Below are positions 1 through 32,124 of a stretch of 32,124 nucleotides of DNA, piece by piece. This stretch comes from a virus. Within the stretch, counting starts at the first letter, position 1. Every line of letters begins with the position of its first letter. The notes under the pieces were generated by a model. The model searched no databases and was not told where the DNA came from. It was given only the letters and a program-made list of their open reading frames with translations. Where the stretch lies: positions 1-32,124 of the IMG/VR virus record IMGVR_UViG_3300020165_000090. One strand, given 5' to 3'. The translations under genes were made by a program, and so were the position numbers.

Positions 1-852
1 CTCGAGTTCATCCAGTTGCTTCTGTGTAATCTCTTCTTCAACAACTTCAACGTTGTCCAACCATACACGCTTGCAGGGTGAATCAGCCGTTTCCATAACC
101 AGATAGTTTGCACCCAAGACCTTAACAATACCCTGTTCACCAGTATTGGTTACACGTACCGTCTGACCTTCTTCAAACAGTTCACCGCGTACGTACGCCT
201 CACGTGTTTCGTTTACTGGGTCAAACTGTACCTTAGGAAGAGAAGTGTTCTCATCCAAGCCCATACCAGACCGTACAGCGTTGAATAGGTCTTTACCAGC
301 ACGGAACTTAGAGGGCAAACCTTTAGAGAAGGTAGCAAAGTCATTGTCAGATGCAGCAGCACGCATCTTTGATGCGCTCATGCCGGTTACACCTTCAGCA
401 TCAGGGTCACGTTCACCAGCAGAAACAACATTGATTCCGCCTTCAAAGTTATAGAAGCCGTGACGTGCATTCTCGCCATTGTACTTGTTCAGCAGTCCAT
501 TGAATTCAGAAACACGATCCGAACCAACTACAACGGTCAATTTCGTAAAGCCTTTGTCATACATCACAACAGCAGCATTCAGCATGTTCTTTACGTTCTT
601 ATCCATCATGATAGAGCGTGCATGCTTAGGGAACATCTTGCGCATGAACTTAATCTTTTGTTCATACGAAAGCGGATTCTTTTTCGCATCAGACGACTGC
701 GAAGCAAAGATAAAGTATTTGGCAGAGCCAGCAACCTTAGCCACCTTGTCCAGTAACTTCTCATGCCCGGTCGTTGGAGGATTAAACCGACCGAATGTAA
801 TTACAGCCTCTTGTGTATTCTCTACCAGAAACTCACGAAAACTCTTATACAC
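1..852 (-). CDS. HxGH-type nucleotidyltransferase (cytidylyl/adenylyltransferase-like), 3' end outside window
   Basis: Open frame of 284 codons that runs off the left edge. I chose a GTG start at 852 because AAAGGGTGG lies just upstream and the frame overlaps the preceding gene by 8 bases. Residues 19-33 carry a FGRFNPPTTGHE segment, the T/HxGH nucleotide-binding motif of the cytidylyltransferase/NMN-adenylyltransferase superfamily. Residues 157-164 (GMSASKMR) match the second ISSTxxR-type motif. These enzymes move an AMP or CMP onto a phosphorylated substrate; the substrate here cannot be read. The N-terminus, MYKSFREFLVE, resembles a T4 capsid-targeting sequence and is shared in style with the three genes upstream. 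After about residue 200 there is a poorly characterised extension. Fold is fairly sure, substrate unknown. Confidence 0.8.
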   Translation of the reverse strand, partial: MYKSFREFLVENTQEAVITFGRFNPPTTGHEKLLDKVAKVAGSAKYFIFASQSSDAKKNPLSYEQKIKFMRKMFPKHARSIMMDKNVKNMLNAAVVMYDKGFTKLTVVVGSDRVSEFNGLLNKYNGENARHGFYNFEGGINVVSAGERDPDAEGVTGMSASKMRAAASDNDFATFSKGLPSKFRAGKDLFNAVRSGMGLDENTSLPKVQFDPVNETREAYVRGELFEEGQTVRVTNTGEQGIVKVLGANYLVMETADSPCKRVWLDNVEVVEEEITQKQLDELE

Positions 853-2077
853 GTTGCCACCCTTTAATTGTCTCATCGCTAAAGTTATTCGTACTAAATT
901 CCATACGATCAACCAGTTTGAGTGCCGTGCCAGCGAGACGATCGATAGCAACAAAGCCTTCAGCACCGGTTACTTCATAACCATTAGCTTTCTTAATGAA
1001 TGTATTTATATCATTCAATTTACTTAGCTTGGCAATGATTAGAAGCTTAGCTGATACGATAGCCAGCTGCAATTCAAACAAAAACACCAATGAGCGCTTA
1101 TTCTCTTTAGAGAAGAAAGCCATAACCTGGTTACGCTTATCAACCTGAGCTTGCTTACCTTTTTCAGACTTACGCTTATCAATCTCTTTTTCAAAGCGAG
1201 CATCGATCCATTTGATCAGACCATCGACATGCTTCTTTGGGTCTTTAATAACTGTACCAGCGCGTACAAATGTATTGTTGTAAGTCTCAATAGTCTGTGC
1301 CAAAGAGCGATCAGATTCAAGAGTCTTAAGCGTCGAGCTTGCAATCTTATTAAACAGCTTACCAGCATTGGTCAGGTGTTTATTAACTTCCATGGTTTCA
1401 GAAGCCGTCAGTGTCGCCTTACCAGACATATCTTGCAGTTCAGCATCTTGCGACCAGACAGAAGCAACATTCTTGAATGCTTTGACGTTTACACCATAGT
1501 CAGCAGAGAGCGACTCAAAGTCAGAACCACGATAGGTTGTATGCCATACAACACCGATCTTTGCTTTCTTGATTTCTTTAGCTGCGTCAGTACCATCTTC
1601 AACAGCATATACAATGGTGTTAGGGTGAAAGCTAATGTACTTCTTACCATCATGGCTCATGGTCTTCAGGTCGTCCTGAGTGAACATAATGTCACCCTGT
1701 ACAATACCCTTAATACCAAGCTTCTTGAGTTCAGTATAAGCCACTTTCATTTTGTTGGCCAGATCAGGATTAGAAATGTCTGCATCAACATCAGCGTGTG
1801 ATTTGTATACCATTGGGTTCTTATTGAACAAACCCTTCTTAGCAACAAAGAACTCACCATCACGTGGATCAATACCAGCGAAGACAGCAGGTGCACCATC
1901 CCACTTAACAGTGACGTCGCGACCAGACTTAGCAGAGCCAGCCAACATATCACGCATGGCACGAAGCGCATTGATTGCTTCACGTGTACCCTTGACACCA
2001 CCATAAATGACAGCATCTTCAAGGTGCGTCATGTGTGTGTTCTTTTCTTCGGTCAAAAAGTTCTTAAAGGTTTTCAT
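845..2077 (-). CDS. Ligase/nucleotidyltransferase-superfamily-like protein with capsid-targeting-like N-terminus
   Basis: A 410-residue protein of a type recurring in T4-like phages without an assigned function. I see possible covalent nucleotidyltransferase motifs: KWDG at 58-61 (motif I, Lys would carry the AMP), GDIMF at 128-132 (motif III-like), EGFV at 373-376 (motif IV) and LKLVDR at 386-391 (motif V-like). The spacing is unusual because roughly 240 residues, partly charged coiled coil (about 290-330), separate motifs III and IV. The N-terminus MKTFKNFLTE is very close to T4 internal head proteins (MKTYQEFIAE in IPIII). The ATG overlaps the previous stop (ATGA), so translation is probably coupled. 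Ligase activity is an inference from motifs only. Confidence 0.72.
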   Translation of the reverse strand: MKTFKNFLTEEKNTHMTHLEDAVIYGGVKGTREAINALRAMRDMLAGSAKSGRDVTVKWDGAPAVFAGIDPRDGEFFVAKKGLFNKNPMVYKSHADVDADISNPDLANKMKVAYTELKKLGIKGIVQGDIMFTQDDLKTMSHDGKKYISFHPNTIVYAVEDGTDAAKEIKKAKIGVVWHTTYRGSDFESLSADYGVNVKAFKNVASVWSQDAELQDMSGKATLTASETMEVNKHLTNAGKLFNKIASSTLKTLESDRSLAQTIETYNNTFVRAGTVIKDPKKHVDGLIKWIDARFEKEIDKRKSEKGKQAQVDKRNQVMAFFSKENKRSLVFLFELQLAIVSAKLLIIAKLSKLNDINTFIKKANGYEVTGAEGFVAIDRLAGTALKLVDRMEFSTNNFSDETIKGWQRV

Positions 2078-2820
2078 GCGAATGGGTTCTTCTTGCTTGA
2101 GCCAGGGAGGGCGGAGTAGTTAGACTTAGGCATTTTGTCAATCTTGATTTCAGCCTGAACTTCATAGAACTGCGAGCGAGTAGAGATACGAATCTTAAAC
2201 TGACCTTTGCCAGCCAGTACAGGAATATCCTTAGGCAAGTCCAGTGGGTTACGGTTGCCAATCATATAGAAGTCATCAGCAGCTTGCATGTAATGAGCAG
2301 GTTCAGCTTTGCCTTCAAGATAATGAGCAGTAACCAGCTTACCAAGGTCAACATTGTCAACATGTAGAATGTAACGGTTGATACCAGGTTGAGCAAAGTA
2401 TGCTTTCATCACATCCAGTGGAACAGCATCCTTGTGCTTCAGTCCGCCTTTGTTAGTAGGAATACGCGGCTTGGCGATACCAGAGAACTTGGCAATCGCA
2501 TCCATAAACTCTTTAGCTTGACGCGACTTATTGATTTGCTCAACGGCAAACTTAGCTGCAGGTGTTGTGTAGGTTGTATCCCACTTGCGACCGTCAAAGA
2601 AGATACGAGGGTTAGACAAGTTGTCTGTGTGGTTCATCTTAACTTCAAGCCAAGTAGAACGACCGCCCTTTTCAATCTTAACGTCAGCATATGCAGCAGA
2701 CACCTTTGGGCGTTCAGCTTTCATGTCTTCCATTGCGTCAATGTAATCAGCAACGTCTTTTTCGTGCTTATCGGATTTAGCAGACTCATTGATAAATGCA
2801 AATGTTTTAAACGATTCCAT
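2074..2820 (-). CDS. Putative PD-(D/E)XK-type nuclease with capsid-targeting-like N-terminus
   Basis: A 248-residue protein. Near the N-terminus an acidic helix (Glu20 region) is followed by Asp46, a basic turn, and WLEVK at 57-61. This D...ExK pattern is the metal-binding core of PD-(D/E)XK nucleases. The rest (about 100-240) is not recognised. The first twelve residues, MESFKTFAFINE, follow the same aromatic/hydrophobic pattern ending in I-x-E as the neighbouring genes, so it may be packaged in the prohead and trimmed. It overlaps the upstream gene as TAATG and the downstream gene as ATGA, placing it in a tightly coupled late operon. Gene certain; nuclease role is inference. Confidence 0.7.
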   Translation of the reverse strand: MESFKTFAFINESAKSDKHEKDVADYIDAMEDMKAERPKVSAAYADVKIEKGGRSTWLEVKMNHTDNLSNPRIFFDGRKWDTTYTTPAAKFAVEQINKSRQAKEFMDAIAKFSGIAKPRIPTNKGGLKHKDAVPLDVMKAYFAQPGINRYILHVDNVDLGKLVTAHYLEGKAEPAHYMQAADDFYMIGNRNPLDLPKDIPVLAGKGQFKIRISTRSQFYEVQAEIKIDKMPKSNYSALPGSSKKNPFA

Positions 2821-3167
2821 TATGCGCGATCCCTTTTACGAGCAGCTGCACGACCTTTGCGGGCCAATGTATTAACACGTGTACCCTGACGCTTAACACG
2901 CTTCTCAATGCTTTTCTTTTGTGAGACAGACATATCGCTCTTAGCTTTACCACCTAACTTCTTGGTCAGGTTAGCAATAGCAGAACGACGTGCGCGCTTC
3001 TTAATGGTATCAGAGGAGGCAGTACGACGAGCAGCTTTATTCCGACCAAGCTTGAGCTTGCCCTTCATCCGGCGCATCATCATGCCTTTCTTTTTACGAG
3101 CGGCAGGCGAAAGTTCTTCTTCGACTTCTTCGCTATGTTCGATAACAAACTGAGTAAATGTTAACAT
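2820..3167 (-). CDS. Small highly basic protein, likely internal head/DNA-binding
   Basis: 115 residues from the ATG at 3167; an in-frame ATG at 3182 would add five. I prefer 3167 because it gives MLTFTQFVIE, matching the ten-residue leaders of the next genes, and has GGAAAA upstream. After an acidic stretch (about 11-20) the protein is almost wholly Lys/Arg-rich, with RKKKG, RRMKGKLK and repeated basic helices, and no hydrophobic core. Proteins of this style occur in T4-like marine phages. Basic composition, a late promoter about 40 bases upstream and a capsid-targeting-like leader suggest a head-associated DNA-binding protein. First gene of the four-gene late operon. Confidence 0.75.
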   Translation of the reverse strand: MLTFTQFVIEHSEEVEEELSPAARKKKGMMMRRMKGKLKLGRNKAARRTASSDTIKKRARRSAIANLTKKLGGKAKSDMSVSQKKSIEKRVKRQGTRVNTLARKGRAAARKRDRA

Positions 3168-3205
3168 GTCTGTGTTTTCCATAAGATATATCTGGTTCTG
3201 ATATA

Positions 3206-3213
3206 TATTTATA
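3206..3213 (-). promoter_or_regulatory. T4-type late promoter
   Basis: TATAAATA on the minus strand, the exact T4 late consensus recognised by gp55 with RNA polymerase. It lies in non-coding DNA about 40 bases before the ATG at 3167 and heads the four-gene operon down to position 1. Confidence 0.85.
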
Positions 3214-3232
3214 CAAACTTACATATTAGAAA

Positions 3233-3250
3233 AGGGGCTCAGAAGCCCCT
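3233..3250 (-). terminator. Rho-independent terminator after the 52-aa gene
   Basis: Seven-bp stem AGGGGCT/AGCCCCT with a TCTG loop, followed on the minus strand by TTTC. It overlaps the stop codon of the gene at 3249 and ends the early block just before the late promoter at 3206. Confidence 0.85.
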
Positions 3251-3407
3251 ATTTAATGTCAACATACATATCAGTTTTTCGGTTGCCTTGGAAAGACACA
3301 CGCGGCTGTTGATCAAACTTCTTCTTGTGATAGAAGTTCTGCACATCAGACAGCAGGTTGTTTGCAAAGGCGTACATCTTCGGGTCAGACGTGATAAAGG
3401 TGTTCAT
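3249..3407 (-). CDS. Small phage protein, 52 aa, unknown
   Basis: Starts MNTFITSDPKMYAF and ends TDMYVDIK. AAGGAA stands nine bases before the ATG, and the preceding gene stops two bases upstream, so it is the last gene of a short early operon. Its stop codon lies against the terminator at 3233-3250. No recognised domain; mixed charged sequence with an HKKKFDQQPRV segment, no membrane helix. Confidence 0.7.
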   Translation of the reverse strand: MNTFITSDPKMYAFANNLLSDVQNFYHKKKFDQQPRVSFQGNRKTDMYVDIK

Positions 3408-3409
3408 AC

Positions 3410-3595
3410 TTATATTTCCTTGTCAGTTTCAAAGTAGTCAGCCCAGAATACTGCAGCAGCGGCACGACGCCCTTCAGGTGTGTACATGGCAGTATGGAAG
3501 TCCATGCCATAACGAGAAACATCATAATTAGCAATACGCATAACCAAGTCGTTTTCTAGATCGCCCATACGATCTTCATAGATAATTTCAGACAT
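3410..3595 (-). CDS. Small phage protein, 61 aa, unknown
   Basis: I start at the ATG at 3595 (MSEIIYEDRMGD) because GCAGGAG precedes it and the upstream frame stops one base before it. A longer reading to 3655 has no such support and would cover the neighbouring gene. The protein is acidic at the N-terminus and ends in an alanine-rich helix (GRRAAAAVFWADYF). No family recognised. It is in a chain of small genes driven by the promoter at 4115-4142. Confidence 0.7.
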   Translation of the reverse strand: MSEIIYEDRMGDLENDLVMRIANYDVSRYGMDFHTAMYTPEGRRAAAAVFWADYFETDKEI

Positions 3596-3596
3596 A

Positions 3597-3686
3597 TTAT
3601 ACTCCTGCATTGTAGAGTGTGAAACCAATCGCAAAGAATGCGATGAAGGTGGCAAAGTAAATATAGAATTGAGTGTCTTTCTTCAT
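3597..3686 (-). CDS. 29-residue single-pass membrane peptide
   Basis: Reads MKKDTQFYIYFATFIAFF and continues through a hydrophobic helix to LYNAGV. Two lysines before one membrane helix fit a small inner-membrane protein. It begins four bases after the stop of the 129-aa gene and stops one base before the next start, so it fills the gap exactly. No clear ribosome site is visible, which lowers confidence. Confidence 0.5.
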   Translation of the reverse strand: MKKDTQFYIYFATFIAFFAIGFTLYNAGV

Positions 3687-3690
3687 TAGA

Positions 3691-4080
3691 TCAATCCAAG
3701 TTCTTGAGGGCAGGCTCAAGAAGGTGCAGCTCGCTGAATTCGGCGTAGTACCAACATTCTTCTTCAACGTCGTAAACATAAAGGAATTCACGATCGGTAT
3801 TGTTAAAGAAGTTTTTAATACATTCAGGGCTATCGGCGATTACTTCTGGCTCCCACTGATTGAGTGCATCAACGTTGCGCTCGTCGGTTGCAGTCTCTTC
3901 AACAGTTTCTCGCAAAGAAGAGAAAGAGCCAAGGGCAACCAGGTCAAGAATGTCTTCAACATCTTGGTAGTGGTCAAACAGCATTTGACCGTTGTACGCG
4001 AGGTAACCGTCCCAATGACAGTAAGCAGCGAGAATGGTGTTGTTTTCAGTGCGGATGCCGATGTTGCAGCGAGTAGCCAT
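3691..4080 (-). CDS. Conserved phage protein (ATRxNIGI...YCHWDGY type), 129 aa
   Basis: Begins MATRCNIGIRTENNT and has AAYCHWDGYLAYNGQ at about 18-32. This N-terminal pattern is common to a family of small proteins in many tailed phages whose function is unknown to me. The rest is acidic (VEETATDERN, YDVEEECWYY). No membrane segment. First gene after the terminator-promoter unit at 4115-4179 and probably cotranscribed with the three small genes below it. Confidence 0.8.
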   Translation of the reverse strand: MATRCNIGIRTENNTILAAYCHWDGYLAYNGQMLFDHYQDVEDILDLVALGSFSSLRETVEETATDERNVDALNQWEPEVIADSPECIKNFFNNTDREFLYVYDVEEECWYYAEFSELHLLEPALKNLD

Positions 4081-4114
4081 TGTCAGTCTCTTTTCGTGTC
4101 GTTGTTATAATTAT

Positions 4115-4142
4115 AATATAGTCACTTACCAGAAAAAGTAAA
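4115..4142 (-). promoter_or_regulatory. Early-type promoter, unit 1
   Basis: -35 TTTACT at 4142-4137, 16-bp spacer, -10 TATATT at 4120-4115, preceded by G as in the T4 early GTTTAC box, with GTGAC just before the -10. Drives the 129-aa gene at 3691-4080. The -35 shares a base with the terminator stem. Confidence 0.75.
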
Positions 4143-4179
4143 CCCCTAAAACGCACTTTTTCAAGATTCTTTTAAGGGT
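4142..4179 (-). terminator. Terminator fused to promoter unit 1
   Basis: Ten-bp stem ACCCTTAAAA/TTTTAGGGGT (one T-G pair) around a conserved loop, then TTTACTTTTTC. Ends the transcript of the gene at 4195-4458. Confidence 0.75.
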
Positions 4180-4194
4180 GTTACGTTTATGTCA

Positions 4195-4458
4195 CTATGC
4201 TACACTGAGAAGGGAAGGAGATACACGCCACAGAACGTTGTCTGCTTTGACCTTGATGGTCTGCTTATTGATCTTTTGGATCACACCCTTGACGAGTTCA
4301 CCACGCTTAGCAGTGAAGTAAACGTTCTGACCGACGCTGAAAGCGTCAGCGGTTTCGTTTTGAATCGCGCTCTGACGTGCTTTGATTTCTTTGATCAGGG
4401 CGTTGATGGTAGCTTTGTCAGCGCTGCGGATAGTCTTAAGAGTGGTTGCGTTAATCAT
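4195..4458 (-). CDS. Small protein with SH3/KOW-like segment, 87 aa
   Basis: ATG at 4458 (MINATTLKTIRSAD) with AAAGAGA upstream. N-terminal half is a helix rich in Lys/Ala. From about residue 42 the pattern VGQNVYFTAKRGELVKG followed by alternating hydrophobics resembles a small SH3-like/KOW beta barrel, often seen in nucleic-acid or protein-binding modules; this is a weak structural guess. Single gene between its own promoter (4491-4518) and a terminator (4142-4179). Confidence 0.7.
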   Translation of the reverse strand: MINATTLKTIRSADKATINALIKEIKARQSAIQNETADAFSVGQNVYFTAKRGELVKGVIQKINKQTIKVKADNVLWRVSPSLLSVA

Positions 4459-4490
4459 GATCAATCTCTTTCGTTCGTTGGTATAATTAT

Positions 4491-4518
4491 AATATAGTCA
4501 CTTACCAGAAAAAGTAAA
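4491..4518 (-). promoter_or_regulatory. Early-type promoter, unit 2
   Basis: -35 TTTACT at 4518-4513, 16-bp spacer, -10 TATATT at 4496-4491. Nearly identical to units 1 and 3. Drives the gene at 4195-4458. Confidence 0.75.
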
Positions 4519-4555
4519 CCTACAAAATGCACTTTTTCAAGATTCTTTTGTAGGT
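4518..4555 (-). terminator. Terminator fused to promoter unit 2
   Basis: Ten-bp perfect stem ACCTACAAAA/TTTTGTAGGT. Both arms differ from unit 1 in compensating fashion, which supports the hairpin as the selected feature. Ends the transcript of the gene at 4568-4801. Confidence 0.8.
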
Positions 4556-4567
4556 GTTACGTTTATG

Positions 4568-4801
4568 TCACTGAGCAACGTCAGACGTGACAAAGAACGG
4601 ACAATCTGCTGCGGTGCTCCACCATTGATCGTCTTGCTGCTTTTGCTTCACGTACTGATCAACAGTCGTATCACGATCGGCGCACCAATCAACAAAGAAC
4701 GCGTCACGAGCTGCATCAGCCTTAGCTTGAGTCGAGTACGTGCCAACAACCCAATCAGTATCAAAGTCAACTGTCTGCCAAACGGTCCAAACTTTTTGCA
4801 T
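4568..4801 (-). CDS. Small phage protein, 77 aa, unknown
   Basis: Starts at ATG 4801 (MQKVWTVWQTVDFDTDW) with AAAGAGA upstream. A longer reading to 4879 would enter the promoter and terminator and is not credible. Tryptophan-rich, with a predicted helix (STQAKADAARDAFF) and a Gln/Asp-rich segment near the end. No family recognised. Monocistronic early-type gene. Confidence 0.7.
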   Translation of the reverse strand: MQKVWTVWQTVDFDTDWVVGTYSTQAKADAARDAFFVDWCADRDTTVDQYVKQKQQDDQWWSTAADCPFFVTSDVAQ

Positions 4802-4837
4802 ATCAAACTCTCTTTCGTTCGTCGTTGTTATAATTAT

Positions 4838-4865
4838 AATATAGTCACTTACGAAAAAATGTAAA
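4838..4865 (-). promoter_or_regulatory. Early-type promoter, unit 3
   Basis: -35 TTTACA at 4865-4860, 16-bp spacer, -10 TATATT at 4843-4838. Drives the gene at 4568-4801. Confidence 0.75.
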
Positions 4866-4902
4866 CCCTTAAAATGCACTTTTTCAAGATTCTTTTAAGG
4901 GT
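4865..4902 (-). terminator. Terminator fused to promoter unit 3
   Basis: Ten-bp perfect stem ACCCTTAAAA/TTTTAAGGGT, then TTTACATTTTTTC. Ends the operon of the genes at 5638-4918. Confidence 0.8.
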
Positions 4903-4917
4903 GTTACGTTTATGTCA

Positions 4918-5205
4918 CTAAACTCCATCATCAAAGTATTTGTCAAACCAGTCACGCCCTTGTGCGTAACCAGGGTTCTTAGGGTTCAAGCTCATTGGAA
5001 CGAATGCCCACAAGTCAGAGAAGTTTCCCGAGCTACGCGGGAATCCATCCAAGAAGACGGCCAACGGATCAGCAGAGTCGTAGCCCGTTCCCGTGTAGTT
5101 CGACTTACCGCGAACCTGGACACGAGAGTTAGGTCTATCAGTTCTCCACAAAGTGCAGACCGTCATATCATTGTAAACATCGACCTTCAACAAACGACCT
5201 GCCAT
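4918..5205 (-). CDS. Small phage protein, 95 aa, unknown
   Basis: Starts at ATG 5205 (MAGRLLKVDVYNDM) with a strong AGGAGGA site. Beta-rich N-terminal half (VCTLWRTDR, VQVRGKSNYTGTGY) and an aromatic C-terminal half (FSDLWAFVPMSLNP, GRDWFDKYFDDGV). No recognised motif and no membrane helix. Last gene of a three-gene early operon with those at 5220 and 5408. Confidence 0.72.
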   Translation of the reverse strand: MAGRLLKVDVYNDMTVCTLWRTDRPNSRVQVRGKSNYTGTGYDSADPLAVFLDGFPRSSGNFSDLWAFVPMSLNPKNPGYAQGRDWFDKYFDDGV

Positions 5206-5219
5206 ATTATCCTCCTAGG

Positions 5220-5405
5220 TTAGGTCTTAGCCCAGTCATACACTTCGTTGTATGTAAGCTTTCCGTCAATAGACTGCTGGATTAGATCAGCAATCTCTTT
5301 ACACGTGTCATAGAGTTCAATGTCAACACCGAACTCGGTACACAGTTCTTCTTTGGACCACAGCATATCATCAGAGTGGACCAGTGCGCTAATTAATCGT
5401 TTCAT
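5220..5405 (-). CDS. Small acidic phage protein, 61 aa, unknown
   Basis: MKRLISALVHSDDMLWS..., almost wholly helical by appearance, acidic, ending VYDWAKT. It begins two bases after the previous stop (CTGTAAAAATG), so translation is probably coupled. Nothing recognised. Confidence 0.7.
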   Translation of the reverse strand: MKRLISALVHSDDMLWSKEELCTEFGVDIELYDTCKEIADLIQQSIDGKLTYNEVYDWAKT

Positions 5406-5407
5406 TT

Positions 5408-5638
5408 TTACAGGTCCTTCACATATTCAATCGAGTAATTTCTCTCGATAACTTCACGATGGATTTCAGCCAAATAGCCTTCATCAAGATTGGTATCTTC
5501 GTGCTCATTGTGAGACTCAACGTTGCGGTCAAATGCATCAAGAATGTGTTCTTGTGCTGCTTCAACAGTCATGAACACGTCAGAAACAAACGACTTGGCT
5601 TCGCCATTGACTTCATAGTGGTAATTAACTTTATACAT
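5408..5638 (-). CDS. Small phage protein, 76 aa, unknown
   Basis: ATG at 5638 (MYKVNYHYEVNGEAKS) with AGGTG upstream; the longer reading to 5722 would run through the promoter and terminator. Beta-like N-terminus, then an acidic helical region (ESHNEHEDTNLDEGYL). First gene after the promoter at 5671-5699. No family recognised. Confidence 0.7.
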   Translation of the reverse strand: MYKVNYHYEVNGEAKSFVSDVFMTVEAAQEHILDAFDRNVESHNEHEDTNLDEGYLAEIHREVIERNYSIEYVKDL

Positions 5639-5670
5639 TTGAGTCACCTGTTGTTCGTTGGTATGTATAT

Positions 5671-5699
5671 AATATAGTAAAACCCAGGCCATTTGTAAA
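5671..5699 (-). promoter_or_regulatory. Early-type promoter, unit 4 (-35 inside a terminator loop)
   Basis: -35 TTTACA at 5699-5694, 17-bp spacer, -10 TATATT at 5676-5671. The -35 lies in the loop of the hairpin 5681-5710 and one hairpin arm forms part of the spacer. Drives the genes at 5638-4918. Confidence 0.75.
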
Positions 5700-5710
5700 T
5701 AGCCTGGGTT
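5681..5710 (-). terminator. Terminator after thyX, overlapping promoter unit 4
   Basis: Nine-bp perfect stem AACCCAGGC/GCCTGGGTT followed on the minus strand by TTAC and on the plus strand by CATTTTTTT, so it may work in both directions. It ends the large transcript through uvsX, 41 and thyX. Confidence 0.85.
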
Positions 5711-5743
5711 CATTTTTTTCAAATAAATGTGTAAGTGTGTCTT

Positions 5744-6433
5744 TTACAACACACCCATTTCCTTCCAACGAGGTTTCAAGAATGGGAATTCCTGAACAAT
5801 CTCAAGAGCTGCATCACGTGCAATGTCACGATGCTCTTTCTGAGTTTCGATACCAGCACGCAGTTCAATGTAATGAATCCAGGAGCGCAGTGTTCCATTC
5901 ATGTACATGGTAGAGCGTGTCATACCTTCAGGGAGGATAGCACGAGCTTGCTCTTTAGCAATACCCCTATCAATAGCTTCTGCATAAATGCGGTGCACTT
6001 GTTCAGAGATAAACTTTTGTTGTGCATCCCACCAGGCTTCAAGGGCAACGTCAGATGTTTCAATAGAATTCTGTCGGTTCTTCTCATCTTGCAAACGTGC
6101 TTCACGTATATCAAAGTCGCCCAGTTTAGTTGCATCAGCATACCGCTGAGAGAATTCCTGGAAACTGAATGAACGATGACGAAGAATCTGACGAGCAATA
6201 TCACGTGTCGTATTGATTTCCATCGTAACGTTTACCATCTCAAACGGAGACCAATGCTTATGCTTAATCAGGTAAGCAATCAAGCGGTCAGCAGACTCGT
6301 GGTTATGCTGGTTCGTCGGATTGGATACACGTGCTGTATATACAATAAACTCTTCAGCAGTCAGTTCTTTGCCCACACCCTCAACATACGTCTTAATAGT
6401 AGGAGCGGTAGCAGCAATCAGTTTAACATTCAT
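5744..6433 (-). CDS. thyX: Flavin-dependent thymidylate synthase ThyX
   Basis: Makes dTMP from dUMP with methylene-tetrahydrofolate, FAD and NADPH. The signature RHRxxSxxxxSxR is intact at 85-97 (RHRSFSFQEFSQR). Also seen are SADRLIAYL and, near the C-terminus, LRSWIHYIELR, where the conserved Arg binds dUMP in known enzymes. Length 229 is normal. ATG at 6433 follows the gp41 stop (CTATAGAATG) after one base; a longer reading is only overlap with gp41. T4 itself uses a ThyA-type enzyme, so ThyX is a replacement or addition. dCMP deaminase at 10513 can supply its dUMP. Sure. Confidence 0.96.
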   Translation of the reverse strand: MNVKLIAATAPTIKTYVEGVGKELTAEEFIVYTARVSNPTNQHNHESADRLIAYLIKHKHWSPFEMVNVTMEINTTRDIARQILRHRSFSFQEFSQRYADATKLGDFDIREARLQDEKNRQNSIETSDVALEAWWDAQQKFISEQVHRIYAEAIDRGIAKEQARAILPEGMTRSTMYMNGTLRSWIHYIELRAGIETQKEHRDIARDAALEIVQEFPFLKPRWKEMGVL

Positions 6434-6434
6434 T

Positions 6435-7826
6435 CTATAGTTTCCATTCTGTTGGGTTAAAGATATCATCGTTACCGCCAATAGCACCACGATCAAATAC
6501 AGGCGTATTATCTTGTGAAGCAGTTTCTTGTTCTTCTTGCGAAGGTGCATCAAACAAACGCATCTTAGAGCGATCAATGCCGACAACGAACTTGTTGTAT
6601 TTATTCAGGTCACCATGTCGGTTCTTCAATTGCTTAAACTGGATCATACGGTTGTTCTCGAGCTCAGGTGTTGAGATAGCAACCAGGAACAGATCAGTCG
6701 TAGCGGGCAAACCAAAAGACTCAGACGTATTAGAGAGGTCAGGGTCAGAGTTATTGTAGCCATCACGGTTTGACTGAGTAGCAGACCAGATAGGAACATC
6801 AAACTCTTGGGCAAGACCACGTAGCTCTTCAGCAATAGACTTAACATAGTTGTACATATCATTGGTACGCTTCATGCGAGCCGATGCACAAATGTTCAGG
6901 TAGTCAATAAAGATTACGTCAGGTTTGAATTCTTTCTTCATCTCCAGCTCTTTAATCAGAGCACGGAAGTGACCAGCGTGTGCTGCACCAGTTGGGTATT
7001 CCTTAACAATAAACTTACCAGTTGTGCGCTTGGTCAGGTCCATAGCTTTACGTGAATAGATATCCTTTGGCAGAGTCTTAATCTGGTCAGTAGAGATATC
7101 CATCAGGTTAGCATCAACACGTTCACCAATCTCTTCTTCACTCATTTCCATTGAGATATACAGTACGTTCTTACCATCAATCAAATGGTTGGCAGCCAGG
7201 TCACCCATGATAGTAGACTTACCTACACCAGTCGAAGCCATAATAACGTTCAACGACTTGGAGCGCAAACCACCATTAGTAATAGTGTTCAGCATCTCAA
7301 GGTGAGTCTTTAACCGGTTATCTTCGCGGTTGTAATAGTCCCAACGCTTTTCCCAATCTTCAAGGTAATCGTGACCTACAGACTTATCGAACGATACAGA
7401 CAAAGCTTTCTGTAGAATGTCAGGAATAGCATCACGAGACATTTCGCTATCCTTACCTTCAGAGATAAGAACAGACTTAAGCAGTGCATTCTGGACGGCA
7501 CGATCTTTACACCACTTCTCAGTAGCATCAATCAACCAGTCATAGTCTACTTCATCACGCTCAAACAATGTTGGTGCATTGTTAGCAATCTGATTGAATG
7601 TTTCTTCACCAATCTTATTATTGCTGCGCAAGTCAATGAGGAACGCGTCCATTGTCGGAAGCTTCTTGTACTTCGTGACAAACTGGACTACGCTCTCAAA
7701 GATGGTTTTGGAGTTACCCGTGAAGTATTCTAACTCAAGGTTAGGTACTACTTCACGAGTAAAGCGCTCATTAGTCAGTAGGTTCTGTAGAACCTTCATC
7801 TCCAGATTCGCGTTCACCAATTTCAT
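6435..7826 (-). CDS. 41: Replicative DNA helicase gp41 (DnaB-like)
   Basis: The 5'-3' replicative helicase that runs on the lagging strand and works with the primase. 463 residues from ATG 7826, which has CGGAGA just upstream; T4 gp41 is about 475. Walker A ASTGVGKST at about 197-205 and Walker B DVIFIDYL near 310 are intact, followed by WSATQSNR, the H4-like segment. The start lies inside the end of the upstream small gene (56-base overlap). Order uvsX, small gene, 41 matches T4 (uvsX, 40, 41). Confidence 0.95.
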   Translation of the reverse strand: MKLVNANLEMKVLQNLLTNERFTREVVPNLELEYFTGNSKTIFESVVQFVTKYKKLPTMDAFLIDLRSNNKIGEETFNQIANNAPTLFERDEVDYDWLIDATEKWCKDRAVQNALLKSVLISEGKDSEMSRDAIPDILQKALSVSFDKSVGHDYLEDWEKRWDYYNREDNRLKTHLEMLNTITNGGLRSKSLNVIMASTGVGKSTIMGDLAANHLIDGKNVLYISMEMSEEEIGERVDANLMDISTDQIKTLPKDIYSRKAMDLTKRTTGKFIVKEYPTGAAHAGHFRALIKELEMKKEFKPDVIFIDYLNICASARMKRTNDMYNYVKSIAEELRGLAQEFDVPIWSATQSNRDGYNNSDPDLSNTSESFGLPATTDLFLVAISTPELENNRMIQFKQLKNRHGDLNKYNKFVVGIDRSKMRLFDAPSQEEQETASQDNTPVFDRGAIGGNDDIFNPTEWKL

Positions 7827-8121
7827 ATTCTCCGGTTTCAAAGGCTTTAGATAAGATAGAGACTAACATGTCTCCACAGTATTTTTGGAAGTCAGGATCG
7901 TCGGCGCTTAGTTCATCTTCACTTTCGACAATCTCGATCTCAAAGTTCAATTCGCCCGCATCTTCATCATCCGAGTTTTCTTGAATTGATACGTTACCAT
8001 ACAACATAATCGTGTCTTTATAACGGCCGTCGAGAATTAATACTGACCAAACGTCATCTGAGTAGGGAAGGAGACGGTAATCCGTCCCCTCCACCAACAT
8101 GGCAGGTGCATTATCACTCAT
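7771..8121 (-). CDS. Acidic small protein between uvsX and 41 (gene 40 position)
   Basis: 116 residues from ATG 8121 (MSDNAPAMLVEG). A GTG at 8127 has better spacing to AAGGA and could be the real start. The first half looks beta-stranded (VWSVLILDG, TIMLYGNVSI) and the second half is strongly acidic (ENSDDEDAGE, ESEDELSADD). It takes the place of T4 gene 40 but I see no proof of homology. The start overlaps the uvsX stop by 8 bases and the end overlaps the gp41 start. Confidence 0.75.
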   Translation of the reverse strand: MSDNAPAMLVEGTDYRLLPYSDDVWSVLILDGRYKDTIMLYGNVSIQENSDDEDAGELNFEIEIVESEDELSADDPDFQKYCGDMLVSILSKAFETGEYEIGERESGDEGSTEPTD

Positions 8122-9181
8122 TGCCACTCAATCCTTCCAAAACATCCAGGTAATCATTAGTCTGAAGCTCGGAGTCTTCGATCTTGTACTTCTTCATAAT
8201 AAAGCTAGGGAAGTCAGTCTCTTTCAAGATAGGAATCCAGAAGTCTGCTGTCATGGTTTCTTTCTCACGATAAGACTTACCAATCAATTCACCGGTCTCA
8301 CGGTCAACCATCTGGTACCAACCATTCTTAGGCTTAACAACATACTCACCTTCAAGAGCCATGGCAAGCAGACCAGACCATTGCTGGATACCACCTTCCC
8401 ATGATACAGAGATAGGAATCTTTGACTTCTCTTTAACAAAGCGAGACTTATCGATATTCACTACAAAGTGGTAACCTTTAATCTCGGTACCATCTTTATC
8501 TTGCTGTCGACCAATGATCCAGATATCGTTAGCAGAGTAGTAGATACCAGTACCACCAGATACAACGTCTTTAGGGAACAAAGACATTTCTTTGTATGTG
8601 TGGTTAATAGCAATCATTGGAATCTCTTTACGCTTAAGCTTAGGCGTAACAATACGGAACAGAGACTTCAATACTTTAGCACGTGTCATATCAGCAGCAG
8701 ACTTACCAGACACAGCATCCTCAGACTCTTTACGAGAAGCAGCGTTACCGATTGAGTCAATGATGATGATTACCTTATCACCCTTCTCAATAGACTCGAG
8801 CTGGTTGGCAAGGTCATGACGCATTTCTTCAATGTCATCAACAGGCGTATGGAATACACGATCAAGAGCAATACCAAACGACTGGAAGTATTCTTGTGGT
8901 GAACCAAACTCAGTATCATAAAAAAGAAGTACAGCATCATCGTGCTTGTTCAAATAAGCCTGCGCCATCTTCAAAGAGAAGTTGGTCTTGAAGTGCTTGG
9001 AAGGACCAGCAAGAACCAGGAGGCCAGGAGATACGCCACCATCAAGACGACCCGAGAGTGCAATGTTAATTGCAGGTACGTCTGTCTGTGCCATATCTTT
9101 TGGTTTGAAGAACTGCGAGTTATCAAGGGTATCAGCCTCTTTAACAGTTGTGTTCTTCTTCAGTTTATCCATTAACGACAT
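8114..9181 (-). CDS. uvsX: RecA-like recombinase UvsX
   Basis: Strand-exchange protein for recombination-dependent replication and repair. 355 residues versus about 390 in T4. The Walker A is the T4-style variant GPSKHFKTN at 59-67, and the Walker B region is VIIIIDSIGN. PMIAINHTYKEM and SGGTGIYYSAND match L2-side segments of the family. It starts three bases after the DHFR stop. Same operon as dCMP deaminase, DHFR and gp41. Confidence 0.95.
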   Translation of the reverse strand: MSLMDKLKKNTTVKEADTLDNSQFFKPKDMAQTDVPAINIALSGRLDGGVSPGLLVLAGPSKHFKTNFSLKMAQAYLNKHDDAVLLFYDTEFGSPQEYFQSFGIALDRVFHTPVDDIEEMRHDLANQLESIEKGDKVIIIIDSIGNAASRKESEDAVSGKSAADMTRAKVLKSLFRIVTPKLKRKEIPMIAINHTYKEMSLFPKDVVSGGTGIYYSANDIWIIGRQQDKDGTEIKGYHFVVNIDKSRFVKEKSKIPISVSWEGGIQQWSGLLAMALEGEYVVKPKNGWYQMVDRETGELIGKSYREKETMTADFWIPILKETDFPSFIMKKYKIEDSELQTNDYLDVLEGLSGNE

Positions 9182-9184
9182 TTT

Positions 9185-9646
9185 TTATCCTTTGCGCTTA
9201 TAGACTTCAACAACAACACGATCAAACGTGATCGCATCAACATACTTCATCTTGGCTTGCAGGCCTACACCTTCAATTGCAAAGTCAAGACGATCTTGGT
9301 CGGTCATTTCAGGACCGAGCATTTTATATGAACGACAGATGTAAGCAATGTCAATCATATTACGATTAAAGGCAGCTCGAGCAACAGTCGCACCACCGAT
9401 TAGTGTTTTATTACGTGAACCAAAATCTTCAAGTGAGATACCATTATACCTAGAGATTTTGGTCAAACTACGGCCTTTAAGGTTCAGGTCTTTCATTAGC
9501 TCATAGGTGTTAGTACCTGCGCCCATGTTCTCACCCATGGTCAAGAGCTTAAAGATTTTCTTATCATCGCCTTCTGTCCAACTCATATCATCGTTGGCAG
9601 ACTTTGCTAGGTAACCATCGCGGCTACATGCCATAATCAGTTTCAT
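9185..9646 (-). CDS. frd: Dihydrofolate reductase
   Basis: Reduces dihydrofolate with NADPH. 153 residues. Family landmarks: LIMACSRDGYLA at the N-terminus, DMSWTEGDDKKIFKLLT (compare DLPWxxxxDxxxFKxLT, acidic substrate residue kept), GTNTYELM and TLIGGATVARAAF (the IGGxxxY-type NADPH segment without the Tyr). The start overlaps the stop of the ThyA-family gene. Its presence is odd if the only thymidylate synthase is ThyX, which does not make dihydrofolate. Confidence 0.85.
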   Translation of the reverse strand: MKLIMACSRDGYLAKSANDDMSWTEGDDKKIFKLLTMGENMGAGTNTYELMKDLNLKGRSLTKISRYNGISLEDFGSRNKTLIGGATVARAAFNRNMIDIAYICRSYKMLGPEMTDQDRLDFAIEGVGLQAKMKYVDAITFDRVVVEVYKRKG

Positions 9647-10512
9647 TATACTACCACCTCAGGCTTAGGGTTAAACGCCGGCTTCTTAGCTTTACGTGCA
9701 TTTATTTTCATTGATTCTACATATACATCGGGCCAAGCTTCAATTTGTGCCATAGTCATATTAGGAATAGATACAGACACATCTTTATAGGATAGTTCAT
9801 CGCGACCAAAGTTACGCAGTGACTCACGAACAATCTCATCATCTTGCATATAGTAGTGTGCATGTGCAAGGGTTACATGTAACGTACCCATTTGAATATC
9901 AGGTGCGTTACTAATCTTGTTTACCATGTTACGCATAGCGTTAAGGGTTAGAACGTACGCCTGGACGTCATACGGCAGCCCTACGACTGTATCTGACGAC
10001 CTAATAAACAAAGATGCGTGTAGCTTACCGCCAACGATATTGACAGCAAAACCGATAGGACAAGGGATGTTCATTGGTTGATCGGGTGAACCTAAGCCAT
10101 CAGTAGCTGGGTCCCAAGCAGTAATCCAGAGCTGTCGGTTGGTTGGGTTGTTAGCCAACTCATATACAGCTTGCACCAACTGGTCACGATTAAAGTGTTC
10201 TTTCCAACGGTAACCGTAAGCAGCTTTAATCTCATCGTCTTCAAGAAACTTAGACCAGAGTTTAGGTGCATAACGCAGAATAAACTCAGGGTTCTTGGTA
10301 CCAAGGAACTGCCATGCTACTTCAGCTGCAGCAACATGTGGGTAGTAAGCACGGTTTGTTGGAAGGGGAAGTTCGTTATTGAACAAGTTAATGCGGAAAG
10401 AATAACCGCCACCGAGCACTTTAATATCAGCACCAGTGCGTTCGTTACGTTCAACTGTACCATTGATGTACAGATCAGTTAATAGAATTTTGTATGCATC
10501 TGCTAAGTGCAT
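9646..10512 (-). CDS. Thymidylate synthase-family enzyme, probably dCMP-specific (gp42-like hydroxymethylase or methylase)
   Basis: 288 residues of the ThyA/dCMP-hydroxymethylase fold. Catalytic Cys151 in NIPCPIGF and RSSD at 171-174 (phosphate-binding Arg) are kept. At the position of E. coli TS Asn177 (GLPFN), which reads the uracil ring, this protein has Asp182 in GLPYD. An Asp here is the hallmark of dCMP-binding family members such as T4 gp42, so the likely substrate is dCMP and the product 5-hydroxymethyl- or 5-methyl-dCMP. The usual His after the Cys is Pro. A dUMP enzyme is not excluded. It sits between dCMP deaminase and DHFR, one base or less apart. Confidence 0.85.
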   Translation of the reverse strand: MHLADAYKILLTDLYINGTVERNERTGADIKVLGGGYSFRINLFNNELPLPTNRAYYPHVAAAEVAWQFLGTKNPEFILRYAPKLWSKFLEDDEIKAAYGYRWKEHFNRDQLVQAVYELANNPTNRQLWITAWDPATDGLGSPDQPMNIPCPIGFAVNIVGGKLHASLFIRSSDTVVGLPYDVQAYVLTLNAMRNMVNKISNAPDIQMGTLHVTLAHAHYYMQDDEIVRESLRNFGRDELSYKDVSVSIPNMTMAQIEAWPDVYVESMKINARKAKKPAFNPKPEVVV

Positions 10513-10950
10513 CTACACCTCCATATATGTAATATTGTCTTCACCGACAATCTCAACGGCAATCTGATGTGACTCATGCCAATCAGAACCTGGTTTGGGG
10601 TAAACATTAATAATACGACTGATACCTGATTGCTTGATGCCTTTAGCGCAGTCATGACATGAAGGTAAACCAGATACGAACATCCAGGAGCCTTCGATGT
10701 TTACTCCATTCTTAGCAGCATTATACACTGCATTCATCTCGGCGTGAACCACTAATTTTCGCTTGACTGCCTTGTCATTTAAGCGTGCATCATCTTCAAT
10801 GCCTTGTGGGAAACCGTTATAACCGAGGGAAAGAATTTGTCTTGTGTTTGGATCGACGATCACTGCGCCAATCTTACGGCTTGGGTCTTTTGACCATTCA
10901 GATACATGAACTGCCATATCCATGAACCGCTTCATCCATTTAGGCGACAT
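10513..10950 (-). CDS. cd: Deoxycytidylate (dCMP) deaminase
   Basis: Zinc enzyme converting dCMP to dUMP, the substrate for ThyX. 145 residues. HAEMNAV at 69-75 holds the zinc His and catalytic Glu; PSCHDC at 97-101 gives the two zinc Cys. NGFPQGIEDDA matches the substrate loop of the phage enzymes. It starts the nucleotide operon that continues through uvsX and 41; AAGGATTAA precedes the ATG and a hairpin (10974-10995) lies upstream. Confidence 0.95.
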   Translation of the reverse strand: MSPKWMKRFMDMAVHVSEWSKDPSRKIGAVIVDPNTRQILSLGYNGFPQGIEDDARLNDKAVKRKLVVHAEMNAVYNAAKNGVNIEGSWMFVSGLPSCHDCAKGIKQSGISRIINVYPKPGSDWHESHQIAVEIVGEDNITYMEV

Positions 10951-10973
10951 TATTTAATCCTTGATATAGAGAT

Positions 10974-10995
10974 GGGGTGCTGACCATGGCACCCC
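10974..10995 (-). other. Intergenic hairpin before dCMP deaminase
   Basis: Seven-bp stem GGGGTGC/GCACCCC with an eight-base loop, lacking a U-tract on the minus strand. It is followed by ATCTCTATATC and AGGATTAA, the same arrangement as the hairpin before pstS, so it may be an mRNA-stabilising or processing element rather than a full terminator. The rest of the gap (10951-11047) shows nothing else. Confidence 0.55.
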
Positions 10996-11047
10996 GCGAG
11001 ACTATTTTGTGGCGTCTAACCCATCTACAATGGCATTGTACCGTTAC

Positions 11048-12034
11048 TTATAACTGGTCCAAAGACTCATACATTGCAGCTTGATCATCATCAGAACCAG
11101 GAATCAAACCTTCGTTAGAAAGCTCTCCATCGGTTTCCGCTTGAAAAACAAACTCTTCAACGTATTCAACAATACCTTCAACTACTCCGATGTGATTAGT
11201 TTTGACGTAGAAGAACAATGAACGAGATACAGGATAATCACCAGAAGCAATTGCATCAAACTCTGGTGCAACACTATCGATCAGAGAACCTTTAACACGG
11301 TCAGCATTATTCTGAAGGAACGAGAAACCAAAGATACCGACAGCATTTTGATCGTTAGACAGCTGATCAATAATCAATGAATCATTCTCACCAGATTCAA
11401 CATATACACCATCTTCACGAATTTCAATAGACTTATATGTTGCCTTATCAAAACCCATTGCCTTATATGCCGCATGTATTACCAGTTCTTCAAATGCGTC
11501 ACGTGTGCCAGAAGAAGTTGGTGGACCCAAAACATAGATTGGCGTATCGGGCAGGGATGCATCAATATCAGACCAACGCTCATATTGGTTTTCGGTCAGA
11601 TTACCATTAGCATCTGGAACTTGAGCAGATACAGCTACAGCAAGTTGTTCAAGGGTTACGTTAAAGTCTGGGCCGTTAATACTATTAGCCAAAACAATAC
11701 CATCATAGCCAACCATAAACTCAACAAAGTCTACACCGTTAGCAGCGCAAGCTTCAGCTTCAGAAGATTTCATTGCACGAGAAGCATTAGTAATATCAGG
11801 TGTGGAAAGACCAGTACCCTGACAGAACAGCTTCATGCCTCCACCAGAACCAGTAGACTCAATAATAGGTGTAGCAAAGTCAGTTGTTTGACCAAAGGAC
11901 TCAGCTACAGATGAAGCAAACGGGTAAACAGTAGAAGAGCCAACAATGTTGATTGTTGTAGCACGATCAGCAAAAGCCGGAACTGGTACCGAAATAGCAA
12001 TTGCTACAATAAAAGAAATAATAATGTTTTTCAT
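11048..12034 (-). CDS. pstS: Phosphate-binding periplasmic protein PstS
   Basis: Substrate-binding part of the high-affinity phosphate ABC transporter, carried by phages to improve phosphate supply. 328 residues from ATG 12034, chosen because it gives a clean signal peptide (MKNIIISFIVAIAISVPVPA with cleavage after AFA near 22) and has AGGA upstream; the longer reading crosses the hairpin. GSSTVYPF, STGSGGGMKLFCQG, NASRAMKSSE and GPPTSSGTRDAFEE are phosphate-contact segments of the family. No pstC/A/B in the window. It is in the tmRNA/late-promoter block. Confidence 0.92.
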   Translation of the reverse strand: MKNIIISFIVAIAISVPVPAFADRATTINIVGSSTVYPFASSVAESFGQTTDFATPIIESTGSGGGMKLFCQGTGLSTPDITNASRAMKSSEAEACAANGVDFVEFMVGYDGIVLANSINGPDFNVTLEQLAVAVSAQVPDANGNLTENQYERWSDIDASLPDTPIYVLGPPTSSGTRDAFEELVIHAAYKAMGFDKATYKSIEIREDGVYVESGENDSLIIDQLSNDQNAVGIFGFSFLQNNADRVKGSLIDSVAPEFDAIASGDYPVSRSLFFYVKTNHIGVVEGIVEYVEEFVFQAETDGELSNEGLIPGSDDDQAAMYESLDQL

Positions 12035-12062
12035 TTTTAATCCTGTACATAGAGATAGTTGA

Positions 12063-12082
12063 AGAGCCACCGAAGTGGCTCT
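12063..12082 (-). other. C(UUCG)G hairpin between the exported protein and pstS
   Basis: Eight-bp stem AGAGCCAC/GTGGCTCT closed by a TTCG loop, the very stable tetraloop known from T4 intercistronic regions. No U-tract on the minus strand, so more likely an RNA stability or processing element. Confidence 0.7.
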
Positions 12083-12092
12083 CTCTTTTACG

Positions 12093-12944
12093 TTACTGTG
12101 GAGTTACGTATTTGTCACCAGTAGAACGCTCAAGTACAACAGTACGAGAATTGGTTCGTGTCGTGCTCACAGTTGAACGCTTAACTGTACAAGGAAAGAC
12201 GCGACCATTAACGACTGCAACAGCTTCACCGGTTGGTGCAACAAACGTGTAGTCATATACGGATGGACACATAACGCGGGTGCGTGTTACACTTACACCA
12301 GAGTTAACAACTTGATCGGTAGTTGTTACATCTTCGGACGCAGCATAACGCAGCTTGTCTTCCCAACGCTTATCGCCTGGACTGGTAGAAGTACCGCCAA
12401 GAGAATCACGATCTTGGATCATCTGAGAAGTAAAGACATGTGTGGTACCGCGAGCCCAAGGGTGATTACCCTTTCGAACCAGCTTATAGGTTCCACCGCC
12501 GTTACCGTCAGAAGACTGCAGGCGCCACTTATCACCATAACCACCTTGCGCAATGCTAAAGCCTTTAAGTGCTTCAGGTGCAAAACCTTGGTAGGAAGAA
12601 GTGATACGGCCAGCATCTTGTGCAACAGTGCTAGTCACTGCACCCTGACGAGCAGACCACATACCTGTGCTGCCTGTAGAAGTCGTGGTGCGTGGATCAA
12701 TGTCAGTTACCATTGTCCAACCAGACTGACAATTACCATCGCCAATCACCTGACCAATAGCTTTGTTTGCTGCATGGTCAGTAAAGGTGGAACCTGGTGT
12801 ACCAGACAGTTTCCAACCAAAGCGTGCTTCTTCGGCACAGATAGTGTAGGTCTTGGTAGCAGGTGCCATGTTTTGTACATCAGCGAATGCAACAGAGCCA
12901 ATCATAGAAGCAGCAGTTGCAGCAGCAATCATAAGAATTTTCAT
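12093..12944 (-). CDS. Exported protein of unknown function, 283 aa
   Basis: MKILMIAAATAASMIGSVAFA is a clear Sec signal peptide, cleaved after residue 21. The mature protein has four cysteines (TICAEE, GNCQSG, VMCPSV, FPCTVK) that could form two disulfides in the periplasm, many Gly/Ser/Thr, and a C-terminal segment of alternating Thr/Val/Arg suggesting beta strands. No transmembrane helix beyond the signal and no family recognised. AGGATAT precedes the ATG. It directly follows the tmRNA and precedes pstS, so it could be expressed late and act in the host periplasm. Confidence 0.8.
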   Translation of the reverse strand: MKILMIAAATAASMIGSVAFADVQNMAPATKTYTICAEEARFGWKLSGTPGSTFTDHAANKAIGQVIGDGNCQSGWTMVTDIDPRTTTSTGSTGMWSARQGAVTSTVAQDAGRITSSYQGFAPEALKGFSIAQGGYGDKWRLQSSDGNGGGTYKLVRKGNHPWARGTTHVFTSQMIQDRDSLGGTSTSPGDKRWEDKLRYAASEDVTTTDQVVNSGVSVTRTRVMCPSVYDYTFVAPTGEAVAVVNGRVFPCTVKRSTVSTTRTNSRTVVLERSTGDKYVTPQ

Positions 12945-12975
12945 TATATATCCTATTTAATTTTGAAAGAAAGGT

Positions 12976-13003
12976 GATGGGATTCTGTTTCTAGGTTCCC
13001 ATC
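12976..13003 (-). terminator. Hairpin at the 3' end of the tmRNA coding piece
   Basis: Seven-bp stem GATGGGA/TCCCATC with a 14-base loop, followed by ACCTTTCTTTC on the minus strand. It may be a terminal helix of the tmRNA, a weak terminator, or both; the exported-protein gene begins about 30 bases further on. Confidence 0.5.
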
Positions 13004-13016
13004 CGACCCACAGAAC

Positions 13017-13061
13017 TTATGCTACGAGAGCGTAAGCCTTAGGAGCTACATAGTTGTTTGC
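13017..13061 (-). other. tmRNA tag reading frame ANNYVAPKAYALVA
   Basis: Resume codon GCA at 13061, 14 sense codons, stop TAA at 13019-13017. The tag starts Ala-Asn like most tmRNA tags and ends Tyr-Ala-Leu-Val-Ala, close to the YALAA ending read by ClpXP/ClpAP. TAAGA just before GCA mirrors the UAGUC before the E. coli resume codon. The apparent 91-aa frame covering this region is not a protein gene. Confidence 0.88.
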
Positions 13062-13145
13062 TCTTACTTTAGTTTGGTCCTTACGAGACCACCCGGTTTG
13101 TCTCCACTTGCTTTCCGCACCAGTCGATCCTAATTCACCCCCATT

Positions 13146-13235
13146 ATAATAACATCCAACTGTCCACAGTAACGAGCTATAACTCGGTAAGTTGATCAGA
13201 CGAACCACGGAATCGAACCGTGTGGATGTTATTAT
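13146..13235 (-). repeat. 13-bp inverted repeat enclosing the tmRNA spacer
   Basis: ATAATAACATCCA (13235-13223) and TGGATGTTATTAT (13158-13146) are perfect inverted copies. They extend the acceptor stem in the precursor and would hold the two pieces together until the 64-base loop is removed. Inside the loop CACGG-TTCGATT-CCGTG (13222-13206) looks like a second T-arm. Confidence 0.85.
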
Positions 13236-13302
13236 GGTGGAGGTGAGGGGATTTGCACCCCTGTCCTGCATACGTTCCGCTCGCTTCATCAACGAACATG
13301 AT

Positions 13303-13310
13303 TATTTATA
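13303..13310 (-). promoter_or_regulatory. T4-type late promoter before the tmRNA
   Basis: TATAAATA on the minus strand in non-coding DNA. Late transcripts start a few bases downstream, here near 13297, just before the acceptor piece. It could also serve the exported protein and pstS. Confidence 0.82.
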
Positions 13311-13336
13311 CTATAATAGACTATTAATGTACAATG

Positions 13337-13576
13337 CTATTTTTGCGTGGTAGCCTTGTTCAAAGCGATATTGAATTCAGTGCTAGCCATATTAGTGGCT
13401 TCAAACCGTTGGCGCAGACGTGCACCAATAAACTTAAGCAGAAGAATCTGGCCAGCAATTGCTAACTCAGACGGTGCATCATGCAGACCTGAATCCATTT
13501 CTTCTTTCAGGTCTGCATGGACTTCACGAAGAACTTCATGTAGGTCTTCATACGTCAGGTTCTTATTGCCCTCCAT
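13337..13576 (-). CDS. Small helical protein, 79 aa, unknown
   Basis: ATG at 13576 (MEGNKNLTYEDLHEVL) with CGGAGG upstream; the longer reading begins at a TTG without support. Acidic helices at 8-25, then a hydrophobic helix (ELAIAGQILLLKFIGARL) too charged at its end to be sure it is a membrane segment. It overlaps the end of the membrane protein above by 14 bases. Last gene before the tmRNA promoter; no clear terminator between. Confidence 0.7.
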   Translation of the reverse strand: MEGNKNLTYEDLHEVLREVHADLKEEMDSGLHDAPSELAIAGQILLLKFIGARLRQRFEATNMASTEFNIALNKATTQK

Positions 13577-13763
13577 TTTTTGCCTCCGGGTGTTCAATCA
13601 AATTAAGTTCTCCCGTAATTTCATCTGTGCTATAAGCAACATACTTATTTGCAACCAGTTTAGAAATAGTCAGGGTAGTACCACGATTGTGTCCCATACG
13701 CCAACCAACAATGGCAGAGATAGCCATCAGAGCTGCATAAGCAAGAATCATTTCAGTTGTCAT
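13563..13763 (-). CDS. Small N-anchored membrane protein, 66 aa
   Basis: MTTEMILAYAALMAISAIVGW is a single N-terminal membrane helix, followed by a short basic segment (RMGHNRGT) and a polar tail. This is the usual look of a phage inner-membrane protein; it could be a spanin-like or accessory protein, but nothing decides this. The start overlaps the dehydrogenase stop as TAATG. Confidence 0.72.
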   Translation of the reverse strand: MTTEMILAYAALMAISAIVGWRMGHNRGTTLTISKLVANKYVAYSTDEITGELNLIEHPEAKNGGQ

Positions 13764-14674
13764 TATTCAGTTACCTCTTCAAAATCAGGGTCTTCATTAC
13801 GGTGTGCCGTATTAACTGAACGAATTTCTTCGAACATCAGTGCACGTGCATCTACCTTGCGTGCAAAGTTAACAAGAGCAGAGGTGTCTTTTGGTAGACA
13901 GTGACCACCCCAACCACGCTTACCATCGTAACCAGGTACTTGCGAATGCGAGATACCAATACGAGGATCAAGTGCCAAGCCAAGACGAATAGCATTATAA
14001 TCCAGTTCTGTATCAAAATGCTTTGATGCACCTTCAACAACATCATATAACGTATTGAAGAAAGTAACACGGGTAGCAAGGAACATATTCTCAGCGTACT
14101 TGGCAATAGCTGCTTCAGTTACGCCCATGTGTGCCATATCGTTATATCCAAAGAGCTTCTGCCAACCTTCAGACACAGACTCTTCAATTGAGCCAATAAC
14201 CAGTTTGTCTTCTTTGATTGAGTCCTGGATTGCATGACGACCACGAAGGAACTCAGGTGAGAACGAGATGTTCATGGTGTTGTTCAGTTCCATGTGCATC
14301 TCAAGATCACGTGCAAAGCCAATATCGATAGTCGACTTGATCAGTACCATCTTGATACGGTTCTCATCCTTAAGAAACGGTGCAATCACCTTCTCAACAA
14401 TAGAGGTATCACACGAGCCATCTTCACCACGTGGCGTTGGTACACAGATAATTGCACAATGGATTTGATCCATGATTTCTTCAACGGTATCAGGTGCACC
14501 ATCCAGGTTTGGATCAACGAAGATAGTTTCGTATTCATCCATGTTACGAAGGTCAAGGTCTTCTTCACCACGTCGTGTTGCATCAGTATGACGGCCAGGA
14601 TCAAGCACTGCTGCCATACCCTGACCGACATAACCAGCACCGATAATTGCGATCTTTTGTTTAATGTAAGTCAT
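13763..14674 (-). CDS. Short nucleotide-sugar (UDP-glucose/GDP-mannose) dehydrogenase
   Basis: Oxidises a nucleotide sugar to the uronic acid with NAD. ATG at 14674 chosen for AGGACA upstream; 303 residues. Rossmann motif GAGYVG at 12-17, CVPTP, SPEFLRG, ENMFLATRVTFFN and the catalytic Cys259 in GWGGHCLPKD are all present. Complete enzymes have about 390-450 residues and a C-terminal nucleotide-binding domain; only 44 residues follow the Cys here, so that domain is missing or reduced. The substrate cannot be told. It sits next to kdsB with a primase-like gene between, suggesting a surface-sugar role. Confidence 0.87.
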   Translation of the reverse strand: MTYIKQKIAIIGAGYVGQGMAAVLDPGRHTDATRRGEEDLDLRNMDEYETIFVDPNLDGAPDTVEEIMDQIHCAIICVPTPRGEDGSCDTSIVEKVIAPFLKDENRIKMVLIKSTIDIGFARDLEMHMELNNTMNISFSPEFLRGRHAIQDSIKEDKLVIGSIEESVSEGWQKLFGYNDMAHMGVTEAAIAKYAENMFLATRVTFFNTLYDVVEGASKHFDTELDYNAIRLGLALDPRIGISHSQVPGYDGKRGWGGHCLPKDTSALVNFARKVDARALMFEEIRSVNTAHRNEDPDFEEVTE

Positions 14675-14678
14675 TGTC

Positions 14679-15599
14679 CTATCCATTTGCTAGAACGTAC
14701 GTCAATGCACGCTCGGCTTCAACATCAAGTGGACGGTTCTCATACCAGTTACCCGTCGCACGATCAAACTCTTTACACAGCTCAGCAATCTGGCTGGCTG
14801 TAATTGGGTACTTGCGGAAGATAGCATTGCCCGCAATAGAAATCATAATAGAATACATCTTAGAATACCAACCAGTATCCCGAATGCTCATGTATTCAGC
14901 AGCCAACTCTTTAGGGAAGAATGGACAATCGTAATAGCCATTCCATGTAATCATTGTGTTAGTCAACTCAGAACGCTTTTGTTGCATGTTGTATGCATCT
15001 ACTTGTTCTTGTAACTCAGGTGGTAACCATGAGTTCTTTGATGTGGCGCGCGGGTATTTATCCATCAATTCGGTTGGGTTCATGAATGGACCCACATGAG
15101 TGTAGATGAAGTTAAACGCATCAGGATACTGAGCAGGAATAAAGTACATACGGCTCAGGTCTTTGGTTTGCGCATCACCAATGTCAAGACACGTTTTATT
15201 AACCGCATGCCAGAAGTGTTTGATATCTTCTGACTTAACTGCATTGGATAGAGGGAAGACCAGTCGGAACTTAGGCTTCTCTTTGGTTGAGGAAGCAGTG
15301 GAGTAACACACATAATAATAAGGGATAGACTCGAGGAACTCTTCAGGAGAACCTTCATAGTCATCTACGTCAAGTGCACACCAGCTGCTCCACTCAATTA
15401 CGTTGGCGTTACGACGTGTTTCATTAATCTGATAGGTTGCAGGGCTGATCAATGGTACAGCATCAGGACCTTTCTTTACACCTGGCTTTTTGGCCAATGC
15501 ATAAAGCAGGTCCTCAAACTGTTGCCATTCATCAAAGCTCTGCGACTTATCGGTCTTGTTGTCGTAAACGCTTTTGAATAGGGTAAACTTAAATGTCAT
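14679..15599 (-). CDS. Primase-like protein (archaeo-eukaryotic primase/VirE-type N-domain)
   Basis: 306 residues from ATG 15599 (MTFKFTLFKS); an ATG at 15608 is also possible. WCALDVDDYEG near 75 has the DxD metal motif, and STASSTKEKPKFRLVFPL near 105 followed by TKDLSRMYFIPAQYP near 148 matches the pattern of plasmid/phage prim-pol domains. The histidines usual in this second motif (THSH) are Ala and Ser here, so primase activity is doubtful. The C-terminal half is helical with CPFFPKELAAEY. It overlaps the kdsB stop by 11 bases and the dehydrogenase start nearby. Gene sure, activity uncertain. Confidence 0.7.
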   Translation of the reverse strand: MTFKFTLFKSVYDNKTDKSQSFDEWQQFEDLLYALAKKPGVKKGPDAVPLISPATYQINETRRNANVIEWSSWCALDVDDYEGSPEEFLESIPYYYVCYSTASSTKEKPKFRLVFPLSNAVKSEDIKHFWHAVNKTCLDIGDAQTKDLSRMYFIPAQYPDAFNFIYTHVGPFMNPTELMDKYPRATSKNSWLPPELQEQVDAYNMQQKRSELTNTMITWNGYYDCPFFPKELAAEYMSIRDTGWYSKMYSIMISIAGNAIFRKYPITASQIAELCKEFDRATGNWYENRPLDVEAERALTYVLANG

Positions 15600-16395
15600 A
15601 TTCACCATTCTTTAGTGCTTCTTCTACAGGAGCAACATCTTCCAGGTTATTTACTTCATTGTATAATACACCAGTATGAGGGACTTGTACACAGTTAATT
15701 TGCATACCTGCCTCCAGAAAACGTAGCTGCTCAAGACCTTCTTCTTGTTCAAGGTCAGTCTCAGCAATCAGCGAGTAAGACAGAAGCGCAGCAGGATTGT
15801 AAAGGTACGCACCTACATGATATTTGATTGGCGTTGAATAAACGTTCTCAATGTCTTTCATATGAGGAATTACTTCTTTAGAGAAATACAGTGCATTACC
15901 GGATGTATCAGTAACAACAGTTGTACCACCAACAACATCGCGCTTACGCTTCTCAACCAATACCTTTGCATCTTCATGGCTGAATTCAATATAAGGCGTG
16001 ATCATATCAAAGTCACGTGGTGCATACTCAAGTGCTTCCATCATCACTTCAACATAACGACGTGGCATCAAAGGGTTGTCACCTTGCCAATTGATCACAC
16101 AGTCGTATTGCTCAAGCCACTCATCACCATACTCATCACCAAGTGCTTCCCATGCTTCAGCAACACGCTCAGTACCATTACGACACTCAGGGGAAGTCAT
16201 GACAATATCACAAGGCAAAGACTGAACTGCCTCAGCAATACGTTCATCATCAGTAGCAACAACAACATCATAACCGGTCAGGGTTGCTTGCAATGCAGTC
16301 CAGAAAATCAAGGACTGACCATTCATTTGATGTAGCATCTTACCTGGAAAGCGGCTTGAGTTGTAACGAGCGGGAATGATAATAATAGGTTTCAT
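15589..16395 (-). CDS. kdsB: CMP-KDO synthetase (3-deoxy-manno-octulosonate cytidylyltransferase)
   Basis: Activates KDO as CMP-KDO for transfer onto lipid A or capsule. 268 residues. IIPARYNSSRFPGK at 6-19 is the CTP-binding motif; WQGDNPLM, the ALYFSKEVIPH segment, KYHVGAYLYN and DLEQEEGLEQLRFLEAG are typical of KdsB. A divergent member could use another acid sugar, but the E-x-E-x-L-E-Q-L-R run favours KDO. With kdsA at 18392 in the same window the KDO assignment is strengthened. Confidence 0.93.
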   Translation of the reverse strand: MKPIIIIPARYNSSRFPGKMLHQMNGQSLIFWTALQATLTGYDVVVATDDERIAEAVQSLPCDIVMTSPECRNGTERVAEAWEALGDEYGDEWLEQYDCVINWQGDNPLMPRRYVEVMMEALEYAPRDFDMITPYIEFSHEDAKVLVEKRKRDVVGGTTVVTDTSGNALYFSKEVIPHMKDIENVYSTPIKYHVGAYLYNPAALLSYSLIAETDLEQEEGLEQLRFLEAGMQINCVQVPHTGVLYNEVNNLEDVAPVEEALKNGEYDI

Positions 16396-16489
16396 GAATT
16401 ATTCCTTAAGTGAGTCAGTGCACCAATAGTTAGCTGCGGGTATTTACCCAAGTACGAACCAGCATCAAGATCGTCAAAGTTTATGTATA

Positions 16490-17077
16490 TTAGACATTAG
16501 CAACACGCTTCCATTCAGTGAACTTGGCAGACTTTGAGTTACAACGACCTACAATACCAGCAGTGCTCATGCCATATTCATTAGCGAGTTCGTTAACAGA
16601 GTCATATGTCTTACCTTCAACAATGTAAGTGTATGAACCTTTACGAACATAAGGAACCAGCTTGATACCTACAGCAGCATACTCTGACTGCCAAGTGATG
16701 TAAGCAGGATTGTGTTGGAAAGGAATCAGGTCAAGGTTCTCTTGCTTAGTCACACGGTGTACACGTGCACGAGACATAACAAGACGAGTCAGACGAGACA
16801 TGCTCTTACCTGAACGAATCTGTTCAAAGATTTTACGAGCAGACTTCTTACGAGAGAAGAAGTGCTCTTTAGTCATCTTGGCGAGTGGCATGCCTTCAGT
16901 CTTCTCAGATACAAGACCAGAAAAGATAGATGGTACATTGTGCAGTGCTTCGTGGATCAGGTGCAGACACATCTCTTCATTACGGAGCGTACCGTTATCA
17001 AGTGCATCAATCATAACTTTAGCAGTCATGACAACATCTTCGTAACGCTCGTAAAACTTATGTTCAGTGCAAGACAT
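16490..17077 (-). CDS. Protein with C-terminal NUMOD/IENR-like helix-turn-helix
   Basis: 195 residues. The first 140 are mostly helical, with basic segments (RKKSARKIFEQI, RLTRLVMSRARVHR), and are not recognised. From about 150, YIVEGKTYDSVNELANEYGMSTAGIVGRCNS resembles the small DNA-binding repeat found beside homing-endonuclease domains (xxVxGKxYxSVxELAxxxGxS). No GIY-YIG or HNH catalytic motif is visible, so this is more likely a DNA-binding protein than a nuclease. Monocistronic, with promoter unit 5 upstream. Confidence 0.7.
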   Translation of the reverse strand: MSCTEHKFYERYEDVVMTAKVMIDALDNGTLRNEEMCLHLIHEALHNVPSIFSGLVSEKTEGMPLAKMTKEHFFSRKKSARKIFEQIRSGKSMSRLTRLVMSRARVHRVTKQENLDLIPFQHNPAYITWQSEYAAVGIKLVPYVRKGSYTYIVEGKTYDSVNELANEYGMSTAGIVGRCNSKSAKFTEWKRVANV

Positions 17078-17109
17078 GATAACCTCGTGTGTTGTTTGCT
17101 TATGTATAT

Positions 17110-17138
17110 AATATAGTGCTTCAGGTAGGCTTTGTAAA
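17110..17138 (-). promoter_or_regulatory. Early-type promoter, unit 5
   Basis: -35 TTTACA at 17138-17133, 17-bp spacer, -10 TATATT at 17115-17110. Drives the gene at 16490-17077. No clear terminator hairpin accompanies this copy. Confidence 0.75.
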
Positions 17139-17165
17139 CCCCCTAAATGAAACTATTCGTTAAGA

Positions 17166-17393
17166 TTAAAAGTAAAGCGCACCACGTTGTGCCAACCAGT
17201 AAGCACACCCGATTATAAAGATCAGGTTAATACCAAAGGCTAGAATGCTACCAATTGCATTGGCAAACTTTAATCGCACCAGGTTGATAATGAAACCAAG
17301 CGGGTGAACAATCAGTACACCGAAACCGAAGATAATCATCATGATCCAAAGACCACCATTGATTACTAGATCAATCATTTCTTGTTCAGGCAT
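17166..17393 (-). CDS. Two-helix membrane protein, 75 aa
   Basis: Two hydrophobic helices, about 14-38 (LWIMMIIFGFGVLIVHPLGF) and 48-68 (SILAFGINLIFIIGCAYWL), joined by a short basic loop (NLVRLKFAN). Size and topology would fit a small holin or other inner-membrane protein; the early-type context argues against a lysis role, so I leave it open. The start overlaps the stop of the gene above (ATGCCTGA). Confidence 0.72.
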   Translation of the reverse strand: MPEQEMIDLVINGGLWIMMIIFGFGVLIVHPLGFIINLVRLKFANAIGSILAFGINLIFIIGCAYWLAQRGALYF

Positions 17394-17523
17394 TCTTCTT
17401 ATGCTCCTCGAGCATACGGTTTATTTTTGCCACTTGAAACTTCAAGAGACGTGCTTCCATCTTCGCGTCATTCATGTTGGAACGTACGGCATGGACAATA
17501 GCTTCAAACTGCTTACGCTTCAT
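17386..17523 (-). CDS. Small basic helical protein, 45 aa
   Basis: MKRKQFEAIVHAVRSNMNDA to EEHKKNA, apparently one long amphipathic helix. GAGGAAAAAAAGA precedes the ATG. It overlaps its neighbours on both sides (11 and 8 bases), which is strong evidence for a coupled operon gene despite its size. Function unknown. Confidence 0.65.
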   Translation of the reverse strand: MKRKQFEAIVHAVRSNMNDAKMEARLLKFQVAKINRMLEEHKKNA

Positions 17524-17665
17524 TCTTTTTTTCCTCTTCTTCATTCAGTTCACGTGCCATGGCAAGAGCGCCTTCAATGTCTTCGAGCCACTCAGGTGCA
17601 TTACGACGGAGTTCTGCAATGTATTCCATACAGCGGGTAACCATTGCTTCATTAGTAAGTGACAT
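17513..17665 (-). CDS. Small acidic helical protein, 50 aa
   Basis: MSLTNEAMVTRCMEYIAE then helical, ending in a charged run NEEEEKKNEA. It overlaps the next gene by 11 bases. The ribosome site is weak (AGAAAGAAAT). Unknown function; part of a chain of four small genes from 17857 to 17166. Confidence 0.62.
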   Translation of the reverse strand: MSLTNEAMVTRCMEYIAELRRNAPEWLEDIEGALAMARELNEEEEKKNEA

Positions 17666-17686
17666 GATATATTTCTTTCTTTTAGA

Positions 17687-17857
17687 TTAAGCGAACATTA
17701 CGCTTTCAGCCCACTTAACGAACTGAGAAACGTTTTCAATCTTGTTGTCCCAAGCAGCTTGCTTGAGTGCAGAACGAACTTCAAGGTCGTCAATCATTTC
17801 GAGCAGTTCAATAGCTTCGTCAAGAGCGCGAGGGTATACGATTTGAATGTTCATCAT
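17687..17857 (-). CDS. Small phage protein, 56 aa, unknown
   Basis: MMNIQIVYPRALDEAIELLE..., ending WAESVMFA; the second Met at 17854 is an equal start. Acidic, helical, no known motif. First gene after promoter unit 6, with the same AAAGAGA leader as the small genes at 3691-4801. Confidence 0.68.
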   Translation of the reverse strand: MMNIQIVYPRALDEAIELLEMIDDLEVRSALKQAAWDNKIENVSQFVKWAESVMFA

Positions 17858-17890
17858 GATCAGTCTCTTTCGTGTCGTTGTTATAATTAT

Positions 17891-17918
17891 AATATAGTCA
17901 CTTCCTGGAAATAGTAAA
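17891..17918 (-). promoter_or_regulatory. Early-type promoter, unit 6
   Basis: -35 TTTACT at 17918-17913, 16-bp spacer, -10 TATATT at 17896-17891. Its core and leader copy units 1-3, which lie 13 kb away. Drives the small genes at 17857-17166. Confidence 0.75.
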
Positions 17919-17955
17919 CCCCTAAAAAGACTTTTGTTGAATCTTTTTAGGGGTT
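17917..17955 (-). terminator. Terminator fused to promoter unit 6
   Basis: Fourteen-bp perfect stem AACCCCTAAAAAGA/TCTTTTTAGGGGTT, then TACTATTTCC. Ends the gp43-kdsA-mazG transcript. Confidence 0.85.
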
Positions 17956-17976
17956 GTGTTATTAATGTCGCAGATA

Positions 17977-18390
17977 TTAGTCTTTGAGGAAGTTAGGTAA
18001 GATACCGTGGTTACCTTCGTGAGATGGTGCAGTCCAACCTTCTGGCTTAAGCAAATCCGGTAGGCCAAGGGGGTTTGATCGACCTTCTTTAATACCAGGT
18101 TCTTTGGCCATGTTAGCATCCAGGACTTCATCCCATGCATCATAAGGATCAATGCCATATGCGTCCAGAGTACCAATAGCAACAACGCACAGATCAATCA
18201 AACCATCAACAATCTCTTCAGGATCATTATCAACAAGAGCTTGTCTGGTTTCGTCCAGCTCTTCTTGTAGGAACTTAAGTCGGAAGGTGAGGAAAGCTAG
18301 AAGCTTATCTTTGTCCATCTTCTCGACTGCATCACGAGTGCCGAACTTAGTTTGCATGTCGTGAATGTCTTTTACCCAGTCATTACTCAT
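17977..18390 (-). CDS. MazG-like nucleotide pyrophosphohydrolase
   Basis: 137 residues. FLQEELDETRQAL and EEIVDGLIDLCVVA give the ExxE...ExxD metal-binding helices of all-alpha NTP pyrophosphatases, which cleave NTPs to NMPs and pyrophosphate. The C-terminal NPLGLPDLLKPEGWTAPSH tail is seen in related phage proteins of this type. In phages such enzymes are thought to adjust nucleotide pools or ppGpp signalling; the substrate is unknown here. Next to kdsA in the gp43 operon. Confidence 0.85.
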   Translation of the reverse strand: MSNDWVKDIHDMQTKFGTRDAVEKMDKDKLLAFLTFRLKFLQEELDETRQALVDNDPEEIVDGLIDLCVVAIGTLDAYGIDPYDAWDEVLDANMAKEPGIKEGRSNPLGLPDLLKPEGWTAPSHEGNHGILPNFLKD

Positions 18391-18391
18391 A

Positions 18392-19174
18392 TTATAGTAG
18401 TCCTTTTAGAATATTGATATTGTACATGATGTCACGGAATTGTGTCGAAGTTACGGAGTTGGGACCGTCAGATTGCGCTTTTGCTGGCTCAGGATGTGTC
18501 TCCAGGAATACCCCATCGACATAGCCCTGGGCCACTGCAGCAGATACTAATCCATCAACCAGATCACGGTTACCACCAGATGAAGTGCCATTGCCACCTG
18601 GAATCTGAACCGAGTGAGTTGCATCAAAGATCATCTTGATGTTAGGGTGCTTATCCTTAATCATCTGGAACTGAGTGAAGTCTACAACCAAACGATTGTA
18701 ACCAAAAGCGGTACCACGATATGTGATCCAAACGGTTTCATCATCACCAACCTTTGAAAGGATACCAGCTACATCATCTGGACCCATCCATTGTCCCATC
18801 TTAACGTTAATGTAGTTTGCATTCTCACGTGTTGCCAACAGCAGATCAGTCTGGCGAGAAAGTAAGGCAGGCACTTGCAGTACATCAATACGGTTATTGA
18901 TCAGCTCTGGCTGAAATGATTCATGTACATCAGTCAGAGTCTTAACACCATACTCTTTACCTTGTTCAGCCAAACTCTCGACAACAAACTCAAGACCACA
19001 GCCTCGTGCACCATCAATATTAGTACGGTTGGCTTTATCGAAAGAAGCTTTCAGAACCAGGTTGTTATGCAGACCATTGTCATATGCATCATTGTAAATG
19101 TATTCAAATGCTTTTTTGGTGTAACCTGGTTCCCATTGACATGTACCAGCGATAACAATAAAATCATTAGTCAT
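18392..19174 (-). CDS. kdsA: KDO-8-phosphate synthase
   Basis: Condenses arabinose-5-phosphate and phosphoenolpyruvate to KDO-8-phosphate. 260 residues (bacterial enzymes about 280). VLKASFDKANRT, DVHE, QVPALLSRQTDLL, NVKMGQWMGPDD, RGTAFGYNRLVVDF, FDATHSVQIPGG, SSGGNR and LETHPEPAKAQSDGPN are KdsA hallmarks, active-site residues included. The start overlaps the gp43 stop as TAATG. The pathway also needs kdsD and kdsC, not seen here, so it must rely on the host or on genes elsewhere. Confidence 0.95.
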   Translation of the reverse strand: MTNDFIVIAGTCQWEPGYTKKAFEYIYNDAYDNGLHNNLVLKASFDKANRTNIDGARGCGLEFVVESLAEQGKEYGVKTLTDVHESFQPELINNRIDVLQVPALLSRQTDLLLATRENANYINVKMGQWMGPDDVAGILSKVGDDETVWITYRGTAFGYNRLVVDFTQFQMIKDKHPNIKMIFDATHSVQIPGGNGTSSGGNRDLVDGLVSAAVAQGYVDGVFLETHPEPAKAQSDGPNSVTSTQFRDIMYNINILKGLL

Positions 19175-21690
19175 TAGCTAAAGAAGTCCTCAAGTGATGG
19201 GACACTAACGGCTTTCCAACCGATTGCATCCAAGTAAATCTCAACAGGTGTAATGAATGCTTTCTCAAACACCGTATCATAATCAACGTGATCATGTACA
19301 CCAAACTCAGGTGGAAGCACATCAACAAAGCCAATCACATCAGTGCGCAGCTTGTTGGGTTGCTTCAGGTAAACAAAGCGCATCTTCTCGCCTTCTTCAA
19401 CCATCGCGTATTTATCAGTAAGTTTCTTCTCACGTAAGTGATGGTTGTAAACCAGGGCAGCACGGATGTGTGCAAGTGTACCCTTCTTGTAGATATTAGA
19501 ACGGTCAGCATACTTACTCAGACCATTAATACCACGAGGAGAAGCCATCTCTTCAGGGCGCAGCTGATAGAATTCTTTACGCTTACCTTCGATAAAGTCT
19601 TGCACCGCTTTCTCGTTTGAGTCGAGACCGAGACGATAGATGTGCATGATTGAATCACGTACGTTCTGTGCAGCAGTTGCTTTCTTACCAGACAAACCCA
19701 TGATCTTGTACTTAGGTTCTTCGTAGCGAATACCTTCGTTGTCACGGATAATCATTGCATAGTTCTTGGCACCAGTCCAGATAGCACGATCAGATACAAC
19801 CTCGCGGTCCATCTCCATACGCAGCTCCATGCCATTCACATAATGATACATTGTATCGTATGATTTAGCTAGTGCCTTCTGAAAGTGATCATCAGCAATC
19901 TTACAAAGAAAGTCAACACGGTTCTCAGGGTTAAACTTCTTTACTAGCGGGTCAAAGTCAACATAGAGCGAGTCAGTATCAATGGCAATTACATAGTCAT
20001 CTTCCTTACCCATTACGGTGCTCATCTCTTTATTCATGGCTTGCTCAGCCCAACGAATAGCAAGACGACCAGAGGTGGTAATACCTTCGGCGATACGCTG
20101 ATCAAAGTAACGGAAGTATTTGTTACCGGTTGCACCATACAATGAGTTCATCAAAAGCTTAATGGCCATCTGCTCGTTGTAGTAACCGGCAATCTCTTTC
20201 TTCAAGGCGTAAGACTTATCCTTAACGGCTTTCTTCTCACCTTCAATCTGCAGCTTCTTCAGCTTCTTACGTTGTGAGTACATATCAGTTACGATAGCTG
20301 GCAGAAAGCCTTTCTTATCTTTACGGAACTGCGAGCCGTCACCAGTGACTGCATGGTTTTCAACAGCATGATACTCTTTCATTTGTAGAGCATCTTCGAT
20401 GTTGAACGTACGGCCATTCTCGTTAGATGCTTTACGACCCAGAAGCGTTTCAGGTGAGATGTTCCATTGTACAATGATGTTAGGATACAGAGACGCCAAG
20501 TCAAACGATACAACGTTGTCGTACATACCAGGCTTAATTTCTTTAACGTAACCACCACCGAACTCAGTCTTCTCTTTACCGCGCACGTTTGGCACAGCAA
20601 CCTTCTTCATGGTCAGGTAACGATAGATCAATGAATCCCAGATAGCAACAGTGCCCATGGTGTCAGCTACGTTAATACCGCCTTTGTAAGCCAATACAAT
20701 AGCAACGTCAAGGAAAGACTCTTGATCTTCCATGCGCTGGACCAGTTCAACGTCTTTAACGTTATAGTCAATGAACTTCTGATAATCGTTCACATATAGC
20801 TTGTTAAGGCTGCCGTGCTCCTCGTAGGACAGCTTACGCTCGCCCAGTACAGTTTGAGCTACGTGATCGAGAGCATAAGATTCCTGGTTACCATACTTGA
20901 ATACAGCAAACTTCTTGAATACATCCATGTAGTCAACAATCTGAATACCAGCCAAGTCATACACATCATTCTCTTTACCACGTGTAAAGATAGAACGATG
21001 ATTCACATGCCGCCAAGGGGACATAGACTTCATGACAGTTTCAGAGAGGATATTCTTAATACGGTTAATGATGTAAGGAATATCAAAGAACCGGATGTTC
21101 CAACCAGTAACCATGTCAGGACCCTTAGCGCCAGCCCACTGATCAATGAACTTGAACAAAAGGGTTTCTTCATCGGGGCAATCAACGTAAGTGTGATTAT
21201 CACGCGAAGGCTTATAGGTAACGTTTGTACCAGAAGTCTTCTGCTGTGCGTACGTGTAGTAGTGCTTTTCCTTCGAATCATAGAAGGTGATAGCTGTAAT
21301 AGGGCAGGCTGCATCGTTAGGTTCAGGGAAACCGCCGTCAGACCATACCTCAATATCAATGTTCCAGATACGAATAAGATCAGGGTCGTAATCAATGTCA
21401 GTGGCAAAGTTACGCTGCATCCATTGGCTTACATAGTTAGTATTACCACTAACCCGAAAGTTAGGTGTGCCTTCGTATTGCTTAATGAACTGGCCAGCTT
21501 CCCACATGTTCTCAAACTTGACAGGCTTAACGCTGCCGCCATAGATAGTCTTCCATTCACTTTCTACGGGTGAGTTAACAAACAAGATAGGCTCAAAGGT
21601 ATCCTCAAGCTCAATACGGTAACCGTCTTCGTCATAGCCACGTGCTTTGATCTTGCTGCCGAGGCGAGAGACTGATGTGTAAAATCGCAT
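19174..21690 (-). CDS. 43: DNA polymerase gp43 (family B)
   Basis: Replicative polymerase with 3'-5' exonuclease. 838 residues, T4 898. Exo I NIDIE near 112-114, motif A DLASLYP at 397-403, motif B KLLMNSLYG at 511-519 and motif C DTDS at 571-574 are intact. The C-terminus SLEDFFS resembles a sliding-clamp-binding peptide, similar to the end of gp55 in this window. Two early genes (kdsA, mazG-like) follow in the same transcript. Promoter unit 7 stands directly upstream. Confidence 0.97.
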   Translation of the reverse strand: MRFYTSVSRLGSKIKARGYDEDGYRIELEDTFEPILFVNSPVESEWKTIYGGSVKPVKFENMWEAGQFIKQYEGTPNFRVSGNTNYVSQWMQRNFATDIDYDPDLIRIWNIDIEVWSDGGFPEPNDAACPITAITFYDSKEKHYYTYAQQKTSGTNVTYKPSRDNHTYVDCPDEETLLFKFIDQWAGAKGPDMVTGWNIRFFDIPYIINRIKNILSETVMKSMSPWRHVNHRSIFTRGKENDVYDLAGIQIVDYMDVFKKFAVFKYGNQESYALDHVAQTVLGERKLSYEEHGSLNKLYVNDYQKFIDYNVKDVELVQRMEDQESFLDVAIVLAYKGGINVADTMGTVAIWDSLIYRYLTMKKVAVPNVRGKEKTEFGGGYVKEIKPGMYDNVVSFDLASLYPNIIVQWNISPETLLGRKASNENGRTFNIEDALQMKEYHAVENHAVTGDGSQFRKDKKGFLPAIVTDMYSQRKKLKKLQIEGEKKAVKDKSYALKKEIAGYYNEQMAIKLLMNSLYGATGNKYFRYFDQRIAEGITTSGRLAIRWAEQAMNKEMSTVMGKEDDYVIAIDTDSLYVDFDPLVKKFNPENRVDFLCKIADDHFQKALAKSYDTMYHYVNGMELRMEMDREVVSDRAIWTGAKNYAMIIRDNEGIRYEEPKYKIMGLSGKKATAAQNVRDSIMHIYRLGLDSNEKAVQDFIEGKRKEFYQLRPEEMASPRGINGLSKYADRSNIYKKGTLAHIRAALVYNHHLREKKLTDKYAMVEEGEKMRFVYLKQPNKLRTDVIGFVDVLPPEFGVHDHVDYDTVFEKAFITPVEIYLDAIGWKAVSVPSLEDFFS

Positions 21691-21723
21691 TAGTTATCCA
21701 TTATGTCAGTAATATTATTATGT

Positions 21724-21752
21724 ATAATACCACAAAAAAGGGGGCTTGTAAA
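21724..21752 (-). promoter_or_regulatory. Early-type promoter, unit 7, for gp43
   Basis: -35 TTTACA at 21752-21747, 17-bp spacer, -10 TATTAT at 21729-21724 preceded by GTGG. The -35 occupies the loop of the terminator 21740-21757. Confidence 0.75.
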
Positions 21753-21757
21753 CCCCC
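21740..21757 (-). terminator. Terminator with promoter -35 in its loop
   Basis: GGGGG TTTACAAG CCCCC then TTTTTT on the minus strand; with T-A and T-G pairs the stem reaches seven bp. It ends the gene at 21764-21970. Confidence 0.88.
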
Positions 21758-21763
21758 TAATTG

Positions 21764-21970
21764 TTATGCGTTGAAAGAATATCGGTAGTAGAGAATATCG
21801 AGTGTGTCATCGATGAATTCTCTGTCGGTTGCTAGTAGTGTATTAGGAACTGTACCAATAGCGAGAATCTCTTTTTTGATTGCTGCAATCTGATCGTATC
21901 GGTCAGCTGTTTTAAAGTTAAGTTTGTTGGAAACTTTTTGTGCAATTTGTACTGGTGAGTAGAGAGACAT
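21764..21970 (-). CDS. Small phage protein, 68 aa, unknown
   Basis: MSLYSPVQIAQKVSNKLNF..., helical, ending LYYRYSFNA. AAAGGAGA is a strong ribosome site. Flanked by its own promoter (unit 8) and terminator, so it is made alone in the early phase. No motif recognised. Confidence 0.72.
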   Translation of the reverse strand: MSLYSPVQIAQKVSNKLNFKTADRYDQIAAIKKEILAIGTVPNTLLATDREFIDDTLDILYYRYSFNA

Positions 21971-22003
21971 TTGGTTCTCCTTTGGTGAAGAGGTTATATT
22001 ATT

Positions 22004-22031
22004 AATATAGACACTTCTGGAGAAAAGTAAA
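22004..22031 (-). promoter_or_regulatory. Early-type promoter, unit 8
   Basis: -35 TTTACT at 22031-22026, 16-bp spacer, -10 TATATT at 22009-22004 followed by AATA. Drives the gene at 21764-21970. Confidence 0.75.
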
Positions 22032-22058
22032 CCCCCTGAAAGCTTTTTTCCAGGGGGT
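22031..22058 (-). terminator. Terminator fused to promoter unit 8
   Basis: Eight-bp stem ACCCCCTG/CAGGGGGT, loop with a run of six A, then TTTACTTTTC. Ends the transcript of the two genes at 22412-22067. Confidence 0.85.
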
Positions 22059-22066
22059 GTAACATT

Positions 22067-22240
22067 TTAGTAACGGTTACTAAACAGGTTTGATTGATTC
22101 ATACGTTGGAACGGTGCTTGGTTCCGATCGATCATACGCTGCCGACGTTCAAAGTCAGCCATGTCAGTTGACTTAGAAAGATAGCGTTCTTCTTGAGAAA
22201 GAGTGGAGCGACGAATGTACTTAAGAAAAGCATTTAACAT
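22067..22240 (-). CDS. DUF3563-like small protein, 57 aa
   Basis: MLNAFLKYIRRSTLSQEERYL; the segment SKSTDMADFERRQRMIDR fits the small proteobacterial/phage family DUF3563 (xxSxDxADLERRxRxLDR), of unknown function. It begins one base after the stop of the gene above (TAATATG). Its N-terminus (ML-xFxxxIRR) resembles that of its upstream neighbour, so a common origin is possible. Confidence 0.72.
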   Translation of the reverse strand: MLNAFLKYIRRSTLSQEERYLSKSTDMADFERRQRMIDRNQAPFQRMNQSNLFSNRY

Positions 22241-22241
22241 A

Positions 22242-22412
22242 TTATCCCACAATCTCCTGGATAGAACGACCTGAATTCAAGCCATCAATAATTAGCTGTC
22301 GTGTGAGGTGGGGGTGTGTTTGGCGGTATTCAGTTAGAATGTAACCAGCAACTTCTTGGTTGACTTGGCGTTGGCGACCGCGGATGATCGCACGAAAGAA
22401 AGACTTCAACAT
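22242..22412 (-). CDS. Small basic protein, 56 aa, unknown
   Basis: MLKSFFRAIIRGRQRQVNQE... ending GRSIQEIVG. Basic amphipathic N-terminal helix, then a helical segment LTRQLIIDGLNSGRS. The gene lies under promoter unit 9 and is followed at once by the DUF3563-like gene. Ribosome site weak (GGATAT). No family recognised. Confidence 0.65.
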   Translation of the reverse strand: MLKSFFRAIIRGRQRQVNQEVAGYILTEYRQTHPHLTRQLIIDGLNSGRSIQEIVG

Positions 22413-22466
22413 TTCATATATCCATTAGGGAGTGTGGTGGGAGTAGTGATCAATTCACTATACATA

Positions 22467-22495
22467 TATTTAGCACATCTAAGGCCAAAAGTACA
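22467..22495 (-). promoter_or_regulatory. Early-type promoter, unit 9 (variant)
   Basis: -35 TGTACT at 22495-22490, 17-bp spacer, -10 TAAATA at 22472-22467 preceded by GTGC. Weaker match than the others. Drives the genes at 22412 and 22240. Confidence 0.55.
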
Positions 22496-22537
22496 CCCCT
22501 AATACCATGCTATTTACGCAAAGGTGCATAGTAAAAA

Positions 22538-22553
22538 AGGAGCCGAAGCTCCT
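22538..22553 (-). terminator. UUCG-loop terminator after regA
   Basis: AGGAGC TTCG GCTCCT followed by TTTTT on the minus strand: a strong rho-independent terminator with the C(UUCG)G tetraloop. Ends the clamp/clamp-loader/regA transcript eight bases after the regA stop. Confidence 0.92.
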
Positions 22554-22560
22554 CTTTAAG

Positions 22561-22929
22561 TTATTTACCGATATTATATTTAGGACAAAGGTCCCATTCG
22601 GTCTTCTCTTTGAATGGGATTATCTTAATCTGGCGCAAAGGTGCACACTCTTCATCCTCAATTGTTTTGACCAGAGTGATGAGACCCCAATCAGAAAGCA
22701 GCTGAGAAATAGTGTTACGACGCATTACGTCAGAAAGTTCGAAGGTCGACTTATTGCCATCAAGGAGAAACAGTTCCTTAAAGTGTACAATGAAGTACCG
22801 ACCTTGCTTATGTAGGATATGACATGACTGGAATAGCTTCCGCTCACGCTTAGATGCAACACCGATACGTGTCAGTGTTTCTTTTACTTTTAAGAAATCG
22901 TCAGGCTCACGCAATGTAATCTCAAGCAT
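22561..22929 (-). CDS. regA: RegA translational repressor
   Basis: Binds start regions of early mRNAs and blocks translation. ATG at 22929 gives 122 residues, the same as T4 RegA; an upstream in-frame start would run into gp62 coding sequence. MLEITLREPDDFLKVKETLTR, QSCHILHKQGRYFIVHFKE and the EWDLCPKYNIGK end match the T4 protein nearly position by position. The start lies about 30 bases after the gp62 stop; no strong ribosome site is visible, as expected if it is coupled or autoregulated. Confidence 0.95.
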   Translation of the reverse strand: MLEITLREPDDFLKVKETLTRIGVASKRERKLFQSCHILHKQGRYFIVHFKELFLLDGNKSTFELSDVMRRNTISQLLSDWGLITLVKTIEDEECAPLRQIKIIPFKEKTEWDLCPKYNIGK

Positions 22930-22957
22930 ATCCGCAGGAGACCAGTCGACGAGTTCT

Positions 22958-23341
22958 TTATTGTTTTTGTTTTCCACGTCTTTCAACTTTCAATCGTAAC
23001 TCTTCCACCTGTTCAGATGAAAGAATTGTTAATGCATAACGAGCTTTTTCATTGCTGTAACCATAGAACTTCTTGATGACTTCAATGTCGTCATCTTTAG
23101 TCGGCTTAGCCCACTTAGTAAAGCGGTTTTTATTGGCTCGAACAGTATTTATATAAAAGTGAAATTGCATATTATTGTCTAAGTGATGATTCTTATTCAT
23201 CTCATTAGCCAACATAATACTGTCTTGAAAGTAAGAGAATTGGCGGTTAATCAAAAACGAAGAGTATACCTTTTCATCCTGCTCGGACTGCATGATATCT
23301 TTCTTCTTGTCAATAGCTTTGACGTAATCAAATGGACCCAT
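22958..23341 (-). CDS. 62: Clamp loader small subunit gp62
   Basis: Works with gp44 to load the gp45 clamp. 127 residues; T4 gp62 is 187, but the short form is usual in cyanophage-type T4 relatives. MGPFDYVKAIDKKKDIM, INRQFSYFQDSIMLANEMN and the YGYSNEKARYALTILSSEQVEEL end are typical of that form. Position between gp44 and regA is as in T4, although a small membrane protein gene is inserted before it. Confidence 0.9.
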   Translation of the reverse strand: MGPFDYVKAIDKKKDIMQSEQDEKVYSSFLINRQFSYFQDSIMLANEMNKNHHLDNNMQFHFYINTVRANKNRFTKWAKPTKDDDIEVIKKFYGYSNEKARYALTILSSEQVEELRLKVERRGKQKQ

Positions 23342-23368
23342 TATATAATATATCTTTCAAAGTAATAA

Positions 23369-23384
23369 GCGGGCCGAAACCCGC
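23369..23384 (-). terminator. Hairpin between the membrane protein gene and gp62
   Basis: GCGGG TTTCGG CCCGC, then TTATTACTTTG. The U-tract is broken, so it probably reduces rather than stops transcription into gp62. Confidence 0.55.
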
Positions 23385-23392
23385 CTATAATA

Positions 23393-23887
23393 TTAACCAA
23401 GGAAGTTCATGCCTACAATAGCAGCCAATACCGTACCGAATGCAACCATTGCACCGATAACAGCAGAGTTAAAGCTAAAGCCACGTGGGGCAGGAGCATC
23501 AACTGCACCTGGAACACTAAACGGATCAGCACCCTTTGAGCTGCCCGCTTTAAGAGCAACCAGTTCTTTGTTGGTTACATGAAGCTTCTGGCGGAAATCA
23601 TTACGTTCCGTAACAGCATCATGACGCATCTTCAGGTACATCTCTTTATACCAACCAAGCGCATCGTTGATGTTTGCCTTGCTTGCCTTAGGCGACATGT
23701 TCAGGTATGCAGCTTCAGCTTCAGCATCAGGTACATCCCAACGCTGTTCGTCTTGCCGAGTGTAATCGGCTTCGAGCAGAGGTGTCTTAGCTGCATCAGC
23801 AGATGTAACAATAATAGGTTTACTAGTGCCATCAATGTAAGGCTTCTTGACAAAGTTAACCCATGTAGAACGATTATTAAAAGCCAT
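23393..23887 (-). CDS. Tail-anchored membrane protein, 164 aa, unknown
   Basis: Soluble N-terminal part (MAFNNRSTWVNFVKK), central helical segment around KANINDALGWYKEMYLKMRHD and a coiled-coil-like stretch, a Gly/Pro linker, then one C-terminal membrane helix (AVIGAMVAFGTVLAAIVGMN). Such topology puts most of the protein in the cytoplasm at the membrane. GGAGAAATACA precedes the ATG. It is inserted between gp44 and gp62, which are adjacent in T4. No family recognised. Confidence 0.78.
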   Translation of the reverse strand: MAFNNRSTWVNFVKKPYIDGTSKPIIVTSADAAKTPLLEADYTRQDEQRWDVPDAEAEAAYLNMSPKASKANINDALGWYKEMYLKMRHDAVTERNDFRQKLHVTNKELVALKAGSSKGADPFSVPGAVDAPAPRGFSFNSAVIGAMVAFGTVLAAIVGMNFLG

Positions 23888-23931
23888 TGTATTTCTCCAT
23901 TATGAATGTTGACTTATAGTATATATACTGA

Positions 23932-24873
23932 TTATTTCCATTTAGGACCCAGACGCATGATATCAGTAAAACATGCAGCAAGGTGTAGCTCATGATCTTG
24001 TACTTGTGAGTGATAACGCATGTACTCACCAAGCAACAGAACCAGGGCAGGAATAGACTCAGCCTCAACAACATCATCCATCTTATCGTAGAGCTGACGA
24101 TACAAGCGACCAGTGTCACCAGCATATTCGCCTACCCAACGTCTCATCTCCTTGAAGTTCTTTTCCTTAAGAAACGATACAAGGCGTCCAATGGCCACGT
24201 CACCAAGATTAGTATTGATACCGTCATCGATATGACCAGCGAGAGAATAACGCTGAAGCTCACCAAGAATATGGCGCCAATCAGGAGCAAAATTGATAAT
24301 AAGATTGACGATAGCTTTTTTATCATAGGTGATACCGTTCTCTTCTAAGATTTCTTCTGCACGTGCAAACATAGAAGCTGCCATGCCTTGCAGTTCTTTC
24401 TTAGTGCTACCAAAGTCAATGACAGGGCAACGAGAAAGGATTGCATCCATAATACGTGATGGGTTGTTACACGTTAGAATGAAACGACAGTTGTTAGAGA
24501 ATTCTTCAATGAAACCACGAAGAGCAGGTTGGGTTGAGTGAGAGTTAAGGTAATCCGCCTCATCGAGAATAACGACTTTGAGTCCACCCATCATAGAGAC
24601 AGTAGAAGCAAACTGACGGATTTGATTACGCAGCATATCAATGTTACCGTCTTCAGACGCATTGACAATGATGTAATCGTAGTCGAGCTCTTCGCAAAGA
24701 GCCCGAGCTACAGTAGTCTTACCCATGCCAGGACCACCAGCAAGGGTCATGTTTTGGATTGTACCTTGTTCAACCATCTGAGCAAAAGCTTCTTTGGTTT
24801 TAACAGGCAAAATACATTCAGAGATTTTGCGTGGGCGGTAACGTTCTACCCACAGCATTTCATTATCAGACAT
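23932..24873 (-). CDS. 44: Clamp loader ATPase gp44
   Basis: AAA+ ATPase that opens and loads gp45. 313 residues (T4 319). WVERYRPRKISECI, Walker A GGPGMGKTT at 46-54, Walker B ILDEAD near 101-106, and the ILSRCPVIDF SRC motif with the arginine finger are all intact. GAGG lies upstream of the ATG. It follows the two small genes after gp45. Confidence 0.96.
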   Translation of the reverse strand: MSDNEMLWVERYRPRKISECILPVKTKEAFAQMVEQGTIQNMTLAGGPGMGKTTVARALCEELDYDYIIVNASEDGNIDMLRNQIRQFASTVSMMGGLKVVILDEADYLNSHSTQPALRGFIEEFSNNCRFILTCNNPSRIMDAILSRCPVIDFGSTKKELQGMAASMFARAEEILEENGITYDKKAIVNLIINFAPDWRHILGELQRYSLAGHIDDGINTNLGDVAIGRLVSFLKEKNFKEMRRWVGEYAGDTGRLYRQLYDKMDDVVEAESIPALVLLLGEYMRYHSQVQDHELHLAACFTDIMRLGPKWK

Positions 24874-24899
24874 TCACAAACCTCAATTATATAAAGTGT

Positions 24900-25178
24900 T
24901 TAAGCAGAGCCAAACGTAAAAGAAATATCGTCCGGGTGGAAATCATTCATACCCAGATCAAAAGAATACTGCTGGGGCGCAGTAGAAGCAGCTTGTACAT
25001 CAGACGTCTTAACAGCTTCAAGAGCTTCAACGTATGTGTATGAACAACCGTTCAGGAAGTATGTCATATTATCAAGCAACTCTGTCAAATCTTCGGCGGT
25101 AAAGCTGCTAGTGTTTGACGATACTACTGTGCCGTTGTCATCAGTAGTTTCCATGGAGAGAAAGAAACGATCTTGCAT
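24900..25178 (-). CDS. Small protein between gp45 and gp44, 92 aa
   Basis: MQDRFFLSMETTDDNGTVVSS..., with FTAEDLTELLDNMTYFLNGC and an acidic C-terminal FHPDDISFTFGSA. No recognised motif. Overlaps the previous stop as TAATG. Proteins of this look occur next to the clamp genes in some T4 relatives; I cannot assign a role. Confidence 0.7.
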   Translation of the reverse strand: MQDRFFLSMETTDDNGTVVSSNTSSFTAEDLTELLDNMTYFLNGCSYTYVEALEAVKTSDVQAASTAPQQYSFDLGMNDFHPDDISFTFGSA

Positions 25179-25372
25179 TATGCTTCTTCCTCTGCGAGTT
25201 CAGACTGCTTCTGTTCAGTCATAGCAACCAGGCGTGCAGAGTTATCACGCATCTGGCCGACGGTTGCAAGCTCTTCGCCTTTGAGTGCACCACGTTGAGC
25301 CATGGCATCTACCAGACCAGCAACGGAGCGGGAGAGTTGAAGCACTGCTTCAAGATATTGAGCGTCGTTCAT
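25178..25372 (-). CDS. Small helical protein after gp45, 64 aa
   Basis: MNDAQYLEAVLQLSRSVAGL..., all helix by appearance, ending EQKQSELAEEEA. It starts 17 bases after the gp45 stop and is coupled to the next gene by TAATG. No family recognised. Confidence 0.68.
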   Translation of the reverse strand: MNDAQYLEAVLQLSRSVAGLVDAMAQRGALKGEELATVGQMRDNSARLVAMTEQKQSELAEEEA

Positions 25373-25389
25373 TGTAAAATAATCCTATA

Positions 25390-26082
25390 TTAGTTCTTGT
25401 CAAGAGCAACAAAGTAAGTGAGGTCATCATCGAGGTTTGTGAATTCCGAAAGCATGACACTATTGGCAGGTGCAGATACACGCAGGGTGTAGTCACCGGT
25501 TACCATCTTGAGGTGATCAAACTGCCACGTAAGTAGTTGAGTGGCAATCGCATCGTTGTTAAACGAACCATCAACATCAATAGCAAATGAGTTGGTCGTT
25601 TGGTTGGTTGCAGATGGATCAACAACCGCAAGCTTTACCTTACCTTCAATGTCAGAAGGCATAACACGCAAAGTCTTGTGCTTAAGAACCTTTTGTGCTT
25701 CACGCAGTTTGTTGAGCGTGGCAGCCGTCATGGTCAATTCAATATCAGTGGAAGGAAGCGTAATGCTCTTTTCCAATGGTGGCTCAGTAAGATCGTGTGG
25801 GTCAGAACAGAAGTACTCAATACGTGAGTCAGCATTCTGAATAACAATCTTGGTGCTAGTGATTTCCAGGTCAGGGTCTTCAATAAGACGCATCACACCC
25901 ATAAACTCGGGAAGATCGTACAGACCAAAGACAGTAGGAATATCTTCTTCAATAACAGTCTCGGCAAAGATGTTCTTAGTTTCAGTCATGGTACGCAGCT
26001 TGCGCCCTGGACGGAATACGATGTTGCTATTGATAGTTGAGTAGTTATGCAACAGCGCGATTGTACGGTCACTAAACTTCAT
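25390..26082 (-). CDS. 45: Sliding clamp gp45
   Basis: Trimeric clamp giving processivity to gp43 and activating late transcription with gp55. 230 residues (T4 228). MKFSDRTIALLHNYSTINSNIV, EFMGVMRLIEDPDLEI, and the C-terminal DYTLRVSA...TYFVALDKN are typical. AAGGATAA precedes the ATG. Order 46-X-45 keeps the T4 arrangement with one extra gene. Confidence 0.94.
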   Translation of the reverse strand: MKFSDRTIALLHNYSTINSNIVFRPGRKLRTMTETKNIFAETVIEEDIPTVFGLYDLPEFMGVMRLIEDPDLEITSTKIVIQNADSRIEYFCSDPHDLTEPPLEKSITLPSTDIELTMTAATLNKLREAQKVLKHKTLRVMPSDIEGKVKLAVVDPSATNQTTNSFAIDVDGSFNNDAIATQLLTWQFDHLKMVTGDYTLRVSAPANSVMLSEFTNLDDDLTYFVALDKN

Positions 26083-26088
26083 TATGTA

Positions 26089-26496
26089 TTATCCTTTTGA
26101 GTTGCGCTTTGCTTTGTAAGCTTCGGCGCGATCAGTTAGTTCTTGAGCGGTTGGAGTGTTGATGACGTTGGTATAATTAGGGCGGTCATCTTCGCCGACA
26201 CCTCGCATCTGCCAAGCAAGCAGTGCAAGAAGATTGAAGGATGCTTGGGCAAGGTGATGAAGCTCGGACTCGCCTTCATCGAAGTCTTGACCCATGTGCC
26301 ATGCCATCATATGACGCATTGCAGCAGAATAGTATTTGTTGTAAGAGTTGCCCTTCTCCCAGTTACGTGCTTCGTACTTAGTTGCACCGTAGTGAAGGGT
26401 CTTGAGGACTTCCTCGACTGAATCCCATGGTAAGAGAGACCAGTCGAGCTTGTCGCCGTCGGTTGAGAATTTCATGCCGAAGTTTTTATCAGACAT
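26089..26496 (-). CDS. dATP/dGTP diphosphohydrolase-like protein
   Basis: 135 residues. SLLPWDSVEEVLKTLHYGATKY, RNWEKG, AAMRHMMAWHMGQDFDEGE and LHHLAQASFNLLALLAW match the phage family annotated as the dATP/dGTP diphosphohydrolase N-terminal domain (DUF5664 type), an all-alpha metal-dependent pyrophosphohydrolase relative. Some relatives trim dGTP or dATP in phages with altered DNA bases; here the substrate is unproven. Own promoter (unit 10), GGAGCG before the ATG, six bases between its stop and the gp45 start. Confidence 0.8.
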   Translation of the reverse strand: MSDKNFGMKFSTDGDKLDWSLLPWDSVEEVLKTLHYGATKYEARNWEKGNSYNKYYSAAMRHMMAWHMGQDFDEGESELHHLAQASFNLLALLAWQMRGVGEDDRPNYTNVINTPTAQELTDRAEAYKAKRNSKG

Positions 26497-26526
26497 AGTT
26501 CGCTCCGTGATTCATAATATGTATAT

Positions 26527-26555
26527 AATATAGCGCATGTCTACATGAATGTAAA
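26527..26555 (-). promoter_or_regulatory. Early-type promoter, unit 10
   Basis: -35 TTTACA at 26555-26550, 17-bp spacer, -10 TATATT at 26532-26527. Drives the operon from 26496 down through gp45, gp44, gp62 and regA. No separate terminator hairpin seen after gp46. Confidence 0.75.
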
Positions 26556-26572
26556 CAGCTAAAGGCATGCTA

Positions 26573-28291
26573 TTATCGCATACGAGAGAAGTTCTTATCC
26601 TTGTAGAACTCAATCTTATTGTTGAACCGGTTCTCAAGCACCAGACCTTTGTGAGAGATGACGAATGCATTGGTACCATCTTCAAGGGTATCCATGATCT
26701 TCATCAGGTTCTCGGTACCTTCACTATCCAAGGAAGAATCAAACGTCTCGTCCAGGACCAGGAGGTTGGTTGCAACACTGTTCTTCATACGTGCAATGTG
26801 ACGCCACGTAAACAGAAGAGCCAAGTCAATACGTTGCTTCTCACCTTCAGAGAAAGAACCGTACGTAAAGTTATCACGGTAACGAGAGCGGATAGTTTCA
26901 GCGAATTCCTGGTTCAGTTCAAACTGTACAAAGAAGTCCAGGATGTTTAGGTACTGGTTAATTAGCTTATTCATTACCGGCAGGTATTGCTTAATGATCT
27001 TGGTCTTGATACCACCATCCTTGAGCATCTCAGCAATAGCTTGGTTATAAGACTGTTGATCAGTCAGCTCAAGACGTGTATCAGCAAGTGTTGACTTCTC
27101 ATTGATAATATCATTCAAATCATCATTAGCAGAAAGAATACTATCTTTATTGTCGTTTGCTTTACTCATGTCTTGTTCAGCACGACGGATATCAGAATTG
27201 ATACGATCGGTAGTAGAACGATAGTGCTTGATGTCTGCAACAATATCTTGCATGGTAGCTTGCACTTCACGAAGACGATCAGTGTGCTCCTGACCTTGCT
27301 CATGTGCATGGTTACACTTTGAATGCTTATCTTGCAGTTCATTGGACTCAGCAAGATGTGTTGACTTCTTGCTATCACGAATCTCTTCAGAAATAACCTG
27401 ATCACAAGTTGGACAGGTATCATTCTCTTCAAAGAACTTTGATTGCTTAACCAGTGTCTTCATCTGTTCATTAACAGAAGCGCGCAGACGTTCAAGCTTG
27501 CGCATCTGTTCACCAGCTTCACGTACGCGCTTATCTAGTTCAACAAACTGATCATTTTCTAGTTCAGCAGTCTTACCATCAAGCTTAGCTTTATATACGT
27601 CAAGCTCGTCTTCCAACTCAGCAATGCGTTGCTTCTTCTTAGCAATATCTTCAGAGTTAATCTTCTTCAGGTCTTCAATGTACTGCCGTTGTACACCCAT
27701 CTTGTTATCGATGATACGAATAGCAGAATCGTTTTCCTTCAGTTGATCTTTGATTGACGAAGACTTATCACGCAGGATTGCATTCATCTTAGTAAAGATG
27801 TTAATATCCAGTAGGTCTTCAATAATCTCACGACGAGCAGCAGCAGGCAATTGCATAAACGGTACGAAAGATGACGAACCGATTACAACAATCTGGTGGA
27901 AAGACTTATGGTTAAGCTTAAGGATATTTTGTTCCAGCATCTTCTGAAACTCTTTGGCATGCGACGACTGATCCATCATAACTTCGTCACGCCAAATCTC
28001 AAACTTAACCGGCTTAAGACCACGTACTACCTTGTAAGAGTGCTGGCCAATGTCAAACTCTACTTCAACAATAGCTTGCTTCTTATTGATGCTGTTAACC
28101 AGCTCAGGCTTATTAGTATTACGGAATGGCTTACCAAACAGACCGAAGGAAAGTGCATCAAGCATAGTAGATTTACCGGCACCGTTCTCGCCAACAATCA
28201 ATGTCGCATTAGAACGCTGCAGGTCAACCTCATTAAAATAATCACCTGTGGCGACGAAGTTTTTCCATCGCACCTTGGTAAAGTTAATCAT
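26573..28291 (-). CDS. 46: Recombination endonuclease subunit gp46 (Rad50-like)
   Basis: SMC-type ATPase that with gp47 processes DNA ends. 572 residues (T4 560). Walker A GENGAGKST at 34-42, zinc hook CPTC at 293-296 between two coiled coils (about 180-280 and 300-400), signature FSEGEKQRIDLAL and Walker B LLVLDETFDSSLD. It abuts gp47 (TAAATG). Confidence 0.96.
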   Translation of the reverse strand: MINFTKVRWKNFVATGDYFNEVDLQRSNATLIVGENGAGKSTMLDALSFGLFGKPFRNTNKPELVNSINKKQAIVEVEFDIGQHSYKVVRGLKPVKFEIWRDEVMMDQSSHAKEFQKMLEQNILKLNHKSFHQIVVIGSSSFVPFMQLPAAARREIIEDLLDINIFTKMNAILRDKSSSIKDQLKENDSAIRIIDNKMGVQRQYIEDLKKINSEDIAKKKQRIAELEDELDVYKAKLDGKTAELENDQFVELDKRVREAGEQMRKLERLRASVNEQMKTLVKQSKFFEENDTCPTCDQVISEEIRDSKKSTHLAESNELQDKHSKCNHAHEQGQEHTDRLREVQATMQDIVADIKHYRSTTDRINSDIRRAEQDMSKANDNKDSILSANDDLNDIINEKSTLADTRLELTDQQSYNQAIAEMLKDGGIKTKIIKQYLPVMNKLINQYLNILDFFVQFELNQEFAETIRSRYRDNFTYGSFSEGEKQRIDLALLFTWRHIARMKNSVATNLLVLDETFDSSLDSEGTENLMKIMDTLEDGTNAFVISHKGLVLENRFNNKIEFYKDKNFSRMR

Positions 28292-29353
28292 TTATTGTAA
28301 CTCCTCAGACAGAGCCATAGTATATAATGCTCGCATGTCGGATTTGAGACGGTCTCGCGACAAGTCTGTGGCAACTGCATCGACATAAGAATCCAGGGTA
28401 TCCAGGGTATCTTCAAGAGAAACTGCATCATCTTCAACGGATGAACCAGCGTACTCATCAAACTTCTCAGCGACCTTTAGATCGTAAATGTCTTGAGCAT
28501 TGATATTATCGATGAATGTATCAAAAGCTTTTGCATCATACTTGTTTAGTACGATTACCTTAACGAACTTCTTAGTAAGATCAGGTAAGTTGGTATAATC
28601 ATACTTCTTGTTCAGGTCGTCGTAGATAAGCCTCTGGTGCAGCGTGAGGGGGTTGTGGATAGCCTCTAAGCTAATCGACTCAGTATCTAGTACGTGAAAG
28701 AATTTCTTGTCATGTGCATCAGACCAAGTGAATTCCATCTGTGAACCAAGATAGTGAATGCCGCCTTGCTGCGACTTGGTATGATAGTGACCGGACAGAA
28801 CCAGGTCAAACCGTTCAAATGGTGTTGCATCCATACCATGATCATTCTTACGACCTTTCATCAGGTCAAAGCCTTGCAACTCAAAGTGACCGCCAAGAAC
28901 AGGTGCTTTACAGTTCTGAATGAACTCCATCATCTGTTCTTCGTTCTCTGAGTTAATCCAAGGGATCAAACCAATATCCAGGTTGCCATAACGCAGAACG
29001 GTTGGGTCTTCAATGATGTTGACCTCGTTCATGTAATGACCCAGAAACTCTTTGAGTGAGTTAAGGTTATTGGTATTCTTAAAATAAACGTCGTGATTAC
29101 CTGGAATGATATCCATGGTAATACCATACTCACGCAGCTTATTCAGGAATACATGACGATTATGATTAACTGCCTTGATGTTAACTACTTTACGGTTATC
29201 GTAGTAGTCACCCAGGTGCAAGATTTGCTTAATACCATTTTCAAGGAGGTAAGGAAAAAAGATTTCCGAGTAGAAGCGCTCAGCGTTCTCGAGAAAGATA
29301 TCGGCTGAGTTACGGATACCTGTGTGGGTATCGTTCAAAATTGCTAGTTTCAT
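28292..29353 (-). CDS. 47: Recombination endonuclease subunit gp47 (Mre11-like)
   Basis: Metallophosphatase-fold nuclease partner of gp46. 353 residues (T4 339). ILNDTHTGIR (motif I), LHLGDYYDNR (motif II), PGNHDVY (motif III) and LSGHYHTK (metal-binding GHxH) are present. The start directly follows the gp55 stop. Confidence 0.96.
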   Translation of the reverse strand: MKLAILNDTHTGIRNSADIFLENAERFYSEIFFPYLLENGIKQILHLGDYYDNRKVVNIKAVNHNRHVFLNKLREYGITMDIIPGNHDVYFKNTNNLNSLKEFLGHYMNEVNIIEDPTVLRYGNLDIGLIPWINSENEEQMMEFIQNCKAPVLGGHFELQGFDLMKGRKNDHGMDATPFERFDLVLSGHYHTKSQQGGIHYLGSQMEFTWSDAHDKKFFHVLDTESISLEAIHNPLTLHQRLIYDDLNKKYDYTNLPDLTKKFVKVIVLNKYDAKAFDTFIDNINAQDIYDLKVAEKFDEYAGSSVEDDAVSLEDTLDTLDSYVDAVATDLSRDRLKSDMRALYTMALSEELQ

Positions 29354-30007
29354 TTACTGAAAGTATTCCTCAAGATCAGAATCAAGACGGCGGATGTACT
29401 TACGAGTCTTGGACTCATATGATACATCTTTCTCATCCGTCACAGTTTCTTCTTTGTCAGATTTATGGAAGAGTTCACCTGATGAGTCGTAAGCGAATTC
29501 ATTCATCTTACGTTTCAGGTCGTCATAGTAAGCAACAGATACAGACTCGGCAATAGTACCTTTAAGGTTCTCGTCGACATGCACCATGTTATCACCTTGT
29601 GACTCATTCAGAACTGCACGCTTAATTTCAGCTTGCTTCTTTTCTTTAGCAATACGACGCAAGAAAGCATACGTACAGATTTGAGTAAAGTAACCAAAGG
29701 CGTTTGGCTTACCTGTTCGTGTTGAGGCATCAATCTTGTAGTTCTTGACAGCACGCAAACAGTTTTCAATTGCATCAGATACCATCTCGCTACGATAAGA
29801 GTAGTTCTTAAAGTTTCGTTGATGAGATGCACCATTACAGATTTTAATAAAGCACTCGGCAATGTAAGTAGGTACACGTAATTCGTCAGTAACGTTTTCT
29901 TTTGCTTCTTTTAGGGAGACAGCATAATCATAACAGGCTTGTGAAAACTTTACGTTATCCACATAATTTTCAGATAGCTTATCTTTAGGTGGCTTCGCAA
30001 AAAACAT
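29354..30007 (-). CDS. 55: Late-transcription sigma factor gp55
   Basis: Directs RNA polymerase to TATAAATA promoters. 217 residues (T4 185). The NFKNYSYRSEMVSDAIENCLRAV segment and KPNAFGYFTQICTYAFLRRIAKEKK match the gp55/sigma region 2 core. The end, LDSDLEEYF, is like the clamp-binding tail that lets gp45 activate late promoters. Two exact late promoters in this window (3206, 13303) are its likely targets. Confidence 0.94.
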   Translation of the reverse strand: MFFAKPPKDKLSENYVDNVKFSQACYDYAVSLKEAKENVTDELRVPTYIAECFIKICNGASHQRNFKNYSYRSEMVSDAIENCLRAVKNYKIDASTRTGKPNAFGYFTQICTYAFLRRIAKEKKQAEIKRAVLNESQGDNMVHVDENLKGTIAESVSVAYYDDLKRKMNEFAYDSSGELFHKSDKEETVTDEKDVSYESKTRKYIRRLDSDLEEYFQ

Positions 30008-30069
30008 AATGATTCCTCAGTGGTCGATACTTATTAATATAGTACAGATTGGTGTAAATGAGTAGCGCT

Positions 30070-30098
30070 ATTATAGCATGGCTGCTATGTATTAATAA
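30070..30098 (-). promoter_or_regulatory. Candidate promoter upstream of gp55
   Basis: TATAAT at 30075-30070 with an extended TGC before it and TTATTA 17 bp upstream. It is in the AT-rich 158-base gap 30008-30165, which also has two TATATTAATA segments (30036, 30129) without a well-spaced -35, and a TTTACA at 30058-30053. Assignment is uncertain. Confidence 0.45.
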
Positions 30099-30165
30099 CG
30101 CTTTACAGTTTCGAGTTTACGTGGTATTAATATAGAGTCTCACCGACGAAGGGGGAGAATAGTAT

Positions 30166-30552
30166 TTAATGAATAGTTTCTGGTACATCAGAGATGGTAT
30201 AATCTTCAAAATCTTCTTCGTCTTCGTAAGCATACAAAGCATCATCTTCATCTCGTGCAAATACCATATCAAAGTAATGAGCACGTTCATCCAGATATTG
30301 TTCTTGCATTTGACGTGTTACGCCTGCAATGCATTCAACAGCAGAAGGTGTAAGGATCATTGTATGATCGTAATCACCTGCTAATATATATCTACCTAGA
30401 ATTAGCCTACCTTTACCATGTTCATCTAATTCAGCTGCAACAGACAAAGGGAATTCAAGAACATACACATTTGATTGTTCATTGTATTCAACATCAGCAA
30501 TAATCTCTTTGCCTGAAACCAGCTTCATTACTTTCAAATTAAACTCATCCAT
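30166..30552 (-). CDS. Sm-like small protein candidate, 128 aa
   Basis: LKVMKLVSGKEIIADVEYNEQ followed by VYVLEFPLSV resembles the first strands of the Sm-like proteins found in cyanophage-type T4 relatives (LxTGExVIAxVxE...YVLxNP). An acidic tail from about 100 (RDEDDALYAYEDEEDFEDY) follows. If correct it may bind RNA, but this rests on pattern only. The start overlaps the uvsW stop by 8 bases. Confidence 0.65.
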   Translation of the reverse strand: MDEFNLKVMKLVSGKEIIADVEYNEQSNVYVLEFPLSVAAELDEHGKGRLILGRYILAGDYDHTMILTPSAVECIAGVTRQMQEQYLDERAHYFDMVFARDEDDALYAYEDEEDFEDYTISDVPETIH

Positions 30553-32104
30553 CTTTAAAACTCACTTCATAAATCTTGTTGTTAAACTTTTCACGAGAGT
30601 AATATTTGGAGCGTTCAGCACCATGACGTAGGCTATAGTTCTTATATTGTCTAAAGTGTAAGTCATCAACAATATCATACATTGTAGCTTGTTGACCATC
30701 TTTAGACTTACGTAGAACACGACCGATAGACTGCAACACTTTGATTAGACTTTTAGATGGTGCAGCAAAGATCATGTTATGCAGGTTGTTAATCGAGACA
30801 CCAGTTGAGAAAGTACCGAGAGAGCCAACGATAATGGCATTCTTTTCGTTCTCAACAATATCACGAATCTGATCCCTTGTATCAACATCAGTCTCACCTG
30901 ATACAAAGAATATCTTGCGTCGCTTGTGTGCTTTCTGTTTAAGCAGATCGTAAAGCACTTTACCGTGTGTATCAACAAACCTAAACATGATTAGTGTGTT
31001 GCCATCAAGATCAAGTGCCATGTTAGTAATGAAGTTGTTACGCTTCTCATGGCCAGCCAAGAACATCATCTCATCATGATATTCCATCTTCTTGACAGCA
31101 CGTGCTTCTGGTTCAGGGTACTTCAAGACAACAGTGTTAATCTTGAGCTGTTCAACCGAACCTTCGTCCATCAAATCTTTTGTTGTTGTTACTCTATATA
31201 TACGTCCGAAATGTCCTTGCAATTGCAGCTTATGACATTCAGCATCATCTAGGGTACCAGTTACACCAATACGAACATCAGCCTCAGCTGCCTTATTCAT
31301 AATACCAGTCAGGGACTTGGCTGTAAAGTGGTGACACTCATCACCCAGAATCGTACCGAATTGCTGGAACCATTCACGCTCCAACCGGAAGATAGACTGC
31401 CAGGTTGAAATGAATACACGCTGCTTAACATTGTGCTTAGGTCGACCTTCCATAATACGGTGACACATGCCTTCAACATTAAAGTCGTTCATCTGAGAGT
31501 AATCATCAAAGTCACGATACATCTGTTGCACCAGGTTAGTCGTAGGTACGATCAACAGAATCTTTTTATTTGATTCTTCTAGTTGCTTACGCATAATCAG
31601 GTAAAGCATTAGCGACTTACCAGAAGATGTAGGCGAAAGCAGAATACAACGCTTCTCTGCTAATGCTTTGACCACACCATTAAACTGGTAATCACGGGGC
31701 ATGATTGGCACACCCTTAGTAGAGAGCTTAAGTTGCCGAATCCATTCTTCCAGGTCTGCTTCATGTACATCTGTATTAGTACCAGGCATACCATAGTAGT
31801 TTGAATGTTCTACTTCAATCTGGTAGTTACGAGGTGCCACAAACTGCTCCAGGTAGCCATACAGACCAGCTGGAAGAGTTTGTGTGTCTCTGTTATACAA
31901 ATACATTTTGCCGTCCCACGAGCCCTTACGGTAGCCCTGGCGACGCTTTCCTTTGTAGTCTTTGTACTTAGGCATGTACTCATACCCTGGAACAAAGAAA
32001 GAAAAGAAGTCAGATAGTTCCTGTTGTACTGAAGGTTCACAAACCACATACACTTCTGCGTGGTTCTTCATTTGTACCTTAAGTTTTCCTGGTTCAGCTT
32101 CCAT
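30545..32104 (-). CDS. uvsW: RNA-DNA/DNA helicase UvsW
   Basis: Superfamily 2 helicase that unwinds R-loops and branched DNA, shifting replication to the recombination mode. 519 residues from ATG 32104 with GGAGGAT upstream (T4 587 or 503 in older maps). Walker A SPTSSGKS at 157-164, LIVPTTNLVQQM, GDECHH (motif II), GVTGTL, and QSIGRVLRKS (motif VI) are all intact. The upstream 20 bases hold only the ribosome site and the end of the neighbouring sequence. Confidence 0.95.
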   Translation of the reverse strand: MEAEPGKLKVQMKNHAEVYVVCEPSVQQELSDFFSFFVPGYEYMPKYKDYKGKRRQGYRKGSWDGKMYLYNRDTQTLPAGLYGYLEQFVAPRNYQIEVEHSNYYGMPGTNTDVHEADLEEWIRQLKLSTKGVPIMPRDYQFNGVVKALAEKRCILLSPTSSGKSLMLYLIMRKQLEESNKKILLIVPTTNLVQQMYRDFDDYSQMNDFNVEGMCHRIMEGRPKHNVKQRVFISTWQSIFRLEREWFQQFGTILGDECHHFTAKSLTGIMNKAAEADVRIGVTGTLDDAECHKLQLQGHFGRIYRVTTTKDLMDEGSVEQLKINTVVLKYPEPEARAVKKMEYHDEMMFLAGHEKRNNFITNMALDLDGNTLIMFRFVDTHGKVLYDLLKQKAHKRRKIFFVSGETDVDTRDQIRDIVENEKNAIIVGSLGTFSTGVSINNLHNMIFAAPSKSLIKVLQSIGRVLRKSKDGQQATMYDIVDDLHFRQYKNYSLRHGAERSKYYSREKFNNKIYEVSFKDG

Positions 32105-32124
32105 ATTATCCTCCAGCTTCAAAT

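Follow-up and report, generated by a model that had tools for sequence, protein, structure and literature searches.

Permuted tmRNA genes have already been published in phages, with Melnitz and Mosig as examples, and two-piece predictions account for 53 of 133 phage tmRNA structures, 50 of them marine or aquatic (PMC9004378). For Melnitz, an early promoter and a glutamine riboswitch have been reported (PMC9004378). With regard to bacteria, PMC3985003 cites Keiler 2000 for the finding that the permuted tmRNA of Caulobacter functions, and names RNase P and tRNase Z as suggested processing enzymes for permuted tmRNAs. The original prediction for the DNA analysed here, which listed permuted genes in bacterial lineages and one-piece tmRNAs in phages as the known background, was incomplete in this respect. 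Because phage permuted tmRNAs had been published, the gene described below is a further case and not a first.

The gene resides in a 32-kb virus record that is a contig fragment (32,124 nucleotides, hereafter the window). Recognised T4-like genes encode the gp43 polymerase, the gp44 and gp62 clamp loaders, the gp45 clamp and gp46/47, and UvsX, a DnaB-like helicase and the late sigma factor gp55 were also recognised, in agreement with the T4-like phage that had been proposed. A blastn comparison of 2.5 kb of the window with phage records gave no close match, and the sole match obtained with 25 kb was the recA-like gene of one Cronobacter phage (two records). Pfam DAHP-synthase-I family, cytidylyltransferase and UDP-glucose-dehydrogenase-type PHROG matches were also observed (18392-19174, 15589-16395 and 13763-14686, minus strand), which possibly represent kdsA, kdsB and a sugar-nucleotide enzyme, a small gene set for KDO or other cell-surface sugars.

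The window gene is a phage permuted (two-piece) tmRNA gene of the alphaproteobacterial type, and it is apparently intact. Two Rfam covariance models match the minus strand with scores that are far beyond chance and above the respective gathering scores of 47 and 50. The permuted model RF04321 (tmRNA_permuted) aligns over its full length (1-213) with 13297-13017 at 98.9 bits (E 2.4e-18), with the acceptor piece ahead of the coding piece, and RF01849 (alpha_tmRNA, model 1-355) aligns with 13356-12973 at 69.5 bits (E 3.3e-17) and includes the alpha-specific 3ʹ element (ACCU..AACAGAA). The claim of a permuted tmRNA gene is therefore borne out by both models, whereas the description of the gene as a ‘host-type’ ssrA holds at the level of class. 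Within 12900-13400, the Rfam search at E values up to 5 returned only tmRNA matches, and a riboswitch in the window gene was rejected as a candidate. The elements of the locus are as follows.

13303-13310, minus strand: putative T4-type late promoter TATAAATA, which ends 5 nt ahead of where the acceptor piece is predicted to begin.
About 13297-13235, minus strand: acceptor piece of 63 nt (RF04321 alignment; 65 nt identical in L055), composed of GGAC, the T-arm AGGGG-TGCAAAT-CCCCT, the acceptor strand CACCTCC with U70, the discriminator A and CCA.
13143-13234, minus strand: 92-nt spacer, expected to be excised (fold and pair probabilities).
13234-13223 with 13158-13147, minus strand: 12-bp rod closing the spacer, with TAAT next and then GGGGG.
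13206-13222, minus strand: canonical T-arm-like hairpin CACGG-TTCGATT-CCGTG in the spacer, stacked on the rod (pair probability 0.98-0.99).
12976-13142, minus strand: coding piece of about 167 nt with an approximate 3ʹ end (RF04321 and RF01849 alignments; near-identical in L055), composed of GGGGGTG (from 13142), GGATCGAC, the tag frame and a 3ʹ hairpin/pseudoknot.
13017-13061, minus strand: tag frame ANNYVAPKAYALVA with its stop codon (translation).
12976-13016, minus strand: potential pseudoknot at the 3ʹ end with the stems UUCUGU/ACAGAA and GAUGGGA/UCCCAUC, in agreement with the alpha consensus ACCUgGcAACAGAA (RF01849 alignment).
12093-12944, minus strand: 283-amino-acid protein with a signal-peptide-like N-terminus, downstream of the tmRNA.
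29354-30007, minus strand: gp55-like late sigma factor (phrog_234, E 6.5e-45).

All elements of the gene lie on the minus strand, which the original prediction had left unstated while giving coordinates accurate to a few bases. The two pieces carry the alanine acceptor features G3-U70, A73 and CCA (GGGGGTG with CACCTCC-ACCA), of which G3-U70 is the alanine identity pair, and GGAUCGAC is present. The acceptor halves had been expected to pair across the swapped order, and they do so in the predicted precursor with a probability of 1.0. The P2 helix between the pieces includes several non-standard pairs in the covariance model alignment, and its duplex energy is no better than that of shuffled sequences.

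Pattern scans of IMG/VR yielded at least 305 distinct phage permuted tmRNA genes after filtering; these scans preset the range of spacer lengths, and comparisons of spacer length are thus indicative only. Two loci first taken as tmRNAs (L018 and L086) were dropped, the latter resembling a run of ordinary tRNA genes. ARAGORN did not call the permuted tmRNA gene in the window and, among the matches listed, found 243 and missed 62 of 305 comparable phage genes. Surveys built on this program therefore undercount phage permuted tmRNAs.

We consider it likely that a permuted ssrA of alphaproteobacterial type is carried here by a lytic T4-like phage and that its two-piece tmRNA, made late, rescues ribosomes and tags their products. 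Transcription by way of gp55 would begin with the first base of the acceptor piece, whose 5ʹ end may then need no processing. A long helix formed by the acceptor stem and the 12-bp rod would keep both halves together in the precursor while host tRNA-processing nucleases excise the spacer; the products would be an acceptor RNA of 63 nt and a coding RNA of about 167 nt, joined by base pairing. With AlaRS, EF-Tu and SmpB supplied by the host, the two-piece tmRNA would then act in late infection, a stage at which message cleavage and ribosome load are expected to be high, and free ribosomes that have stalled on truncated messages. The peptide ANNYVAPKAYALVA would be added in the process, and its hydrophobic end would direct the product to host ClpXP-like proteases. 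SmpB is not among the proteins recognised in the present fragment.

The tag frame predicted originally is present at 13061-13017, with a resume alanine, a stop and a hydrophobic C-terminus. Tag ends of the LVA and LAA types are degradation signals. The modified YALVA end that had been pointed out is real, though rare (2 of about 267 tags among the matches listed), and a single GCA-to-GTA change separates it from the LAA end of a sister gene (L055) in another phage; we claim no special role for it. The sister tag, ANNYVAPKTYALAA, differs from that of the window by three synonymous changes together with A to T and V to A. These comparisons bear on the possibility that the RNA is made and folded but acts mainly as a decoy, competing with host tmRNA, or diluting it, for SmpB and ribosomes. 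A precedent is offered by the tag-less tmRNA-like RNA of phage DS6A, which inhibits host tmRNA when expressed in E. coli, as cited in PMC11915505. However, a decoy would have no need of a tag, whereas the tag frame, the resume region and the hydrophobicity of the tag end have all been kept here, with synonymous changes in the tag, and we therefore regard a decoy as unlikely.

Conservation beyond the tag was assessed with two further contigs. One of these (L122) carries an identical gene and is probably the same phage as the window. The sister gene L055 lies in a phage contig whose flanks are unlike those of the window, and yet its acceptor piece is identical over 65 nt, and its coding piece is identical over the first 75 nt and near-identical overall. 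The 3ʹ hairpin is identical as well; within the potential pseudoknot, the second stem is the same and the first has one pair fewer in L055. By contrast, the interiors of the two spacers (92 nt in the window, 100 nt in L055) cannot be aligned, and the closing rods have diverged through paired changes. The retention of both mature pieces while the spacer was replaced points to selection on both pieces and lends indirect support to spacer excision, as would be expected if the two mature RNAs were under selection and the segment between them were discarded.

The late promoter that the original prediction placed at the 5ʹ end can be evaluated in the same collection. Exact copies of TATAAATA number four in the window against 1.2 expected, and the motif alone is thus weak evidence. 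Among the matches listed, however, 81 of 301 phage permuted tmRNA genes carry the exact motif immediately ahead of the acceptor piece, in most cases at a distance of 61-72 nt from CACCTCC; the 55 other permutations of its letters give 4.2 on average. When only non-redundant upstream regions among these matches are counted, 62 of 237 carry it, and none of 23 bacterial alpha genes has it at this place. The position of the putative promoter is thus strongly conserved across relatives, and about a quarter of the phage genes look as though they are expressed late from the first tmRNA base. Because a gp55-like sigma factor is encoded in the window, a T4-type late promoter is a plausible reading, and the combination of TATAAATA directly upstream with a phage late sigma factor in the same contig would place the tmRNA among T4-type late genes. 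The 283-amino-acid protein encoded downstream, for which no PHROG, Pfam or phage match was found, is probably part of the tmRNA's putative late transcript. The second gene downstream of the tmRNA encodes a PstS-like phosphate-binding protein (11048-12070, minus strand; PF12849, E 7.4e-41), and such proteins are found in many marine T4-like phages.

A host ssrA copy gained by recombination might instead be transcribed as a functionless passenger, and the sporadic occurrence of permuted tmRNAs among relatives (3 of 28 gp44-related records) speaks for such an origin. Nevertheless, the mature pieces are identical or nearly so in two phages with wholly diverged spacers and flanks, the promoter keeps its position from phage to phage, and the bacterial leader hairpin is missing. 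We judge a passenger to be very improbable because the mature pieces are conserved. The degradation-signal type of the tag end would also suit the early recycling of host proteins by tagging. This role has been proposed (PMC9004378), but the late promoter does not fit it and there is very little likelihood that it applies here.

In the predicted fold of the precursor, the acceptor stem continues through the CCA region, which faces UGAU, into the rod as a single long helix. The CCA is thereby buried, and RNase P or Z may be able to act only after an additional cut. Among the matches listed, a helix of at least 7 bp closes 177 of 211 phage spacers of at least 51 nt, whereas about 6 are expected from shuffled sequences. 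The rod begins no more than two bases from CCA and ends a few bases ahead of GGGGG, which TGAT immediately precedes in 146 of 166 genes of standard geometry (among the matches listed). Several Watson-Crick pair types occur at most rod positions, and 86% of rod cells pair when all such spacers are considered, against 54% after partners had been exchanged at random between genes; on this comparison, the predicted rod is backed by compensatory changes. Most bacterial alpha genes, whose spacers are short, have no rod, and no betaproteobacterial gene exceeded the cut-off to contribute spacers to the comparison. Two alphaproteobacterial genomes (L628 and L629) do have a short rod with TGAT, and strict phage specificity was therefore rejected; the rod looks phage-enriched rather than exclusive. 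Natural variation of rod and spacer around fixed mature pieces offers a way to test how the precursor is cut.

Strict T-arms occur in eight phage spacers against 0.18 expected (among the matches listed). One spacer (L444, 4162-4238) contains a complete tRNA-Arg(TCT), identified by ARAGORN and enclosed by the rod. Five others (L008, L042, L043, L096 and L440) have a T-arm adjoining the 3ʹ strand of the rod, are cloverleaf-like where folded, and look like decayed tRNAs. ARAGORN found no tRNA in the window spacer. Its T-arm, the GUUCGUC and GAUCAAC strands and a D-like arm might be arranged as a permuted tRNA, but this is not claimed, as the connecting loop would be one base.

Other phage spacers consist of a short gene, in which a ribosome-binding site adjoins CCA and is followed by 22-34 codons for a hydrophobic protein, with a stop often within the TGAT ahead of GGGGG. 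Strict open reading frame criteria select 11 of 122 spacers of at least 80 nt (among the matches listed), compared with 0.3 in shuffled sequences and none on the opposite strand, and these frames probably encode single-span membrane microproteins. Spacers of this type were observed in L403 (2465-2588), L436, L418, L448, L432, L075 and L380, and further in L394, L476, L480, L481, L031/L089 and L117. Three genes (L095, L114 and L116) share a common spacer interior (e.g. TTTGCCCTGRGTGGCTCGG..CCGAATAACTGAAAA) with different tmRNA flanks, and interiors also recur in L005/L028/L103/L027 and in L017/L106, as if spacers had been exchanged between phages. The L116 spacer has no Rfam match.

We tentatively suggest, while giving it somewhat less than an even chance, that the permuted tmRNA of T4-like phages is a late composite locus whose rod-closed, rapidly exchanged spacer serves as a cargo site, the precursor yielding a rescue RNA and a second product. 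On an equally tentative footing, the cargo could be tRNA-like domains, such as the T-arm here and the tRNA-Arg of L444, or microprotein coding sequence. If such cargo is expressed, the precursor of the tmRNA would at the same time be a messenger RNA or a tRNA precursor.

A late promoter abutting the acceptor piece and a rod-closed, exchangeable spacer appear to be undescribed; no account of the promoter placement, the rod or the spacer cargo was found in the open-access literature searched, whose coverage is small. Bacterial alpha permuted tmRNAs (RF01849, Caulobacter type) share with the window gene the order of the pieces, the tRNA-like domain, GGAUCGAC and the 3ʹ ACCU..AACAGAA element. They differ in that their spacers are short, their acceptor piece is preceded by a leader hairpin and their tags are mostly of the ANDN type, and in lacking TATAAATA. 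The one-piece tmRNAs of phages such as mycobacteriophages are also phage-borne, but they have the standard gene order and belong to another lineage. The closest counterparts are Melnitz (OM43), Mosig EXVC030M (Pelagibacter), DSS3_MAL1 and RpAliso (Ruegeria), which like the window have a two-piece alpha-type tmRNA in a lytic phage. The permuted tmRNA of Mosig is annotated in its record, as is that of DSS3_MAL1, which was matched by blastn only. RpAliso (L640, 2895-3116) carries an unannotated permuted tmRNA (129.5 bits, tag ANENFAPVEMAVAA), to which RcXuper and MD18 have unannotated blastn matches. The Mosig spacer is rod-closed too (TAAACACATTA/TAATGTGTTTA), but neither Mosig nor RpAliso has TATAAATA at the 5ʹ end, and Melnitz is reported to have an early promoter and a riboswitch where the window has a late promoter and no riboswitch. 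Timing is thus not uniform among phages, and the window gene suggests ribosome rescue under phage late control in T4-like phages, which contrasts with the early-promoter idea in one detailed report.
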